From Psychroserpens sp. SPM9 (GTDB lineage: Bacteria; Bacteroidota; Bacteroidia; Flavobacteriales; Flavobacteriaceae), in the NCBI RefSeq assembly GCF_025153525.1, contig NZ_JANZNR010000001.1, positions 744,001 through 808,000 of the forward strand: a stretch of 64,000 nucleotides of DNA. The letters are read 5' to 3'. The stretch's first letter is position 1; every line of letters starts with the position of its first letter. The notes below the pieces were generated by a model. That model saw only the letters and a list, made by a program, of their open reading frames with translations, was not told where the DNA came from and did no database searches. A program made the position numbers and the translations under genes. Of the stretch, positions 1-64,000 are shown in pieces.

Positions 1-2
1 AA

Positions 3-335
3 CTAGCTGGCCAAATAGATCTTAGCATCGAGAATGGTGTAAATATTGTGGCTAAAACCTCAAAAACGGATACCTTCGTACTGGTTTTAAAACCTTCAGG
101 AAATCCTATAGAATGGATTTTGTCAGCAATAACCGACCCACTATTACAAACGATAACGGCTGCATTTTCACCCTTAATTAGCACGTTATTTAATGGGTAT
201 TCCTATAATACAGGACCTTTACCTTCGATCCCAATTGCAATAGACGGCATTACACTTACAGCAACTCCAACAGGTGTGACACTAGGCGACTATAATGGTA
301 TGATGAGTGCCACAGGTAATATTAACATTTCATAA
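3..335 (+). CDS. Hypothetical protein, 5'-truncated by window edge
   Basis: The reading frame is open from the first bases of the window (it reads LAGQIDLSIENGVN before the first GTG at 48), so this is the 3' part of a longer gene and not a 95-residue protein starting at 48. The visible part is rich in Thr, Pro, Gly and Ile and ends SATGNINIS. I recognise no domain and see no membrane segment. It ends 17 nt before the metallo-hydrolase gene and is probably co-transcribed with it. Function unknown. Confidence 0.6.
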   Translation, partial: LAGQIDLSIENGVNIVAKTSKTDTFVLVLKPSGNPIEWILSAITDPLLQTITAAFSPLISTLFNGYSYNTGPLPSIPIAIDGITLTATPTGVTLGDYNGMMSATGNINIS

Positions 336-352
336 ATTAAAACCACAATATT

Positions 353-1384
353 ATGCCACCTACTACAAAATTTATGAGTTCAGGAAGTGTGAGTTCTGCA
401 AAAGCTATGACAGTCGATTTTATCAACGTTGGGCAAGGAAATGCTGTTCTGGTGAGTTTTCCAAATGGAAAATTTCTATTGGTTGACTGTGGTTCACAAA
501 AAACTAGTTTAAGTGGAAAGCCATTTACTCATGCAAGAGACTATATTACTAAAGTAACTAATGGCAGTCAAATTGATACCGTAGTTATTACTCATGGAGA
601 CACAGACCATACTGCTTTTATTCCCTATCTACAGGAAACTAAAAGTCCGGAATATGTATTTTATGGCGGAAAACGATCACATTTAGATGCCGATGTTTTA
701 AAATGGATTCAAGGTTTGGAAAAAACTAAAAAAAACGTGTTCTACTATAATAAAAATTATTCTTCTTTAGCTCCTGATGCCGAATATGGCTCACCGACCA
801 ATGATGGTGAACCTGAGGTTTACACCCTATCAGCAAACTTTGATGGAGGTGATCCTAATTCGAACAGTGTTGTTTTATTAATCGTTTATGGAAGTCAAGG
901 CGTGTTATTAACTGGTGACGCTGATGTATCTACCGAGAATTTTATTATTCAAAATATTCCAAAAGTCATTCTGAAACGATGTACATTGTTTATGCTAGCA
1001 CATCATGGGTCATATTATTCTACGGGTCAAGCTTTTCTAGATATTATTACACCAAATTTTTCTACAGTTTCTGCTAGTGGAACCAATAAAGCGTATGCAC
1101 ACCCAGATTGTATAATTATGGGTATGTTATCTAAAAAAGTTTTGGATGGTGCCATCAATCATGGAGTAATTTGTAGTGATGGTAAAAATTTACCTTATAA
1201 AAAATCGAACACAACCAAAGCTATAATAACAACGGCTACCAATGGAGATATTCGTTATGTAACGGATGGTACTAATTATAAAATTTTAGCTAGTTCTACT
1301 AATACTAATCGTTTTATGATGCCTATGGAAGAACGTGCCATATCAATTAAGGAAAACAAAAAAAGCCCAAACTATCATATCTAG
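353..1384 (+). CDS. MBL-fold metallo-hydrolase, ComEC/Rec2-like
   Basis: Metallo-beta-lactamase-fold hydrolase of the ComEC/Rec2 C-terminal type. Residues about 20-50 read DFINVGQGNAVLVSFPNGK and LLVDCGS, the usual first strands of that family. The metal motif THGDTDH is at residues 80-86, followed by LLTGDAD and LAHHGS further on. There are no membrane segments, so this is the soluble domain alone (343 residues) and not a DNA-uptake channel. The first codons may be over-called: M19 (MTVDFINVG) would also fit the fold. The neighbours are accessory genes. The substrate (nucleic acid, cyclic nucleotide or other) cannot be told from sequence. Confidence 0.8.
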   Translation: MPPTTKFMSSGSVSSAKAMTVDFINVGQGNAVLVSFPNGKFLLVDCGSQKTSLSGKPFTHARDYITKVTNGSQIDTVVITHGDTDHTAFIPYLQETKSPEYVFYGGKRSHLDADVLKWIQGLEKTKKNVFYYNKNYSSLAPDAEYGSPTNDGEPEVYTLSANFDGGDPNSNSVVLLIVYGSQGVLLTGDADVSTENFIIQNIPKVILKRCTLFMLAHHGSYYSTGQAFLDIITPNFSTVSASGTNKAYAHPDCIIMGMLSKKVLDGAINHGVICSDGKNLPYKKSNTTKAIITTATNGDIRYVTDGTNYKILASSTNTNRFMMPMEERAISIKENKKSPNYHI

Positions 1385-1393
1385 TTTGGGCTT
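1363..1393. terminator. Bidirectional terminator between MBL and ssb
   Basis: Perfect 12-bp inverted repeat AAGCCCAAACTA / TAGTTTGGGCTT with a 7-nt loop. The stop codon of the metallo-hydrolase gene lies in the right arm. An A-tract on the left and T/A on the right let it serve both convergent genes. Confidence 0.8.
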
Positions 1394-1406
1394 ATAAATT
1401 AATTGT

Positions 1407-1739
1407 TTATTTCCCTAACATTAAAAGTTCATTGCAAACAATTTCAGTCACATAACGTTTTTGACCATCTTTATCATCATAGCTTCTTGATGTTAATTTT
1501 CCTTCAATAGCAACCTCTTTTCCTTTGGTTACATATTTCTCAATAATTTCGGCGGTTTTACCCCAAGCGACTACATTGTGCCATTGCGTATCGGTTATCT
1601 TTTCGCCTTCTGCATTTTTATAGCTTTCATTTGTAGCTATTGAAAATTTGGCTAACATTTTTCCTGATTCAAGATTAATGATTTCTGGATCATTTCCTAA
1701 GTTTCCGATTAATTGTACTTTGTTTCTTAACGTATTCAT
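1407..1739 (-). CDS. ssb: Single-stranded DNA-binding protein (short, tailless)
   Basis: OB-fold SSB: it starts MNTLRNKVQLIGNLGNDPEI and contains the family signatures KFSIATNESYKN, WHNVVAWGKTAEI and GKEVAIEGKL. At 110 residues it holds only the OB domain and ends ELLMLGK. The acidic DDxPF-type tail that recruits replication partners in housekeeping SSBs is absent. Short SSBs like this are common on flavobacterial mobile elements, which fits the surrounding accessory genes. The start ATG at 1739 follows a run of phased TTTGTA repeats. Confidence 0.9.
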   Translation of the reverse strand: MNTLRNKVQLIGNLGNDPEIINLESGKMLAKFSIATNESYKNAEGEKITDTQWHNVVAWGKTAEIIEKYVTKGKEVAIEGKLTSRSYDDKDGQKRYVTEIVCNELLMLGK

Positions 1740-1840
1740 AAGATAAGGTTTTAATTATATTGAATGTCATTTGTTCGATTCAACACTGCAAATATGAAAC
1801 AGCTTGCAAATGTTAGTCGGTAGTTACTTGCTTAAAATCG

Positions 1841-1876
1841 TTTGTAAATGTTTGTAGTCGTTTGTACATGTTTGTA
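1841..1876. repeat. Four TTTGTA repeats with exact 10-bp phasing upstream of ssb
   Basis: TTTGTA occurs at 1841, 1851, 1861 and 1871, so once per helical turn. The block can also be read as two 20-bp tandem units (1839-1858 and 1859-1878) with 17/20 identity. It lies in the 369-nt gap 1740-2108 between ssb and the small gene at 2109. I see nothing else definite in that gap. The repeats could be an operator or a replication-type iteron; this is inference from position and phasing only. Confidence 0.55.
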
Positions 1877-2108
1877 AGTTTTTGACCCACGGCATCTATA
1901 TACAATTTACCACAAGTTTCTAAAGTTTGATTTATAAGTGAAGATTATCACTTTTTTTGAAGTACGTAATTCATTTAACCCTCTACCGTTTACCGCTAAT
2001 TCAGTAAATCTGAGATTGAGCATCTTGCCGACCATTCAAGGTCTAATTAAACTATTACAGTCAATGAACTTGACAAACTACATCTATAATTCTACTAACA
2101 TTATAGAC

Positions 2109-2228
2109 TTATTTGTCCTTTTTGTCCTCTTTAGGTTGAGGAATAGACACTTTTAGAACATCGTCTAATGTGCCTCTTATTTTTAAGCTGTCTTTTTCGA
2201 CTGGCTTTTTTTCTTTCTCGTTATTCAT
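2109..2228 (-). CDS. Small charged protein, 39 aa
   Basis: Open frame of 39 codons from ATG at 2228 to TAA at 2109. It is Lys/Glu/Asp-rich: it starts MNNEKEKKPVEKDSLKIRG, continues with TLDDVLKVSIPQ and ends KEDKKDK. It lies 11 nt downstream of the NYN gene on the same strand, so it probably forms an operon with it. The middle TLDDVLKVS stretch is the only part that looks structured. The plus-strand frame over the same DNA is a less convincing antisense reading. No function is recognised. Confidence 0.5.
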   Translation of the reverse strand: MNNEKEKKPVEKDSLKIRGTLDDVLKVSIPQPKEDKKDK

Positions 2229-2239
2229 GTTATTAAGTA

Positions 2240-2902
2240 TTAAACCGCCCACTCAATAGGCTTTCTGAATTTAACATCTTCAACCTCAACTACATCATCT
2301 AGCATGGATTTATTCCATCTCGGCTTATATTTACCCATATCAATAACCGTACACCCAAAATTTTGCAAGGGACTTGCAAATTGGGTCGGAGGGAATAAAA
2401 TCATTTGCTCAACTTCTTTATGAATCGTATTTATTAATCTTAGTGGTGGTAAAAAATCACTGTCAGCTGATACAAGAACAACCTTATCACAAGATTTATT
2501 ATAAGAATCTTCAATCATTTTAACCGCTAAATTAACATCTGTTTCTTTCTCTTCCCAGTGCATATAATTTCCTCCACAACCACTTCTTACTCTACATGTC
2601 ATTGGTTTATCTGTATATCTTCCATAATGAATTTTAAGTTTGTCTTTATTGATTTTTTTATTTATTTCCATCAACATATTTTGACGCTTGGTTTTACCAT
2701 AATTTTTAGGTCTTGCAGTAAAATACCTAACCAAAGTAAGCTCTTCATCTTCTTTTAAAAATTGTTCAAATAGGGAAACAAAATCAATCCAGTAAAACTT
2801 TCTCCAATCAGGTTTATGTTTTGACATTCCTTTAATTCCGTAATAAAAATTGAAGCCATCTACATAAAATGTTACTCTTTTTTTTTGCATAAGTATCTGC
2901 AT
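2240..2902 (-). CDS. NYN (PIN-like) domain protein
   Basis: NYN/LabA-type putative RNase of the PIN-like fold. The N-terminus has VTFYVDGFNFYYGIKG with the first acidic residue. ETDVNLAVKMIEDSY and VVLVSADSDFLPPL supply the later conserved acidic residues. Length (220 aa) is normal for the family. NYN proteins are predicted metal-dependent ribonucleases. A 39-aa protein follows in the same transcription unit. The start at 2902 precedes two close internal Met codons, so it is uncertain by a few residues. Confidence 0.85.
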   Translation of the reverse strand: MQILMQKKRVTFYVDGFNFYYGIKGMSKHKPDWRKFYWIDFVSLFEQFLKEDEELTLVRYFTARPKNYGKTKRQNMLMEINKKINKDKLKIHYGRYTDKPMTCRVRSGCGGNYMHWEEKETDVNLAVKMIEDSYNKSCDKVVLVSADSDFLPPLRLINTIHKEVEQMILFPPTQFASPLQNFGCTVIDMGKYKPRWNKSMLDDVVEVEDVKFRKPIEWAV

Positions 2903-2962
2903 TAAAATTATTTACACCAAAGATATATTAAAAAATAAAATATGTATAGGAAAGTATAAAAC

Positions 2963-2988
2963 AAAAAAAAGCCCCTTGTTTCAGAGGC
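2963..2988 (-). terminator. Rho-independent terminator, minus strand
   Basis: Read on the minus strand: GCCTCT, six-base loop, AGGGGC (one G-U pair), then eight T. It would stop transcription coming from the transposase side before the NYN gene. A second perfect 8-bp inverted repeat, CTAAAGTA / TACTTTAG (2992-3013), sits directly upstream of it. Confidence 0.65.
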
Positions 2989-3070
2989 TGACTAAAGTAA
3001 TAGAATACTTTAGGGTGCGTGCTACTACATCTGAGTAACAGTACAAATATACAAATAATATGTTAAACTT

Positions 3071-3134
3071 TATGCATTTAATCGATAAAATATGTACTTC
3101 AGCAGAAATATATGCATTTCATCGAGTGATATGT
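3071..3134. repeat. Imperfect direct repeat pair downstream of transposase
   Basis: Two related units of about 24 nt, at 3071-3095 and 3111-3134, share TATGCATTT, then ATCGA, then ATATGT, and are 40 bp apart start to start. They lie between the transposase stop and the terminator at 2963. They could be protein-binding sites or part of an element end. No inverted copy was found on the other side of the transposase. Confidence 0.45.
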
Positions 3135-3160
3135 TTTTTTAACACTTGTTTTAACAATTA

Positions 3161-4099
3161 TTACAAATCATTTATTAATCGTTTGTAACTCAAAACACTC
3201 TCACTCTCAACCAAAAACTTCTCAAAACGCTCTTGACTAGATAATGTACGAGTATTAAAACGCGCGCTAAATTCATCTAAATAACGCTCTAAATGTTTCT
3301 CGCTTACTTGGTGGTATACACCGTATAAACCACGCTTTAAAACGCTCCAAAAGTTCTCTATTGAATTCGTGTGAACGTTCCCCTCAACATAAATATTAAG
3401 TGAGTGTTTAACGTTGTCATGTGTATAACTCTTTTTTAAGTGATTATAAACTGGTGCTTCATCTGAATATATCGTAGAACCTTTAGGAACATGCTTACTA
3501 ATTAAACTCCCAACATTGTTTAAATCAGCACTAGGTACATGCTTTAAAACAACTTTACCATTTCGCTCAATGATACCTATTACCATTTTCTTTGGTTGGT
3601 ACGGTTTACCTTCGTTGGTAAATCTGTAATCCTCTTTAGAGCGTTTTTTACCGTAATGTCTGTTTTTGTTGTTTCCGCCAATATAAGCCTCGTCAACTTC
3701 TACCATATTATTTTCTCCTAACATTTGCGGAGACTTCTCTTTTAGCATTTCTCTAATTCTATGTAATACGTGCCAAGCTGTTTTTTGTGTGATGCCTAAA
3801 TCTAAAGCAAGCTGAACAGAACTAATCCCTTTTTTATGTGTTGTAGCTAAAAATATAGCTGCAAACCATATTCTTAAAGGAATATTAGAATTATGAAAGA
3901 TCGTTCCAGTAGTGACTGTGAAATCCTTTCTACATTCTTTATCACCACATCTAAAGCCTCTTTTAGTTGTATAAACTTTTAAACTCCCGCAATGCGGACA
4001 TGCCTCTTCTCCATTCCAACGGATTTGTTGGTAGTAGTCTCTACATGTTGATTCTTCTTTGAAGTAATCTAAAAGCTGCGGAAGTGATTTAAAGTTCAT
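3161..4099 (-). CDS. IS1595-family (ISXO2-like) transposase
   Basis: DDE-type transposase of the IS1595/ISXO2 class. An N-terminal zinc ribbon (CPHCG ... CGDKEC) precedes a helix-turn-helix-like region (LALDLGITQKTAWHVLHRI). Acidic catalytic positions lie in MVEVDEAYIGG and TIYSDEAPVY, followed by HTNSIENFWSVLKRGLYGV. I place the start at ATG 4099 (MNFKSLPQLLDYF, 312 aa). An in-frame TTG at 4123 would add eight residues without support. The gene is intact, so it may be active, but I could not define terminal inverted repeats or a target duplication. Confidence 0.9.
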   Translation of the reverse strand: MNFKSLPQLLDYFKEESTCRDYYQQIRWNGEEACPHCGSLKVYTTKRGFRCGDKECRKDFTVTTGTIFHNSNIPLRIWFAAIFLATTHKKGISSVQLALDLGITQKTAWHVLHRIREMLKEKSPQMLGENNMVEVDEAYIGGNNKNRHYGKKRSKEDYRFTNEGKPYQPKKMVIGIIERNGKVVLKHVPSADLNNVGSLISKHVPKGSTIYSDEAPVYNHLKKSYTHDNVKHSLNIYVEGNVHTNSIENFWSVLKRGLYGVYHQVSEKHLERYLDEFSARFNTRTLSSQERFEKFLVESESVLSYKRLINDL

Positions 4100-4128
4100 G
4101 GTTGTTGGTTTTGATATATACAAATATA

Positions 4129-4187
4129 TACGTATTATTTTGCAATATCAAATATATTTGCATTTATTTACGTATTATATTGTAATT
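4129..4187. repeat. Direct repeats in the divergent transposase / small-gene promoter region
   Basis: TACGTATTAT occurs at 4129 and again at 4169, each followed by a related TTTTGCAATA or ATTGTAATT, exactly 40 bp apart. Read on the minus strand, two TATATTTG boxes (TAnnTTTG -7 type) lie here, which fits a promoter for the transposase. The repeats may be operators controlling the divergent gene pair. Confidence 0.4.
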
Positions 4188-4204
4188 ATTTATAAATTTG
4201 TATT

Positions 4205-4417
4205 GTGATTAGAGACTTGAAAAGTTTATATGCTGTTATAGTTGAAAACAAAGTCGTTGTCTTTGAGACTAATCTTAAACTATTTGTTGAGAAGTTTAAC
4301 GAATTGGAAAAAGAATCGAGAAATTACGACTACTATTATAGACAGTTTAAGAAAAAAGAAACACTAGAGTTTGAAAATACTAATGGTGTCAAATATCACT
4401 TACAAAAACTTTTGTAG
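4205..4417 (+). CDS. Hypothetical protein, 70 aa
   Basis: Small charged protein starting at GTG 4205 (MIRDLKSLYAVIVENK...). It is rich in Lys, Glu, Phe and Tyr and has no membrane segment or known motif. A TAAATTTG box ends four nt before the start codon, so the transcript would be nearly leaderless. The gene runs divergently from the transposase and ends just before a good terminator (4432-4463), which supports it being real. Function unknown. Confidence 0.5.
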   Translation: MIRDLKSLYAVIVENKVVVFETNLKLFVEKFNELEKESRNYDYYYRQFKKKETLEFENTNGVKYHLQKLL

Positions 4418-4431
4418 TTTTGTAAAATACA

Positions 4432-4463
4432 AAAACGCCAGAGGGTTCAGTCAATGGCGTTTT
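4432..4463 (+). terminator. Terminator after the 70-aa gene
   Basis: Perfect 9-bp inverted repeat AAAACGCCA / TGGCGTTTT with a 14-nt loop, 14 nt after the stop codon of the small gene. From here to 4649 I see only a doubtful 26-codon frame (4500-4580) and no clear gene. Confidence 0.7.
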
Positions 4464-4649
4464 AATAGTAATCTTTTGTAGTGTTTAGGATTTTTGGTTA
4501 TGAATCAAGCCCTAATATCTCTTGCAGCGATGTATATATTTGCAAAGCCTTTCGATTACTTGGTAAATAAAAGAGGTTGAGTATACTAAACTCGATTTAG
4601 GAATGGCTAATGAGACCATCTTCAACCCCTCTCTCATCTACGGTATTTT

Positions 4650-4672
4650 AAAGCATCCTATTAGGATGCTTT
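4650..4672. terminator. Hairpin at the 3' end of the winged-helix gene
   Basis: Perfect 9-bp inverted repeat AAAGCATCC / GGATGCTTT with a 5-nt loop, flanked by A and T runs. It directly abuts the stop codon (4673) of the minus-strand gene and can terminate in both directions. Confidence 0.75.
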
Positions 4673-5083
4673 TTAATTATATACATTGTTACTCGGTTTA
4701 ACAAAATATCTATATTTCTTACCTACTTTAGTTGCCCCAATAATTCCATCACGATAAAGTCTAGAAAGTTTTATTGTAGCAATATTAAAGGCTTTAGACT
4801 CATCAAACTCATTATCTAAAGACAATAGGGTTTTAGCAACATCTTCTGCTGTACCTTTAGTTATATGTTTTAAAGCATAAAGCACTTTTTCTTTCTGAAC
4901 CCATTCTTGATCGTATCCGTCACTCATAGCTGTAAAATCATGAGCAGGCTCATTAAAAGGGATTGATGTTTGAGGTTTAGAATCTGCCTCATATCGCTTC
5001 TTAAGAAGTCTTACTGCCTCTAAAGTAGCAACCAAATCTTTTTCTTCTTGCAATAGCTGTTTGTAGAATAGTTCCTTGTTCAT
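4673..5083 (-). CDS. Winged-helix-like hypothetical protein
   Basis: 136-residue protein with two parts. Residues 1-35 form a charged, probably coiled helix (LLQEEKDLVATLEAVRLLKK). Residues about 65-130 look like a winged helix (VLYALKHITKGTAEDVAKTL, then IATIKLSRLYRDGIIGATK and KKYRYFV). DNA binding is likely but the target is unknown. It stands alone between a terminator and a tRNA at the edge of the accessory region, so it is probably an element-borne gene. Confidence 0.65.
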   Translation of the reverse strand: MNKELFYKQLLQEEKDLVATLEAVRLLKKRYEADSKPQTSIPFNEPAHDFTAMSDGYDQEWVQKEKVLYALKHITKGTAEDVAKTLLSLDNEFDESKAFNIATIKLSRLYRDGIIGATKVGKKYRYFVKPSNNVYN

Positions 5084-5120
5084 GTCGTTTATTTTTAGTA
5101 TATTTGACTCTTATAATTAG

Positions 5121-5194
5121 AGTCGGTGGCGGGATTCGAACCCGCTAATCCTCTCCTGCAAAAAGAGACACCTTAACCGTTTGGTTACACCGAC
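5121..5194 (-). tRNA. tRNA, probably tRNA-Cys(GCA)
   Basis: Cloverleaf on the minus strand: acceptor GTCGGTG/CACCGAC, D arm ACC...GGT with GG in the loop, T arm GCGGG-TTCGAAT-CCCGC, discriminator T, no CCA. The anticodon arm is ambiguous because it is a run of pyrimidines facing purines. A GCA (Cys) register gives TTGCAGG as loop with a purine at 37. TTG (Gln) and TGC (Ala) registers also pair. The U73 discriminator is typical of Cys and argues for GCA. Its 3' end faces the accessory genes, as expected for an integration site. Confidence 0.75.
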
Positions 5195-5420
5195 AACAAT
5201 TGTATTTTATCAAAGAAAAATAGGATGTTAATAGTTTCTCAGGACTAGCATCCTTTTTTTTATTCCTTCTTGTCTACAAAGCTACAAAATATTATTGAAT
5301 AACATAGAAAGTAAAACAAATTTTTTTGTATTTATTTTTATTTCACTTTATTTAAAAAAATAAGTACGTAAAATTCACACTATCCTAGTGTTTACATGAC
5401 AAATACAATTTTACAAAATA

Positions 5421-5515
5421 GTTTTGTTGTGTATAACAAAACATACAAATAGAGTTATTTAGTGTTAAATAGTATTGTTTTTATATACTTTGCTTATATC
5501 TAAATAACTCTATTT
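5421..5515. repeat. Two inverted repeats in the 443-nt gap before the lipoprotein
   Basis: First repeat: GTTTTGTT / AACAAAAC (5421-5442), 8 bp, 6-nt loop. Second: a perfect 16-bp pair at 5447-5462 and 5500-5515, reading AAATAGAGTTATTTAG and its reverse complement, enclosing 37 nt with a promoter-like TATATACTTTG. A weak hairpin with a T run (AGGATG/CATCCT, 5222-5260) is the only other thing I see in 5195-5637. The long repeat may be a regulator site, a recombination site or a stable hairpin. Confidence 0.6.
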
Positions 5516-5637
5516 AATATAATCAATCTATAAAGTTTATCAAGTACTTTGTGGTAAGTAGTATATAGATGCCTGACCCACAACCTTTTAACTCAAATAA
5601 GCCTCTTTTTAAAATAAAACACTTATCTTTAATTATC

Positions 5638-6747
5638 ATGAAGTTTTATAATCAATATCGTTTATATTTTATCCTTTTTTTGCTTTTGGGATGCTCAAAA
5701 CCAGATGTAGCGCCCTCTTCAACTTATAATGACAATGACAACGAAACAGGCGGTGGTTCTAATAACTCAAACCCTTCTGGATTAACCATTGATAATGAGT
5801 TACGGCCTTTTTATGATAGCTTTATTGAAGCCATGCAAGAACGTGGGCAAAACTTAGGAGACTTACCAATAAGTATCGAATTCGTCAATCAAATATCGGC
5901 CCCAAACAGCAGTCAATTTTGTGCTTACGGCTATCCTAATTTTAATAATACAGGAGCCGCAAGAGTGGAAGTCATAAATTCATTTGGTTGTTGGGATCGA
6001 TGGACAAGCATTCAAAAAGAAAATTTAATGTATCATGAGTTTGGCCATGCGCTCCTATCTAGAGGTCATATGGCAGGTTATTTGCCCAATGGCTCCGAAC
6101 GCTCTTTAATGTGTAGCAGTAGCGATTGTAATAATTACCGAGTCTATACGGTGTATCAAGAAGTACAAAGAGATTATTATTTAGATGAATTGTTAAACAT
6201 AGGCATTGCCATTCCTGATTGGGCTGTAGAAAAAAACTATACCGCAACATTACTCGAGGATTCATTTTCAGATATCCAAGACTGGGAATTTGAAACCGAA
6301 ACCGTCAACGGAGAGAGTAGCACAAACCCGTATACTTTTTTTATAGAAGATACTGAATATTTTTCACCTCCGTTTGCGCTCGGGATAGCTTCAGAAAGTA
6401 ACTCAGAAACTGCAACTTATGGCCATTGGTATAAGGATTATACGATTGATAATAGTAACGACTGTTCGAATCTTATCGTAAAAACGGACCTAAAGTACAA
6501 TGGTTTAAATGAAGGTTTATTTGCGGTTATTGTAGACCTTTATGATACCGTTGATACCGATTTAGAGTTTGCTCAATATTATACTATTTTAGATACTAAT
6601 TCGTCAACAACTGTTTTTGAAAACTTCGAAACTAATGTCATTTGTATTCCAAATGAAACCACTAAATTTAGAGTTAGGTTTTATCTAGAAACACAATCGG
6701 CTTCAACAGTTTATATTGATAATCTTGAAGTTGATTTATACGAATAA
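5638..6747 (+). CDS. Putative zinc metalloprotease lipoprotein
   Basis: Secreted lipoprotein with a probable metalloprotease domain. I chose ATG 5638 because it gives a signal peptide with a lipobox (FLLLGC, Cys at residue 17); the in-frame ATG at 5569 puts 23 odd residues before it. An Asn/Asp/Gly-rich linker follows, then a domain with the zinc motif HEFGHALLSRGH and a later SLMCSSSDC turn. The third His is spaced one residue further than in classical metzincins. The C-terminal 150 residues look like a beta-sandwich, binding-type domain. Protease activity is inferred from HExxH only. Confidence 0.7.
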   Translation: MKFYNQYRLYFILFLLLGCSKPDVAPSSTYNDNDNETGGGSNNSNPSGLTIDNELRPFYDSFIEAMQERGQNLGDLPISIEFVNQISAPNSSQFCAYGYPNFNNTGAARVEVINSFGCWDRWTSIQKENLMYHEFGHALLSRGHMAGYLPNGSERSLMCSSSDCNNYRVYTVYQEVQRDYYLDELLNIGIAIPDWAVEKNYTATLLEDSFSDIQDWEFETETVNGESSTNPYTFFIEDTEYFSPPFALGIASESNSETATYGHWYKDYTIDNSNDCSNLIVKTDLKYNGLNEGLFAVIVDLYDTVDTDLEFAQYYTILDTNSSTTVFENFETNVICIPNETTKFRVRFYLETQSASTVYIDNLEVDLYE

Positions 6748-6761
6748 ATTAGATATAGATT

Positions 6762-7112
6762 ATGCAAAAACAATGTCCAGAATGTGGCACCAAGATCGTC
6801 GGTAGAATTGATAAGAAATTCTGTAGTGATGCCTGCCGAAATTCCTATAATAATGCCATTAATAAGGATTCTAAAAACTTGATTAGAAACACTAATAATC
6901 GCCTTCGGAAAAACTATCGCATCCTGGAAGCACTCAACCCTGAACAAAAGAAAAAAGTCTCCAGAGCACGACTCATTGAACAAGGATTTGATTTTAATTA
7001 TTTTACGAGTATCTACACCACAAAAGCAGGTACAATCTACTATTTTGTGTACGACCAAGGGTATTTACCTCTGGAAGAAGATTACTTTGCCCTTGTTAAA
7101 CGAGACAGTTAA
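6762..7112 (+). CDS. Zinc-ribbon hypothetical protein
   Basis: 116-residue protein. The N-terminus carries a zinc ribbon, CPECGTKIVGRIDKKFCSDAC, that is CxxC...CxxxC. The remainder is mostly helical, basic in its middle part, and ends in an acidic region. This arrangement is common in small conserved flavobacterial proteins of unknown role. It lies 14 nt after the lipoprotein gene but the two products have no obvious link. Confidence 0.7.
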   Translation: MQKQCPECGTKIVGRIDKKFCSDACRNSYNNAINKDSKNLIRNTNNRLRKNYRILEALNPEQKKKVSRARLIEQGFDFNYFTSIYTTKAGTIYYFVYDQGYLPLEEDYFALVKRDS

Positions 7113-7170
7113 TTTACTGTAACAATTGCATAAATCTCACGACCTATAAGCACTAACCTATCCTTCTTAA

Positions 7171-7875
7171 ATGAACGCTATTTTATTTATCCCTGTTGTT
7201 TTGGTTTTAATTTTTATAAGTGTGGTCGGACTCATCATCTTCATAACTTATTATTTTAGCAAAAAGCAGGTTATTATTAGAACCTTATCAAAAATTCCGC
7301 GCAAACCTGCATCTAGTTTAAAAACCAATGAGCTTTCAAAAGTCACCGGCAAGGCTTTACATGTTACAGCGCCATTAATTGCACCTTATACCGAACGCAA
7401 ATGTGTATTTTACCAAATTAGGATTCAGCAAAAAGTAAGCTCTGGGAAAAATTCACGATGGAAAACCTTAGTCCGTGAAGAAAAATTTCAAGATTTTTTT
7501 GTCGACACAAATAATGATTTTGTCATCGTAAAACCTCAAGAACATCCGCGAAATTACATTTGTTATCTGGTAAAAGACAGCAAGCAATCGTCGGGTACAT
7601 TTGACGATCCTACACCACAATTTGAAGCAGTTTTGAGACGCTATAATATTAATCCTGAGAATTTCTTCGGATTTAATAAACGTCTGCGTTATGAAGAAGG
7701 TATTATCGAAATTGGCGAACGCATCACTGTGGCAGGTATTGCAACATGGAAAACTTTAAGCGAACCTATTTCTGAATATCCCTATTCAAAAATTGCGGCT
7801 TTAGAAAATGATCACAAACAAAAGCTAATCATCACCGATTTACCTGAAGTCATCAACCAAAGACGAAGCTTATAA
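7171..7875 (+). CDS. GIDE-like membrane protein
   Basis: One N-terminal membrane segment (residues 3-29) followed by a roughly 200-residue soluble region. The pattern KVTGKALHVTAPLIAPYTERKCVFYQI and later RYEEGIIEIGERITVAGIATW resembles the GIDE domain found in membrane E3 ligases and many bacterial membrane proteins. Bacterial members lack a RING and have no established reaction. It ends 6 nt before the convergent CBS-domain gene. Confidence 0.65.
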   Translation: MNAILFIPVVLVLIFISVVGLIIFITYYFSKKQVIIRTLSKIPRKPASSLKTNELSKVTGKALHVTAPLIAPYTERKCVFYQIRIQQKVSSGKNSRWKTLVREEKFQDFFVDTNNDFVIVKPQEHPRNYICYLVKDSKQSSGTFDDPTPQFEAVLRRYNINPENFFGFNKRLRYEEGIIEIGERITVAGIATWKTLSEPISEYPYSKIAALENDHKQKLIITDLPEVINQRRSL

Positions 7876-7880
7876 AAGCA

Positions 7881-8345
7881 TTATTTCCAGTTTTGACCTT
7901 TCAATTCAATGGCCGCTTTTAAAATATCTTTCTGACTTATTTGCCCGACTAATTTGCCGTTTTCTACAATAGGAAAACGCCTAATTTTAGATTCTAAAAA
8001 TTTATTAGCCGCATCAAAAACGTTCATATTACCATCAATGGTTTCTACGTTTTTTGCCATTCGGTTTTCAACGGTATGTTGCTCCATAGGCATATTATAA
8101 TAACGACTTTCACTAATATCCTTCAAACAGTCACCTTCCGAAATAATGCCCACCAATTCGTTATTTTGATTAACTACTGGTCCGCCAGAAATTTTATTTT
8201 TAATCAATATTTGTATCACTTCTTCAACCGTTTGTTCCGGTTTAAACGTAATTAAATCACGTGTCATAAAATCATTGACCGTAATTGAAGTTGCTTCAGC
8301 AGTATTTTGCTGCTTTCGTGCGCCTTGAAAACTTTTTATGCCCAT
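7881..8345 (-). CDS. CBS-domain protein
   Basis: Two CBS motifs forming one Bateman module: ITVNDFMTRDLITFKPEQTV...SGGPVVNQNNELVGIISEGD and MAKNVETIDGNMNVFDAANK...FPIVENGKLVGQISQKDIL. I start at ATG 8345 (MGIKSFQGARKQ, 154 aa). The in-frame ATG at 8453 would overlap the divergent gene and adds a sequence unlike the family. No enzymatic domain is attached, so it is probably an adenine-nucleotide sensor or regulator. Confidence 0.85.
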   Translation of the reverse strand: MGIKSFQGARKQQNTAEATSITVNDFMTRDLITFKPEQTVEEVIQILIKNKISGGPVVNQNNELVGIISEGDCLKDISESRYYNMPMEQHTVENRMAKNVETIDGNMNVFDAANKFLESKIRRFPIVENGKLVGQISQKDILKAAIELKGQNWK

Positions 8346-8451
8346 AACCAATTTTTTTTGTGTTGACTTAAAGTTACTGAAAATAAGTGAATAATACCAA
8401 CCTGTACATTCAATCGATAATTTGTAAATTACAGACTTATTAAAACCACAC

Positions 8452-9261
8452 ATGACACATCAAAAAATTGCTGTTATTGGCTGCGGTTGGTTGGGTTCCC
8501 CTTTAGCAAAAACACTTGTTAAAGCGGGTTATAAGGTTCATGGCTCTACAACAACCAAAAGTAAATTAGCGGTATTAGAAGCGGCTCAGATCAAGGCGTT
8601 TTTGATTCAATTATCTTCGGAAGGCATCACTGGTGATCTTCAAGCATGTCTTTCGGGTTGCGAAACATTAATTCTAAATATCCCTCCTGGATTGAGTAAA
8701 AATCCCGACAAAGATTATGTTCAACAAATGTCTTATGTCGTCAAAACCATTGAAGCTTCTTCCGTAAAACAGGTCCTTTTTATAAGCTCAACTTCAGTCT
8801 ATGACGATGAGGAAAGCTTTCCTATTATCACCGAAACTTCAGCTACCTCCGCTTCAAAAAAAGCTGCGCAACTCATAAAGGTTGAACGTCTTTTTCAGCA
8901 ACATAAAAGCTTTAAAACGACACTTTTAAGATTTAGTGGATTATTTGCAGAAGACAGGCATCCAGCACGATTTCTTTCCGGAAAAACAAACCTTAAAAAT
9001 GCTGATGCTCCCGTTAATTTAATTCACCGAGAAGATTGTATTGCCATCATTATAACACTTTTGCAGTTAGACATTTGGGATGCTACTTTTAATGCCTCAA
9101 CACCAATACATCCTACAAAAAAAGACTATTATACTTCGGAATGTAATCGCCTTCAAATAGCGATTCCTGAGTTTGATGAGACCAAAAAAAGCCAAGGAAA
9201 AATTATAGATTCAAACACATTGGTACGCCTTTTGAATTATGATTTCAAAGTAAAACTTTAA
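8452..9261 (+). CDS. SDR-family NAD(P)-binding protein (YeeZ-like)
   Basis: Rossmann-fold protein of the extended SDR/epimerase group. The dinucleotide-binding loop is IAVIGCGWLGSPLA at residues 5-18. VLFISSTSVYDD corresponds to the strand carrying the catalytic Ser. The usual YxxxK is not obvious, which suits the atypical YeeZ-like branch. Length (269 aa) is normal. The substrate cannot be inferred. It is divergent from the CBS gene and stands alone. Confidence 0.75.
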   Translation: MTHQKIAVIGCGWLGSPLAKTLVKAGYKVHGSTTTKSKLAVLEAAQIKAFLIQLSSEGITGDLQACLSGCETLILNIPPGLSKNPDKDYVQQMSYVVKTIEASSVKQVLFISSTSVYDDEESFPIITETSATSASKKAAQLIKVERLFQQHKSFKTTLLRFSGLFAEDRHPARFLSGKTNLKNADAPVNLIHREDCIAIIITLLQLDIWDATFNASTPIHPTKKDYYTSECNRLQIAIPEFDETKKSQGKIIDSNTLVRLLNYDFKVKL

Positions 9262-9321
9262 CAATTAGCAGACTTTTAAGAATATATGCCATTTAATTTT
9301 TTAGTTTTGGCGCTATAAATT

Positions 9322-10020
9322 ATGAATATCATGAAAAAACTTATACTTCTTTTAGCTTTAGCAGCTACCTTTGGTGCAACTGCACAAACCAAATCAGAAC
9401 TCACTAAACATTTTGAAGCCTACTATAAGCAAATGAAAAGTCAAGGAGATGTACAAGGCGTTATTAACGCTATGACACATCTTAATGTTCTACAGCCTAG
9501 TCAGGCACGATTAGATACCTTAGCTTACATTTATGCTTCAGAAAACAGAAATCTTGAAGCTCTAAACACCTTAGGTATTGATCAGAATCCTACAGATACA
9601 GATATGAATACTGAGGTTAAAGCGATTGCATTAAAAGCTTTAAATCAACCACAACGTGCTCTGGTTTTTTATGAAGAATTATTTAAACGCAGTGCCAATT
9701 CCTATTTGGCTTACGAAATTGCCGATCTTAAAATTCAAACTAAAGATCTTGCAGGCGCTAAAGCAAAAGTAGACTATGGTTTGGTAAATGTAAAACCAGA
9801 AGAAAAACGCGCTTATTACGAATCTCAAAGGCCTTATGAAGTCTCTCTTAAAGGCGCATTAACCTATTTAAAAGCGTTGATTTTATTCAATATGAATCAA
9901 ACAGATAATTTAGATGCTGCCATTGGTTTGTTAGATGAAGCACTTGCTTTAGATGCCAACTTTAATCTTGCTAAAATTAGTAAAGATGCCTTGGTCGCTA
10001 AAAAAGAAGGCAAACAATAA
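9322..10020 (+). CDS. Secreted TPR-like protein
   Basis: Signal peptide (MKKLILLLALAATFGATAQ; the true start may be the second ATG at 9331) followed by about 210 residues of helical repeats with a TPR-like rhythm. The last repeat, IGLLDEALALDANFNLAKI, is the clearest. It probably acts in the periplasm as a protein-interaction scaffold. It is a monocistronic gene with a strong terminator 20 nt downstream. Confidence 0.7.
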   Translation: MNIMKKLILLLALAATFGATAQTKSELTKHFEAYYKQMKSQGDVQGVINAMTHLNVLQPSQARLDTLAYIYASENRNLEALNTLGIDQNPTDTDMNTEVKAIALKALNQPQRALVFYEELFKRSANSYLAYEIADLKIQTKDLAGAKAKVDYGLVNVKPEEKRAYYESQRPYEVSLKGALTYLKALILFNMNQTDNLDAAIGLLDEALALDANFNLAKISKDALVAKKEGKQ

Positions 10021-10037
10021 TTATTGTTAATTAAGAC

Positions 10038-10068
10038 AAAAAAAGCACCCAAATTGGGTGCTTTTTTT
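10038..10068. terminator. Bidirectional terminator
   Basis: GCACCC / GGGTGC stem extended by A and T tracts on both sides, between the convergent TPR gene and the M13 peptidase gene. Confidence 0.9.
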
Positions 10069-10088
10069 GTGTTGTATAACTAACAAAA

Positions 10089-12155
10089 TTACCAGATTCT
10101 AACGCGCTTTTCGGGAGCTAACCACATAGCATCACCTTCTTTAATATCAAATGCTTCGTAAAATGCATCGATATTTTTAAGCGGTTGTGTCGCTCTTACA
10201 ACACCTGGAGAATGCACATCTGTTTTTACCTGAGTCTCTAAAGCGTCTGGTCTACTTAAGGTTCTCCAAACGGTTGCCCAAGACATAAAGAAACGTTGTT
10301 CGGCAGTAAACCCATCGATATCTTCTGGTCTTCCATGTTCTTCAAAATACAATTGTAATCCATCATAGGCTCCAAGTAAGCCTCCTAAATCACCAATATT
10401 TTCACCTATTGTATTACGGCCATCAACATATAAACTGTCCCCTAACTGTATTGCAGAATATTGTTCGACAAGCGCATCACCTCTTTTGGTAAATTCGGCT
10501 AAATCTTCTGGTGTCCACCAGTTCACTAAATTCCCATCACTATCAAACTGAGCTCCCTGATCATCAAATGCATGTGAGATTTCGTGACCAATTACAGCTC
10601 CGATGCCTCCATAATTTACAGCTTCATCTGCAGTCCAGTTATAAAAAGGCGGTTGCAAAATTGCGGCTGGGAAAACAATCTCATTATTTAGTGGGTTAAA
10701 ATATGCGTTTACCATTTGTGGAGGCATATTCCATTCGGTTTTATCTACTTTCTGACCTAAGTCTGACAAGGTTTCTTTTAGATTCCATTCAGAAAAAGCC
10801 ATCATATTTTCAGCATAACTATTACCTTCTTTAATCATTAACTCTGAATAGTCTCTCCATTCATCAGGATATGCAATTTTAACTGTAAATTTATCTAGTT
10901 TTTCAATAGCTTTAGCTTTAGTAGCATCACTCATCCAATCTAATTTATCAATTCTGGTTTTGAATGCTGTGATCACATTTGCAATCATTTTTTCTGCTTT
11001 TTCTTTTGCTTCAGGCGGAAATTTAGCATCGACATATAATTGACCAATAGCCTCACCTACACGTCCAGTCACATGATCCATTGCACGATCTTCGGCAGGT
11101 CTTTGGGTTTCTGTACCTCTTAAAGTTTTACTGTAAAAATCCCAGTTTGCTTTTTCAATTTCAGTAGATAAAAATCCGGAAACACCATTTAAAGTATTCC
11201 ATTTCATTATCGTTTTTACATCTGCAATTGGTGTTTCTGTTAATATATCCTGAAGTGCTTTCATATAACGAAGCTCTACCACATAAACTGTATCTAGTTT
11301 TTGCTGAACACCAGAATCCTCTAAGAACTTACTCCAGTTAACAGCTGGTGTTAATGCTGTAAGTTGTTCAATACTTCTAGGGTTATTAAAATTACTAAAA
11401 TTACGTCTTTCAGCTTTATCAAATTGCGGCTCGGCCAATTTGGTTTCTAAGGCTAAAATCATCTCAGCTGCAGCTTTCGCTTCGGTTTCGTTATAATCAA
11501 TAAACTGCATCATTTTGGTCACATGATCAACATATTGTTGACGACGCTCTTTAGATTTTTCATCTTGTAATACATAATAATCACGATCTGGCAATCCTAA
11601 TCCGCCTTGAGTAATATATGGTGCATAAATACTACTGTCGTTGATATCTGGAAATATCGAAAGATTAAAAAATGGTGCCCCAACACCCGTAGTTTTGGCA
11701 TATACCGTTTGCATATCAGAAATCGTTTTAATACCATCAATAGCTTCCAGTAAAGGCATTAAGGGTTTGGTTCCTAATTCATTTCTTGCCATCGTATCAA
11801 GCTCAGATTCAAAAAATAAAAGTGCTTTTTTCTGATCTGATCCTTCTTCATAGGCATTTAACTCTTTTGCTCCCTTAACAATGTCTAACACATCATTGCG
11901 TGTTGATTTACGCAATACGTTAAAGCCTCCCCAACTGGCTTCTTCCTCTGGAATACTCGTTGTTTTCATCCAGGTACCATTGACGTAATTGTAAAAATCG
12001 TCTTTTGGATTCACAGAAGTGTCCATGTTTTCGAGAACAATTCCAGGAATTTTCTCTACTGAGGTAATCTCTTCTTTGGGTTCTTCCTTACATCCTATCA
12101 AGGCAAAAAGTCCCAACACAGAAACTACCAAAATACTTTTGATATTGGTTTTCAT
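10089..12155 (-). CDS. pepO: M13-family metallopeptidase lipoprotein (PepO/neprilysin-like)
   Basis: Large zinc endopeptidase of the M13 family. The lipoprotein signal ends LFALIGCKEE (Cys 22). NPKDDFYNYVNGTWM is the typical M13 N-terminal motif. Zinc ligands are in VIGHEISHAFDDQG with the third ligand in ENIGDLGG, and NAYFNPLNNEIVFPAAILQPP is the substrate-cleft signature. The C-terminus ends with a conserved Trp (RVRIW). At 688 residues it is full length. It is expected in the periplasm or at the outer membrane, degrading peptides. It is a single-gene unit. Confidence 0.93.
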   Translation of the reverse strand: MKTNIKSILVVSVLGLFALIGCKEEPKEEITSVEKIPGIVLENMDTSVNPKDDFYNYVNGTWMKTTSIPEEEASWGGFNVLRKSTRNDVLDIVKGAKELNAYEEGSDQKKALLFFESELDTMARNELGTKPLMPLLEAIDGIKTISDMQTVYAKTTGVGAPFFNLSIFPDINDSSIYAPYITQGGLGLPDRDYYVLQDEKSKERRQQYVDHVTKMMQFIDYNETEAKAAAEMILALETKLAEPQFDKAERRNFSNFNNPRSIEQLTALTPAVNWSKFLEDSGVQQKLDTVYVVELRYMKALQDILTETPIADVKTIMKWNTLNGVSGFLSTEIEKANWDFYSKTLRGTETQRPAEDRAMDHVTGRVGEAIGQLYVDAKFPPEAKEKAEKMIANVITAFKTRIDKLDWMSDATKAKAIEKLDKFTVKIAYPDEWRDYSELMIKEGNSYAENMMAFSEWNLKETLSDLGQKVDKTEWNMPPQMVNAYFNPLNNEIVFPAAILQPPFYNWTADEAVNYGGIGAVIGHEISHAFDDQGAQFDSDGNLVNWWTPEDLAEFTKRGDALVEQYSAIQLGDSLYVDGRNTIGENIGDLGGLLGAYDGLQLYFEEHGRPEDIDGFTAEQRFFMSWATVWRTLSRPDALETQVKTDVHSPGVVRATQPLKNIDAFYEAFDIKEGDAMWLAPEKRVRIW

Positions 12156-12269
12156 AATTGTGATTGAAAATTAAATTTGATTAAAATTAGTTACTAATTA
12201 GAAGTCTCAGCAGGTCTTTTGTTACATATTAACAAAACATTAAGAGAAATTTCTACTTACAAATTAGTA

Positions 12270-12794
12270 CTATTCGGGCTTTAGTATGTTGTTTTTTTCA
12301 AACTCATACTTCTTATTAATCTGTAAATTAAGGTGAGACACCGTTACCAACAACTCTTTGATAGCTATTAGTTTTTGCTGCTTAGGTGTATTATGTAGCT
12401 TTAAAAAACTATTCAATTTTTGAGCTTTGGTCTCTAGAGCTGTTATCCTAGCCATAATTTCATTGGTTTGTAATGCTTTGGGCATTTCGGCACTAAACTC
12501 CAGTAAGAAGGTTTTTAATAGTAAAGGATCGCCTTTAAAAAAGGCTAAATCTCCTTTTTTTAATAAGTCGATTTGAATATTAAGCTCTTGAAATTTTTGC
12601 CAATCGTTAACCCCTTTTTGAGATTCTGAACTTAAACCAAAATCAACATATTTTAAAGCTTCAATGTCTTTTTGAGTAATGGTTTTAGCATCTGTTTGTT
12701 CTTGAGTCTCTACTATGACTTCAGAACTTTTATCGTCTTTACACTGAGTAAACAATAATAAGCTAATTAAAAAAAATGCTAAATTACGTATCAT
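12270..12794 (-). CDS. Hypothetical lipoprotein
   Basis: I start at ATG 12794, giving a lipoprotein signal MIRNLAFFLISLLLFTQCKD (Cys 18). The upstream in-frame ATG at 12833 adds 13 residues without support. The mature part is about 155 residues and strongly helical (for example ALETKAQKLNSFLKLHN and ELLVTVSHLNLQIN). No family is recognised. It lies upstream of pepO on the same strand with a 114-nt gap that holds no gene. Confidence 0.7.
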   Translation of the reverse strand: MIRNLAFFLISLLLFTQCKDDKSSEVIVETQEQTDAKTITQKDIEALKYVDFGLSSESQKGVNDWQKFQELNIQIDLLKKGDLAFFKGDPLLLKTFLLEFSAEMPKALQTNEIMARITALETKAQKLNSFLKLHNTPKQQKLIAIKELLVTVSHLNLQINKKYEFEKNNILKPE

Positions 12795-12945
12795 TGGGCA
12801 TATGAATTTCAGGGTAAATATAGGCAAAGCCACTAAATTCTAATTGCAATTAACAAAATTTAATATGCTGTTAATTTTACCATTTTATGTTTTATGTAGT
12901 TCTTATTCTTATTACTTTTGATGAACATTTAAACATCTTGCATCT

Positions 12946-13911
12946 ATGCCTAAAGTATTAATAATTGGTGCCTGCGGACAAATAGGATCTGAACTCACAT
13001 ACAAACTTCGCGAAATTCACGGTAATGATGCTGTGATTGCAAGTGATATTAGCTATAATAACCTTGACGTTGTCAACTCTGGAATATTCGAAATTGTTGA
13101 TGCACAAGATTACAGTTCTGTAAAAATTTGTGTCGAAAAATATCAAATAGATACCATTTATTTAATGGCTGCTATGCTAAGCGCCACTGGAGAAAAATAC
13201 CCGATGAAAGCTTGGGATTTAAATATGAATTCTCTTTTTCATGTTTTAAACTTAGCTAAAGAAGGCTTTATTAAACAAATTTTCTGGCCCTCAAGTATTG
13301 CGGTTTTTGGACCTACAACACCTACTTTAAACACACCTCAACACACCACTATGGAACCTACAACAGTGTACGGTATCACAAAACAAGTTGGTGAACGTTG
13401 GTGTGAGTATTATTTTAAAAATTATGGGGTTGATGTAAGAAGCTTGCGCTATCCTGGTATTATTAGCTGGAAAACCATGCCTGGAGGCGGAACGACAGAT
13501 TATGCTGTTGAAATCTATCATCAGGCCATTCTTGATGGGCATTATCAGTCTTTTTTATCTGAAAACACCGAGCTTCCGATGATGTTTATGGATGATGCCA
13601 TTGACGCTACGATTAAATTGATGCAAGCGCCTTCAGAAGCGATTACCATTCGTTCATCTTATAATTTAGCAGCCATTAGCTTTACACCTAAAGAGATTTC
13701 CGAAGCTATTAAAAAGCATATTTCAAATTTTGAAATCTCTTATGAACCCGACTTTAGGCAGCAAATTGCCAACAGCTGGCCAAAGTCTATTGATGATTCT
13801 TCAGCCAGAACAGACTGGAACTGGAACCATAAGTATGATCTGGAAAAAATGACTTCTGAAATGATCAATCAGCTACGTAAGAAATATCAGAACTCTAAAA
13901 TTAATTCTTAA
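12946..13911 (+). CDS. SDR-type L-threonine 3-dehydrogenase
   Basis: NAD-dependent epimerase/dehydratase-fold enzyme. GACGQIGSEL near the N-terminus is the nucleotide-binding loop, FWPSSIAVFGP carries the catalytic Ser, and TVYGITKQVGERW has the YxxxK pair. LRYPGIISWKTMPGGGTTDYA is characteristic of the short-chain L-threonine dehydrogenase branch. Length (321 aa) fits. It would oxidise L-threonine to 2-amino-3-ketobutyrate in the cytoplasm. A TACTTTTG box at 12911 is a possible -7 element. Confidence 0.85.
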   Translation: MPKVLIIGACGQIGSELTYKLREIHGNDAVIASDISYNNLDVVNSGIFEIVDAQDYSSVKICVEKYQIDTIYLMAAMLSATGEKYPMKAWDLNMNSLFHVLNLAKEGFIKQIFWPSSIAVFGPTTPTLNTPQHTTMEPTTVYGITKQVGERWCEYYFKNYGVDVRSLRYPGIISWKTMPGGGTTDYAVEIYHQAILDGHYQSFLSENTELPMMFMDDAIDATIKLMQAPSEAITIRSSYNLAAISFTPKEISEAIKKHISNFEISYEPDFRQQIANSWPKSIDDSSARTDWNWNHKYDLEKMTSEMINQLRKKYQNSKINS

Positions 13912-13979
13912 AACTTTGATGACATTTTAACTGTTGGGAGATGTACCTACAAAGAGGTATTAATCTTAAACATTATAAA

Positions 13980-15599
13980 ATGAACTCAAAACTTATTCCC
14001 TTAGCTTTAACTTTAATTGGAGCACTTTGCTTTGGTGGAAGTTTCTTTGTGTCTAATTCGTCATCTGGTGATTTAGATATTGAAATTGATAAAACAGCGT
14101 TTATAATGCCTGCTGCACATCGCGTTTATGCGAATCCTGATGCTCTCAACGGGAAATACTACTTATTTAAAGCAAAAATCACCAATACAAGTGACGTGAC
14201 TTTAGAAGATGTTACGGTAAAATACCGCATTCCAGATTATATTGACTGGACAGAACTTACGGTATCTGGGGAAATGTTTCCCGGACAAACCTTGGTGATT
14301 CCATGTTATCCAAAATTTAAAGACAACATCACCGAAAAAACGACGGAGTCTATGGAAAAAGCCGAAATTGAAATCTCCTGGGATGGTGCTGAAGACGATG
14401 ATATTATCGAAGAAGAATTTGCGTTTAAGCTTACCAATCGCAACGAATATGTATACACCGGAATAAAAAAAGAAGAAATAAGCACCTGGAGTGATGTTTA
14501 TGACAATGATGCTCTTATTGCTTGCTTTGTAACTCCTAATGATCCTATTGTCAAATACTACACACAAAATCTTCAGGAAAAATTAATGAAAGGTGAGGCT
14601 GCATCAGTTTCAAAAAAACCAGAAGATGGGGTTAAGTTCTTAGCAGGAATATACGAAGCTACTAAAAAATCACATATGGTTTATAGTGGCACTAAAGGCA
14701 TACCGCAATCTACAGATGATGTCGCTTCCATGATACAACAAGTGAGATTACCTCGCGAAGTGATTACTGGAAATACAGGCTTATGTATAGAGTTAAGTTG
14801 TTTGTATGCGAGTGTACTGTCTGCCGCTGGTATTGATCCTATAATTTACATGGTTCCAGGTCATGCATATCCTGGTTTTAGAATGAATGGTCAATATTAT
14901 GCCATCGAAGCCACTGGAATTGGAGGTGAAGGACTCGGCAATATTATGTCTGCAGAAGATGCTTTTAAACAAGGTCAAAAACAACTTCAAGAATTTATGC
15001 AACGATCGCAAAGTGGTGATCCTCGCTATACCATTGTCGATGTTCATGCTGTCAACCAACAAGGCGCAACCGCCATGGATTTAAAAGACAACGATTTTAT
15101 GCGAAAAAAAGTAGATGATATTGTAGCGTCTTGGTCAAACGGACAACCTGTAACCCAAGACAACACGTCTACCAAGCCAAACAATAGAATTAACATGCCA
15201 GATAATCGTATTAGAACAACCAATGCCCTTTCATTTTCAATTCCTAACGGCTGGCAAACCATGATGCGTCCTGCTCCAGACATGCCCATTCTTACTGCGC
15301 AAGTTGTGGCACCAGATCAAATGACAACGGTGAGTATTTTTGATATTCCGGTTTCTAATACACAACAAGCCATGGCAGCTATCAACCAATATTTTTACAA
15401 TTACGGTATGGAAATGCAATACCAATCAAACGGAAATGCACTTGCAGGGCAAACCCACTCTGCAAATGGTACTTTTAATTGGGTGGGGAAAACCTTAAAA
15501 ACACAACAAGGAATTCGATTTGTCGCTGTTGGAGCTCCCGATTATCTATACAATCAAAATTCAGGAATTATTAATCAAGTCTATAATAGCATCCGATAA
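13980..15599 (+). CDS. Transglutaminase-like domain protein
   Basis: I place the start at ATG 13980 (MNSKLIPLALTLIGALCFGG), which gives a signal peptide or membrane anchor; the longer frame from 13941 adds 13 odd residues. After a beta-rich N-terminal domain comes a transglutaminase-like core: GNTGLCIELSCLYASVLSAAG with the nucleophilic Cys and VPGHAYPGF with the His. The acidic partner probably lies in YYAIEATG. The C-terminal 180 residues are a separate domain. It is followed after 17 nt by a small membrane protein, probably in the same operon. Confidence 0.75.
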   Translation: MNSKLIPLALTLIGALCFGGSFFVSNSSSGDLDIEIDKTAFIMPAAHRVYANPDALNGKYYLFKAKITNTSDVTLEDVTVKYRIPDYIDWTELTVSGEMFPGQTLVIPCYPKFKDNITEKTTESMEKAEIEISWDGAEDDDIIEEEFAFKLTNRNEYVYTGIKKEEISTWSDVYDNDALIACFVTPNDPIVKYYTQNLQEKLMKGEAASVSKKPEDGVKFLAGIYEATKKSHMVYSGTKGIPQSTDDVASMIQQVRLPREVITGNTGLCIELSCLYASVLSAAGIDPIIYMVPGHAYPGFRMNGQYYAIEATGIGGEGLGNIMSAEDAFKQGQKQLQEFMQRSQSGDPRYTIVDVHAVNQQGATAMDLKDNDFMRKKVDDIVASWSNGQPVTQDNTSTKPNNRINMPDNRIRTTNALSFSIPNGWQTMMRPAPDMPILTAQVVAPDQMTTVSIFDIPVSNTQQAMAAINQYFYNYGMEMQYQSNGNALAGQTHSANGTFNWVGKTLKTQQGIRFVAVGAPDYLYNQNSGIINQVYNSIR

Positions 15600-15616
15600 T
15601 TTTAAAATACAATATT

Positions 15617-16231
15617 ATGAAAACAATAATCACATTTATAGTTGCTGCCTTATTAGTCAGTATAGGATATTCACAACAGTCTAACCAAAAAATAGAAATG
15701 GTCATTGATGCTATTGGAAATGCAAAAATTAATATTTCAATGACGATGAATGCAGCACAATGGCAACAATGGAATGGCACATATGGTGCCAACCCTTCAG
15801 CTCTAAAAAGAGATATGGAACGCAGTATGCCTGCTTATATCGTTGACGATTTTAAGCTAGACAAAGACGATATGAATCGCTCATTTAATTTGAGTTTGAA
15901 TGCTTATGGGGTTTGTAAAATTGACAAGCGTGGACGATGGATTATGGATACCGATCAAAAAGATGCACAACTTACTGAATTAACAGAACATAAATACATG
16001 TTAGTAAGTAGTCCGCCAGAATTTGGAGGAACAGTACAGCAAACCTTTATTATTGAATTTCCTGAAGCTGCCGAAGACATCAAAATTGATAAGGATTCTT
16101 TTGGTAAATCGATATTCGAATTTGAAATGGAAAACCCTTCCACATCTTTTAGCTTATTGCGTTGGTCTGGTTTAATATTACTGCTTCTTGGCGGAGGTTG
16201 GTTAGGAAAAAGCACCTTGTCTAAAAATTAA
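15617..16231 (+). CDS. Hypothetical exported membrane-anchored protein
   Basis: Signal peptide (MKTIITFIVAALLVSIGYSQ), about 150 residues of exposed domain, and one C-terminal membrane segment (LLRWSGLILLLLGGGWLG) followed by a short basic tail. It is therefore periplasmic with a C-terminal anchor. No known domain is recognised. It lies directly after the transglutaminase-like gene and probably works with it. The 179-nt gap after it has no gene. Confidence 0.65.
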   Translation: MKTIITFIVAALLVSIGYSQQSNQKIEMVIDAIGNAKINISMTMNAAQWQQWNGTYGANPSALKRDMERSMPAYIVDDFKLDKDDMNRSFNLSLNAYGVCKIDKRGRWIMDTDQKDAQLTELTEHKYMLVSSPPEFGGTVQQTFIIEFPEAAEDIKIDKDSFGKSIFEFEMENPSTSFSLLRWSGLILLLLGGGWLGKSTLSKN

Positions 16232-16410
16232 TGATGACATTTTAACCCTAATTCGATGTCTGATAAATAGAACATTATATCATAAAAACAAAATAATCGT
16301 TTCAAAATTCAATATAAAACTGGTCGTTTAACGTGTAAAATTAGATTTGATAGCATAGTATTTGTTGGAAAATGAAATAGTTGTATCTTTCTCTTGCTTA
16401 GCTATAAAAC

Positions 16411-16983
16411 ATGGGGGAAGCTTACAAAATTAACCATCAACTACAACTAATTACAGCTATTAAAGACAATAATTCTATTGCCTTAAAAGAATTCTACACG
16501 TCAAATTACCCAAAAGTTGAAGCATTAATTTTAAAAAATAGTGGATCGCAAGAACATGCAAAAGATGTGTATCAAGAAGCGTTTATTAGTATGTGGAATA
16601 ACGTTAGAAACGAATTATTTACCCCTCAAAATGATTCGGCATTACAAGGGTATTTATATCAAATTGCTAAAAACAAATGGATGGATGTTCTACGATCAAA
16701 ACGTTTTAAAACCACTCAGTCTTTGACTGAAGAACGCACCTTGTTTTTAAAGCAAGACGATACTATCGAAGAGGACACCTATGATGAAAAACTAAACATA
16801 ACCATGACCGCTTTCAAGGATTTGGGTCAGCCTTGTAAAGATTTATTAAAGACCTTTTATTTTGAAAAAAAATCACTGCGTGAAATCGCTTTGCATTTAA
16901 ATATTGAAGAGACCTCTGTGCGTAATAAGAAATACAGATGTATGGAAAAATTACGAGCCATTGTTCTAGCTTCTAAATCATAA
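16411..16983 (+). CDS. Sigma-70 family (ECF-type) RNA polymerase sigma factor
   Basis: Region 2 spans residues about 20-90 (YPKVEALILKNSGSQEHAKD, DVYQEAFISMWNNV, LYQIAKNKWMDVLR). Region 4 follows at about 130-185 with a helix-turn-helix (SLREIALHLNIEETSVRNKK). At 190 aa it matches ECF sigma factors. The following gene starts 4 nt later and looks like its anti-sigma or membrane partner, then comes a TPR-CHAT protein. Confidence 0.88.
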   Translation: MGEAYKINHQLQLITAIKDNNSIALKEFYTSNYPKVEALILKNSGSQEHAKDVYQEAFISMWNNVRNELFTPQNDSALQGYLYQIAKNKWMDVLRSKRFKTTQSLTEERTLFLKQDDTIEEDTYDEKLNITMTAFKDLGQPCKDLLKTFYFEKKSLREIALHLNIEETSVRNKKYRCMEKLRAIVLASKS

Positions 16984-16987
16984 AAAA

Positions 16988-17707
16988 TTGAAAGATAATA
17001 GCAACATATCACAAGAATTATTAGAAACCATTGAACGTTATTATAACGATACAATGTCTAAACAAGAACGCTTGGACTTTGAATTACGGTTAGATGAAAG
17101 CCCTGAGTTTAGAACTCAGGTTGAAGACATCAAAACTTTAATTTTAGGTATTGAAAACCAATCGTTAAAAGAGCAACTGGATGTTTTTCACAAAGACATC
17201 CCTACAACCCACTCTGAAACACCAATGGCATCAGGTGTTTTTACGTTCCGGAAATTAGCTGCAGCTGTCGTTATACTTCTGGCCGTCACTGGCTTTTGGT
17301 GGTTTAGCACGCCTCAAAATGACAAATTGTATAGTAAGTATTTTACTCCAGATCCTGGTCTGCCTACAACCATGAGTAGTCATTCTAACTATGATTTTTA
17401 CGAGGCTATGGTCAATTATAAACAAGGTGATTACCAAACAGCCATAGCAAAATGGGACGCCATACAACCTAAAAATGACACCTTGAATTATTTTTTGGGA
17501 GTTGCTTATTTAGCAGATAAAAATGAAACTAAAGCCATCGGTTTTTTAAATGAAGCGACTCAAAATACAGATTTCCCATTGTTAAATGATGCCTACTATT
17601 ATTTAGGCTTAGCGTATTTAAAAGATGGTAACATTGACTTTGCAAAAAAGAACTTACAGAAGAGTTCAAATGAAAACAGTAAAAAGTTACTCGAAAAATT
17701 AAATTAA
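16988..17707 (+). CDS. Anti-sigma-like single-pass membrane protein with TPRs
   Basis: Starts at TTG 16988, the only start that uses the whole conserved N-terminus. Residues 1-60 are a helical cytoplasmic part (SKQERLDFELRLDESPEF) of the kind found in Bacteroidota anti-sigma partners. One membrane segment follows (KLAAAVVILLAVTGFWWFS), then periplasmic TPR-like repeats (YYLGLAYLKDGNIDFAKKNL). It is tightly packed between the sigma factor and the CHAT gene, so it probably links an outside signal to the sigma factor. Confidence 0.75.
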   Translation: MKDNSNISQELLETIERYYNDTMSKQERLDFELRLDESPEFRTQVEDIKTLILGIENQSLKEQLDVFHKDIPTTHSETPMASGVFTFRKLAAAVVILLAVTGFWWFSTPQNDKLYSKYFTPDPGLPTTMSSHSNYDFYEAMVNYKQGDYQTAIAKWDAIQPKNDTLNYFLGVAYLADKNETKAIGFLNEATQNTDFPLLNDAYYYLGLAYLKDGNIDFAKKNLQKSSNENSKKLLEKLN

Positions 17708-17711
17708 GTTT

Positions 17712-20700
17712 ATGGAATCTATCAAGAAAATTATTATTGCACTATGTTTCTTGACAGCTTCACTTGCGTCTGCTCAATATGCAAATTCTGAAAGTTTAAA
17801 ACAACTTGACAGACTTATAAGTGAAAAAAAATATACTGAAGCTCAGCGTTATCTTGAGGAGAACATCGACATATTTAAAGCAAAAAAAGACTATTATCTT
17901 CTAACCGACTATATTTATTATACAGGTAAAATCAATCTTCAGCTTTATAATAAAAAACAAGCCAGCACCTCTGTACATGACTATGCAGAATCATTAACCT
18001 CAGCAACAGATTCTGCAAAAGTATTACGACAAGTTAAGCTCGAACTTGCCACCTATTATGAATTGGTTGGAGACACACAAAAAGCATATGATTCAAATTT
18101 GGAGGCGCTTCAGATCACTAAAAGCTGGAAAGAGGCAACTCCAGAACATTTTGGGCTGATTGAAAATAATCTTTGCGTGCTCTTAACAAGAAAAGGTGAT
18201 GTAGCAAACGCCATAAAACATGGTAATAACGCACTACGACATTACGAATCCTATCCTAAAACCAATAAAACCAATCTTTATGTGCTTTACAGCACCATGG
18301 GTGGTTCAATGTGGTATGAAGCTAAAATTGACAGTGCGTTATATTTTTATCAAAAAGCTGAAAAGACCTTAAAATTGATGGAACCAAATCCTACAAATTC
18401 ATTTTATAGGCCAGCTATCTTAAATAATAATATTTCAGCAATCTACTCGACTCAAGGTAATTTGGACAAAGCCTTAGATGCCATGAAATTCACGGTTAAT
18501 AATCTTAATCAATACATTGTTTCGGATGTTGCCGATTCTAAAAAGGAAAGCGCTTATGAGTTCCTATTTATGTCTATTGAGAACTTTGCTGGAATTTATA
18601 AGGATATCGGCAATTTTGAAAAAGCAAAAGAGCTGTTAGAGTATTCCTATAATGCAAAGAAAAAACACTTTGACTCTGAAAGTCCCGAATTATACAAAGC
18701 GAAAATTTTACTAGGACAAATCCATTTAGCATTAAAAGATTACAATCAAGCTAAAACCTTTTTAGACGATGGTCTATCACATATAGAAAGAACTGAAGGC
18801 GGTAATAATTTTTGGGCAGCTGATGGGCATTCCTATAAAGCAAGACTCCATGAAGAATTAGGAGATATTAGCCTTGCAAAACAGCATTACGAAAATGCCG
18901 AAAAACTATACCAAGCTGCGCTTCAAGGTGCTTATGATAATATTTATTTAGATTTCATCATAAATGCGAGTCATTTTTACGCCAAAAATAATGACGAAGA
19001 AAAAGCATTGGCCATGGCACAAAAAGCCTATGACTATATTAAGGAAAATCAAGGTTCAACGACTACTTTTGAAATTCAACAAGCCTTAAATCTTGGTGAA
19101 ATACATTATGAATTAGGAAATTATAACGCCGCATTAAACAATGCTGAGGCGACTGAAGGATTGCTCAAAAAAATGCTTCCTACGCAAACCAATCCTTTAG
19201 ATTCCACAAAAATTATTTTGTACAAACCACAAACTATTTTACTTAAATCGCGCTCAGCATATAAACTAAACGGAAAAAATAATTCTATTGCTGACTTAAA
19301 AGAGCAATTTAAGACTTTAAAAGAAGCTATTTCTATTGTAGAAAAGCAAAAAACATTCCTTGGAGATGACACGAGTGTTTCTCTTTTAATTGAAAGAAAT
19401 TCTGATCTTTTTGAGTTTACAAAACAACTGGCTTTAGATTTATATGAAAAAACCAAAGACAAGGCTTATCTCTTAGAAGTGATAAGTATGCACGAATCTA
19501 TTTTATACAATAGGATTAGAGCTCAATTAAACTCAAGAACTTCGATGACTTATGCCAATATCCCTAGCGACGTCCTTGAGCAAGAAAAGATAATTAAAAA
19601 TGCCATTCAAGAATCTTTAGGGAAAAGTGACAATTTAGACGCTTATATAAAAGCCAATTCGCAATGGAAAACGCATTTGGAAACCTTAAAAAATGATTAT
19701 CCAAAATATTATAATCTGCGATTTGCTTCTATAGCTAAGTCTTTAAAAGACATTAAAACCAAACTCCCAGAAAACACAACAATCGTTCGATATATCTACA
19801 TCGATAAAGAATTATACGTCAATCTAATTTCAAAAAGCGGAATAGAAATTTTCAAACTCCATCCTGAAGGGTTAAACTCAAAAATTACTAGTCTACAAGA
19901 TGAAAATGCCTTATTTCAAAACAATTACAATCTCTCCCATGAACTATATCAGCAATTGTGGAAACCCTTTGAACAACACATCAAAACGAAAAAGGTCGTT
20001 ATCATTCCAGATAGGGATTTATTCAACCTCAATTTTGAAATGCTTACCAATAAGGAGCTTTCCAATCCTAAGGAATTAGCAACACACAGTTTGCTTTCAC
20101 AATACACAATCTCATATAATTACAGTCTTTTTTTAATTGACAACGGAAGTCATAGTGTTTCATATAATAACAATTTTGTCGCCTTTGTTCCTGAGTTTAA
20201 TGATCAAATGAAATCTGATTATCTTTTGTCTATTAAAGACTCCCTAAACATAGACAAAACCTACCTCACCTTGTTACCACAACCCTTTACAAAAGATTTG
20301 GCAAACCTTTCTACGCGATTATTTAAAGGCACCTCTTTTTTAAACGAAAATTCAACAGAGCATATTTTTAAGAATAGCGCCAAAGAGCACAAAATAATTC
20401 ATATTGGCACACATGCCGAATCGAACAATATTTCACCAGAACTATCACGATTGGTATTTGCCAAGTCTATGGATTCTTCAAATACCGACGACAATTATTT
20501 GTATACTTATGAGATATACAACACCAATCTCTCTTCAAATTTGGCTATTTTAACTGCTTGCGAAACCGGAAAACCAACCTACCAAGCTGGAGAAGGCATG
20601 ATTTCTTTGGCGCACGCCTTTAATTATGCTGGTAGTGAAAGTATGCTGACCAGTTTATGGAAAATTGACGAACAATCCAGTGCTCAAATCATTCAAAGCT

Positions 20701-20942
20701 TTTACAGATACATCAAAAAAGGATTACCAAAAGATGAAGCCTTACAAAAGGCAAAATTAGATTATATTACAACCGCAAAAGGAAGAACAGCAGCTCCGCA
20801 ATATTGGGCTGGATTGGTTCTTATTGGAGACACGAGTCCTATTACACTTAATAACTCCTCAAACCTTGTGTTTTGGTTAGGTCTTGCTATTGTAATTATT
20901 ATATTAATTGTAATCAGGATACGGAAAAAGTCTAAGGCATAA
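17712..20942 (+). CDS. TPR-CHAT protease-like protein
   Basis: 1076-residue protein with a signal peptide, about 600 residues of TPRs (for example NFEKAKELLEYSYNAKKKHF), a linker, and a C-terminal CHAT domain. The caspase-like dyad is visible: His about 901 in IIHIGTHAES and Cys about 950 in LTACETG, followed by GEGMISLAHAFNYAGSESML. A membrane segment (LVFWLGLAIVIIILIVI) ends the protein before a basic tail, so the TPR and CHAT parts should be periplasmic and anchored. It is the last gene of the sigma/anti-sigma operon. Peptidase activity is predicted only. Confidence 0.88.
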   Translation: MESIKKIIIALCFLTASLASAQYANSESLKQLDRLISEKKYTEAQRYLEENIDIFKAKKDYYLLTDYIYYTGKINLQLYNKKQASTSVHDYAESLTSATDSAKVLRQVKLELATYYELVGDTQKAYDSNLEALQITKSWKEATPEHFGLIENNLCVLLTRKGDVANAIKHGNNALRHYESYPKTNKTNLYVLYSTMGGSMWYEAKIDSALYFYQKAEKTLKLMEPNPTNSFYRPAILNNNISAIYSTQGNLDKALDAMKFTVNNLNQYIVSDVADSKKESAYEFLFMSIENFAGIYKDIGNFEKAKELLEYSYNAKKKHFDSESPELYKAKILLGQIHLALKDYNQAKTFLDDGLSHIERTEGGNNFWAADGHSYKARLHEELGDISLAKQHYENAEKLYQAALQGAYDNIYLDFIINASHFYAKNNDEEKALAMAQKAYDYIKENQGSTTTFEIQQALNLGEIHYELGNYNAALNNAEATEGLLKKMLPTQTNPLDSTKIILYKPQTILLKSRSAYKLNGKNNSIADLKEQFKTLKEAISIVEKQKTFLGDDTSVSLLIERNSDLFEFTKQLALDLYEKTKDKAYLLEVISMHESILYNRIRAQLNSRTSMTYANIPSDVLEQEKIIKNAIQESLGKSDNLDAYIKANSQWKTHLETLKNDYPKYYNLRFASIAKSLKDIKTKLPENTTIVRYIYIDKELYVNLISKSGIEIFKLHPEGLNSKITSLQDENALFQNNYNLSHELYQQLWKPFEQHIKTKKVVIIPDRDLFNLNFEMLTNKELSNPKELATHSLLSQYTISYNYSLFLIDNGSHSVSYNNNFVAFVPEFNDQMKSDYLLSIKDSLNIDKTYLTLLPQPFTKDLANLSTRLFKGTSFLNENSTEHIFKNSAKEHKIIHIGTHAESNNISPELSRLVFAKSMDSSNTDDNYLYTYEIYNTNLSSNLAILTACETGKPTYQAGEGMISLAHAFNYAGSESMLTSLWKIDEQSSAQIIQSFYRYIKKGLPKDEALQKAKLDYITTAKGRTAAPQYWAGLVLIGDTSPITLNNSSNLVFWLGLAIVIIILIVIRIRKKSKA

Positions 20943-20945
20943 AAA

Positions 20946-20972
20946 AAGAGTTTTCATTAACTGAAAACTCTT
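20946..20972. terminator. Terminator after the CHAT operon
   Basis: Perfect 10-bp inverted repeat AAGAGTTTTC / GAAAACTCTT with a 7-nt loop, starting 4 nt after the CHAT stop codon. Confidence 0.7.
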
Positions 20973-21056
20973 CTTAAACAATAAACCTGTATTAATATTC
21001 CCTAATAAAATTAATAGCATCCAAGCTTATTAATAAGTCATCGATTTTTTTATCAA

Positions 21057-21098
21057 ATGTGAGCATAAAAAAAGCCAACAAAATAATTTGATGGCTTT
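21057..21098 (-). terminator. Terminator of the T9SS cargo gene, with shared 3' tail
   Basis: On the minus strand AAAGCCA / TGGCTTT closes a 14-nt loop and is followed by a T run. The 19 nt at 21057-21075, at the distal side of the hairpin, are identical to 23050-23068 next to the terminator of the neighbouring gene. Confidence 0.65.
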
Positions 21099-21117
21099 TA
21101 TTGTTAGGTATTCTTAT

Positions 21118-22998
21118 TTAATTTGATATCATCACTTTCTTAATAATGACTTGATTTGTTGATTTATCATTAATATTTAAAAAGTAAAGACCAGATGTTA
21201 ATTGACGAATATCTATCATCGTATTGGTAGATGTAAAGTCTCCCTTATTTACAACTTGTCCCAGTTGATTAATTAAGTGCCAATCTCCGTTAATTAATGT
21301 TTCAGATTTAATATTTAAAACATCTTTTGCTGGATTTGGATAAATACTTAAAATCTCTGTAGTAGAAAACTCATCTAGATCTAATGTTGCACCTGGACCT
21401 AATAAATAAATTGAACCATCTTTAACTTCTACAGAAAAAATTACAAAATTACCACCATATTCGGCTTCGATAGTTTCGGGTATATCAGTAACTGTGAGTG
21501 AATTTGAAGTCAGAATTTCAAAAATAGCTTCACTAGATGGCAGATAACCTAAAACAACATTAAACTCGCCACTGATATCAGCATTGTTTTGAACTACAAG
21601 TCGGTCATATTCGGTGCCAACTGTAGGTCCATCTATTTCAATATTAAAAGTTGCATCAGTTCCTGTGGTAAGATTCCCTGCAATGTTTAAAACACCTGGT
21701 GAATTTCCTGGAGATATTTCAGAATTTACTTCAAAACCAGAAGGAAATCGAATGGTACCACTTCCACCAAAATTAGAAAACTGACCTTCAGTAAACACTT
21801 CTTCTATAACCAAGGTTCCTGCATCACTAATAATATCTGAACCATTATATAAATCTGTCAAGTTTATAGTTGAAATTCCTAAACCAGCTGTTTTTATAAT
21901 TCCTCCAATGCCTTGATTTTGAAAGGAATGATTTGTTCCGCTAACATAACCTATAGTAATATTATCAGCATTAATATTGTAATTCACCAAGTTAAAAATT
22001 CTAATTCTTCCATTATTAATATTTAAATCTCCTTGATTGTGTTCAATATCTGTTTCGAAAGCCCAGATTTCAAAATCATCTTCTATTTCTTTCAAACCAG
22101 GACCATCTATAATTAAACTTCCATAATTAATCAAAAGCGATTGAACATTGACATCTTGCTTTGAAATTTCACCAGCATTCCAAATAATTGTACCTCCTAC
22201 ATTATTGTTAATTAACGAATACATCGACAAATCTCCATTGATAACAAGTGTATTATTTCTTCCAACGATAATCTCTTTAACACTGGTCGTACCTGCTCCA
22301 TCTGTATACGCTATATCGCCTACACCAGGTTGATTAAAATACACAATGTCATCTGCGGTTGGGAGACCATTTGGGTCCCAATTGGCTGGATTGTTCCACA
22401 AGCCGTCACCACCTTCACCATCCCAGGCTATCGCAGAGGCATAGTTTATATCGGTTACTGTATAGTAGACACCATCAGACTCACACTCAACACCAAAAGT
22501 AACCTCAATACCAGAAGTTTGATTTTCAGGAACTAAAAGTGTTGTTGCAGTACCACAAGAACCTTGAGCTCCTTCAATAATTTGAAAAGAATCTCCTATT
22601 TGAGGTCCAAATCCGGTCATATAAATTACCATAGAACCGTTAAAAAAGTAATTTCCTTCACAACTTATTTGTGTGAAAATATCAACTTCATTGACATATA
22701 ATTCTACTGTACTTGTCACATCAACAATAAAGTCACCCAATAACACAATATTGCTTTGGGTAAATAGGGATGATCCATTTCTAAGTTCAAGAGTCCCATA
22801 AGGTTCAAACGTAAAGCCTTCGTAGTAAACAAAACCATTATCAATTAAAATATCGTCACCATACTGAGGCACATCAAAATAGGACCAGTTGTAGGGGTCA
22901 CTCCAACTATAACCATCACCACCTCCCGTAAATTCGTTTTGAGATAAAGCACTCATTGAGACACAAAGTAGTGTCATAAAAAATAAAATTCGTTTCAT
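21118..22998 (-). CDS. Secreted T9SS type A cargo protein, beta-helix-like
   Basis: I start at ATG 22998 (MKRILFFMTLLCVSMSALSQ, a signal peptide) rather than the ATG at 23010. The body is Asn/Gly/Asp-rich with many short strands (WSDPYNWSYFDVPQYGDDIL, then WNNPANWDPNGLPTADDIV), as in autotransporter-like beta-helices. The C-terminus has a type A T9SS sorting domain: LSIYPNPAKDVLNIKS, GQVVNKG, LTSGLYFLNI and a basic end. It should be carried across the outer membrane and attached or released. The ligand is unknown. Confidence 0.85.
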   Translation of the reverse strand: MKRILFFMTLLCVSMSALSQNEFTGGGDGYSWSDPYNWSYFDVPQYGDDILIDNGFVYYEGFTFEPYGTLELRNGSSLFTQSNIVLLGDFIVDVTSTVELYVNEVDIFTQISCEGNYFFNGSMVIYMTGFGPQIGDSFQIIEGAQGSCGTATTLLVPENQTSGIEVTFGVECESDGVYYTVTDINYASAIAWDGEGGDGLWNNPANWDPNGLPTADDIVYFNQPGVGDIAYTDGAGTTSVKEIIVGRNNTLVINGDLSMYSLINNNVGGTIIWNAGEISKQDVNVQSLLINYGSLIIDGPGLKEIEDDFEIWAFETDIEHNQGDLNINNGRIRIFNLVNYNINADNITIGYVSGTNHSFQNQGIGGIIKTAGLGISTINLTDLYNGSDIISDAGTLVIEEVFTEGQFSNFGGSGTIRFPSGFEVNSEISPGNSPGVLNIAGNLTTGTDATFNIEIDGPTVGTEYDRLVVQNNADISGEFNVVLGYLPSSEAIFEILTSNSLTVTDIPETIEAEYGGNFVIFSVEVKDGSIYLLGPGATLDLDEFSTTEILSIYPNPAKDVLNIKSETLINGDWHLINQLGQVVNKGDFTSTNTMIDIRQLTSGLYFLNINDKSTNQVIIKKVMISN

Positions 22999-23049
22999 AA
23001 TTAATAGCATTTAAATGTTTATATAAGAACACATCGAAACATTATTAAT

Positions 23050-23088
23050 ATGTGAGCATAAAAAAAGCACTTCGTTAAAAGTGCTTTT
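23050..23088 (-). terminator. Terminator after the 192-aa secreted-protein gene
   Basis: Perfect 10-bp inverted repeat AAAAGCACTT / AAGTGCTTTT with a 6-nt loop, followed on the minus strand by a T run. The 23050-23068 tail repeats 21057-21075 exactly. Confidence 0.85.
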
Positions 23089-23109
23089 CAATTTTAAAAC
23101 TAAATTAGA

Positions 23110-23688
23110 TTACATTTTGAAGCTATCGGTAAATAATCTGTTACCCGATTTTAATCTTAAGAAATAAGAGCCTTTTTCTTCAGCAGATAATTTATAAATA
23201 CGCTTAAGTATTTTACTCCCTTTCAATTCATCAGCATAGATGAGTTCTCCATTAAAGAATAATTCAATCACTAACGGTTTTTCTTCAAGTGTTAAGTGGG
23301 ATATCATTAAATCATGATTTTCTAAACGCACTACAGGTTTAAATTCTTTGGTTTCCATATCGTGTAGAAATAAAACCTGTTCTGCTGCTATTTGAAAAGG
23401 CTTAACTGTAATTTCAAAATCCTTAATGATTTCAAAAGTATAGAGTCCATCTGCCAAAGCAGTAAAATCAAACTCTTGTGTATACGTTCCATTTCTATCT
23501 ATTGTCTTTGAATAGATTACAAATCCTTGATTGTCTTTAATTGTATATTGGTGTCCTTTTTTAACATTCGAGAATTTTAAAACAGTAATCACTTTGTTTG
23601 AACCATCAATGTAATTTTCATTGGCGTAACCTGTTGCTATCGTCAACATCATTACAAATACTACTAAATTTTTAATTGTTTTCATCAT
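23110..23688 (-). CDS. Hypothetical exported protein
   Basis: Signal peptide (MKTIKNLVVFVMMLTIATGYA) followed by two beta-rich repeats. One ends ADGLYTFEIIKDFEITVKPF and the other ends KGSYFLRLKSGNRLFTDSFKM. Each resembles the tail of a T9SS sorting domain or a DUF3244-like fold, but the YPNP motif is missing, so I do not call it T9SS cargo. It is probably periplasmic. It is transcribed in the same direction as the downstream T9SS gene but separated by a terminator. Confidence 0.65.
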   Translation of the reverse strand: MMKTIKNLVVFVMMLTIATGYANENYIDGSNKVITVLKFSNVKKGHQYTIKDNQGFVIYSKTIDRNGTYTQEFDFTALADGLYTFEIIKDFEITVKPFQIAAEQVLFLHDMETKEFKPVVRLENHDLMISHLTLEEKPLVIELFFNGELIYADELKGSKILKRIYKLSAEEKGSYFLRLKSGNRLFTDSFKM

Positions 23689-23886
23689 TTTTTGGGTTTT
23701 ATGATTAACACTACAAATGTATAGCAGAACAGTCTCTAAGAAAACAACAGATTTGGCTGATTTATATGTTATATTAACAATAACTTATGATAATAAATAT
23801 ATGAAGGTTAAAATAGTATAATTTTGTGCTAATTCTGAATAGAATTTTAAAATCTATTGCCTTAAATTTGTAAGTAATTAAGACCT

Positions 23887-24762
23887 ATGAAAAAAAGAAA
23901 GCCTACACTCGAAAAAATTAGCCCGAATTTTGGTAGTTCCGTTTTTGTTAAAAAGAGTACCTCTAAAGACAATGAACAAAAACCATTTTGGCATTTTCAT
24001 CCAGAAATAGAACTCGTTTACGTTAATAAAGGTCAAGGTAAACGGCACATTGGCAATCATTTATCCTATTTTAATAACAGCCAGTTAATTTTAATTGGCT
24101 CCAATTTACCTCATAATGGGTTTACAGATCGATTAACCCAACATGGAACCGAAATTTTAGTTCAGTTTAAACCCGAATTTTTAGGACCTTACTTTTTTGA
24201 TATCCCAGAAATGAGCCATATCAACACGCTTTTTGAACGTGCTAAAAATGGTATTATTTTTAAACCCGAAACCAAACGACGTATTGGTAAAAAAATTGAA
24301 AAACTTAATGATGTTGTAGGTTTTGAACGTGTAATACTGTTATTGAAAATTTTACAAAAGTTAGCAGAAGCTAAAGATTATGAGATTTTAAATGCCGACG
24401 GCTTTGTTTTTGAAACCGAACTTCAGGATAGCGCAAAAATTGATATTGTCTATAAACACATTAATCAGAATTTTCGAAACCATATCTCTTTAGATGATAT
24501 CTCAGATAAAGTAAGTATGACGGTTCCTGCATTTTGCAGATACTTTAAAAAATCTACTGGAAAAACATTTACAAAACTCGTCAACGAATATCGAATTGTT
24601 CATGCGACCAAATTATTATCAGAAAGTCAGATGAGTATTAGTGATGTTGCTTTTGAATGTGGTTTTAACAACTTTTCCCATTTCAATAAATTATTTAAAG
24701 AATTTACTGGAAAGAGCGCTTTAAAATATCGAAAAGAACTCACGCAAATTATGCAATCTTAG
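23887..24762 (+). CDS. AraC-family transcriptional regulator
   Basis: N-terminal cupin-like sensing domain (HFHPEIELVYVNKGQGKRHIG, GSNLPHNGF) followed by a C-terminal AraC DNA-binding domain. The latter contains both helix-turn-helix units: ISLDDISDKVSMTVPAFCRY and MSISDVAFECGFNNFSHFNK, ending KSALKYRK. Length (291 aa) is typical. A TAAATTTG -7-like box is at 23863. The neighbours are not an obvious sugar-use operon, so the target is unknown. Confidence 0.92.
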   Translation: MKKRKPTLEKISPNFGSSVFVKKSTSKDNEQKPFWHFHPEIELVYVNKGQGKRHIGNHLSYFNNSQLILIGSNLPHNGFTDRLTQHGTEILVQFKPEFLGPYFFDIPEMSHINTLFERAKNGIIFKPETKRRIGKKIEKLNDVVGFERVILLLKILQKLAEAKDYEILNADGFVFETELQDSAKIDIVYKHINQNFRNHISLDDISDKVSMTVPAFCRYFKKSTGKTFTKLVNEYRIVHATKLLSESQMSISDVAFECGFNNFSHFNKLFKEFTGKSALKYRKELTQIMQS

Positions 24763-24765
24763 GTG

Positions 24766-25425
24766 CTACTTTTCACCATCCCATTCGGCATAAAACTGTT
24801 CTAAAAACTGCTCCATAAACTGATGTCTTTTCAATGCAATTTTATGAGCTGTTTTCGTATTCATTAGATCTTTTAAACGCAGTAATTTTTCATAGAAATG
24901 ATTAATTGTAGGTGCCGTAGACGCTTTATATGCTTGTTTGGTCATATGCAAATTAGGTCGTATTGATGGATCAAATAGCTTTCGGTTTTTAAATCCTCCG
25001 TAATTAAACGTTCGTGCAATACCTATAGCGCCTAAAGCATCCAAACGATCGGCATCTTGAATGACATCCAATTCGGGTGATTTAAATTTTTGAACTTCGT
25101 TTCCGCCTTTAAATGATATGTTTTCAATGATTTTAACAACATGCTCAATAACTGCGGAATCGGTATTAATTCCGAATAAAAACGTTCGTGCCTTTTGGGG
25201 CCCAACTGATTCATCTCCATCATGAAATTTGCTATCTGCAATATCGTGAAGTAAAGCCCCAAGCGCAACCACAAATACATCGACATTTTCATTTTTAGAA
25301 ATGAGCATACTGTTATTAAACACTCTTAAGGTATGAAACCAGTCATGTCCGCCTTCAGCATGTTCTAAGGTTTTTTTTACAAATGATTTTGTTAACTCAA
25401 CTTGTGCTGCTTCGCTTGTGGTCAT
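24766..25425 (-). CDS. HD-domain phosphohydrolase
   Basis: HD hydrolase of the YpgQ/YedJ kind. The metal ligands are H in GGHDWFHTLRV, HD in GALLHDIADSKFHDGDES and D in VIQDADRLDALGAIGIAR. The 219-residue length fits nucleotide or metal-dependent phosphohydrolases of this family. Its start overlaps the acyltransferase stop by 4 nt (25422-25425), so the two are translationally coupled. Confidence 0.88.
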   Translation of the reverse strand: MTTSEAAQVELTKSFVKKTLEHAEGGHDWFHTLRVFNNSMLISKNENVDVFVVALGALLHDIADSKFHDGDESVGPQKARTFLFGINTDSAVIEHVVKIIENISFKGGNEVQKFKSPELDVIQDADRLDALGAIGIARTFNYGGFKNRKLFDPSIRPNLHMTKQAYKASTAPTINHFYEKLLRLKDLMNTKTAHKIALKRHQFMEQFLEQFYAEWDGEK

Positions 25426-26165
25426 GACTCTAAATGAATAGCGTTAGTAATGGTTGCTTCTAAAGTGCTTATTAATTCTGAATGATTTTCAACTTCACTT
25501 AATAGTATGGGTTGATGCACTTTAAATTTAATATGGCTTCCAATTCCCATCGGAAAGGCTCCATATTGAAGTGTTTTCCATGAATTATTTACAGTAACAG
25601 GAACGATAATAGCCGAAGGCACATGCTTGAACAACAATTGCAAGCCTCTGGTTTTAAAAGGCTTCGGAATCCCATTTTTACTACGAGTGCCTTCCGGAAA
25701 AATTGCAGCAGCTCGTCGATTTTCTTCAATGTATTTACCAAACTCTGCCATAGCAGATAAGGCTTGTCTCGGATTTTTACGATCTATTAAAACCGAACCG
25801 CCATGACGCAAATTATACGACACACTTGGAAAGCCTTTTCCCAGTTCTTTTTTGGCCACAAATTTAACATGATGCTTCCGCAGGTACCACATAATTGGAG
25901 AGATATCGTACATGCTCTGATGATTAGAAACAATAATTAAGGGCTTGTTTTCAGGGATTTCATAAGCATTATCCCAACTAAAGCGCGTTCCTAAAACATT
26001 CAAACAACGTAATAAAAAAAACTGAAGCGCATCAACACTTAGTTTATGTGCCTGATAACCAAATACGTTAAAGCAAAACCATTGTATCGGATGAAAAATA
26101 AGCAAGGTCATTCCGAAGACAATAAAATACACTACAGTTAATGGATAAGCTATGAGTTTTTTCAT
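25422..26165 (-). CDS. plsC: 1-acyl-sn-glycerol-3-phosphate acyltransferase
   Basis: PlsC-type acyltransferase. An N-terminal hydrophobic segment (residues 4-28) is followed by the catalytic motif NHQSMYD, which has the HX4D pair. FPEGTRSKNG is the substrate-binding motif and VPVTVNNS the later block. At 247 residues it is full length. It makes phosphatidic acid from lysophosphatidic acid at the inner membrane. It is the first gene of a two-gene unit with the HD protein. Confidence 0.9.
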   Translation of the reverse strand: MKKLIAYPLTVVYFIVFGMTLLIFHPIQWFCFNVFGYQAHKLSVDALQFFLLRCLNVLGTRFSWDNAYEIPENKPLIIVSNHQSMYDISPIMWYLRKHHVKFVAKKELGKGFPSVSYNLRHGGSVLIDRKNPRQALSAMAEFGKYIEENRRAAAIFPEGTRSKNGIPKPFKTRGLQLLFKHVPSAIIVPVTVNNSWKTLQYGAFPMGIGSHIKFKVHQPILLSEVENHSELISTLEATITNAIHLES

Positions 26166-26305
26166 AGCGTAAAAATACTAAACCTAATCAAAAATTGATT
26201 CAGTTATTTCAATTTCGTAAAGACCACGTTTTGGACTAGTGTAGAAGATTCAAGTTAGATAACCTCAGGTGTTCTGGTTTTGACGAAATGTTTGCATCAT
26301 GGGAT

Positions 26306-26331
26306 AAAAAAAGCCACGATATAATCGTGGC
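26306..26331 (-). terminator. Terminator of the bacilliredoxin gene
   Basis: Perfect 8-bp inverted repeat GCCACGAT / ATCGTGGC with a 3-nt loop. The T run (minus strand) lies at 26312-26306. It is placed 55 nt past the bacilliredoxin stop. Confidence 0.85.
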
Positions 26332-26385
26332 CATATGTTATTGATTGTCTTTTTTGTTGTCTTGGCCTAAGCTCAAGACGCTCAT

Positions 26386-26796
26386 TTAACAGTGTTCGTT
26401 GTAAGCATCCATAAGGTTTTCAGCAATTAATTCAGCTGGACGACCTTCAATATGATGACGCTCTAACATGTGTACCAATTCACCGTCTTTAAATAATGCC
26501 ATACTTGGCGAACTTGGAGGAAAAGGAACCATATGTGCTCTTGCAGCATCAACTGCATCACGGTCTACACCTGCAAATACAGTGACAATATGATCTGGAC
26601 GCTTTGCGTTTTGTAAACTTTGTCTTGCTCCAGGACGCGCATTAGCTGCTGCACATCCACAAACTGAATTGACAACAATTAAGGTTGTTCCTTCTTTTGC
26701 TAAAGCAGCTTCTACAGCATCAGCTGTTTGTAATTCTTCAAAACCTACTTTGGTTAAATCCTCACGCATTGGTTTTACTAATTCTGCTGGATACAT
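26386..26796 (-). CDS. BrxA/BrxB-family bacilliredoxin
   Basis: Bacilliredoxin of the YphP/YqiW family. The active-site CGC lies in NSVCGCAAANARPGA (residues about 50-62), and ALFKDGELVHMLERHHIEGR is the usual thioredoxin-fold C-terminal part. Length (136 aa) matches. These proteins remove low-molecular-weight thiols from bacillithiolated proteins in the cytoplasm. It is a single gene with its own terminator. Confidence 0.92.
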   Translation of the reverse strand: MYPAELVKPMREDLTKVGFEELQTADAVEAALAKEGTTLIVVNSVCGCAAANARPGARQSLQNAKRPDHIVTVFAGVDRDAVDAARAHMVPFPPSSPSMALFKDGELVHMLERHHIEGRPAELIAENLMDAYNEHC

Positions 26797-26936
26797 ATAT
26801 TTTTATATTTTAATTATTACTAATATTGAACTGCAAAGATAAGCAAAATTAGTAGGACCTATACCAATTTTAGTAAGCTGTTTGAATAGTATTATTCAGG
26901 TTTTCAATACCGATATGTTTCAAGGCGAACTATGAT

Positions 26937-27341
26937 TTATCTTGTGAAAGTGTATAAAAATCCATCGAAAGCAATCCCTTCATCTAAAACAAGTTGACTA
27001 TTAGTTAAAACATTGATTTCTAGATTAATGTTGTCGTCTATAACTATGGTGGTAATTTCACCATTTGTTAGTGCTTGAAAATCATAGACGCCTGAAGGGT
27101 AACCATCAAAAACAACATCTGTATTAGTGTTGACGATAGTTAACTGTTGTGTTTCAATATCAAAATCCCAGGTAATAATACCCAATTCAAAATCTTGGTC
27201 TACACCTGCTAACCCTCCAGAGACATTCACTAAAGACCATGGACCTTCAAGTGTTGGTTCATTATTTGGCGTTCCATCATCATCATTTTGGCAAGACATC
27301 GCCACAAAAATAAGAGCAACTAAATAGATATATTTTTTCAT
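26937..27341 (-). CDS. Lipocalin-like hypothetical lipoprotein
   Basis: Lipoprotein signal MKKYIYLVALIFVAMSCQND (Cys 17) with an Asp-rich linker. The roughly 105-residue beta-rich domain starts LEGPWSLVNVSGGLAGVD, similar to the GTWxL start of lipocalin-like lipoproteins. No ligand residues can be named. It stands alone and is probably surface or periplasm exposed. Confidence 0.65.
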   Translation of the reverse strand: MKKYIYLVALIFVAMSCQNDDDGTPNNEPTLEGPWSLVNVSGGLAGVDQDFELGIITWDFDIETQQLTIVNTNTDVVFDGYPSGVYDFQALTNGEITTIVIDDNINLEINVLTNSQLVLDEGIAFDGFLYTFTR

Positions 27342-27469
27342 GATTCGTTTGATTTTATATGTAGTAGATGCTATGACCTCGAAAAGGTTGCGTTGATTAG
27401 TAACAAAACTAAAAATATATCAACTAACAAATGTTATATTTGAAATTCATAACAAAATAAAATACATAC

Positions 27470-28258
27470 ATGAGTTTTGCAAAATGGATAGGAGGTGCCT
27501 TAGGTTGGTCTTTTGGAGGACCAATAGGAGCAATTATTGGACTTGCTATAGGAAGTTTCATTGATGGTGCATCAGAAAATGGTGGCTTTTTATTAGGTGA
27601 CGGAAACCCGAAGCAGCAAAGACGTTCTAGTCGTCCTTCATCGCGACCAAGAACCCAAACCAGAACACGTCCGCAAACACGTTCGGGCGACTTTGAAGTA
27701 AGCCTGTTAATCTTGGCTTCGGTGGTTATAAAAGCAGATGGTAAACAAGATCAAAGTGAACTGGATTTTGTGCGTCAGCAGTTTGTTAGTATGTATGGCA
27801 AAGATAGAGCAAATCAAGCATTTAGGCTTTTTAAAAACATAAGTAAACAACAAATCCCTACACGTAAAGTATGCTTACAGATACGTGAAATGATGGACCA
27901 TGCATCACGACTTCAATTGTTACATTTTCTCTTCGGAATAGCCAAAGCCGACGGTATGGTAACCGATGATGAAGTCTCTCAAATTTATATGATTTCTGGT
28001 TATTTAGGTATTAGTTCGCGAGACTACGGAAGTATTAAAGCGATGTTTTATAACAGTAGTGACAACGCTTATAAAATTTTAGAAATCACCAAAGAAGCTA
28101 CTAATGATGAGGTAAAAAAAGCCTACCGAAAAATGGCAAAAAAATACCATCCTGACAAAGTCATTCATTTAGGTAAAGAACATCAAGCGGGCGCTGAAGA
28201 AAAATTTAGGCAAGTTCAAAAAGCCTATGAACAATTGCAAAAGGAACGTGGGTTCTAA
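27470..28258 (+). CDS. TerB-DnaJ domain protein (DjlA-like)
   Basis: Gly-rich hydrophobic N-terminus (residues 5-30, possible membrane association), an Arg/Ser/Thr-rich linker, and a TerB-like helical domain ([16 protein letters not shown] ... [16 protein letters not shown]). A C-terminal J domain ([23 protein letters not shown] in YHPDKV) completes it. The order TerB then J is that of DjlA-type co-chaperones. The J domain would stimulate DnaK. It is 49 nt upstream of the helicase gene. Confidence 0.88.
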
Positions 28259-28307
28259 TACTTCCTATATTTTTTCAAACCTAAAACCTATTAAACATCT
28301 GTAATTA

Positions 28308-31031
28308 TTGTCTGACTTAAAGCACATTATAAAATTCTATCGCGACTGCTACCAATTTGATTTAAAAGGAATTAGAATTAAAAATTTTATTTCAAATCAA
28401 TGTGAGAAAAGATGGATTCCTGGCTCTTCTACTTTTTTTAGAGATCCTAATTTAAGAATCCCGGTCGATAAAAATTGGGCTAAAACTGCAGAACAAATTT
28501 TGTTCTTAAACTCTAAGGAAAAAACACTCTATGCTGGTTCGGTTTTTATTAAAGGGAAACAACACACCTTAGGGTCTAAAAGAACAGCTTACGTACCGCT
28601 TTACATTCATGAATTAATTTTATTTGAAGATAATAACACGCCTTATGTTTCGGTCGAAGATACCTACATAAATCCAGACTTTATTGAACTGGCCAATAGT
28701 ATGGACAACAGCTTAGATATTTCTCAAGATGTCGTAGCAAAAAATACACCTTCAAATCCGTTTGGTTCAGAAAACTTAAAAGACCTCAAAACATTTTTCA
28801 GCAAGTACTTTTCTTCATGGAATTCTTACGATCTTAAAAACTATGAGGACATCAACTTTAGCTTTAATAACTATTTTGAAAGAAGCAAAATAATAGAAAT
28901 CAGTTCCTTAAAATTGCTATCGTGTTTCATGCTAGGCATTTTTAAAAAACCCGAAGGTTCCGTAGGTATTTTAAACGAATTGACATTCATTTCTGAGCAT
29001 CATAGCAAATCATCTATTTTAAATTTATTCTTCAAACTCGATACGTTTGAAATCACATTTTTAAAGAAGCGTGACATCTACTTACCTACGACTTTAAGTC
29101 GTAAACAAGAGTCTGCTTTTTATGCTACGGATGCCTATCCTATTACTCAAATAATTGGGCCTCCCGGAACTGGCAAATCCTTTACTATAGCGTCTCTCGC
29201 CATAGATGCCATATCTAATAATAAATCGGTTTTAATTGTAACACGAAATGCGCAGGCTTCGAAGGTTATAACCAATATTATTGAAGAAGATTTTAAGTTA
29301 AAACGTATTGTGATAAAAGCCTATAACCAAATTTATAAAAGGAGTCTATCTTCCAAACTGGGCAAGGCTATTTCTATTAATCCGCGTCGGAAACTAGACC
29401 CAAAAGCGTTACAAAAACAAATCAAAAGCATCCTAAAAACCATTGATAATATTGAAAATGCTATTATTGATGTTGAAAATGAAGAATTAAAATGGGGCGC
29501 CTTTTATTCAGAATATCAAGAAAATTTCTTTTCTAAGTTTAAAGATAAATGGTTTCAATATCAGAAAAGAAGAACGAAACCAATTGGAGTTCTCAACGAT
29601 TCACTCAAATATGCTCAAAATGAAAAAACCAGACTTGTAAAAAAGTATATTACACAAAAGATTCAATACGACTTATTACAGTTAGTTCAACGAAAAAAAA
29701 TAGAGTTTCTAAAACTCAATGCTTCGCTAAAAGAAAAAAACCTCACACTTGTGGATAAAAAATTGAAACAGGTAGATTTTAAACTTATTCTAGAAGCATT
29801 ACCATTATGGGCCACAACCACAAAAGAAATTTCCAAATGTTTACCATTACAGGAAGAACTATTTGACTTGGTTATCTTTGATGAATCATCGCAATGCGAT
29901 ATTGCATCGAGCATTCCGGCATTATACAGAGCAAAAAAAGCAATTATAGTAGGTGATCCTCATCAATTGCAGCATATTTCGTTTCTGTCAGATAGTAAGC
30001 AATCAGAGTTAAAGCAAAAATATAATATCCGAAAAGCAATTCCCGATTATAGAAAAGAAAGTCTCATCGACTGGATTGATAGTCGACTCTCTAACCCAGA
30101 GCAAACCACTTTTTTGGACGAACATTTTAGAAGTAAGACGGATTTAATCCAATTTTCCAATCAAAGTTTTTATGATAACCAGCTAAAATTAATAAGATCT
30201 AACCCTATTTCGGATGCGACATCTTCAATTGAAATAGTAGAAACAAATGGTATTCGTAACGACAACGGAACTAATCTTATAGAAGTTAATAAAATTCTAG
30301 AAAAGTTAAAAGAAATCGCTACTGCGCATCAAGATCTGGACGAATCATTAACGCCTTCTATTGGAATTATTAGTCCGTTTACTCAGCAAGTTCAGTTGTT
30401 GAAAAAAAGTGTTTCTAAAACCATTCCATTCGACATCACAAAAAAACATAACATTTTAATTGGTACGCCGTTTCATTTTCAAGGTGAAGAACGAGACATT
30501 GTATTTATTTCTTTTTGTGTTGATCAAAATACTCATGTTGCATCTCTCAACTATTTAAACAGAGAAGATGTTTTTAATGTACTCATTACCAGAGCGAGAA
30601 ACGAACAACTTTTATACACTTCTATAACGCCCTCTTTGTTACCAGCAAACTCACTTTTAAAACGTTATCTCGAATCTAAAACAGCACCAGTCAATAAAAC
30701 AAATGAGGAGCATATTTACGATGAATTTGTAATGAACGTTTCTAGCTTTCTTTTGGATCAAGGAATAGAGGCTGTGCACAAAGCCATTATCGTATCTGGT
30801 GTGGTAATAGATTTAGTCGTCGTTCAAAACGGCCATTATTACTGCATCGATTTAATAGGATATCCTGGAGATTTTGAGGCCCAGTTTAGTTTAGAGCATC
30901 TTAGGATTCTAAACAGAATGAACACACAACTTTTTTTCTTAACTTATAGCAGTTGGTACTTAAATCAAGAAAGTGCACAAAAAGATCTTGTGAAATTTAT
31001 TCGAAAGGAACCTATTTTTAAGAATGGATAA
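28308..31031 (+). CDS. SF1 helicase (AAA_11/AAA_12 type) with C-terminal nuclease-like domain
   Basis: Starts at TTG 28308. Walker A is IIGPPGTGKSFTIA, Walker B/DExx is LVIFDESSQCDIA, and later SF1 motifs are VGDPHQLQHI, FLDEHFRS, GTPFHFQGEERDIVFISF and NVLITRARNE. Between the motor halves sits a long charged helical insertion (residues about 350-500). The last 110 residues resemble the restriction-endonuclease-like domain often fused to such helicases (GVVIDLVVVQNGHYYCIDLIG). The expected Lys after the second acidic residue is missing, so it may not cut. It overlaps the next gene by 8 nt. Confidence 0.85.
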   Translation: MSDLKHIIKFYRDCYQFDLKGIRIKNFISNQCEKRWIPGSSTFFRDPNLRIPVDKNWAKTAEQILFLNSKEKTLYAGSVFIKGKQHTLGSKRTAYVPLYIHELILFEDNNTPYVSVEDTYINPDFIELANSMDNSLDISQDVVAKNTPSNPFGSENLKDLKTFFSKYFSSWNSYDLKNYEDINFSFNNYFERSKIIEISSLKLLSCFMLGIFKKPEGSVGILNELTFISEHHSKSSILNLFFKLDTFEITFLKKRDIYLPTTLSRKQESAFYATDAYPITQIIGPPGTGKSFTIASLAIDAISNNKSVLIVTRNAQASKVITNIIEEDFKLKRIVIKAYNQIYKRSLSSKLGKAISINPRRKLDPKALQKQIKSILKTIDNIENAIIDVENEELKWGAFYSEYQENFFSKFKDKWFQYQKRRTKPIGVLNDSLKYAQNEKTRLVKKYITQKIQYDLLQLVQRKKIEFLKLNASLKEKNLTLVDKKLKQVDFKLILEALPLWATTTKEISKCLPLQEELFDLVIFDESSQCDIASSIPALYRAKKAIIVGDPHQLQHISFLSDSKQSELKQKYNIRKAIPDYRKESLIDWIDSRLSNPEQTTFLDEHFRSKTDLIQFSNQSFYDNQLKLIRSNPISDATSSIEIVETNGIRNDNGTNLIEVNKILEKLKEIATAHQDLDESLTPSIGIISPFTQQVQLLKKSVSKTIPFDITKKHNILIGTPFHFQGEERDIVFISFCVDQNTHVASLNYLNREDVFNVLITRARNEQLLYTSITPSLLPANSLLKRYLESKTAPVNKTNEEHIYDEFVMNVSSFLLDQGIEAVHKAIIVSGVVIDLVVVQNGHYYCIDLIGYPGDFEAQFSLEHLRILNRMNTQLFFLTYSSWYLNQESAQKDLVKFIRKEPIFKNG

Positions 31032-31347
31032 AGCCCATATACAACAAATCATTCTTCAAGAAATTGAGACAACTAAATCTCAAATATTAAACTATGAGGA
31101 ACTCACAAAACCTATTGCTCCAAGTGATGCTATAGGTCGTGTAAGTCGGATGGATGCCATCAATAATAAAAGTGTTAATGAAGCATCTTTACGACAAGCC
31201 GAAACAAAACTTAACAACCTAAAACGTGTACTAGCTAACCTTAAAAATGAAGATTTTGGCATCTGTTTAAAGTGCAAGCAACCCATTCCTGTTGGACGCA
31301 TCCTTATAAGACCCGAAAGCTTACTTTGCGTTAATTGTGCCCGATAA
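31024..31347 (+). CDS. TraR/DksA-type zinc-finger protein
   Basis: 107-residue protein with a helical N-terminus and a C-terminal four-cysteine zinc finger, CLKCKQPIPVGRILIRPESLLCVNC. This is the TraR/DksA pattern, so it may bind the secondary channel of RNA polymerase. Its start overlaps the helicase stop by 8 nt, so the two are coupled. Confidence 0.85.
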   Translation: MDKAHIQQIILQEIETTKSQILNYEELTKPIAPSDAIGRVSRMDAINNKSVNEASLRQAETKLNNLKRVLANLKNEDFGICLKCKQPIPVGRILIRPESLLCVNCAR

Positions 31348-31443
31348 CCTCCTCTGTTTAATTTGGTATCATAATTGTGAACTTTAATCGAATAATTTAA
31401 GGAGACCTTTTCAACTTTTGACCATTAATAAGTAAAACAGTGT

Positions 31444-31986
31444 ATGAGCGATCAAGACATTTTAGTACTATTTAAAAATGGTCAACGCGATAAAGCGTTT
31501 AAAAAACTATACCACCTCTACCCTAGAATTGAAAAATTAATTCTCTCTAAAGGAGGTTGTAAAGCAGATGCCAGTGATGTGTTTCAGGAAGCGCTTATCA
31601 TCTTAAACCGAAATCTCGAAACTTCCAATTTTAAGTTAACCGCTTCATTTTATACCTATCTGTATTCGGTTTCCAGATTTGTGTGGTCAGACATTCAAAA
31701 AAACATCTCCAAACAACAACTACAAGAACTCAATGCGCAAGAGGTTGCAGTCTTTCAGGAGGTGATTGAAGAAAAAAAATACCAGCTTGCCGAGCATGCT
31801 TTTTCCGAAATAGGAACCCGATGTCAACAATTGCTACAACTGTTTTATCTCAAAGCCATGTCATTTCATGATATCGCTAAAGTCATGCAATTTAAATCTT
31901 CAAAAATTGCAAAAAATCAGAAGTACAAATGCTTACAAAAAGCAAAAGACATCTATCAAACCCAACTAAAATCGGTTCAATCTTAA
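31444..31986 (+). CDS. Sigma-70 family RNA polymerase sigma factor
   Basis: ECF-like sigma factor. Region 2 is LYHLYPRIEKLILSKGG with ADASDVFQEALIILNRN and YLYSVSRFVWSD. Region 4 is less typical: MSFHDIAKVMQFKSSKIAKN. 180 residues. It resembles the sigma factor at 16411 in size and operon setting, so the two may be ancient paralogues. The next gene, 10 nt downstream, encodes a membrane protein that probably regulates it. Confidence 0.8.
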   Translation: MSDQDILVLFKNGQRDKAFKKLYHLYPRIEKLILSKGGCKADASDVFQEALIILNRNLETSNFKLTASFYTYLYSVSRFVWSDIQKNISKQQLQELNAQEVAVFQEVIEEKKYQLAEHAFSEIGTRCQQLLQLFYLKAMSFHDIAKVMQFKSSKIAKNQKYKCLQKAKDIYQTQLKSVQS

Positions 31987-31996
31987 AATTAAAAGC

Positions 31997-34147
31997 ATGG
32001 AAACTTACAATCAACATATCGCCTATATAAACGATTACCTCAATAACTTACTTTCAAATGAGGCACGTCAGGATTTTGAATCAAAACTTCAAAACGATAA
32101 CGAATTCCATTCCCTTTATGAAGAACATCTTGTGTTTATAAACGGATTAAAACGTCTAGAAATTAAAGCCGATATCCTACAAGGGAAACGTGCTTATCTC
32201 ACCGAAAAATGGCTAAAAATTGCAGGTATATCTATCATCCTTATTGGTGTTTTGGTCATGGTATTTACGTTGGTTTTTAAGGCTTCGGAAGTTGAGCCAA
32301 CTTCAAATAATGAGAATCTAAATACGATTATTAGTGATACCGTTTCTACAGAAAAACCCGCATCTGAAATCCATATAGATGCTTCCGAAGAAAAAAAGAC
32401 CACAAGCACGGCTGAAATTCCTACATCTCCTTTGGAAACAACACCCCATTTAGATGCATCTGAAGCTATTTCAACAAAGGCCAACACGTTCAGAAAAAGA
32501 GCGCAAATGGTCACCCTAAATACCCAGAAAGACACAACCATTAAAGCACCCGAAGGCACCATTTTAAAGATTAGTAAAGGGGCGTTTATCAATCCAAAAA
32601 CCAAACAAGTTATTCAGGGTAACATTCGTTTAAACATTACCGAATATTATAAACTTTCGGATATATTGATGGCAAATTTGACAACGGTTTCAAACGGAAA
32701 ACAATTAGAAACTGGCGGCATGCTTTATATTGAAGCCCTACAAGGGAATACCAAATTAGAACTCCAAAAAAACAAACCTATTGAGATTTCGTTTCCTAAT
32801 CAAAGCCCAAAATCTGGTATGCAATTATTTTCTGGTGAATGGGAAGATGAAACTATCAACTGGCAGCTTCAAAATGAATCTATAGAAGAATTAGAACATC
32901 TCGAAATCCTTGAAGCAGGTATCGAAGTTCCGTTTTCTGTTGTTGAGCAAGCACCTACATTTCCAGGTTGTGAAAATGCAGACAATGATATTAGAAAACA
33001 ATGTACGACCAAAGCCATTTCAAAATTTATTAGCCGAAACTTCAATACCGATTTGGCTCCTGGTCTTAACTTAACCGGAAAACAACGAATCAATTGTATT
33101 TTTAAAATCGATCCAGAGGGTCGTATCGTTTTTGTTCAAACACGTGCCGCTCATCCGAGACTAAGTGAAGAAGCCGAACGTGTAATAAATTTATTACCAA
33201 AAATGAATCCTGGTCTGCAACGCGGAAAAGCGGTAACAGTTCCTTATTCTTTACCTATTGTTTTTGATATTCCAGACGAACGTACCGTAACTAGTTTCTT
33301 TGGAACTATAGACAGCGTGACCACCAGCACCTCTGTAATTTCTCCTCAAAACATAAGCGTAAACCCTATTGAAATGGACACTATTTATAGTGATCGTAGA
33401 GGCATCGTTGAACAGATAAGAGAAGTCATGCATGATAAAGATTTCCCTGTAGATTCATTATTTATAAATGCATGGCAACGTTACAAACAACAACGACTCA
33501 TAAGAGAAATTGGTACTGCAAATTTGAGACGTTATATGTTAAGAAAATCACTTTTTGAAATGGATAACACGAAATTCAAAATTCTTGATGATGATTCGAT
33601 AACACGTGGCGGACATATACTAAGAGTTCCTTGGGATGAAACTAAAATACCAACAACTACCAGAGTCATGAATCTCACTCCGAAACAAGTGTTTGCTGCT
33701 GGATCAGAAGCTATAACTGCTAAAGCGTTTGAAGCGCGATTAAGCAACGAAAGCGATACTAGTATTTCTTCGAGAGACGCCAGCTATTATGTACTGAGCA
33801 CTTCAAAATTAGGATGGATTAATTGTGATCGCTTTATCAATAGAAACACAAAACGTATCCCCTACAAACTCAAAATTAAAAACGCAGAAGGCGCACATAT
33901 AAATATGGTTTTTAAATCGTATAACTCTATTTTACCTAGCTGGCATACAAATGGCGTTTATGATTTTCAAACTGTTGGTGCTAATGAAGCTATTATTCTG
34001 GTTGCTATACAACGAAAAAATGGAAAACTCTACTACGATACCATAGATACCAAAACAGAAGCCAATCCTAAAATTGATTTTAACTTTAAGGAAGTTACTA
34101 TTGAAGAATTGAAGAGTCAATTGGAGATTTTAAATACCTTTAAATAA
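31997..34147 (+). CDS. Anti-sigma-like membrane protein with TonB C-terminal domain
   Basis: Residues 1-70 are a cytoplasmic helical part typical of Bacteroidota anti-sigma partners (NDYLNNLLSNEARQDFESKL). A membrane segment follows at about 75-92 (IAGISIILIGVLVMVFTLVF), then a Ser/Thr/Glu-rich linker and periplasmic domains. The middle contains a TonB-C-like domain: EQAPTFPGCENADNDI, CIFKIDPEGRIVFVQTRA, RVINLLPKMNPGLQRGKAV. The last 300 residues are unknown. The fusion of an anti-sigma-like start with TonB-C suggests signalling across the envelope; this is inference. Confidence 0.75.
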   Translation: METYNQHIAYINDYLNNLLSNEARQDFESKLQNDNEFHSLYEEHLVFINGLKRLEIKADILQGKRAYLTEKWLKIAGISIILIGVLVMVFTLVFKASEVEPTSNNENLNTIISDTVSTEKPASEIHIDASEEKKTTSTAEIPTSPLETTPHLDASEAISTKANTFRKRAQMVTLNTQKDTTIKAPEGTILKISKGAFINPKTKQVIQGNIRLNITEYYKLSDILMANLTTVSNGKQLETGGMLYIEALQGNTKLELQKNKPIEISFPNQSPKSGMQLFSGEWEDETINWQLQNESIEELEHLEILEAGIEVPFSVVEQAPTFPGCENADNDIRKQCTTKAISKFISRNFNTDLAPGLNLTGKQRINCIFKIDPEGRIVFVQTRAAHPRLSEEAERVINLLPKMNPGLQRGKAVTVPYSLPIVFDIPDERTVTSFFGTIDSVTTSTSVISPQNISVNPIEMDTIYSDRRGIVEQIREVMHDKDFPVDSLFINAWQRYKQQRLIREIGTANLRRYMLRKSLFEMDNTKFKILDDDSITRGGHILRVPWDETKIPTTTRVMNLTPKQVFAAGSEAITAKAFEARLSNESDTSISSRDASYYVLSTSKLGWINCDRFINRNTKRIPYKLKIKNAEGAHINMVFKSYNSILPSWHTNGVYDFQTVGANEAIILVAIQRKNGKLYYDTIDTKTEANPKIDFNFKEVTIEELKSQLEILNTFK

Positions 34148-34148
34148 T

Positions 34149-34565
34149 ATGAAACTAATCATACCCATGATGTTAGCTTTATGCGCTGTGTCTCTAAATG
34201 CACAAGACCTAACGGGCATCTATAAAGTTGAAAGACATGGTACAACGACTTCACTCTCACGTACATTAACCTTAAATGCAGATGGCACTTTTGAGTTTTA
34301 TGCCTATAAAAAACATGAACGAAGAATTCCTAATGACGTCCATCTTTACGGAAAAGGAACTTGGACAATAGACAAAAAGGTGATTACTTTTTCTACGGAA
34401 ACTTTAGACCTTGATGAAAAGTACACGCTAAATTTTAATAGTTCTAAAGCTAGATTCGATACAAAGTCGCCAAGAGATACTTCGAATCGTACTATAAAAA
34501 CATCCATCCGGTTTTATGATTCTGAAGTGTTAATTGCTAAAGGATTGAAACTTATTAAAGACTAA
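34149..34565 (+). CDS. Lipocalin-like secreted protein
   Basis: Signal peptide (MKLIIPMMLALCAVSLNAQ) followed by a small beta-barrel-like domain beginning LTGIYKVERHGTTTS, with GKGTWTIDKKVITF in the middle. No lipobox. It starts 1 nt after the stop of the TonB-C protein, so it belongs to the sigma-factor operon and may be exported to the periplasm as its partner. Ligand unknown. Confidence 0.65.
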   Translation: MKLIIPMMLALCAVSLNAQDLTGIYKVERHGTTTSLSRTLTLNADGTFEFYAYKKHERRIPNDVHLYGKGTWTIDKKVITFSTETLDLDEKYTLNFNSSKARFDTKSPRDTSNRTIKTSIRFYDSEVLIAKGLKLIKD

Positions 34566-34614
34566 CTGAAAATACTTTTGTTTTTTGACAGACAAGGAAG
34601 CACAACTGAAGAAT

Positions 34615-35775
34615 CTAACCTCTAAACAAAAAGAAGTCATCTTTCATATCTTCTATCTGAGCATCTTCGTTAGTTATAATATAATCAATAGCTTGGGTCG
34701 TAAATTCGTTCCCTTTAGATGTTAATGATACAATAGCATTGTTTATGACTATCATATTATTTTTTAGAGCCAGATCCAAAACGGTTTTAGAGCGTACTTT
34801 CTGCCAGTTGATATGCTCATTTAAATGGTTAACATGACGCTCGGCTTCTTCGTCATGATTTTTTAAATGAAGTAAAAACGTAAGTAATGAAACCTCTGTA
34901 CGCTGTTGTTTCTCTCTGTACATTACCGCAATTATACCTTTACTAGGCGCGAATAAATACACCATTAAAAACAAGACACCAAGCATGGTTGTAATAGAGC
35001 CCGCTATAGAAGCATCAAGCCAATGAGCAAACCAGTACCCAGAAATGGCACTAAACACACCAAAGACTATAGAAAGTAGGAGCATTTTCTTTAAATCTGT
35101 CGTTAAAAGATAGGCCGTGGCCGCTGGAGCAATCATTAAAGCAACAACTAGAATCGCACCAACAGCATCAAAAGCGCCAACCGTAGTTACCGATGAAACA
35201 GACATTAATCCGTAGTGAATAATCGCAGGAGAAAAGCCTAAAGAAGCAGCCAGACCTTTATCAAAGGTACTCAGCTTTAATTCTTTAAAAAACGCAATTA
35301 ACAAACCTATGGTAACTAAAAGAATCCCACCAATAATCCACAATGATTTGGGACCGACATCAACACCAGAAATAATTAAACGATCAAAAGGAGCTAGAGC
35401 CAATTCGCCTACCAAAACTGCGTCAATATCTAAATGAACATCATTGGCTTTTTTAGCAATCATCAACACACCAATACTAAACAGTACTGGAAATACTAAA
35501 CCAATAGCTGTATCTTCTTTTACCAAACCTGTTTTCTGAATATACTCTACCAAAACCACTGTTATTACACCCGTTAAAGCAGCTAGTAAAATTAGTAATG
35601 GCGAATTTAAATCCTGAGTAATAAAGAACCCAACAACAATTCCCGGAAGAATTGAATGGCTTATCGCATCACTAATCATGGCCATTTTTCGAAGTACCAG
35701 AAAAGTTCCTGGAATGGCACAGGCGATGGCAACTAAACTAGCAATAAGTTGTATTTCTATTTGTGCGTTACTCAT
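34615..35775 (-). CDS. Metal ABC transporter permease with C-terminal winged-helix-like domain
   Basis: ABC-3 family permease: at least seven membrane segments in residues 1-280, with the signature MAMISDAISHSILPGIVVGF. The C-terminal 100 residues are soluble and charged (HVNHLNEHINWQKVRSKTV ... NNAIVSLTSKGNEFTTQAID), resembling a winged helix. The usual family length is about 280, so this is an extension. It overlaps the next permease by 8 nt. It imports Mn, Fe or Zn; which one cannot be told. Confidence 0.88.
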   Translation of the reverse strand: MSNAQIEIQLIASLVAIACAIPGTFLVLRKMAMISDAISHSILPGIVVGFFITQDLNSPLLILLAALTGVITVVLVEYIQKTGLVKEDTAIGLVFPVLFSIGVLMIAKKANDVHLDIDAVLVGELALAPFDRLIISGVDVGPKSLWIIGGILLVTIGLLIAFFKELKLSTFDKGLAASLGFSPAIIHYGLMSVSSVTTVGAFDAVGAILVVALMIAPAATAYLLTTDLKKMLLLSIVFGVFSAISGYWFAHWLDASIAGSITTMLGVLFLMVYLFAPSKGIIAVMYREKQQRTEVSLLTFLLHLKNHDEEAERHVNHLNEHINWQKVRSKTVLDLALKNNMIVINNAIVSLTSKGNEFTTQAIDYIITNEDAQIEDMKDDFFLFRG

Positions 35776-36895
35776 CGTTTTTATTTAATTGATTGTATAA
35801 GTTCGAAGCCGATTTAAAGCCTTCATGGGTTAAACTCCAAGTCGTGCCTTGCAGTGTAACATAGTTTTTTTCAACCAGTTTCTTTAATGTTCCTCTAGTA
35901 AAACCCTGAAAATTGTTTAAGATTTTAATCTCGTGAGGATGTGAAATATCATCATGTGTTTCGGCAATATGGTACATGAATGCTAGTGTTTTATGCAACT
36001 CTAAATCACGTCGGTTTTTTATAAATCGAATCTGTTTAAATAATAAGCCTCGACTTGGAGAAAACACAAAAGAAACGAATACAAATACTGCAGCAATAAG
36101 AACAATTACTGGTCCTGTAGACAAATTGTTTTGACTGGCACTTATTGCGGTTCCGAATACTCCAGAAAGCGCTCCAAAAATCGCTGCCAAAAACACCATA
36201 GTTGCTAAACTATTCGTCCATTGTCTAGCTGCTGCGGCAGGTGCTAACAACATAGCACTCATGAGTACAACACCTACTGTTTGGAGCCCTAAAACAATCG
36301 CCAATACAATAAAACTTGTGATTAATATATCAATCGTTTTGGTATTAAACCCAAGTGTTTTAGCATAGTCTTTATCGAAAAGTAAAATCTTAAATTCTTT
36401 CCAAAACAACAACAGTACAATAAGGCAAATTCCGGTAACGATGGCCATCATCCACACATCACTTTCAACAAGCGTAGCCGCTTGCCCAAATAAATATTTA
36501 TCCAGTCCTGCCTGATTAGCATTAGGTTGTTTTTGTATGTGTGTAAGTAAGAGCATTCCGAAGCCAAAAAACAAGGACAAAATGAGTCCGAGAGCTGTAT
36601 CAGATTTCAAATGGGTTTTAGTAATAATACCTCGAATCCAAAACGTACCAATTAATCCGCTAACCAAAGCTCCCAATAATAAAGTATTACTGTCTTTTGC
36701 TCCTGTCATAAGAAATGCAATGGCAATACCGGGAAGTGCGGCATGTGAAATGGCATCACCAAGTAAACTTTGCTTTCTGAGCACTGCAAAGCTTCCCAGC
36801 ATACCTGTTACGGCACCCAGAATGGCTGTACCAAGTGTAATGGTTCTGAGCGTGTAGTCAGAAAACACTAAAGAGAAATACTCCTGAATATTCAT
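35768..36895 (-). CDS. Metal ABC transporter permease with C-terminal winged-helix-like domain
   Basis: Second ABC-3 permease of the operon, with the signature QSLLGDAISHAALPGIAIAF and multiple membrane segments over residues 15-285. The C-terminal part (DDISHPHEIKILNNFQGFTR, GTLKKLVEKNYVTL, WSLTHEGFKSASNLYNQL) looks like a winged-helix DNA-binding fold of the DtxR or MarR sort. It shares one base with the ATPase gene start/stop junction (36895). Together the two permeases form the membrane channel. Confidence 0.88.
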   Translation of the reverse strand: MNIQEYFSLVFSDYTLRTITLGTAILGAVTGMLGSFAVLRKQSLLGDAISHAALPGIAIAFLMTGAKDSNTLLLGALVSGLIGTFWIRGIITKTHLKSDTALGLILSLFFGFGMLLLTHIQKQPNANQAGLDKYLFGQAATLVESDVWMMAIVTGICLIVLLLFWKEFKILLFDKDYAKTLGFNTKTIDILITSFIVLAIVLGLQTVGVVLMSAMLLAPAAAARQWTNSLATMVFLAAIFGALSGVFGTAISASQNNLSTGPVIVLIAAVFVFVSFVFSPSRGLLFKQIRFIKNRRDLELHKTLAFMYHIAETHDDISHPHEIKILNNFQGFTRGTLKKLVEKNYVTLQGTTWSLTHEGFKSASNLYNQLNKNDE

Positions 36896-37629
36896 TATTC
36901 CTGTATGCTTACCTTATAATTAATACCATAGGTCTTGGTCAAATTATCATCATTAAAAATATCTTTCACCGGACCCGTTGCAATTTTTTTCACATTCAAA
37001 AAGGTGACCCAATCAAAATATTCGGGAACTGTTTGTAAATCATGATGCACAACGATAACTGTTTTGCCTGCTTTTCGTAATTCTTTTAAAATATTGATGA
37101 TGGCAATTTCAGTTGTAGCATCAACACCTTGAAACGGTTCATCCATAAAATAGATGGATGCATCTTGTACAAGAGCACGTGCTAAAAATATACGCTGTTG
37201 CTGGCCACCAGACAACTGACTTATTTGTCGGTTTTTAAAAGGCAGCATACCAACTTTTTCAAGGGCTTCTAAAGCTGCTTTTTTTTCTTTTTGACGCGGA
37301 CGCTTAATCCAGCCTAAACTTCCGTAGGTGCCCATCATTACGACATCGAGTGCTGTGGTTGGAAAATCCCAGTCAACACTTCCCTTTTGAGGCACATAAG
37401 CTACTAAAGACCGTTGTTTTTCGTAAGATTTTCCATAAATTGTAACACTTCCTGCAATAGGTTTTAAGATGCCTAAAATAGATTTGATGAGCGTTGATTT
37501 TCCAGCACCATTGGGACCAACTATAGCCATAAGTACACCTTCAGGGATTTCTAAATCAATATCCCAAAGTACTGGCTTGTAGTTGTAAGCTACTGTTAAA
37601 TCGTCTACTTGAACTGCAATTTTAGTCAT
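36895..37629 (-). CDS. Metal ABC transporter ATP-binding protein
   Basis: ABC ATPase of the TroB/MntB/ZnuC group. Walker A is [11 protein letters not shown], the signature is LSGGQQQR, Walker B is SIYFMDEPF, and the switch His lies in VIVVHHDL. 244 residues, full length. It energises the two permeases encoded directly downstream. Confidence 0.93.
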
Positions 37630-37712
37630 ATTTTATGTTTTTGTCTTTCAGAATGAGGCACCTCTTAAGAATCTTTTGTGTGATTACAGATTAGATGCGT
37701 ATGCCAGTTGAT

Positions 37713-38621
37713 TTATTTCAGTGCATTAACAATCGTATTGACATTATACTCAAACATCCCAATATATGTGCCTTCGGCTGTTCCTGCATTTCCTAAGGCA
37801 TCAGAATATAAAGTTCCTCCAATGGCTACTTCATGATTTTTAGATTTTACAGCGGCTTGTAAGGCTTCAATGGTTCGCTTAGGAACAGAACTTTCTACAA
37901 AAATAGCTTTGATGTTTTTCTCAATAATGAATGCTGACAGTTTTTGTACATCTTTAACTCCAGCTTCGGTTGCTGTTGATAAACCCTGTAAACCAACCAC
38001 CTCAAAATCATAGGCCTTTCCGAAGTAATTAAAAGCGTCATGAGCCGTCACCAAAATTCTTTTATCCTTAGGAAGCTCATTAATGATTGTAACCACCTTG
38101 GTTTTAAGAGCTGTGAGTTTTTCTAAATAAGTTTCTAAATTTTTAGAATAGGCTTCTGCATTTTTAGGGTCCTTTTCGGAAAGCACTTGAGCCACTTTGT
38201 TTGCAAATTGCTTAAAATAATCTATATCAAACCATACATGCGGATCGTAATTGGATGCAAAATAATCGGAACCAATCAATGTCTTTTTATCGAGTTCTTC
38301 TCCTAAAGCAATTGGTGTTTTGGTCGCACTTCCCATTTTTTCAAATACCTCAACAAGCTTTCCTTCAAGGTGCAATCCGTTATAAAAAATGACGTTTGCT
38401 TCTACCAGTTTGGTCACATCACCTTCACTTGCTTTATAAAGGTGTGGATCAACGCCACTTCCCATTAAACCTTGAACATTTACATAATCACCACCTATGT
38501 TTTTTACCAAATCGGTAATCATGGTTGTTGTGGTTACTATATTTAATTTGCCGTTGGATGGCGTTTCTTTTTTACAACTGAAACTTACGATGATTAATAC
38601 TAAGAGTATATTTTTTTTCAT
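37713..38621 (-). CDS. Metal ABC transporter substrate-binding lipoprotein
   Basis: Cluster A-I (ZnuA/TroA/MntC type) binding protein. The signal ends FSCKKE, a probable lipobox. Metal ligands are expected in GVDPHLYKASEGDV (His), NGLHLEG (His), TAHDAFNYFG (His) and the late GGTLYSDALG (Asp). It lacks the long His-rich loop of dedicated zinc proteins, which slightly favours Mn or Fe, but this is weak. 302 aa, complete. It precedes the ATPase gene by 83 nt. Confidence 0.9.
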   Translation of the reverse strand: MKKNILLVLIIVSFSCKKETPSNGKLNIVTTTTMITDLVKNIGGDYVNVQGLMGSGVDPHLYKASEGDVTKLVEANVIFYNGLHLEGKLVEVFEKMGSATKTPIALGEELDKKTLIGSDYFASNYDPHVWFDIDYFKQFANKVAQVLSEKDPKNAEAYSKNLETYLEKLTALKTKVVTIINELPKDKRILVTAHDAFNYFGKAYDFEVVGLQGLSTATEAGVKDVQKLSAFIIEKNIKAIFVESSVPKRTIEALQAAVKSKNHEVAIGGTLYSDALGNAGTAEGTYIGMFEYNVNTIVNALK

Positions 38622-38648
38622 TTTTGTTTTTTTAATAATCGTTATTAG

Positions 38649-39491
38649 TTAGCGTTCATTAAGCATTCTGAAACTTGCGCCTAAACCCACTAATAGATCT
38701 TGTCCTTTGGTGATGCTTGTTCCGAAGTAGGCATCTAATTGTAAATCGTTAGACACCAAATACGTAAAGCCAGCATCCCAATAATGGTTGGCCGAACTAT
38801 CTTCAGGTAAATCGCCATAGAGCTCAGCGTACATCCCAAATTTATCCGTAATACTATAGCCATAAGCCAGCGTATAGATAGCTGCAGCTTCAGGAGAATC
38901 ATTTCCCCATTCTGCACCAATATTATAGCCTAAGCTGGATTTTTCACTTAAGGTATGTGACAGAGAAAATCTAAAATCGACACCTGTTGTTTCCGGACGG
39001 TAATCTTGAGCTGCTGTAAACAATGGGAAAACGTGACCAATTAAGGCTATTTCTGGCATACCATTGTCTTCTTTGGCAATATCAATTTTTACCCCAAGTA
39101 ACAATGGAGATAAACCGCTGCTTACATTAGCTAATTTATGACCATTAACTTTTGTTACACCTTCTACAAAATCCCAACCCAAACGCAATTCTAAATTATC
39201 AAGAATTCCATATCTAATTAGTGTTGTATTGTAGGTATAGGCTTCCTGTTTTGTAGAATTGGCTTCAAAAGATTCATACAAACCACCTGTTTCGATTTGG
39301 AGAATTCCTTTCCCTACTGTTGACGAAGCTTCGGTAGCATCAGGTCTGTCTGTGACTAATGCTTCAGTCGTTGAAGGTAACTGACTTGTGTTTTGAGCAT
39401 AAGAAAACACAGACCACAAGACCAATACTGTACATAATAAAAGGGCCTTGGGGCTATAATTAAGACCATCTAATTTACTTTTAGTTTTCAT
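38649..39491 (-). CDS. Outer-membrane transporter-like protein (phenol MetA-type fold)
   Basis: I start at ATG 39491 (MKTKSKLDGLNYSPKALLL), which gives a signal peptide ending SYAQ; the ATG at 39521 would deepen the overlap with the regulator gene. VTDRPDATEASSTVGKGILQIETGG and the regular amphipathic strands are those of the MetA-pathway outer-membrane family. The end, LGASFRMLNER, is a final strand. It probably forms a porin-like barrel for the metal imported by the operon. It overlaps the DtxR gene by 11 nt. Confidence 0.75.
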   Translation of the reverse strand: MKTKSKLDGLNYSPKALLLCTVLVLWSVFSYAQNTSQLPSTTEALVTDRPDATEASSTVGKGILQIETGGLYESFEANSTKQEAYTYNTTLIRYGILDNLELRLGWDFVEGVTKVNGHKLANVSSGLSPLLLGVKIDIAKEDNGMPEIALIGHVFPLFTAAQDYRPETTGVDFRFSLSHTLSEKSSLGYNIGAEWGNDSPEAAAIYTLAYGYSITDKFGMYAELYGDLPEDSSANHYWDAGFTYLVSNDLQLDAYFGTSITKGQDLLVGLGASFRMLNER

Positions 39492-40137
39492 CAACATAAA
39501 TAATTTTTGTAAAATCTTCATTTAAAACAATGGTATTTGATGCTATTGAAATTTGAGTCATTTTGTTACTAACAAACTGCTTGGACACCGTTATTGTATT
39601 TCTATATTTAATTTGGTTTTGCGCACAAAAATCAAAGAATTCTTTATCATCACTCATCAATCTAGAAATCGTATAGGTGTTCCCTTCGATGGCATCAGAC
39701 AAAGCAATCGATGTATCTTCAGTAGTGATTTCGCCATCTGCATTGGGGATGGGATCACCATGAGGATCAAACTTTGGATGGCCTAAATAATCACTTATTT
39801 TTTCTGCTAATAAATCTGAAGTTTGATGCTCTAATAATTCGGCTTCCCGATGAATATCATGCAGAGACATATCAAACATTTTGAATAAAAATGCTTCCCA
39901 AAGCCGGTGTTTTCTTACGACATTGAGTGCCATTTTGGTTCCTTTTTCAGTAAGTTGAAGCGCTTGATATTTTTCGTAATTCAATAAATCTTTTGCCGCT
40001 AGCTTTTTAGCCATATCGGTTGCAGCTGCATTTGAAATTCCCAGCTTCTTGGCGATATTTCCAGGCTTGGTATTTTTTATATCGTGCTTGTCGTTGTTGT
40101 AAATGGCTTTTACAAAATTTTCAATAGCTATAGACAT
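39481..40137 (-). CDS. DtxR/MntR-family metal-dependent regulator
   Basis: N-terminal winged helix (NTKPGNIAKKLGISNAAATDMAKKLAAKDLLNYEKYQALQL, in pieces) and the metal-binding dimerisation domain (VRKHRLWEAFLFKMFDMSLHDIHREAELLEHQ). The C-terminal part, residues about 140-218, looks FeoA/SH3-like. 218 residues, normal. First gene of the metal operon, so probably autoregulated through the palindrome directly downstream of its promoter. Confidence 0.92.
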   Translation of the reverse strand: MSIAIENFVKAIYNNDKHDIKNTKPGNIAKKLGISNAAATDMAKKLAAKDLLNYEKYQALQLTEKGTKMALNVVRKHRLWEAFLFKMFDMSLHDIHREAELLEHQTSDLLAEKISDYLGHPKFDPHGDPIPNADGEITTEDTSIALSDAIEGNTYTISRLMSDDKEFFDFCAQNQIKYRNTITVSKQFVSNKMTQISIASNTIVLNEDFTKIIYVDEN

Positions 40138-40159
40138 TTTTAAATAGCTTTAATTAATT

Positions 40160-40190
40160 TTTAAGTATGCTTAAATATTTTACAAATGTA
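40160..40190 (-). promoter_or_regulatory. Promoter and DtxR-type operator of the metal operon
   Basis: 16-bp palindrome TTTAAGTATGCTTAAA (40160-40175): 6-bp arms and 4-nt centre, like DtxR/MntR boxes. On the minus strand a perfect TACATTTG (TAnnTTTG) -7 box lies at 40190-40183, so the palindrome covers the transcription start. A clear -33 TTG is not visible. Binding by the adjacent regulator is inference. Confidence 0.6.
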
Positions 40191-40255
40191 ACTAAAATTT
40201 TAATGTTTTGTTAATCCTAAACAGATTAATGTTTGTTTTTAGTTAAATTCAAGCT

Positions 40256-40690
40256 ATGAAAAAAATTACGCTTACGATTGTAATCAGCCTGTTATGTGCC
40301 TTTACATTTATAGAAGCTCAGACGCCTTTTACGAAAGACTCGCTTAGCGTGAGTTCTATAATAGGGTTGAATGAAAAAACAAACTACAAAGACTATCAGG
40401 TGAAATTCAAGAATGTTATTTCTGATTCTAGATGTCCAAAAGAGGTGATGTGTATAAGAGCAGGTGAGGCTAAAGTCCGTTTAGCGCTTTATAAAAACGG
40501 AGCATTTATTTCTGATAAAATTATAATTATTGACGCCAGTGGCTATGTTATTGAAGACAACAATCTGGCTTTTAATGCCGATGATTTTAAAATTTACGGA
40601 ATGGCTTTAACTCCCTATCCAAAAACCACAGCAGCGATTCCAAAAAAAGAATACCATCTTGAAATTGTCTTTCAGCCTAAGCGACTTTAG
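40256..40690 (+). CDS. Hypothetical exported protein
   Basis: Signal peptide (MKKITLTIVISLLCAFTFIEAQ) and a beta-rich domain with the motif DSRCPKEVMCIRAGEAKV, two Cys spaced by six. This motif recurs in small exported Bacteroidota proteins of unknown role. It is divergent from the DtxR operon and its 3' end overlaps the convergent Cys-rich gene by 4 nt. A link to metal homeostasis is possible from position only. Confidence 0.65.
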   Translation: MKKITLTIVISLLCAFTFIEAQTPFTKDSLSVSSIIGLNEKTNYKDYQVKFKNVISDSRCPKEVMCIRAGEAKVRLALYKNGAFISDKIIIIDASGYVIEDNNLAFNADDFKIYGMALTPYPKTTAAIPKKEYHLEIVFQPKRL

Positions 40691-40830
40691 TGACAGCCAC
40701 AATCATCTTTACCACAAGCTTTAGTTACAGCTGTTTTTTTCTTCGGAAGAACGCCAAACTTATTCAGTAAAAACCACAACGCTAAGGCTACTGCAGCAAA
40801 AACCAATATATTTTGTATAATCGTATTCAT
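40687..40830 (-). CDS. FeoB-associated Cys-rich membrane peptide
   Basis: 47-codon frame from ATG 40830 to TAA 40687. One membrane helix (IIQNILVFAAVALALWFLL), a short basic stretch (PKKK) and a Cys-rich tail (ACGKDDCGCH). This is the layout of the FeoB-associated Cys-rich membrane proteins, and it lies 62 nt downstream of feoB on the same strand. The tail could bind iron or an Fe-S cluster. Confidence 0.8.
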   Translation of the reverse strand: MNTIIQNILVFAAVALALWFLLNKFGVLPKKKTAVTKACGKDDCGCH

Positions 40831-40892
40831 GATAGGTTTGTCGTTACTAATATTGTTTTATTTCATCAGAATCCTAATTAGCAGTAGGAAAC

Positions 40893-42992
40893 TTACTTTA
40901 AAAATTGATAAGCTATTAAAGCTACAAGATACGCAAATGCACTCATAATCACCAATTGGTACATTGGCCATTTCCAAGAGTTCGTTTCTCGTTTTACAAT
41001 GGCCAGAGTACTCATACACTGCATTGCAAATGCATAGAATAAGAGCAAGGAAATCCCACTAGCAAAATTAAATAACGGTCCGCCTAAAATTGGATTCACT
41101 TCTCCTGCCATGCGGTTTTTAATGGTTTCTTCTTCGTCACTTCCTACGCTATAAATAGTTGCTAAGGTTCCCACAAAAACTTCTCTTGCCGCAAATGAAC
41201 TGACAATGGCGATACCAATTTTCCAGTCGTAACCTAAGGGTCTAATCGCAGGTTCGATGGCATGTCCTGCAATACCTATAAAGGAATGTTCTAGTTTATG
41301 CGACGCTATTTTTTGATCTAGTTCATCTTGTGTAAGGTTATCTAAAGCGTGTTGTTGTGTTACAATATCTTCTGCATTATTGAATTGTTCACCAGGACCA
41401 TAAGAAGCTAAAAACCATAATACTATCGAAATTGCTAAAATGATTTTACCGGCTCCAAAAACAAAAGATTTAGTTTTTTCTAAAACGGTTAAGGCTACAT
41501 TTTTTAATAAGGGCACTTTATAATTGGGCATTTCAACAACAAAAAATGTTTTGCTTCTAATTTTTAAGACTTTATTTAAAATCCACGCAGAAACAATCGC
41601 TGCTCCAAATCCGATAAGGTAAAGTAACATTAGGGTTAATGCCTGATAACTTAATCCGAAAAATCGTCCTTCAGGAATCACCAGTGAAATGATAATTAAA
41701 TACACTGGTAAACGTGCCGAACAAGTTGTAAAAGGTGTAACCAAAATAGTGATAAGACGCTCTTTCCAACTTTCAATATTTCGCGTCGCCATGATAGCAG
41801 GAATGGCACAAGCTGTTCCAGAAATTAAGGGCACTACACTCTTTCCGCTCAATCCGAAACGCCTCATAATACGATCCATTAAAAAAACAACACGACTCAT
41901 ATAGCCACTTTCTTCTAAGACAGAAATAAACAAAAACAGAAATGCAATCTGCGGAATGAATATAACGATACCGCCTAGTCCCGGAATAATGCCTTCGGCT
42001 ATCAAATTAGTAAAAGCGCCTTCTGGCATTAGGTGTTTTGTCCACTCACTTAAGGATGCAAATGCACTATCTATAAAATCCATAGGAACACTTGACCAAT
42101 CGTAAATGGCTTGAAAAATGGTAAGAAGAATGATCCCGAAGATCAAATAACCCCATACTTTATGAGTTAAAATCCGATCCAGTTTAATGCGCAAATCCTT
42201 GGCAGAATTTAAGTCGATAGTTTGCCCTTTTTTAAGCGTATTATTAATAAACTGATATCTCTTAATCGTTTCTTTTTGCTGTAAACGTTTGAGATCTGCC
42301 TCACTTTTTGTCTTAAAACTATGAATGGCATCTATTTGATTTCGGTCTACTTTTCCGAAGTTAACATCTTGAGTAATAACCAACCAAAGCTTGTATAATA
42401 ACTGATTAGGGAAGGCTTTTCTGAGTTTATCAAAATAATCGGTATCAATTTCCGAAGCATTTAAACAGGGCTTAACAGATAATTCTTTATAGTTAGCAAT
42501 CACTTCTTTGAGCTCGTCTATACCTCTATTTTTTCTTGTACTTATAAGTGCAATTTTGGTCTCCAGCTTCTGTTCCAGATAAGGAATATCTAATTTTATC
42601 CCTTTGTAGGTCATCCTATCAGACATATTAATGACTAGAATCGTTGGAATTTCCAGGTCTTTAATTTGCGTGTAAAGTAATAGGTTTCGTTTTAAATTTT
42701 CGACATCACTAACCACGACTGCAACGTCGGGAAAATCTTTATCATTTTTATTAAGAAGTAATTCAATAACCACATTTTCATCAAGCGATGATGCGTTTAA
42801 GCTGTAAGTCCCTGGCAAATCGATGATATGGGCTTTCACACCTCTAGGGAGTTTGCAAATCCCTTCTTTCTTTTCAACCGTAATCCCAGGATAATTTCCT
42901 ACTTTTTGATTTAAACCTGTTAAAGCATTAAATACAGACGTTTTTCCTGTGTTAGGATTTCCAATAAGAGCAACATTAATTTGTTTAGCCAT
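40893..42992 (-). CDS. feoB: Ferrous iron transport protein B
   Basis: N-terminal G domain: G1 GNPNTGKTSVFN, G3 DLPGTYSL, G4 NMSD. A GDI-like spacer follows. The membrane part (residues about 285-699) has the Gate motifs CAIPAI and CSARLPVYL and the usual duplicated core. 699 residues, complete. Imports Fe2+ across the inner membrane. Its start overlaps feoA by 8 nt. Confidence 0.95.
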   Translation of the reverse strand: MAKQINVALIGNPNTGKTSVFNALTGLNQKVGNYPGITVEKKEGICKLPRGVKAHIIDLPGTYSLNASSLDENVVIELLLNKNDKDFPDVAVVVSDVENLKRNLLLYTQIKDLEIPTILVINMSDRMTYKGIKLDIPYLEQKLETKIALISTRKNRGIDELKEVIANYKELSVKPCLNASEIDTDYFDKLRKAFPNQLLYKLWLVITQDVNFGKVDRNQIDAIHSFKTKSEADLKRLQQKETIKRYQFINNTLKKGQTIDLNSAKDLRIKLDRILTHKVWGYLIFGIILLTIFQAIYDWSSVPMDFIDSAFASLSEWTKHLMPEGAFTNLIAEGIIPGLGGIVIFIPQIAFLFLFISVLEESGYMSRVVFLMDRIMRRFGLSGKSVVPLISGTACAIPAIMATRNIESWKERLITILVTPFTTCSARLPVYLIIISLVIPEGRFFGLSYQALTLMLLYLIGFGAAIVSAWILNKVLKIRSKTFFVVEMPNYKVPLLKNVALTVLEKTKSFVFGAGKIILAISIVLWFLASYGPGEQFNNAEDIVTQQHALDNLTQDELDQKIASHKLEHSFIGIAGHAIEPAIRPLGYDWKIGIAIVSSFAAREVFVGTLATIYSVGSDEEETIKNRMAGEVNPILGGPLFNFASGISLLLFYAFAMQCMSTLAIVKRETNSWKWPMYQLVIMSAFAYLVALIAYQFLK

Positions 42993-43218
42993 TTGAAATC
43001 TCGATTAAAATGTGAATTGCAGTTTCTTTTCTAATCGCTAAATGGGTTCCATTAATATTGAGATACATAGGATCTGCAAAAGGCGCCACTTGTACGAGCT
43101 CCACCAAATTACCAGGTAAACATCCCATTTCCAATAACTTAAGAGGAATATGTATGGATGAAACATCAGTTATAATACCTTGTTGGCCGCGTTTTATATC
43201 TGCTAAAGTGAGTTGCAA
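42985..43218 (-). CDS. feoA: Ferrous iron transport protein A
   Basis: 77-residue FeoA/SH3-like protein. Typical blocks: LADIKRGQQGIITDV, LLEMGCLPGNLVELV, INGTHLAIRKETA. It partners FeoB in the cytoplasm. First gene of the feo operon, preceded by a -7-like box and a partial DtxR-type site. Confidence 0.93.
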   Translation of the reverse strand: MQLTLADIKRGQQGIITDVSSIHIPLKLLEMGCLPGNLVELVQVAPFADPMYLNINGTHLAIRKETAIHILIEISNG

Positions 43219-43234
43219 GCTTATTTAGATTGAT

Positions 43235-43252
43235 TTTAAGTAAGCAAAAATA
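43235..43252 (-). promoter_or_regulatory. feoA promoter with partial DtxR-type site
   Basis: Positions 43235-43250 match the 16-bp palindrome upstream of the DtxR gene at 13 of 16 positions, with an intact TTTAAGTA half. A TATTTTTG -7-type box on the minus strand (43252-43245) overlaps it. This suggests repression of feo by the same regulator when metal is plentiful. Confidence 0.45.
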
Positions 43253-43289
43253 AAGTAAAAATTCAGTGTAAAAAAATTGTAGTCGTTTT

Positions 43290-43958
43290 TTATTGATATT
43301 CCTTTTTAAGTCGTTGAATATCTTGTATTAAAGAGTCAATAGAAGCAGGACTTACGCCATTATATAATCCTCTGATTTGCTTCTTCTTATCTATCAATGC
43401 AAAGTTTTCGGTATGTATCATTCCGTAATTTTCAGAGCCATCATCTTTAACCACGAGATAGGATTTTCGAGCTAAATCATAAATGTGTTTTCTATCGCCT
43501 GTGACCAAATTCCATTTGTAATCGTTAACACCTTTTTCAAGAGCATACCGTTTTAATTGTTCAACAGAGTCTATTTCTGGAGTGACCGAATGAGATAAAA
43601 GCATCACTTCATCGTCATTTAGAATTTCTTTTTGAATGCGGTACATCTGTGTGGTCATTATCGGACAAATAGTTTGACAGGTTGTAAAAAAGAAATCAGC
43701 AACATAGATTTTATCCTCATAGTTGGCTTGTGTAATTGTGTCTCCATTTTGATTGATGAGTTTAAAATCGGCAATGGTATGGTATTTCTTTTTATGCTGA
43801 ATGCTACTATCAACAAGAGAGGCATCGATTCTATTGGGCTGATAAATTGGTAAAGGTTTATTGGTATCTAGTGCAGAATACATGAAATAAATAATAACCC
43901 CAGACACTACGGCTAACACTAGAAAGAATATTTTGAGTTGTTTTACATATCGCAACAT
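43290..43958 (-). CDS. SCO1/SenC-family protein
   Basis: Thioredoxin-fold SCO protein anchored by an N-terminal membrane segment (FFLVLAVVSGVIIYFMY). The copper-binding CxxxC is in FFTTCQTICPIMT and the later His in MIHTENFALID. 222 aa, normal. It helps load copper into cytochrome oxidase or maintains thiols on the periplasmic side. It stands alone between feo and the M1 peptidase. Confidence 0.9.
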   Translation of the reverse strand: MLRYVKQLKIFFLVLAVVSGVIIYFMYSALDTNKPLPIYQPNRIDASLVDSSIQHKKKYHTIADFKLINQNGDTITQANYEDKIYVADFFFTTCQTICPIMTTQMYRIQKEILNDDEVMLLSHSVTPEIDSVEQLKRYALEKGVNDYKWNLVTGDRKHIYDLARKSYLVVKDDGSENYGMIHTENFALIDKKKQIRGLYNGVSPASIDSLIQDIQRLKKEYQ

Positions 43959-44073
43959 AAACTGATAATTAAGGCTTTATATCGTGTAGAATTGTAAGTT
44001 TAGACTGCAAAAATACGACACAATAGCAACAAAATGACTACTTTTAACATGCTATAGTGTTAAAAAAGAAAAA

Positions 44074-46017
44074 ATGACCATCATGAAATTACGACTACTC
44101 CTCCTATTGGGACTGTTTAGCACAGTGTCATTTTCGCAAGATTATAATGAAACATTAAACACTATTAGAGTGGCTGAGGCAAAATCTGCATTAAACCGAA
44201 TGATGCATCGAGCCAATCTTAATACAGGTAACTACGATTTAAAATACCACAGGTTAGAATTGAATGTAGACCCATCGGTTGCTTTTATTTCTGGAGCAAT
44301 AACCTCCTATTTTGTTGCTAAAAGTGATATGTCTAGCATTACTTTTGATTTGGCATCAAATATGACCGTTACACAAGTCCTACAACGCGGAAACACCTTA
44401 TCATATACTCATAATTCGGATGAGCTTGTAATCACATTACCAGCCACACAAACTACTGGCGTTTTAGATTCCCTGACGGTTAGTTATTCGGGTAATCCTC
44501 AATCTTCTGGATTTGGATCCTTTGAAGTGAATCAACATAATGGTGATCCTGTTTTTTGGACCTTATCAGAGCCTTATGGCGCTAAAGCCTGGTGGCCTTG
44601 CAAACAAGATTTAATTGATAAAATTGACTCTGTAGATGTGTTTCTAACAACACCTAGGTTTAATCCCTCTAATGAAGAATACATTTCGGTTTCTAATGGC
44701 TTAGAGCAAAGTCAAGTTATCAACGGAAGTAACAAAACCACGCATTTCAAACATCGCTATCCCATTCCAGCTTACCTTATTGCCATAGCAGCTACAAATT
44801 ATGAAGTGTACTCGCATACGGTATCCAATAATGGAAATCCCTTTGACATCGTCAACTACGTGTATCCCGAAGATTTAGCTGCAGCACAATCTAGCACCGC
44901 AGTTACGGTAGATATAATGAATGTGTTTTCTAATTTATTCGAAGAATATCCTTTTGCAAATGAAAAATACGGTCATGCACAATTTGGCTGGGGAGGCGGC
45001 ATGGAACATACAACGGTTTCGTTTATGGGGAATTTTAGCCGCAACCTTATAGCACATGAACTGGCTCATCAATGGTTTGGAAATAAAATTACCTGCGGAA
45101 GCTGGAAAGACATCTGGCTTAATGAAGGTTTTGCTACGTATCTCTCTGGACTGGTTTACGAAAATTTAGATGGTACTAATGTGTTTTCTGTTTGGAAACA
45201 ACAACGTATAGACATTATTACTTCTGAACCTGATGGCGCTGTATATTTAAGTGATGTAGATACGACAAGTGTGAGCAGAATATTTAATGGCAGACTCAGC
45301 TATACAAAAGGTGCAATGGTCTTACATATGCTTCGAAAAAAACTTGGAGATGCTCCTTTTTTTCAAGCCTTACAAGATTATCTTGCTTCGGAAACACTTG
45401 CTTTCGACTATGCAAAAACGGAAGATTTTATCGCTATCACTGAAACTTCTTCTGGTGAAGATTTAACCGAATTTTTCAGCGATTGGCTCTATAATGAAGG
45501 ATATCCGAGTTATACTGTAGAATGGCATCAACCCGCAGCAAACGAAGTTTCTATCACACTCAGCCAAACCCAAAGTCATCCGTCTGTATCGTTTTTTGAA
45601 GCACCAGTACCCTTACGTCTTATTGGTACTCTTGGCCAAGAACAAAACATTGTTTTAGACCATACACAAAATCAGGAAAGTTTTCTAGAAACGATAGATT
45701 TTACTGTAAATAGTATTGTATTTGATCCTGAATCTGATTTAATTTCAGCAAATAACAATGTGCTTTTAAGCACAGATGAACCAGAATTACACCAACAACT
45801 GGTGGTGTATCCTAATCCGACATCCGAAGTTCTTAATGTCGAAAAACCTGAAGGCTTAGAAATTTCAGAAGTAAGAATCTATAATACGCTGGGGCAGTTA
45901 GTGAATCAACACGCTTGGAATTCAACAATAGACACCTCGTCTTGGGCTACAGGATTATTTTTTATACAATTTCAAACATCCGATCGGGTGATTACTAAAT
46001 CGGTGTTAAAAAAATAA
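44074..46017 (+). CDS. Secreted M1-family aminopeptidase with T9SS sorting domain
   Basis: Signal peptide (the second ATG at 44083 may be the true start), the M1 N-terminal beta domain, then GGMEHTTVSF (GxMEN-type motif). The zinc site HELAHQWFGNKI with NEGFATYLSGL follows. The C-terminal 75 residues are a type A sorting domain (VVYPNPTSEVLNVEKP, GQLVNQ, WATGLFFIQF). At 647 residues it lacks the large C-terminal M1 domain. Exported, digests peptides outside the cell. Confidence 0.93.
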   Translation: MTIMKLRLLLLLGLFSTVSFSQDYNETLNTIRVAEAKSALNRMMHRANLNTGNYDLKYHRLELNVDPSVAFISGAITSYFVAKSDMSSITFDLASNMTVTQVLQRGNTLSYTHNSDELVITLPATQTTGVLDSLTVSYSGNPQSSGFGSFEVNQHNGDPVFWTLSEPYGAKAWWPCKQDLIDKIDSVDVFLTTPRFNPSNEEYISVSNGLEQSQVINGSNKTTHFKHRYPIPAYLIAIAATNYEVYSHTVSNNGNPFDIVNYVYPEDLAAAQSSTAVTVDIMNVFSNLFEEYPFANEKYGHAQFGWGGGMEHTTVSFMGNFSRNLIAHELAHQWFGNKITCGSWKDIWLNEGFATYLSGLVYENLDGTNVFSVWKQQRIDIITSEPDGAVYLSDVDTTSVSRIFNGRLSYTKGAMVLHMLRKKLGDAPFFQALQDYLASETLAFDYAKTEDFIAITETSSGEDLTEFFSDWLYNEGYPSYTVEWHQPAANEVSITLSQTQSHPSVSFFEAPVPLRLIGTLGQEQNIVLDHTQNQESFLETIDFTVNSIVFDPESDLISANNNVLLSTDEPELHQQLVVYPNPTSEVLNVEKPEGLEISEVRIYNTLGQLVNQHAWNSTIDTSSWATGLFFIQFQTSDRVITKSVLKK

Positions 46018-46075
46018 GCATAAATCAGGCTAAAACACTACTTTTGTCGCTTAGAATTTTTATGATTTAAGATAC

Positions 46076-47419
46076 ATGGAGTTTGTAATAAAGATATCTC
46101 AGTTTTTATTGAGTCTTTCACTACTAATCGTATTACACGAATTAGGACATTTTATACCTGCCAAATTATTTAAAACCAAGGTCGAAAAATTTTACCTCTT
46201 TTTTGACATTAAATACTCATTATTTAAAAAGAAAATAGGTGAAACGGTCTACGGGATTGGTTGGCTTCCTCTTGGTGGTTATGTGAAAATTGCCGGAATG
46301 ATAGACGAAAGCATGGATAAAGAGCAAATGTCTCAACCACCGCAACCATGGGAATTTCGCTCAAAACCTGCCTGGCAACGTCTTATTATTATGCTTGGTG
46401 GTGTTACGGTTAATTTTATTTTGGCCTATTTTATTTATGTGTTTATTTCGTTTGCTTATGGCGATACTGATATTACTTCCGAAAGTTTAAAAGATGGATA
46501 TTGGATTGAAAATCCGTTACTCAAAAAGTTAGGTTTTCAAACCGGAGATAAAATTATTAAAATAGACGATGTTAAGGTTCATGCACATTCTGATGTCTTA
46601 AAAAATATTGTCAAGACCGAAAAATATACGATTGATAGAAATGGTAAAGAAATTGACATTCAATTACCTGAAGATTTCCTAGGTCAATTATCATCAAGAA
46701 AAATACGAGGTGGTCTTTTTAATTTAAGATTTCCATTTATGGTTGGCGAAGTTATAGATACTATGGCTAATAAAACTGTGGACCTTAAAGAAGGTGATAT
46801 CTTATTAACTGTAAACAACCAAACCGTTAAGTACTACGACCAACTTAGTACTGTTATGTCTAACTATAAAAACCAAACCGTATCCTCTGCTTTTTTAAGA
46901 GGAAATGATACCATCACACGCGAATTAAAGGTGAACAAAGATGGACAGGTAGGGATTATTCCTGCTAAGGATTCTGAACGATTTGATGCATTAGGTTATT
47001 ATGATTTAACATTAAAAGAATACACCTTTTTAGAAAGTTTTGGAGGTGGTAAGGATAAATTTGTTGAAACTGTATTTAGTTACTGGGATCAATTAGGAAA
47101 AATCTTCACGCCAAGCACTGGAGCGTATAAAGGTGTTGGAGGATTTAAAGCGATTTTCGATATATTTTCAGACACTTGGGTATGGGAAGATTTTTGGAGA
47201 ATTACAGCCTTTTTATCGATCATGTTAGGTGTCCTTAATTTGTTGCCAATTCCTGCATTAGATGGTGGTCACGTTATGTTTTTATTATTTGAAATGGTTT
47301 CTGGACGTAAACCAAGTGAGAAATTTTTAGAGCGTGCTCAATTAGTTGGATTTATCATATTAATTGCCTTAGTCCTTTTCGCAAACGGAAACGATATCTT
47401 CAAGGCTTTTTCCAGTTAA
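46076..47419 (+). CDS. rseP: RIP metalloprotease RseP
   Basis: Site-2-type intramembrane protease. The zinc motif VLHELGHFIPAK is in the first membrane helix, PDZ-like regions lie in the middle (LGFQTGDKIIKIDDVKVHAH and a second one), and the third metal ligand is in NLLPIPALDGGHV near the C-terminus. 447 aa, full length. In this phylum it cleaves anti-sigma or other membrane substrates. It is the last backbone protein gene before the island. Confidence 0.93.
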   Translation: MEFVIKISQFLLSLSLLIVLHELGHFIPAKLFKTKVEKFYLFFDIKYSLFKKKIGETVYGIGWLPLGGYVKIAGMIDESMDKEQMSQPPQPWEFRSKPAWQRLIIMLGGVTVNFILAYFIYVFISFAYGDTDITSESLKDGYWIENPLLKKLGFQTGDKIIKIDDVKVHAHSDVLKNIVKTEKYTIDRNGKEIDIQLPEDFLGQLSSRKIRGGLFNLRFPFMVGEVIDTMANKTVDLKEGDILLTVNNQTVKYYDQLSTVMSNYKNQTVSSAFLRGNDTITRELKVNKDGQVGIIPAKDSERFDALGYYDLTLKEYTFLESFGGGKDKFVETVFSYWDQLGKIFTPSTGAYKGVGGFKAIFDIFSDTWVWEDFWRITAFLSIMLGVLNLLPIPALDGGHVMFLLFEMVSGRKPSEKFLERAQLVGFIILIALVLFANGNDIFKAFSS

Positions 47420-47486
47420 ATGAACGACCGAATGTCGATTCTAATTTTAAATTTTAAAAAAAATTAAATAAATTTTAAAAGACGTT

Positions 47487-47516
47487 TTGACAAACTTAAA
47501 AAATAGTATATATTTG
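47487..47516 (+). promoter_or_regulatory. Promoter of tRNA-Asn
   Basis: TTG at 47487-47489, a 19-nt spacer, and TATATTTG at 47509-47516. This is a full match to the Bacteroidota TTG-N19-TAnnTTTG promoter, 22 nt before the tRNA. Confidence 0.85.
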
Positions 47517-47538
47517 CGCTCGCTAAAGCGATAAACAC

Positions 47539-47612
47539 TCCTCCTTAGCTCAGTTGGTTAGAGCATCTGACTGTTAATCAGAGGGTCCTTGGTTCGAGCC
47601 CAAGAGGAGGAG
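47539..47612 (+). tRNA. tRNA-Asn(GTT)
   Basis: Clear cloverleaf: acceptor TCCTCCT/AGGAGGA, D arm GCTC...GAGC, anticodon arm CTGAC-TGTTAAT-CAG with GTT, T arm CTTGG-TTCGAGC-CCAAG, discriminator G, no CCA. It has its own promoter and terminator, so it should be functional. Its 3' half is overlapped by the end of the serine recombinase gene on the other strand. Confidence 0.97.
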
Positions 47613-49131
47613 CTTTCTTAGACTTCCCGTCATTTTTGACGGGATTTTTTATTTCTAATCTCTTGAAAACCTTATTTTTATTAAGGATGAGCGCAATGAA
47701 AGAATCTAATTTTACGGTTCGATACTTATTTTTAAAATAAATCAGTTTTTCAGGAAATATCGAACCGGTAATCTTTTTTTTGATGTTCGCTGGTGATGAT
47801 TTGTAGAGTTTGTCAATACCATGCATGAATGATATTCCTAGTTTCAAATACTCCTCTAGATTCTTACTCAGACTTTCTATTCTAGCTTTTTCTGCCTTAA
47901 GGTCATTAAGCTTTTTTTGAGTCTTCCCTTTCATGCTGTTGTACGTTCCAACATCGATAAGATCATCAAAAAACTTATCCTCAATAGATTCCATTCGGTT
48001 ACTTAATTTTTTGAGATCCAACCCAATCTGTCTAATACGTAAATCTCTTGATTTTTGTTCACCACTAAATGTCTCCTCTAGTATTTCTTTGTAGAGCTCC
48101 AACACATCTTGTTTTATTACAAGCTCACTCAATAAGTCTTCATAAAGTTTATTGACCTCATCAGCTTTATACCTTTCTTTACATTTCGGCTGACAATGAT
48201 AATAAAAGTGTCTTTTACCATTTCTACCTTTAGATGCACTTCCTGTTAATGACCTTCCACAGTTTTTGCATAACAAATGTCCTCGTAGTGGTAACTTTTC
48301 ATCAATCTCTGAAAACTTATGAATCTTAGCTTTATGCTTTCCTGATATTATACGTTGAACAGTGTCGAATGTATCTTCATCAATAATAGCTGGATGTAAA
48401 CCATTAACAATGACCTCATCGTCCTTCTTCCATTCCTTTATCAATATCTTGCCACAATAGACTGGATTCTTAAGCATATTGAGCATACTCTGCTTGGTAA
48501 TCTTTAAGCCTTTATCGTAATACTTTTTCCTAACTTCTTCAGCTGACAAAACACCCTTGGAATAATCTATAAACGCTTTTCTAATAACATCAGATACTCT
48601 ATTATTAAAAGTTAAAGTTGCCTTTCCGTTTTCATTTCGATAGTTTTTATAACCATAAGGTGCCATTCCAACAAAACATCCTTCTTTCATGGCTCTTCGT
48701 AACCCTTCCTTGGTTCTTATGCTATTCTTATCATTTTCAACTTCTGGAATTACCAAATAGACAGCTAACATAACCTTAGAATCTGGTTGTGATAAATCCA
48801 AGGGTTGCTCGATAGCATTAACCTCAATACCTAGATTTTTGAATTCTCGAATAACTCTATACGCTTCCTCTTGATTTCTACTAAATCTATCCCATCTTGT
48901 GAATAATAGACAATCAATCGTTTTTCTATTTGCTTTGATGTAAGATGTTAGTTCTTTGAAGGCTGGTCTATCAAAGTTTTTAGCTGAATAATCTTCCTTG
49001 AAATGGCGAAGTATATTTATATTTTTATGTTGACAATAAAATTCCAGCACACTCTTTTGATGAGGTAAACTAAAACCTTTGTTGGCCTGCTCATCAGTTG
49101 AAACTCTGGTATATATTATTGCGTTTGGCAT
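47578..49131 (-). CDS. Large serine recombinase (site-specific integrase)
   Basis: Catalytic domain at the N-terminus (AIIYTRVSTDEQANKGFSL, with the nucleophilic Ser, and TRWDRFSRN), the recombinase domain, and a zinc ribbon (CKNCGRSLTGSASKGRNG...C...C). A long coiled coil follows (residues about 370-440). 517 aa. The last residues, KKAPPLGLEPRTL, are the antisense translation of tRNA-Asn, and the preceding codons read through its terminator. The gene therefore uses host tRNA DNA for its stop codon, marking the left end of an integrated element. Confidence 0.93.
   Translation of the reverse strand: MPNAIIYTRVSTDEQANKGFSLPHQKSVLEFYCQHKNINILRHFKEDYSAKNFDRPAFKELTSYIKANRKTIDCLLFTRWDRFSRNQEEAYRVIREFKNLGIEVNAIEQPLDLSQPDSKVMLAVYLVIPEVENDKNSIRTKEGLRRAMKEGCFVGMAPYGYKNYRNENGKATLTFNNRVSDVIRKAFIDYSKGVLSAEEVRKKYYDKGLKITKQSMLNMLKNPVYCGKILIKEWKKDDEVIVNGLHPAIIDEDTFDTVQRIISGKHKAKIHKFSEIDEKLPLRGHLLCKNCGRSLTGSASKGRNGKRHFYYHCQPKCKERYKADEVNKLYEDLLSELVIKQDVLELYKEILEETFSGEQKSRDLRIRQIGLDLKKLSNRMESIEDKFFDDLIDVGTYNSMKGKTQKKLNDLKAEKARIESLSKNLEEYLKLGISFMHGIDKLYKSSPANIKKKITGSIFPEKLIYFKNKYRTVKLDSFIALILNKNKVFKRLEIKNPVKNDGKSKKAPPLGLEPRTL
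47625..47644 (+). terminator. Terminator of tRNA-Asn
   Basis: Perfect 8-bp inverted repeat TCCCGTCA / TGACGGGA with a 4-nt loop followed by TTTTTT. It lies inside the coding region of the serine recombinase on the other strand. Confidence 0.9.
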
Positions 49132-49262
49132 TTAGCAGATATTAAATAGCGTTCATACTCTATAATGGCAAAAAAGAGTAACTTAGACTTTAGAGTCCTT
49201 TCAACTCCAGGAGCTTTATTGGAGTTAGCAACTATATTTTTTGATTTTAGCAGCATAATATA

Positions 49263-49286
49263 TTCAAATATATGCCTTAAAACACA
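49263..49286. promoter_or_regulatory. Shared motif in the recombinase/XRE divergent region
   Basis: A 24-nt sequence starting TTCAAATATATGC matches 62483-62506 at 21 of 24 positions. Both copies lie between a recombinase-type gene and a divergent XRE gene, 75 and 91 nt before the XRE start. It is probably the binding site of the XRE proteins or a conserved promoter. Confidence 0.45.
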
Positions 49287-49360
49287 CAAAAACAAACAAA
49301 ATATGTTTTATTAAGCGTTTATACGTAAATATTTATTAAGTTTGATTAAAACAAAGTGAA

Positions 49361-49750
49361 ATGAGTCCAATTCAACAGTTACTCTCAGATAATTTAAAGG
49401 CTATACGAAGAGAGAAAAAGATTAGTCAGCAATATATAGCTGATCGAAGTGATATGTTGGCTTCTACATATAATAGGATTGAAAATATGAAGGTCTCCCC
49501 TTCTATTGAAACCATTGAAAGGATTGCAAATGCAATTGATATCCCTATTGCTGAACTCTTACAATCTCGTCAAGTCTCAGATAAGTCAATTCTTCAAAAA
49601 TTGGAAATAATAAATAATCTTTCTGAATATAATAAAAGTGTTGTTGAAATTCTTTTGGATTCAATTATTGAAAAGGACATGCTTGAAAAGGCTCAGAAGG
49701 CTAAAATGAAAAAACGATTGGCTGATTTAGATAAAGCTCGTAAAAAATAA
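49361..49750 (+). CDS. XRE-family transcriptional regulator
   Basis: N-terminal HTH_3 domain: LSDNLKAIRREKKISQQYIA, SMLASTYNRIE-like recognition helix, SPSIETIERIANAIDIPIAEL. A helical, charged C-terminus follows. It is similar along its whole length to the regulator at 62597 (LSxNLKAIRxEK, ASTYxRIE, KMKKRLxxLDK). It is divergent from the serine recombinase, so probably controls it. Confidence 0.9.
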   Translation: MSPIQQLLSDNLKAIRREKKISQQYIADRSDMLASTYNRIENMKVSPSIETIERIANAIDIPIAELLQSRQVSDKSILQKLEIINNLSEYNKSVVEILLDSIIEKDMLEKAQKAKMKKRLADLDKARKK

Positions 49751-49889
49751 GCTAAGTTTAAATTCTTAGAGTTACTACATTGCTTAAAAAAAGAGCTATA
49801 CCTTACTTTTTTATTTTTTTACACCTACAATAGTGTGGTACAAGTATTATTTTAAAGAACGTTTTATTGTATTCAAATTTAAGTAATCG

Positions 49890-50027
49890 ATTAACATTAA
49901 AAAAAAATTAAAATCTACATCAGACCAACTAAAAGATTTAATTGGTTTAATTGGTCTAATCTCTTTTACTCCTTTTATAGGCTTTATAGATTTTAATGGC
50001 TTTAACGGTCCTCCACTTGCATTTTAA
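49890..50027 (+). other. Possible small hydrophobic peptide without a standard start; rest of gap empty
   Basis: An open frame after a stop at 49884 reads KKKLKSTSDQLKDLIGLIGL, then a hydrophobic FTPFIGFIDF part, ending GPPLAF. It looks like a peptide with a basic start and a membrane-like helix, but the only candidate starts are ATT codons (49890, 49896). It may be a non-canonical start, a 5'-damaged gene, or simple low-complexity DNA. It is the only thing I see in 49751-50159. Confidence 0.2.
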
Positions 50028-50159
50028 TTAAAATTAAAACAATAAAATAAATGAGCCCATCTAATAAAAGTACTCATTAATTATTTACGGATTTCCGCAG
50101 TACTGATAATTATTTATAATAGGGAGATACTGTAAATGTACATTTTTTATCACCGATTA

Positions 50160-50405
50160 TCAAGGAGATTTTCCTTTTTTACTTTTCAAATATTTCTTTA
50201 GTTTTTTTCCTCCAAAAAATCCAGCCAAAATCATTGATAATGGAAAACTTATTGGATATAGTATTTTCTCGAAGAAGTCTCCAATAACTTCAACTCTAGT
50301 GATTGGAACAAAGCAAAAGACAACTACCAGAGCAAATACAAAAATCAATGATGCTTTAAAATTTGATACATTTTTCATAATTATATTATTATTTATTTCT
50401 CCCAT
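50160..50405 (-). CDS. Small membrane protein, 81 aa
   Basis: Two predicted membrane helices (LIFVFALVVVFCFVPI and ILYPISFPLSMILAGFFGG) and a Lys-rich C-terminal tail (KKLKKYLKSKKGKSP). The start may be the ATG ten codons in. No family is recognised. It lies alone inside the island. Confidence 0.5.
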   Translation of the reverse strand: MGEINNNIIMKNVSNFKASLIFVFALVVVFCFVPITRVEVIGDFFEKILYPISFPLSMILAGFFGGKKLKKYLKSKKGKSP

Positions 50406-50491
50406 AGGGTTTCAACATCTTAAAAGGACGCTTTTCTATTTCACTCCTATTAAGACATGATTTTTCAAGCTACAAAATTTGGTCCCTTACT

Positions 50492-50508
50492 AAAAGGACA
50501 CTCCTTTT
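50492..50508. terminator. Hairpin in the 377-nt gap before the KAP gene
   Basis: Perfect 7-bp inverted repeat AAAAGGA / TCCTTTT with a 3-nt loop. The gap 50406-50782 also holds a 20-codon frame at 50627 (MKEIEIQKAFSNNNEKYLYL, then stop, then ITEEQKIFFI in the same frame), which may be a gene remnant. Nothing else definite. Confidence 0.45.
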
Positions 50509-50782
50509 TGACAACTAAGAAAGCAAGGTAATTACTAGCTTTAACATAAAATAGGACACTAAAAAACACAAGTTAAATCAAGCATTTAGATATTACTGTG
50601 ACATGGTTTGCACTTGTTTTTAGTAAATGAAAGAAATTGAAATTCAAAAAGCATTTAGTAACAATAATGAAAAATACTTGTACTTGTAAATTACAGAAGA
50701 ACAGAAGATTTTTTTTATTTAATCAATCGTCTATAATGAAATAAAAATTATATTAAACCAATAGAAAAAGTTTATAAAAACA

Positions 50783-52975
50783 ATGGAAAACAAAAATATA
50801 ATTATCAATGATATAGCAATCGGCAAAAAGGAAGAAGATTTATTGAATTACTATCCGTACGCTGAAAAAATACAAAGTGTCATACAAGGTTATGCTAATA
50901 ATCCAGAGCCTTTGACTATAGGAATATATGGTAAATGGGGGGCTGGTAAAAGTTCGCTTTTAAATCTCATTGAAAGGCATATTGAGATGTTTCACAAGGA
51001 CAAAGATGACAAGCCATATATAAAATTTCATTACAACCCTTGGATATACCAAACTAAAGAAGAGATGCTTTATGATTTCTTTGAAACACTAACACGAAAA
51101 TTGGTTTACAGTGGTAATGATACATTAAAGAAAGCTGGAAAATTCATCAAAAAATATAGCAAGTATCTAAAAGCTGTAAAATTATCTGCATCAGTTGGTG
51201 TTCCAAAAATATTCAACGCTGGCATTTCGGTTGAACCATACGAGATACTTAAGAGGCTTGGTGAAGATTTAGAAGGTGAAGAAAAAAGCTTAAATGAACT
51301 TAAAAAACAAATAGATGATATTCTAAAAGAATCAGATAAAAAGATTATAATTTTTATTGATGACGTTGATAGGTTGGATAAGGACGAAATATTTACATTA
51401 TTCAAATTAATCAAAATAAATGCAGACTTTAAGAATCTGATTTTCATTATATGTCTTGACCAAGAATATGTCGCTAAGGCTATACATCATAGATATGGAA
51501 ATGATGAGAAATCTGGCAAAGACTTCTTAGAGAAAATAATAAATATTCCTTTAGAGTTACCATTAATTGAGGAAGCAGATTTAGACCGCTTTGTTAAAGA
51601 GAAAATAAAACCGATTCTATCAAGTAAAAAGATTAAAGAGGCGGATTTAAAAGAATTATATGACAGTCTAAGTGGGGGTTACTTCAGTTCTCCTAGAGAA
51701 GTTGTACGTGTAATAAATTCCTTTGCATTTTCATTCTATGCGATTGGAGATGAAGTTAATGTACATGATTTATTTTGGATTGAGTATCTGAAGGTTAAGT
51801 ATATAAAGACTTATAATAGTATTAAAGATTATGCTAGTAGAAGTGGTATAAAAACTAATATGCTTTTTATAGATAAAATAGATTTTAATAGTCCATTCGC
51901 AAAAGATAAAAACGAGACAGGTTTCAGAAAAGATTTAATGGATAAGCATAAAGAATCATATCCAATTATTAATTTTTTATTTCCAATGATTAGAACAGGA
52001 ACCGTTTCAGCATATCAAACTCCAAAAATTAAACCTACAAATGTATTAGATGCAGAATTACGCATTAATCATATGAATCATTTTGAAAAATATTTCTCTT
52101 TTCATACAAAAGGTAAAATTTCAGAATTAATGTTTTCAAATTTTAAGGCATTAATAAATTCAGACAAAGATAATGAGGCATTAGAAATTATGCATAGAAT
52201 GATACAGAATACTGGAGAATGGAAAATAGTGTATCGAATTTCATCCGAAATTGAAGTATTATCTGATGAGCTTCATGATAAGTTTGTTTGGTTTTTAATT
52301 AAACATATTAATGAGTTTAAAGGAAGGTCAGACACTAAACCATTCAACATAGAGATTGTTCAAAGTATCGCAAAAAAGCTTGTTGAAAAGCGAGACGAGA
52401 AAAAGAAACTTATTATTTCTATACCTGATGAATTAGACTATTTGCAAACCTGCTGGTATTTAGGAGTATTTACCTATGATGGAAATGAAATCGAATACAT
52501 GGAAGAGATTGAGAAGAAACTGATTGCCAAAGCAAAAACTATTGAAAACCATCCATTTTTTAAAGATAGAAATGTAGCTAAAATGACTATGGATATATGG
52601 TCTAGGTTGGAGTTTGATGAGTTTCAAGAATATATATTACAGTATTTGAATTCTGAAGATAACATAGTATCATTTATTAGAAGCTTTACTTATCTGTGGA
52701 ATGGAACTATTAATGGTGTGTTTAAAGAAGAAAATTATCAGTACATATCAAATGTTCTAGGTCTAGATTGTAATTTAATTTTTGATAAGATAATAAGGGT
52801 ATTGCCAGAATATCAAGACAACAATGACCCAGACCAAATCGAGATTAATTGGAGTGAATACGATGGTAATTCTAATGCACAAAACATTTTACAATTTATT
52901 TATTGGCATTTGAAAAGTAATATAAAAGATGGTATTGACAATGAAGATGATGGTGCTCCGATTTATATAAATTAA
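50783..52975 (+). CDS. KAP-family P-loop NTPase
   Basis: Walker A is IYGKWGAGKSSLLN (residues about 48-61) and Walker B is KIIIFIDDVDRLDKDE. FIICLDQEYVAKAI and GKDFLEKIINIPLELP are typical KAP blocks. The usual membrane insertion of KAP proteins is not obvious; the region between the Walker motifs is only weakly hydrophobic. The C-terminal 350 residues are helical and unrecognised. 730 aa. KAP NTPases occur in defence islands, which fits here, but no role is proven. Confidence 0.85.
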   Translation: MENKNIIINDIAIGKKEEDLLNYYPYAEKIQSVIQGYANNPEPLTIGIYGKWGAGKSSLLNLIERHIEMFHKDKDDKPYIKFHYNPWIYQTKEEMLYDFFETLTRKLVYSGNDTLKKAGKFIKKYSKYLKAVKLSASVGVPKIFNAGISVEPYEILKRLGEDLEGEEKSLNELKKQIDDILKESDKKIIIFIDDVDRLDKDEIFTLFKLIKINADFKNLIFIICLDQEYVAKAIHHRYGNDEKSGKDFLEKIINIPLELPLIEEADLDRFVKEKIKPILSSKKIKEADLKELYDSLSGGYFSSPREVVRVINSFAFSFYAIGDEVNVHDLFWIEYLKVKYIKTYNSIKDYASRSGIKTNMLFIDKIDFNSPFAKDKNETGFRKDLMDKHKESYPIINFLFPMIRTGTVSAYQTPKIKPTNVLDAELRINHMNHFEKYFSFHTKGKISELMFSNFKALINSDKDNEALEIMHRMIQNTGEWKIVYRISSEIEVLSDELHDKFVWFLIKHINEFKGRSDTKPFNIEIVQSIAKKLVEKRDEKKKLIISIPDELDYLQTCWYLGVFTYDGNEIEYMEEIEKKLIAKAKTIENHPFFKDRNVAKMTMDIWSRLEFDEFQEYILQYLNSEDNIVSFIRSFTYLWNGTINGVFKEENYQYISNVLGLDCNLIFDKIIRVLPEYQDNNDPDQIEINWSEYDGNSNAQNILQFIYWHLKSNIKDGIDNEDDGAPIYIN

Positions 52976-52977
52976 GA

Positions 52978-53142
52978 TTATTGTATCACATGATACTTAT
53001 CCGCAGCCTCTCTATTGACATTTGGGTCGTATTTCTAGTAGTTTTCTGTTGAAGTTATAAAACGATGTCTGGACTTTCTTTGAGCTGTTCTTAAATCATC
53101 ATTTTGTGTCTAAAGTGCAATTACCGAAGCCACGGAGCGGTT
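52978..53142 (-). pseudogene. Remnant of a tyrosine recombinase C-terminus
   Basis: Read on the minus strand, the DNA gives RSVASVIAL, stop, TQNDDLRTAQRKSRHRFITS, TENY, stop, KYDPNVNREAADKYHVIQ, stop. This matches the end of flavobacterial tyrosine recombinases (compare AGHRFISSTERY in the gene at 61856). The Arg, His-x-x-Arg-like and Tyr positions are visible. Two in-frame TAG codons and lack of any upstream domain show decay. It starts 2 nt after the KAP stop codon. Confidence 0.7.
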
Positions 53143-53152
53143 TTACTTTATC

Positions 53153-53179
53153 ATATGTTCATCATAATCATGAACATAT
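53153..53179. repeat. Perfect inverted repeat in the 53143-53534 gap
   Basis: 10-bp arms ATATGTTCAT / ATGAACATAT with a 7-nt loop. It has no T run, so it is more like an operator or an old element end than a terminator. The rest of the gap (to 53534) is AT-rich; a TATATTTG -7-type box at about 53510 suits the toxin-antitoxin operon. Confidence 0.5.
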
Positions 53180-53534
53180 TACCTATTGATTAGGAACTTA
53201 AAATTTCTAGCATTAATTTAATAATCAATTGTAATGTTGTTAGATCTGTTTTATTTAATTGCTCTATAATCTTCGATAATACATAATATAATTTTGCCAT
53301 TGATAGTCATGGGGTTTATTTTTTAAAGGGTTTAGCCTTTTATTATTTATGTATTTATTTTACTATGAAATCCTAGAAAGTAAAGTCTTTATAGAAAATT
53401 AATTAGCTGGTGTTTGATTTCTATAAAACCAAATCACATCTACCGCCTCAATATTGATAGGTTTTTTACGTTAGAAATCTTAACTTTATACTATATCTAT
53501 ATAAAATGTATATTTGGGTTATACTAGAAATATT

Positions 53535-53774
53535 ATGGGAATATTAGAACTTAGAAAAAAATGGATGAAGTCAATTAAGACTGTTGATGATCGTTTCTTG
53601 CTGATGGTAGACGCTCTCTATGAAGGTTACTTTAAAAATGAAGTGGTAGCTTACCACCCAAATGGACAGCCTATGACCCGTCAGGAGTATAAGATGGCCT
53701 TAGATACTGCCGAAGCCCAGATTGAAAAAGGAGATTTTATTTCTGCTGATGACTTTGAGCGTGAAGAAGACTAA
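53535..53774 (+). CDS. Putative antitoxin
   Basis: 79-residue protein from ATG 53535 (MGILELRKKWMKSIKTVDDR; the in-frame TTG at 53514 is less likely). It is helical, with an acidic C-terminus (FISADDFEREED) as in antitoxins that wrap the toxin. Its stop codon overlaps the toxin start in a TAATG junction. Type II antitoxin role is inferred from this partner. Confidence 0.75.
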   Translation: MGILELRKKWMKSIKTVDDRFLLMVDALYEGYFKNEVVAYHPNGQPMTRQEYKMALDTAEAQIEKGDFISADDFEREED

Positions 53775-54055
53775 TGGCTGATAAGATCAAAAATGTTGTT
53801 TGGACTCGCCAAGCAAGAGAATCTCTCAATGCAATCCTTGACTATCGGTATAGAGATATACCAACGGCACGAAAGATAGTGCGTAAAGATATCATCACCT
53901 CTTCAAAAGAAATTGTGTTTGCAGAGCAATTTCAAAAAGATGAGATTTTTCCTGAGTACAGAAGAATAGTGGTTCGGGATTATAAAGTACTTTACAAGAT
54001 GGACAATAGCACCGCATATATACTGAATGTTGTCTGCACAAAGGCAAAAAAATAA
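53774..54055 (+). CDS. RelE/ParE-family toxin
   Basis: 93-residue ParE/RelE-fold protein: VVWTRQARESLNAILDYRY at the start, then FPEYRRIVVRDYKVLYKMDN, typical central strands. ParE-like rather than RelE-like because no catalytic His/Arg set for mRNA cleavage can be picked out. It is coupled to the antitoxin by a one-base overlap. Confidence 0.85.
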   Translation: MADKIKNVVWTRQARESLNAILDYRYRDIPTARKIVRKDIITSSKEIVFAEQFQKDEIFPEYRRIVVRDYKVLYKMDNSTAYILNVVCTKAKK

Positions 54056-54210
54056 AATTTTTTCAAAAGAGATTTTTTATCGCTGATATTATCAATATGA
54101 AAATCTTAAATATCTCCTTCTATTTCACTTTCTATTTACTAACTTAGCCATAAGTTAAGAGAATGAAATTAAAATATAAATATCACTAAAGTGATTTAAA
54201 ATAACTATTT

Positions 54211-54312
54211 ATGAATTTTAATGACCCAAACGACGACGAATTTGATTTCCCCGATATTCCTGGGAGTGACCCTTCGCCTGACACGACTGAAAACCCTATT
54301 GAAATTAGCTAA
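54211..54312 (+). CDS. Possible small acidic protein, 33 aa
   Basis: ATG 54211 to TAA 54310: starts MNFNDPNDDEFDFPDIPGSD and ends TENPIEIS. It is very acidic and Pro-rich, so probably unstructured. It overlaps the end of the convergent membrane-protein gene by 8 nt. The codon composition looks like protein but there is no other support. Confidence 0.3.
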   Translation: MNFNDPNDDEFDFPDIPGSDPSPDTTENPIEIS

Positions 54313-54847
54313 AAATATAAAAAGCTATTGATAAATAAATAGGAAATAGAACTGTAATAAAATACAAACTCACTTCAAGTTTTATTCGTCTTTGCCTATT
54401 TTTATTTAAATTATAATTTATCTTATCTTGGGTGTTTTCTATTTCTCTAATAACATACGACAAATAAATCTCTTCTGATGTTAATTTACTGTTTGTTAGG
54501 AACTTTTCTTGTGCCAACTTCGATGGAATTCTTCCTTTCTGCATTATTGAACGTGGAAAAACTAAAGTTGCTAAAAATAATATAAACCCTGAAATAGCGA
54601 AAGAAAAATACAAATTCATAACAATTACACTTGAAATAGAATCTGTAGTGATTTTTGTAAAAGTATAACCAACAATAGCCGCAAGAATTGTTGATAGAAG
54701 TATAATCAAGGAATAAGCTCTGTTTGTTATTTTATCAGATTCTTTAAGTGTATAATCTAAATAATCTTTACCCTCCTCTAATATAAATTTTGCCGAATCA
54801 ATTGGAAATGATTTCCATTTGGTTTTTGGAATTTTGAAATTCTTCAT
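54305..54847 (-). CDS. Three-helix membrane protein, SLATT/PycTM-like
   Basis: Short soluble start, two adjacent membrane helices (YSLIILLSTILAAIVGYTF; LYFSFAISGFILFLATLVF), a charged helical stretch (YLSYVIREIENTQDKINYNL) and a last membrane helix (VSLYFITVLFPIYLSIAFYI). This layout resembles membrane effectors used by nucleotide-signalling defence systems, but the similarity is topological and I cannot assign a family. No cyclase lies next to it; the CBASS operon is 1.2 kb away. Confidence 0.6.
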   Translation of the reverse strand: MKNFKIPKTKWKSFPIDSAKFILEEGKDYLDYTLKESDKITNRAYSLIILLSTILAAIVGYTFTKITTDSISSVIVMNLYFSFAISGFILFLATLVFPRSIMQKGRIPSKLAQEKFLTNSKLTSEEIYLSYVIREIENTQDKINYNLNKNRQRRIKLEVSLYFITVLFPIYLSIAFYIFS

Positions 54848-54969
54848 ATGTAGTAAATTTAATTAAAAAATCATTTTCTTTTACTAACTTGGTTAGAGTC
54901 ATTACAACTAATCTTCCATTAAAAATTAATGAGAACTAATACTAACATTTATGTAAATAGATAAATTGA

Positions 54970-55989
54970 ATGGGAATATCATTAAAAACACATAAAATTC
55001 TTTGGGGAAAATCAGGTAATAAATGCTCATTTCCTGATTGTAAAATAGATTTAGTTATGGATGAGAGTGAAACAGATGACCCTTCTATCATTGGCGAAGA
55101 GGCGCATATCGTTGCTCGAAAAAAAAACGGACCAAGAGGTGAATCAGAATTAACTGGAGAACAGCGTGATAGATATAATAATTTGATTTTGCTATGTAGT
55201 ATTCATCATAAGTTAGTAGATGATCAGAAAAACAAATATACAATTGATATATTAAATCAATATAAGAGAGAACATGAACATTGGGTAAGCCAAAATCTCT
55301 CACTTGATAAAATAAAAGAACGTGATGAAATTATCTATGCAGGATATATTGATACAATTATTGAACTTGCGGATGTCAATTCTTGGAAAGCTTGGACATC
55401 TTATGTTTTTGGAGGAAGTTCACCCACTATGAATAATAAAACCATAAGAAATCTTCGAAAATTAATAGAATTTATTTTATCGAGAGTTTGGCCAAAAAGA
55501 TATCCTAAATTAGAAATTGCAATAATTAATTTCAAAAATGTAACTAATGAATTTCTTTCTGTGTTTGATAAATATGTAGAAAGGGACAGATCGTCAAGTA
55601 AAGGAAAAGAAGATTTCATGGTTTATACTGAGAAATTTTATAGAATAGGAGATTGGGATACTGAAAGGTATAATGATCTTTTAAATAAGTATAAATATCA
55701 TTGTTTATTAGTAGAAGATTTACTTTTAGAAATGACACGAGCAATAAATCATATTTTTGATTTAGTTCGCTTACACTTATTTCCAAGTTTTAGAATTAAT
55801 GAAGGTGTATTATTGATAGAAATTGGTCCTTTCTCAGATTTATCATGGAGAACATATAGAACTGAATATAAACAGGAAGAATTAGAAATTCTCTATCCTG
55901 GTCTTAGAAAGTTCATGGACATTAGAGAAAAAAGAGATCAAAGTAGAGGACAAGGTATTAACGAAGATTACTTCCCAAAAACCTATTAA
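54970..55989 (+). CDS. HNH endonuclease-like protein
   Basis: Residues 1-110 form an HNH unit with zinc Cys: KSGNKCSFPDCKIDLV, then IGEEAHIVARKKNGPRGESE and NLILLCSIHHKLVDDQ. This HNH form is the one seen in several nuclease effectors of defence systems. The C-terminal 220 residues are helical (LLVEDLLLEMTRAINHIFDL) and unrecognised; no SAVED domain is apparent. It ends 12 nt from the convergent TIR-STING gene. Confidence 0.8.
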   Translation: MGISLKTHKILWGKSGNKCSFPDCKIDLVMDESETDDPSIIGEEAHIVARKKNGPRGESELTGEQRDRYNNLILLCSIHHKLVDDQKNKYTIDILNQYKREHEHWVSQNLSLDKIKERDEIIYAGYIDTIIELADVNSWKAWTSYVFGGSSPTMNNKTIRNLRKLIEFILSRVWPKRYPKLEIAIINFKNVTNEFLSVFDKYVERDRSSSKGKEDFMVYTEKFYRIGDWDTERYNDLLNKYKYHCLLVEDLLLEMTRAINHIFDLVRLHLFPSFRINEGVLLIEIGPFSDLSWRTYRTEYKQEELEILYPGLRKFMDIREKRDQSRGQGINEDYFPKTY

Positions 55990-56001
55990 TAAAAGATTAT
56001 A

Positions 56002-57267
56002 CTAAAAATTATCAAATTCCTTCGTCTCCGAATGAAATTCCTCCCAAGTAATAAATTTTATAGTTTTGTTTATAAATTGCCTTAAATTATTATTTGTCTC
56101 CTCTTCTAGTTTATGCTTTAAAACTTTCATGAAATTCACTCTCTCTTTTTCCGATAAAAGTTCTATAATATCCTTATTGGAATTAAGCATTTGAATGGCA
56201 TCCAAAGAAATCGACATAGTAGTAGGAACATCATAAATAATACATTGTTTATTATCTACAGCGGAAAGACGTTTCTTAATATTCATCCCCATGTTCCTTG
56301 ATTTACCAGGCAGGTTATATCTGTCAGTAGACTTTTTCAAAAATGCTTTAATAATATCTGGATCGGCACCCTGGATTGAAGAAGGCTTAATGATCTTAAA
56401 TTGAATATCATCGCAAGTAGTTAAATAGGATACAAACTCTTGAATCTGAGGTTTTTTGTCAATCTCTTCTTGAACGGAGGCTGATATATTATTGGATACA
56501 ACATCAAAAATATTTTCAATTACAATTTTTAAAAAATTCTTGTAATAACCTATTGCTAATGATGTAGAGGGTAGAAAACCAATGTCGTAACCTTTAAAAG
56601 TCTTAACTATTCTTTTTTGAATCTTCTCTACTTGTAATTTAAAATCATTATAATCAAATTCCTTTTTTCTTTGCTCTTCACTTTCTATTTCCCTATCTGT
56701 GCCTTTATATTGGTATAATTCTAACCTGAACTTATTAGAATTATCGACATCATCGTCAGTTATTTCCTCTGTATCGTTAATGTTTTCTTTAAGGTCAGTA
56801 AAAAAGTCTTCAATAAAGTCTTTAGAATTATCATCAAAAAGAATAAAGCTTCGCTTTGCTCCAATACGACCTAAAAAAAGTCCAAATTCGAAAACAACAT
56901 TATGCCTCGTAGCAAGTGCTTTTTTGTATTTACCCGATTTATCTTTTCTGTACTGACTAACAATTTTGTCATCTGGAGAAAAAATAAAAATAGCAAAATC
57001 ATATATATCGGTAAAATTCTTTAACTGTTCAGCATTGTTAGCACTGCCGCCACTCGTTTTTGTTAATTGAAAAATCCCTTGGTGCCATGCATCGACCTCA
57101 AAAACCTCTTTATCAAAATATGATTGAGCCAGTTCTGAAATCCAAATAGATTCTGATACTGAACCTATGAAAACACTTGGCTTTCCAATTTCATCTATTT
57201 TCCCCTTTAGATTTTTGACAGCTTCATCATCTGGCAAATGTGGAAAATCATTATTATCCTCTCCCAT
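56002..57267 (-). CDS. TIR-STING effector (Cap12-like)
   Basis: Residues 30-175 are a TIR domain of the CAP12/Pycsar type: SVFIGSVSESIWISELAQ and the catalytic Glu region RHNVVFEFGLFLGRIGAKRS (E about 127). Residues about 230-415 match prokaryotic STING: GFLPSTSLAIGYYKNFLKIV at the start and IIYDVPTTMSISLDAIQM later. Known relatives bind a cyclic dinucleotide and then destroy NAD+. It is the last gene of the CD-NTase operon, 1 nt after the deaminase-like gene. Confidence 0.88.
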   Translation of the reverse strand: MGEDNNDFPHLPDDEAVKNLKGKIDEIGKPSVFIGSVSESIWISELAQSYFDKEVFEVDAWHQGIFQLTKTSGGSANNAEQLKNFTDIYDFAIFIFSPDDKIVSQYRKDKSGKYKKALATRHNVVFEFGLFLGRIGAKRSFILFDDNSKDFIEDFFTDLKENINDTEEITDDDVDNSNKFRLELYQYKGTDREIESEEQRKKEFDYNDFKLQVEKIQKRIVKTFKGYDIGFLPSTSLAIGYYKNFLKIVIENIFDVVSNNISASVQEEIDKKPQIQEFVSYLTTCDDIQFKIIKPSSIQGADPDIIKAFLKKSTDRYNLPGKSRNMGMNIKKRLSAVDNKQCIIYDVPTTMSISLDAIQMLNSNKDIIELLSEKERVNFMKVLKHKLEEETNNNLRQFINKTIKFITWEEFHSETKEFDNF

Positions 57268-57268
57268 C

Positions 57269-58042
57269 TTATTTAATTTTTGATTTGTAAAACTCTATAG
57301 CCTTAATATAAATATTCTCATTTTCCTTAAACTTGACTGAGTAGTTTAGAAAGACCTCTTCTGCTTTTAAGTAAATAAGCCTCGCTTCTTCAGATGCTAA
57401 GAATTTCGCTAAAATTTTCTCTTCATCTTCACTTAGAAACTCATGATACTTTTCGTCAAGCTCTGCACAAAAAGAGATATTGGACGCTTGTGAAATCACC
57501 TGTCTTGGATAAGGCTCGAAACCTCCTATTGGTGTTGTATCTATAGCTAGTCTTTCAAATGCCTTGCTGTAAGCAACATCTCGTTGACCATAAACAACCC
57601 TTTTTACAGCAGTCATGGTCATCATTCCTGCACACATCACACATGGTTCTAAAGTAGTATATATTGAATAATCCTTGAGGTTAAAAATTCTTGTTTCCTC
57701 TAAGTAACTAGTTATTGCTCTAACCTCTCCGTGCTGAGTAGCATTATCAGTTGAGTTTATGCAATTAAGTCCATAATGCACTGGGATATTTTCTTTATCT
57801 ACCAATAACGCCCCAATATTATATCCTCTACGTTCACGTCTTGGAATACTATCAGGCTGCCAATCTGCATAGACTAAACTGTAAATCAATAGAGAATGGA
57901 TATCATCTACTTCTTGTTGAATATCGCTTACTTTTTTCACTTTGAGAACTGGTTTTATAATTTTATCGGATAATGCCTTTGAGGAATCACACCCCAAATT
58001 TAAAAGTAAAAAACAGGCACAGACATAAATAATTCTATTCAT
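57269..58042 (-). CDS. Nucleoside/nucleotide deaminase-family lipoprotein
   Basis: Zinc deaminase core of the TadA/cytidine-deaminase fold: QHGEVRAI (His 104, Glu 106) and LEPCVMCAGMM (Cys 134, Cys 137), all catalytic positions intact. The N-terminus MNRIIYVCACFLLLNLGCDS has a good lipobox (Cys 18), which is odd because these enzymes are cytoplasmic. The C-terminal 100 residues are helical and unknown. It lies 15 nt after the membrane-protein gene and 1 nt before TIR-STING. Substrate unknown. Confidence 0.8.
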   Translation of the reverse strand: MNRIIYVCACFLLLNLGCDSSKALSDKIIKPVLKVKKVSDIQQEVDDIHSLLIYSLVYADWQPDSIPRRERRGYNIGALLVDKENIPVHYGLNCINSTDNATQHGEVRAITSYLEETRIFNLKDYSIYTTLEPCVMCAGMMTMTAVKRVVYGQRDVAYSKAFERLAIDTTPIGGFEPYPRQVISQASNISFCAELDEKYHEFLSEDEEKILAKFLASEEARLIYLKAEEVFLNYSVKFKENENIYIKAIEFYKSKIK

Positions 58043-58057
58043 AAAAATAACATCTAA

Positions 58058-58501
58058 CTAAAGTATTCCAGCAATTTTCAACCCAATAACCAAAATTAGA
58101 ACAAGAGCAAAAGGGATGTAGAACCACCGTATTGAACCAGAAAACATTACGCTAAACAATTTTTCTTCAATAAAACCCTCCGTACTCTCAGGGTCTAAAT
58201 TAAACCTTGTTCTGTCTTTTGCCTTGGGGTCAGCAATTACAACTTCATATAACTTTCTAAAAACCCTCTCTTGCCTTAGATAATAGGAGTCCAGCCACCA
58301 AAAAGGAATTAAAACCCCTATCATTATAAGCAAATAATATATACCATTGATATTGCTTAAAATTGAATCTTTGCCAAAAGCTATTAAGGCTGACATTAGA
58401 GTCATAGTCCATCCTTTTATTAAAAAGGAATTATTAGCCATTCTCCCTATGACTGACTGTATGAGGTCTAGTTCTTTGTGTAAGCTTAAATCTTCATCCA
58501 T
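58058..58501 (-). CDS. Small membrane protein in CBASS operon
   Basis: 147 residues. A helical start (LHKELDLIQSVIGRMANNSF) leads into membrane segments (LIKGWTMTLMSALIAFG; YYLLIMIGVLIPFWWLDSYY), a soluble loop with QERVFRKLYEVV, and a final pair at the C-terminus (WFYIPFALVLILVIGLKIAG). Proteins with IQxVIxRMAxNSF followed by KGW exist in many bacteria without known function. It could be a membrane effector or an accessory protein. Confidence 0.7.
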   Translation of the reverse strand: MDEDLSLHKELDLIQSVIGRMANNSFLIKGWTMTLMSALIAFGKDSILSNINGIYYLLIMIGVLIPFWWLDSYYLRQERVFRKLYEVVIADPKAKDRTRFNLDPESTEGFIEEKLFSVMFSGSIRWFYIPFALVLILVIGLKIAGIL

Positions 58502-58588
58502 AAGAACAAATTGTTTTATGTTAATTTATATAAAGATAAGAAATCTCTATATTGAAAAAACGTAAACCTTGTGTATTTAAAATAATTA

Positions 58589-59092
58589 TTAAATATCTAC
58601 CTCTATAGATTTTATCTTCTCTGATTCATGATTAACATTTTGTAATCTGTGATCTATATGTGGGTGTTCCCACTTACCCGTGATTTCATATAACTCATAA
58701 TAGACAAACCATTCCAGAGTCCATGGAACAATTGTATTAAATAGATTGTGTTTCTTAAAATTCCAATTAAGATCATCTGCTTCAGAGTGATAAAGGCATA
58801 GACTATTGTCCTCAGGAAACATGTGAATTTCCTCATTATATTGAATCTCTGGATCAATTACATAGACTCTTGGAGGTTGAAATCCGTCATAAACTATCCT
58901 AAACACGTAAGTAATGGATAGATCAGTTGGCTTAGTTTCTCCAGTACAAATAAGTTTTCCCTTTTTTAATGAACAATCAAGAAAATTATAATGCTTCTTT
59001 ATTAATCTTTTTTGAGTGTTAAGGGTGTGTGTTTTGAGATTATCAAAATGGTTGTTATTAAACCTGTTTTTATGAAACCTTCTATTGGCCAT
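58589..59092 (-). CDS. E2-like ubiquitin-conjugating protein of short type II CBASS
   Basis: 167 residues. The E2 core has YVFRIVYDGFQPPRVYVIDP, then IHMFPEDNSLCLYHSEADDL with the probable catalytic Cys 99, and VPWTLEWFVYYELYEITGKW near the C-terminus, the usual ending of bacterial CBASS E2 proteins. No E1 or JAB gene is present. Stand-alone E2 proteins act on the cyclase in short type II CBASS. Overlaps the CD-NTase gene by 11 nt. Confidence 0.85.
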   Translation of the reverse strand: MANRRFHKNRFNNNHFDNLKTHTLNTQKRLIKKHYNFLDCSLKKGKLICTGETKPTDLSITYVFRIVYDGFQPPRVYVIDPEIQYNEEIHMFPEDNSLCLYHSEADDLNWNFKKHNLFNTIVPWTLEWFVYYELYEITGKWEHPHIDHRLQNVNHESEKIKSIEVDI

Positions 59093-60143
59093 AATTTGTA
59101 TGTGGTTTGTGTTTCACACCTTCTGATGAGTTAATTTTACCATCTGAATCCGCATAAGCTGTACCACTCAATATTTTATTAGATACTGATTTTAATTGAG
59201 CTTCTTTAGCATCAGTATCCTCATCTTTACCTAGTGGAAACTTGTCTCCAAAATATTTTCTCCAAATTTTGCTGGCTCTGTTTTGATTCGGCTCATCATT
59301 AACAGCTTTTTCTGAGTCTTTTACAAAATCATCCAGATTAGATAAAAAATTGTTTTTTCTAGCTTCATCGTAGCTTTCAAAGAGATCATCGTAAGGTGTT
59401 GCGGGTACAATACATTCAAACGAGTTTTCTAAACTCTCTTGAATTTTAGCTAAAGTATCTTTTATTGCTACATCATCTCTGTCATTGTACTGAATATTAA
59501 TAGCAGCCAGAATGCACATCGCCAGGCCACTTGGCATTTTATTTCTTTTATAATCTCCCCAACCTTTAAGATATTTAACAATTCTTACTAATTGACCATT
59601 ATTATCTTTTTCATTCTTAAACCAGTCAACCACATCCTTTGGATCACACTCTTGCAAATCTTCATTCTTTACTGCTAATTGTGGATGTGACCAATCTTCA
59701 GGAAAATAATAAGCGGGGAGATCTATATGGTAATCAGCTTTATATATAACTCGTACGCACTTTTTCCTATGCTCAGGAGTAGTTGTAGTAACATCAGCTA
59801 CAGCATCCTTTATCCATTGTTGTAATGTCGTACCTGAAACACCAACTTCTCTTTTAAAATAAACTCCATCATCAACATCACACTCATCATCTTTTGTCAC
59901 TATGGTCGTCTTCATTTTGTAAGAACCTTGAATAAAAAATTCAGGATTATAATCTGGATGATTATCTTTAAAGTGGTTTCTTATTGCATCTCTAACCTTT
60001 TCTTTAGAGTCTTTTAGCTTATCATTTTTTGTTTTTGAAATTGTTAAATTTCCATTATAGTCATGGAATAATTTATTGCAGTTTGCCATCTTTAAAGTTT
60101 TTACAAGTTGTTCAATGACCATGCCATTGAATAGATATGACAT
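59082..60143 (-). CDS. DncV-like CD-NTase (CBASS cyclase)
   Basis: Nucleotidyltransferase with FFIQGSYKMKTT (Gly 73, Ser 74), DECDVDDGVYF (Asp 89 and 91) and YHIDLPAYYF (Asp 141): the complete active site. DVDDGVYF, DVVDWFKNE and VRIVKYLKGWGDYKR follow the order seen in Vibrio DncV. The protein is shorter (353 aa) than DncV. ATG 60089 (M19) is an alternative start. It makes a cyclic oligonucleotide; the product is not predictable here. The C-terminus (EGVKHKPHTNYGQ) is the likely E2 target. Confidence 0.88.
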   Translation of the reverse strand: MSYLFNGMVIEQLVKTLKMANCNKLFHDYNGNLTISKTKNDKLKDSKEKVRDAIRNHFKDNHPDYNPEFFIQGSYKMKTTIVTKDDECDVDDGVYFKREVGVSGTTLQQWIKDAVADVTTTTPEHRKKCVRVIYKADYHIDLPAYYFPEDWSHPQLAVKNEDLQECDPKDVVDWFKNEKDNNGQLVRIVKYLKGWGDYKRNKMPSGLAMCILAAINIQYNDRDDVAIKDTLAKIQESLENSFECIVPATPYDDLFESYDEARKNNFLSNLDDFVKDSEKAVNDEPNQNRASKIWRKYFGDKFPLGKDEDTDAKEAQLKSVSNKILSGTAYADSDGKINSSEGVKHKPHTNYGQ

Positions 60144-60280
60144 GGTAAAGAAGTTTATCAGTTATTTGTTAAAAGTTTTTATCTTAAACATGTATAATTG
60201 TCAGTTAAAAATTAATATTTATAATAATATGACTTATTGACATTCAGATTTTTATAACTTCCAGCAAAGAAATTATAAGC

Positions 60281-61198
60281 TCAATTTCTTTGCAACTCTA
60301 TTATCTCCCTTATATCTTTTGCTCCAACTATATTAGGATTCTTACGCAAAATATTATCAATATCCTTAACCACTTCATCAAATATATAATCAGGGTTCGG
60401 TTGCTTTTTAATTAATGTAATTGCTTCTATATATGTATCCATTGCATCGGAATCTCTACCAAGCATAATGAGTGCAAGACCTTTATTCGCCTTAACCCAG
60501 CCTAATTCGAACTCTGAAATTGATTTATCAGAATACTCGATACATTTATCATATTCACCATTTTCAAATTTTTTCCACCCCAATGCACCGAGCAATTCAG
60601 CTTTTTCTTGATTTGCAGACTTCTCTTTAACCGTTGTAGCTTCTGTTATAGCCACAACTTCTATACTTAAATTAATACCATTTAAAGCACTTGGGTTTTT
60701 AATACCTAAATACCATGTTCCAGATTTAATATCATCTATTCTAACGACTGCTTGTTTTGTGTTTTCAGCCATACCTTCAGGAAAATGCCTGTACTCACTT
60801 TTATCAAGAAATAAATTAAGATTACTACGATCAATCAAATAAACATCTGCCGATGCCTCTCCCTCAGGAACATCAATGGCTGAAATTGTACTTGAAGTTA
60901 TTCCTGTAGGGTCTGCAAGAATACCTCCAAGTTGAATAGCTAAATTCAAGTTCTTAGTTCCACTTTTACCAGCAGAGGTAGAGAAGCTATAATACCATTG
61001 AACTGTATTTGGTGGTAAGTCTATTTTAATATATGTCCGTGATTTACCTCCGAATTGCGATCTAGCACCTCCATTGATATATAAATCTCTACTTTCTACT
61101 AGCTGTTTTGTTTCTCTTACAATTTCAACCTCTTGAGCTAGTGTAACTTGAAATAATAAAAGTATAAGCAATTGTATGATAATCTTGTTTTTATTCAT
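60281..61198 (-). CDS. Secreted TPR protein of unknown role
   Basis: Signal peptide (MNKNKIIIQLLILLLFQVTLAQ), a roughly 150-residue beta-rich domain (RTYIKIDLPPNTVQWYYSFS, GTWYLGIKNPSALNGINL) and C-terminal TPR-like repeats (ALGWKKFENGEYDKCIEYSD, KGLALIMLGRDSDAMDTYIE). Probably periplasmic. It is upstream of the CBASS operon on the same strand with a 137-nt gap, so it may be an independent gene. Confidence 0.7.
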   Translation of the reverse strand: MNKNKIIIQLLILLLFQVTLAQEVEIVRETKQLVESRDLYINGGARSQFGGKSRTYIKIDLPPNTVQWYYSFSTSAGKSGTKNLNLAIQLGGILADPTGITSSTISAIDVPEGEASADVYLIDRSNLNLFLDKSEYRHFPEGMAENTKQAVVRIDDIKSGTWYLGIKNPSALNGINLSIEVVAITEATTVKEKSANQEKAELLGALGWKKFENGEYDKCIEYSDKSISEFELGWVKANKGLALIMLGRDSDAMDTYIEAITLIKKQPNPDYIFDEVVKDIDNILRKNPNIVGAKDIREIIELQRN

Positions 61199-61261
61199 TT
61201 TTTAAAAAGTTTAGGTTATAGATTTGAGAGCATACTATCGCTTTAAATATTATAATAGTTA

Positions 61262-61720
61262 TTAAATTAAATTATTTGAATTGATATAGTTCCTTATGCT
61301 ATCTGCTATATCATTTGCTCTGTTAGCAAGCTTGGTAGATTTGTTTGAAGACTCAAATCTTTCCCAATCCAACGAGCCACTAGATTTCAATATTCGAAAC
61401 GGTATAATTGTATAGCCATTATTGTTGAGAAAATTATAGGTGTCTGAGTAGTTTATCCCAGATGGTTGCTCTGCTAAGACTAAAACTTGTGGAACACTAT
61501 TTTTGAAATGTTTGCCCAGTTTAACACCAGTTTCTGAGGGAGATGCTGGAAGACAATAACAAATAAATCGTATAGATCTAAAAGATGGGTTTAAAAAAAT
61601 ATGTTGCCATCCTCTTCTCATTTGTTTTAATTTTCGTCCAGTGAACAACATCACAAACTCTTTAATGGTAGAAGTCTTTCCTGAGTTTTGTTCCCCTTCA
61701 ATTACAATAGCTAATCTCAT
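61262..61720 (-). CDS. Small P-loop ATP-binding protein
   Basis: 152 residues with an intact Walker A at the very start (IVIEGEQNSGKTSTIKEF). VPQVLVLAEQPSGINY may supply the Walker B-like strand. The fold looks like a minimal P-loop kinase or NTPase. No helicase or GTPase motifs. It lies between the TPR protein and the chimeric recombinase. Function unknown. Confidence 0.65.
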   Translation of the reverse strand: MRLAIVIEGEQNSGKTSTIKEFVMLFTGRKLKQMRRGWQHIFLNPSFRSIRFICYCLPASPSETGVKLGKHFKNSVPQVLVLAEQPSGINYSDTYNFLNNNGYTIIPFRILKSSGSLDWERFESSNKSTKLANRANDIADSIRNYINSNNLI

Positions 61721-61855
61721 CTATATAAGTTTAAAAGTTAAATTCATTACAATTCAATAAGCAAAAATACAATGACATTACTTATCTAGTTTACGGCAAA
61801 CCGTAGAGTTATGAGGGAGTTATTTATAGGAAGAATATTTACAAATATATTACAA

Positions 61856-62473
61856 TTAATTAATTGGATGTAGATTTTCAATCATTTCATGAAGGTTTTC
61901 TAAATCATCTTGAAGATAACGTTCAGTGGAAGAAATAAAACGATGTCCAGCCATATACTGAACCTCACGAATGTTATTGGAATTGAGCAAGTAGACGATT
62001 ACTGAAGCCCTAATTTGCTTCACATCCTTAACCTTATAATTTATACGCTTGAGGCGTTTAAATAGATGTCTTAAGATAATATCAAACCTATCTGAGTTAA
62101 GTGGAAATAAGGCGTCTGTGTGGCTTTGTATGGCATCTTGAAGTATTTGCCTGTCCTGTTCTATATATTTAAGCAGTGGCACTAATGCCCTTCTGATAAC
62201 TGATGTACCAACTTCCAAAAACTCAGCTAGCTTTCGAACCAGTTTCTCAACTGATGTTGAGTTGTAAAGATCGATGTTATGCCTAAGCGCATGAAACTCA
62301 TCTTCGATTCGGTTGATCTTTAAGGTGACCCTCATTCTATCGAGACCATGAACATTCAATCCACCCAAAACATGTAGCTCTAATACCTCAGTTGTATAAG
62401 TGAAATGATTAGGGTTTGATGTGTCAAAAGTATTCATGTCTGATAATAATTGCGCTTTGATATATTTATACAC
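61856..62473 (-). CDS. Chimeric protein: primase-like N-terminus and tyrosine recombinase C-terminus
   Basis: Residues 20-115 (TEVLELHVLGGLNVHGLDRM, then LRHNIDLYNSTSVEKLVRKL, AEFLEVGTSVIRRAL) resemble the N-terminal region of primase-like ATPases of flavobacterial elements. Residues 118-205 (VKQIRASVIVYLLNSNNIRE, VQYMAGHRFISSTERYLQDD) are the end of a tyrosine recombinase with the second Arg, His-x-x and Tyr. The core with the first Arg is missing, so recombinase activity is unlikely. It probably arose by deletion between two genes. Confidence 0.65.
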   Translation of the reverse strand: MYKYIKAQLLSDMNTFDTSNPNHFTYTTEVLELHVLGGLNVHGLDRMRVTLKINRIEDEFHALRHNIDLYNSTSVEKLVRKLAEFLEVGTSVIRRALVPLLKYIEQDRQILQDAIQSHTDALFPLNSDRFDIILRHLFKRLKRINYKVKDVKQIRASVIVYLLNSNNIREVQYMAGHRFISSTERYLQDDLENLHEMIENLHPIN

Positions 62474-62482
62474 AAATTTATG

Positions 62483-62506
62483 TTCAAATATATGCTTTAT
62501 TACACA
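62483..62506. promoter_or_regulatory. Second copy of the shared recombinase/XRE motif
   Basis: 24-nt sequence starting TTCAAATATATGC, 21/24 identical to 49263-49286, in the intergenic region between the chimeric recombinase gene and the divergent XRE gene. Confidence 0.45.
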
Positions 62507-62596
62507 ATAATAAAAATAAATTATTGTGTATTTTGCTATTTCAATTATTTGTCCCTACATTTGGTCGATAATCGACATTTATAAAAATCTTCCATT

Positions 62597-62992
62597 ATGG
62601 CTGATATCACCGATACGCAGAAATTACTATCAGAGAATCTAAAGGCTATTCGTAAGGAAAAAGGACTTAATCAGAATGTTGTTGCTGAGCGATCAGGAGT
62701 TATTGCATCTACGTACTCTAGGATTGAGACCTGCCAAGTAAGCCCTAATTTGTCTACCTTAGAAAAATTAGCTGAAGCTATGGAAGTTCCCATGGAACGC
62801 CTTTTCAAACAAGATACTCATGCTGACAAGACCTTACTTGAGAAATTGGAAATGATTAAGAATATGGAGGAGTATAACCAGCAGATCTTGGAGATTATGA
62901 TTGATACCGTTTTGGAGAAGGATAAGCTGGAGAGAACTCAAAAAGTTAAAATGAAGAAACGCTTATCTGAGCTTGATAAAATCAAGCATTAA
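62597..62992 (+). CDS. XRE-family transcriptional regulator
   Basis: HTH_3 domain at residues 9-65 (LSENLKAIRKEKGLNQNVVA, SGVIASTYSRIETCQVSPNL, STLEKLAEAMEVPMERLF) and a helical C-terminus (KMKKRLSELDK). Close relative of the regulator at 49361, with the same length and same position relative to a recombinase-type gene. It probably controls the element that once encoded the full recombinase. Confidence 0.9.
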   Translation: MADITDTQKLLSENLKAIRKEKGLNQNVVAERSGVIASTYSRIETCQVSPNLSTLEKLAEAMEVPMERLFKQDTHADKTLLEKLEMIKNMEEYNQQILEIMIDTVLEKDKLERTQKVKMKKRLSELDKIKH

Positions 62993-63026
62993 AATTCTGT
63001 CTTATCAAAAAAATTATAATATTAAA

Positions 63027-63383
63027 CTAATCAAACTTTACCTTAATTCTATCTGAAATTTGATAATGTTTTAATTGGTTTGGATAATCTAAAGACTCCC
63101 TTTCGTTCAGAGAATGTAAATGCATTATGCCATTTAAAGTAGTAACTATAAAAACAGTAAAAACCATTATTACTAAGAGAGCTAATATGTAGACTAATTT
63201 CAAATAGAACTTAGCCTTAATTTTCAACAACCCAATTATAAAACCCAAAAAAACAACTAAAGGAATCAATAACAATAGATTAGGAATAACAACTAGGTGC
63301 ATGTCCCTACCTAAAAAAAGCACTATAAAAAGAATAATTGAGCTATATAATATATATCTCAAAGAGTAAACATGGAAATTCAT
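63027..63383 (-). CDS. Small multi-helix membrane protein
   Basis: 118 residues with three to four predicted membrane helices (ILYSSIILFIVLFLG; LVVIPNLLLLIPLVVFLGFI; LKLVYILALLVIMVFTVFIV) and a short soluble tail ending RIKVKFD. No family is recognised. It is 17 nt downstream of the T9SS cargo gene on the same strand. Confidence 0.6.
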   Translation of the reverse strand: MNFHVYSLRYILYSSIILFIVLFLGRDMHLVVIPNLLLLIPLVVFLGFIIGLLKIKAKFYLKLVYILALLVIMVFTVFIVTTLNGIMHLHSLNERESLDYPNQLKHYQISDRIKVKFD

Positions 63384-63400
63384 GTTTTCATTATAACAAA

Positions 63401-64000
63401 TTATTTTTTAATAATCATTCTGGTAAAAATAAACTTTCCATTGATCGAAATTCTGGCAAAATAGATTCCTGGACTAATTTTTTTTAAAGATATTACCTTC
63501 TTGTCTTTAACATTTTTCAACAATTTACCAGTAATATCATAAATACTAACCTGATATTTTTGTTCTGAATTTTGATTATCAATATTTATAAATTCACCTG
63601 CTGGATTTGGGTATAATACTATATTGTTATCTCGAAAAGGGTTTTCAACACTCAAAACATCTCCGCATGAACTATCAGACAAAATTTCCTCTTCATTTGG
63701 ATTGTAAGCATTTCCATTTATAATCAACTGACCTGTTATCCCCTCATTTTCAATCAACTTATATAGACCACAAAAGTTAGATAAAGAACTATTGTTCTCG
63801 ATTATTACATCTCCTCCTACATGAGTTAAGTTTTCGAGACCACTCAAATTTGTCAATTCTGTACTTCTAATCACTAAATTACCGTCAATAGATAGAATTG
63901 TTTCCAGACCATCTATATTAAAAAAATTATTATTCTGACTACTAGTTGCTCTATCCTCCTCTGGACATTCTCCTATAAGCAAATTGAGAAAAATGCTTGT
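63401..64000 (-). CDS. T9SS type A cargo protein with receptor-L-like repeats, 5'-truncated
   Basis: The frame is open to the end of the window (TSIFLN precedes the TTG at 63982), so this is the C-terminal part of a larger gene. Repeats such as LETILSIDGNLVIRSTELTN and LENLTHVGGDVIIENNSSLS resemble receptor L/leucine-rich-like domains. The end is a type A sorting domain: NIVLYPNPAGEFINIDNQ, ITGKLLKNV, ISPGIYFARI and a basic terminus. It is a surface or secreted protein. Confidence 0.8.
   Translation of the reverse strand, partial: TSIFLNLLIGECPEEDRATSSQNNNFFNIDGLETILSIDGNLVIRSTELTNLSGLENLTHVGGDVIIENNSSLSNFCGLYKLIENEGITGQLIINGNAYNPNEEEILSDSSCGDVLSVENPFRDNNIVLYPNPAGEFINIDNQNSEQKYQVSIYDITGKLLKNVKDKKVISLKKISPGIYFARISINGKFIFTRMIIKK

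What the first reader, a model, noticed from the sequence alone, without database searches (positions are those of the whole stretch)
56002..60143. Five-gene CBASS operon with an unusual content
The minus-strand order is DncV-like CD-NTase, E2-like protein, small membrane protein, deaminase-family lipoprotein, TIR-STING. Gaps are -11, 87, 15 and 1 nt, so it reads as one unit. All cyclase catalytic residues, the E2 Cys and the TIR Glu are visible. E2 without E1/JAB is the short type II form. I do not know a described system with this exact five-gene set.
Basis: partly seen in the sequence, partly recalled or inferred. Interest (0 to 1): 0.9.

Follow-up and report, generated by a model that had tools for sequence, protein, structure and literature searches.

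The report
Composite CBASS with deaminase–STING cassette
A bacterium carries a probable antiviral operon in which a cGAS-like alarm enzyme sits in front of a separate three-gene unit (a small membrane protein, a probably exported deaminase and a TIR-STING receptor), and another genome has the same three genes with no alarm enzyme found, which raises the question of what switches such STING receptors on.

Summary
The operon looks composite. Genes 1-2 are a CdnB-type CD-NTase and an E2-like protein (type II CBASS without E1/JAB). Genes 3-5 are a separable cassette: a small membrane protein (PADLOC PDC-M50A), a TadA-like deaminase with an export-like N-terminus, and a TIR-STING with two inserts. 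A genome of another order (G651, locus L131) has these three in the same order without E2, and three profile searches found no CD-NTase in that genome. The deaminase also adjoins TIR-STING in a Verrucomicrobiota MAG (L079) and TM-STING in a third genome (L153). PDC-M50A relatives adjoin a TIR gene at 18 of 19 other loci examined. So gene 3 looks like a TIR partner and gene 4 like a STING partner. Best reading: the CdnB-E2 pair supplies the nucleotide (3'3'-cGAMP predicted) that activates the TIR-STING cassette. The deaminase substrate and the trigger of the cyclase-less copies are unknown. My literature searches listed no deaminase–STING pair, but one likely paper was not held. New variant of a known kind.

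The parts
59082..60089 (-). CdnB-type (DncV-like) CD-NTase, 335 aa from the corrected start; the listed ORF runs to 60143. Ends ...HTNYGQ
   Evidence: PF21654 2e-21, NCBIfam cGAS 221 bits, PADLOC Cyclase 5e-127; PDB 7LJO E 5e-100, incl. the C-terminal NYG; 7LJO is named BfCdnB in PMC10442399 (passages); start from alignment A7; motifs
58589..59092 (-). E2-like protein, 167 aa, candidate catalytic Cys in LCL; overlaps the cyclase by 11 nt
   Evidence: PADLOC E2 1e-53; PDB 8HSB_B E2, E 2.7e-5; LCL at residue 98
58502..58588 (.). 87-nt gap between the CdnB-E2 pair and the cassette
   Evidence: the TTG/TAnnTTTG promoter pattern was not found in the operon
58058..58501 (-). Small membrane protein, 147 aa, PADLOC PDC-M50A family; TIR-partner protein; first gene of the cassette
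   Evidence: PADLOC 1.2e-37; 54% identical to the L131 copy; hydropathy shows two membrane segments here and three in the L139 relative; relatives adjoin TIR genes in 8 of 9 genome loci and 10 of 10 viral-contig loci
57269..58042 (-). TadA/guanine-deaminase-like zinc deaminase, 257 aa, hydrophobic export-like N-terminus with an imperfect lipobox (C18), about 100 further C-terminal residues; STING partner
   Evidence: PF00383 3.7e-16; HGE/PCVMC; 58%, 49% and 43% identical orthologues beside STING genes in L131, L079, L153
56002..57267 (-). TIR-STING, 421 aa, with two inserts shared with L131; lid motif R324-N-M
   Evidence: PF10137 8.2e-17, PF20300 2.2e-14; fold match 9LMQ 2.3e-17; 41% identical to L131; inserts from alignment A9; lid

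Best explanation
A composite abortive-infection operon on a mobile island. A CdnB-type CD-NTase with its E2 partner (type II CBASS without E1/JAB) makes a cyclic dinucleotide, most likely 3'3'-cGAMP, upon phage infection. The STING half of gene 5 binds it, the protein assembles, and its TIR domain cleaves NAD+, killing or arresting the cell. Genes 3-5 are a pre-formed effector cassette: gene 3 is a membrane partner of TIR proteins (second, membrane-disrupting effector or anchor, possibly driven by a TIR product); gene 4 is a probably exported deaminase that belongs functionally with the STING receptor (it may modify or clear nucleotides of the signal). Shown: homologies, active-site residues, gene order, recurrence of the cassette in one other genome, the constant neighbours of genes 3 and 4. 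Inferred: ligand, NADase activity, membrane effect, location and role of the deaminase, antiphage function.
For: Profiles and motifs. Closest cyclase structure 7LJO is BfCdnB, said in a passage of PMC10442399 to prefer GTP over ATP and make mainly 3'3'-cGA(MP); by my counting its lid-3 Asp238 lies in PYDDLF, which the window shares. None of the upstream genes scanned matches a phospholipase, unlike the Fibrella and Runella plasmid relatives, which have CapV. One strand, gaps 87, 15 and 1 nt. Cassette in L131. Gene 4 beside STING in L131, L079, L153. Gene 3 relatives beside TIR in 18 of 19 loci. L061 also follows CdnB-E2 with TIR-STING, though with a CdnE between them.
Against: The lid motif R-N-M fits neither class I (RX(Y/F), c-di-GMP) nor class II (RXR, 3'3'-cGAMP) of PMC8748872 (passages), so the ligand is uncertain. 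The cassette in L131 has no detected cyclase. An exported deaminase and a cytosolic STING would not meet, and the L131 deaminase has no signal peptide. A convergent HNH gene (54970-55989) whose first ~130 residues match PADLOC CBASS endonuclease effectors could be another effector. Window and L131 sit on long branches in the STING tree. The deaminase model has low confidence (mean pLDDT 57). No experiment.
Confidence: 0.5

Rival explanations
1. Two independent systems stacked head to tail: a CdnB-E2 pair that has lost its effector, and a self-sufficient deaminase-STING-TIR cassette that uses another trigger (phage- or host-made nucleotide, or a phage protein) and needs no CD-NTase.
For: L131 has the cassette alone between UvrB- and PolA-like genes (my reading of the sequences); its genome (99% complete) has no SMODS, CdnE-like or DncV-like match, nor has that of L079, whose completeness is not told. 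The window STING falls in a group of 10 (support 92/98) of which 7 have no cyclase next to them (L131, L079, L049, L068, L072, L075, L078). No GGDEF match in the window genome, G651 or G655. 87-nt gap before the cassette.
Against: The same group holds L076 (DncV-like and E2) and L091 (CdnE-like). CdnB and E2 look intact here. The three profiles do not cover every CD-NTase clade. GGDEF was found in three genomes of cyclase-less STINGs (G656, G659, G660), so host c-di-GMP is possible there.
Confidence: 0.33
2. The deaminase is a passenger: a housekeeping or salvage enzyme that travels with STING genes on islands and has no role in defence.
For: Four genomes of one genus in another part of the phylum carry a solitary relative with a signal-peptide-like N-terminus (39-41% identical) and no STING match.
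Against: Outside that genus the orthologues found adjoin a STING gene (window, L131, L079, L153), in two phyla, both gene orders, and with TIR- and TM-STING. The window was the seed, G651 and G1076 came from deaminase searches, L079 from the STING search.
Confidence: 0.12
3. Ordinary CBASS in which genes 3 and 4 are unrelated cargo that landed between E2 and effector.
For: The five-gene set was not met elsewhere in my searches.
Against: Genes 3-5 are syntenic in L131 at 54, 58 and 41% identity.
Confidence: 0.05

Closest known systems
CdnE-TIR-STING CBASS (Epilithonimonas lactis, locus L074; Sphingobacterium faecium)
   Same: TIR-STING encoded beside a CD-NTase; same domain order and fold
   Different: Cyclase here is CdnB/DncV-like, not CdnE; E2 present; two inserts and another lid motif in the STING protein; genes 3 and 4 added
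CapV-CdnB-E2 loci on Fibrella and Runella plasmids (L166, L167)
   Same: CdnB and E2 in the same order with an 11-nt overlap; cyclase 46 and 41%, E2 34 and 35% identical
   Different: Effector there is a cGAMP-activated phospholipase upstream, and a second cyclase-like gene follows E2; here neither
   Same: Genes 3, 4, 5 in the same order and orientation
   Different: No cyclase, no E2; deaminase without signal peptide; lid motif RPK
PADLOC candidate PDC-M50 (A, B) and Thoeris-type TIR loci
   Same: Gene 3 is PDC-M50A; its relatives' partners are TIR proteins, mostly ThsB-type
   Different: TIR here is of the CAP12 type fused to STING; no ThsA-type gene; a deaminase in between
TadA / guanosine and guanine deaminases
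   Same: Zinc-deaminase core
   Different: HGE instead of HAE, export-like N-terminus, about 100 further C-terminal residues; 53 bits against the NCBIfam TadA cut-off of 150

Membership tests
CBASS | CD-NTase with intact nucleotidyltransferase motif | tested here: met
CBASS | Effector with a cyclic-nucleotide receptor domain in the same operon | tested here: met
   prok_STING over cut-off, fold, gaps
CBASS | Nucleotide made on phage infection activates the effector and protects | not testable with these tools
   needs bench work
Type II CBASS, E2-only form | E2-like gene beside the cyclase, no E1 and no JAB | tested here: met
   PADLOC E2; no ThiF or JAB match among the 19 genes scanned around it. 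The name 'short type II' is recalled; one search found no paper with the phrase
Class I bacterial STING (c-di-GMP) | RX(Y/F) lid motif (PMC8748872, passages) | tested here: not met
   window R-N-M
Class II bacterial STING (3'3'-cGAMP) | RXR lid motif (PMC8748872, passages) | tested here: not met
   window R-N-M
TIR-STING | CAP12-type TIR with the NVVFE Glu, fused to STING | tested here: met
Thoeris | ThsB-type TIR plus ThsA effector | tested here: not met
   no ThsB or ThsA match in genes 1-5 (Pfam; PADLOC, where gene 1's list was cut at 25 of 35)
PDC-M50 (PADLOC) | M50A membrane protein plus M50B | tested here: inconclusive
   A met; no M50B match in the operon, the TIR partner is TIR-STING
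TadA | NCBIfam TadA equivalog cut-off of 150 bits | tested here: not met
   53 bits

The most novel reading that the evidence does not exclude
STING receptors exist in bacteria as stand-alone defence modules with a dedicated, mostly exported deaminase instead of a CD-NTase. The deaminase acts on nucleotides outside the cytoplasm, and the STING arm responds to a nucleotide that the cell itself does not make (released by lysing neighbours, imported, or phage-made). In the window such a module has been captured by a CdnB-E2 pair.
Probability: 0.25. Interest if true: 0.88.

Novelty: new variant of a known kind. Interest (0 to 1): 0.72.

Why it matters
In the passages I read, bacterial STING is the receptor of a CD-NTase encoded next to it. 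Here a STING gene is tied to a deaminase that recurs beside STINGs with and without a cyclase, and a small membrane protein is tied to TIR proteins of many kinds. That makes two open questions testable: what activates cyclase-less STINGs, and whether TIR-STING kills by NAD+ loss alone or with a membrane partner.

Tried and rejected
The window deaminase in 395 genomes of its order: matches in 366 of 395, but apart from the own gene none better than 2.2e-13 and none spanning the protein in the rows listed, so I took them as TadA-like. Plasmids (37 records) and phages (22 records, queried with the L079 protein): no record with 80% of the query covered. Viral contigs: none with the single sequence; 10 partial matches with an alignment, 5 of which showed a TadA-like ORF in my scan. 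For TIR-STING 34 viral loci, of which one (L091) matched the STING queries in blastp. No viral relative of the window cyclase. L079 TIR-STING in phages: no match.

Rejected: 'genes 3 and 4 are filler' (L131). 'A promoter separates the two halves': the pattern TTG...TAnnTTTG was not found in 55900-60500 and no -7 match lies in the gap, so no evidence either way. 'Class II STING, hence cGAMP': dropped, because the lid is R-N-M, and R-N-F in L153. That the deaminase-linked STINGs form one clade is not supported (3 changes, as low in 64 of 500 shuffles). Long branches (L034, L153 and others) make parts of the tree unsure. Rows left out of the tree: L036, L073, L080 and the near-copies L056, L064, L077.

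Limits: the one genome-contig scan went to the STING domain, so the deaminase could not be searched there. A draw of 345 genomes of the class found no deaminase at E<=1e-25 besides the own gene, so the cassette is rare. Absence of CD-NTases rests on SMODS, CdnE-like and DncV-like profiles only, and SMODS is known here to be blind to CdnE-like proteins; G659 (L073) has SMODS matches elsewhere. G1076 (L153) was not searched for CD-NTases, and its contig ends about 0.5 kb upstream of the deaminase. Foldseek matches of the low-confidence deaminase model add little to the sequence result.
Full report
Observation. The five ORFs, strand and gaps are as described. Profiles assign each gene, E2 through PADLOC (1e-53) and a weak PDB match, 8HSB_B at 2.7e-5. 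The cyclase probably starts at 60089, not 60143. Its nearest solved relative by sequence is 7LJO (E 5e-100); PMC10442399, of which I saw passages, calls it BfCdnB and says it makes mainly 3'3'-cGA(MP). The shared C-terminal ...NYG would suit an E2 partner; that idea is recalled, not tested.

Genes 3-5 are a cassette. A deaminase alignment (A4) hit 6 of 296 genomes drawn from the window's phylum at E<=1e-20: the own one, G651, and four of one genus. G651 (L131) has a PDC-M50A protein (54% identical), deaminase (58%) and TIR-STING (41%, E 4e-96) in the same order, between genes that I read as uvrB and polA, with no cyclase or E2 match in the 20 kb. Its genome has no SMODS (G000 hit as control), CdnE-like (G019 hit as control) or DncV-like match (G000 hit as control). 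The two TIR-STINGs share two inserts and the C-terminal end and pair in the tree with support 99/98, on long branches.

Gene 4 goes with STING. A STING-domain scan of genome contigs gave 32 loci. In the neighbourhoods printed (up to five genes before, three after), 24 of 32 have a cyclase-like gene by blastp and 8 of 32 do not (L049, L056, L068, L072, L073, L075, L078, L079). L079, a Verrucomicrobiota MAG, has TIR-STING followed by a deaminase 49% identical to ours over 216 residues, behind a terminase large-subunit gene. A wider deaminase profile (A8, E<=1e-25) hit 1 of 345 genomes of the class, the own one, and 2 of 198 of G651's order: G651 and G1076. In G1076 (L153) the deaminase, with a lipobox, is followed by a 230-aa TM-STING. 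So the four orthologues found outside one genus adjoin STING; the window was the seed, G651 and G1076 came from deaminase searches, L079 from the STING search. Against a strict link: four genomes of one genus have a solitary relative and no STING match, and 31 of the 32 STING loci show no deaminase match in the printed neighbourhoods.

Gene 3 goes with TIR. Of 11 of 296 genomes of the order with a match, own included, I examined 9 others (L136-L144; G156, E 8e-4 with stops inside, was dropped). 8 of 9 have a TIR gene next to it, mostly ThsB-type, once an LRR-Roc-COR-TIR protein; L144 has none. In viral contigs 10 of 10 homologues adjoin a TIR-like gene; L158 and L159 are near-copies, L165 has the TIR gene on the other strand, and three TIR calls rest on blastp E 1e-7 to 1e-9. 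PADLOC already lists the family as candidate PDC-M50 with a B partner that some of these TIR proteins match.

Genes 1-2 elsewhere. Fibrella and Runella plasmids have CapV-CdnB-E2 followed by a second cyclase-like gene; Gloeocapsa has CapV, cyclase, E2/E1 and JAB-type genes. L061 has CdnB-E2-CdnE-TIR-STING and L076/L077 have TIR-STING, DncV-like cyclase and E2. None of the genes scanned upstream of the window pair matches a phospholipase, so the cassette is the nearest effector candidate; the convergent HNH gene is another.

STING ligand. The lid Arg and the D-x-P Asp are kept, but the third lid residue is Met in the window, Lys in L131, Tyr in L079 and Phe in L153. PMC8748872 (passages) ties RX(Y/F) to c-di-GMP and RXR to cGAMP; PMC10739871 (passages) mentions STINGs without either motif. 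GGDEF: no match in 7 of 10 genomes, among them the window's, G651 and G655; matches in G656, G659, G660.

Context. A large serine recombinase gene (47578-49131) overlaps tRNA-Asn (47539-47613), followed by XRE, KAP-NTPase, ParE and HNH genes: probably an integrated island. The order is Flavobacteriales by inference: a genome told as 'same order' (G019) carries a cyclase 92% identical to that of Chryseobacterium soli.

Literature. I searched with STING, TIR, CBASS and deaminase terms and with CdnB, type II, E2 and Thoeris terms. I saw listings, and passages of six papers (PMC8748872, PMC10732462, PMC12424679, PMC12421889, PMC10442399, PMC10739871). No listing or passage seen described a deaminase-STING pair or a TIR-STING locus with a PDC-M50A protein. 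A paper likely to list STING contexts (PMC7685563) is not held, so novelty is provisional.

Verdict. Observation confirmed; interpretation partly supported. The best account is a CdnB-E2 CBASS pair driving an M50A-deaminase-TIR-STING cassette; the boldest is that the cassette is a STING system that does not need its own cyclase.

Noticed in passing
window 47539-49131: Large serine recombinase gene overlapping tRNA-Asn, a likely integration site of the island that holds the operon.
   Followed up: partly
window 54970-55989: HNH protein convergent with TIR-STING, matching PADLOC PDC-M68A and, in its first ~130 residues, CBASS endonuclease effectors.
   Followed up: no
window 50783-54055: KAP-family NTPase and a ParE-type toxin gene in the same island.
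   Followed up: no
L136 6875-10520: LRR-Roc-COR-TIR protein overlapping a PDC-M50A gene: a ROCO-like protein with the same kind of small membrane partner.
   Followed up: partly
L132-L135: Solitary relatives of the deaminase with signal-peptide-like N-termini in four genomes of one genus without a STING match.
   Followed up: partly
L166, L167 and L061: CapV-CdnB-E2 followed by a second cyclase-like gene on Fibrella and Runella plasmids; L061 has CdnB-E2-CdnE. E2 between two cyclases may be a recurring design.
   Followed up: partly
L049, L068, L072, L075, L078: TIR-STING genes with no cyclase nearby and none found in their genomes by three profiles, in Bacteroidota, Pseudomonadota and Myxococcota; L075 sits beside an amidase-like gene that suggests a phage (my reading).
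   Followed up: partly
L161, L162: PDC-M50A/TIR pairs on viral contigs beside genes that look Zot-like, as in filamentous phages (my reading of the sequence).
   Followed up: no
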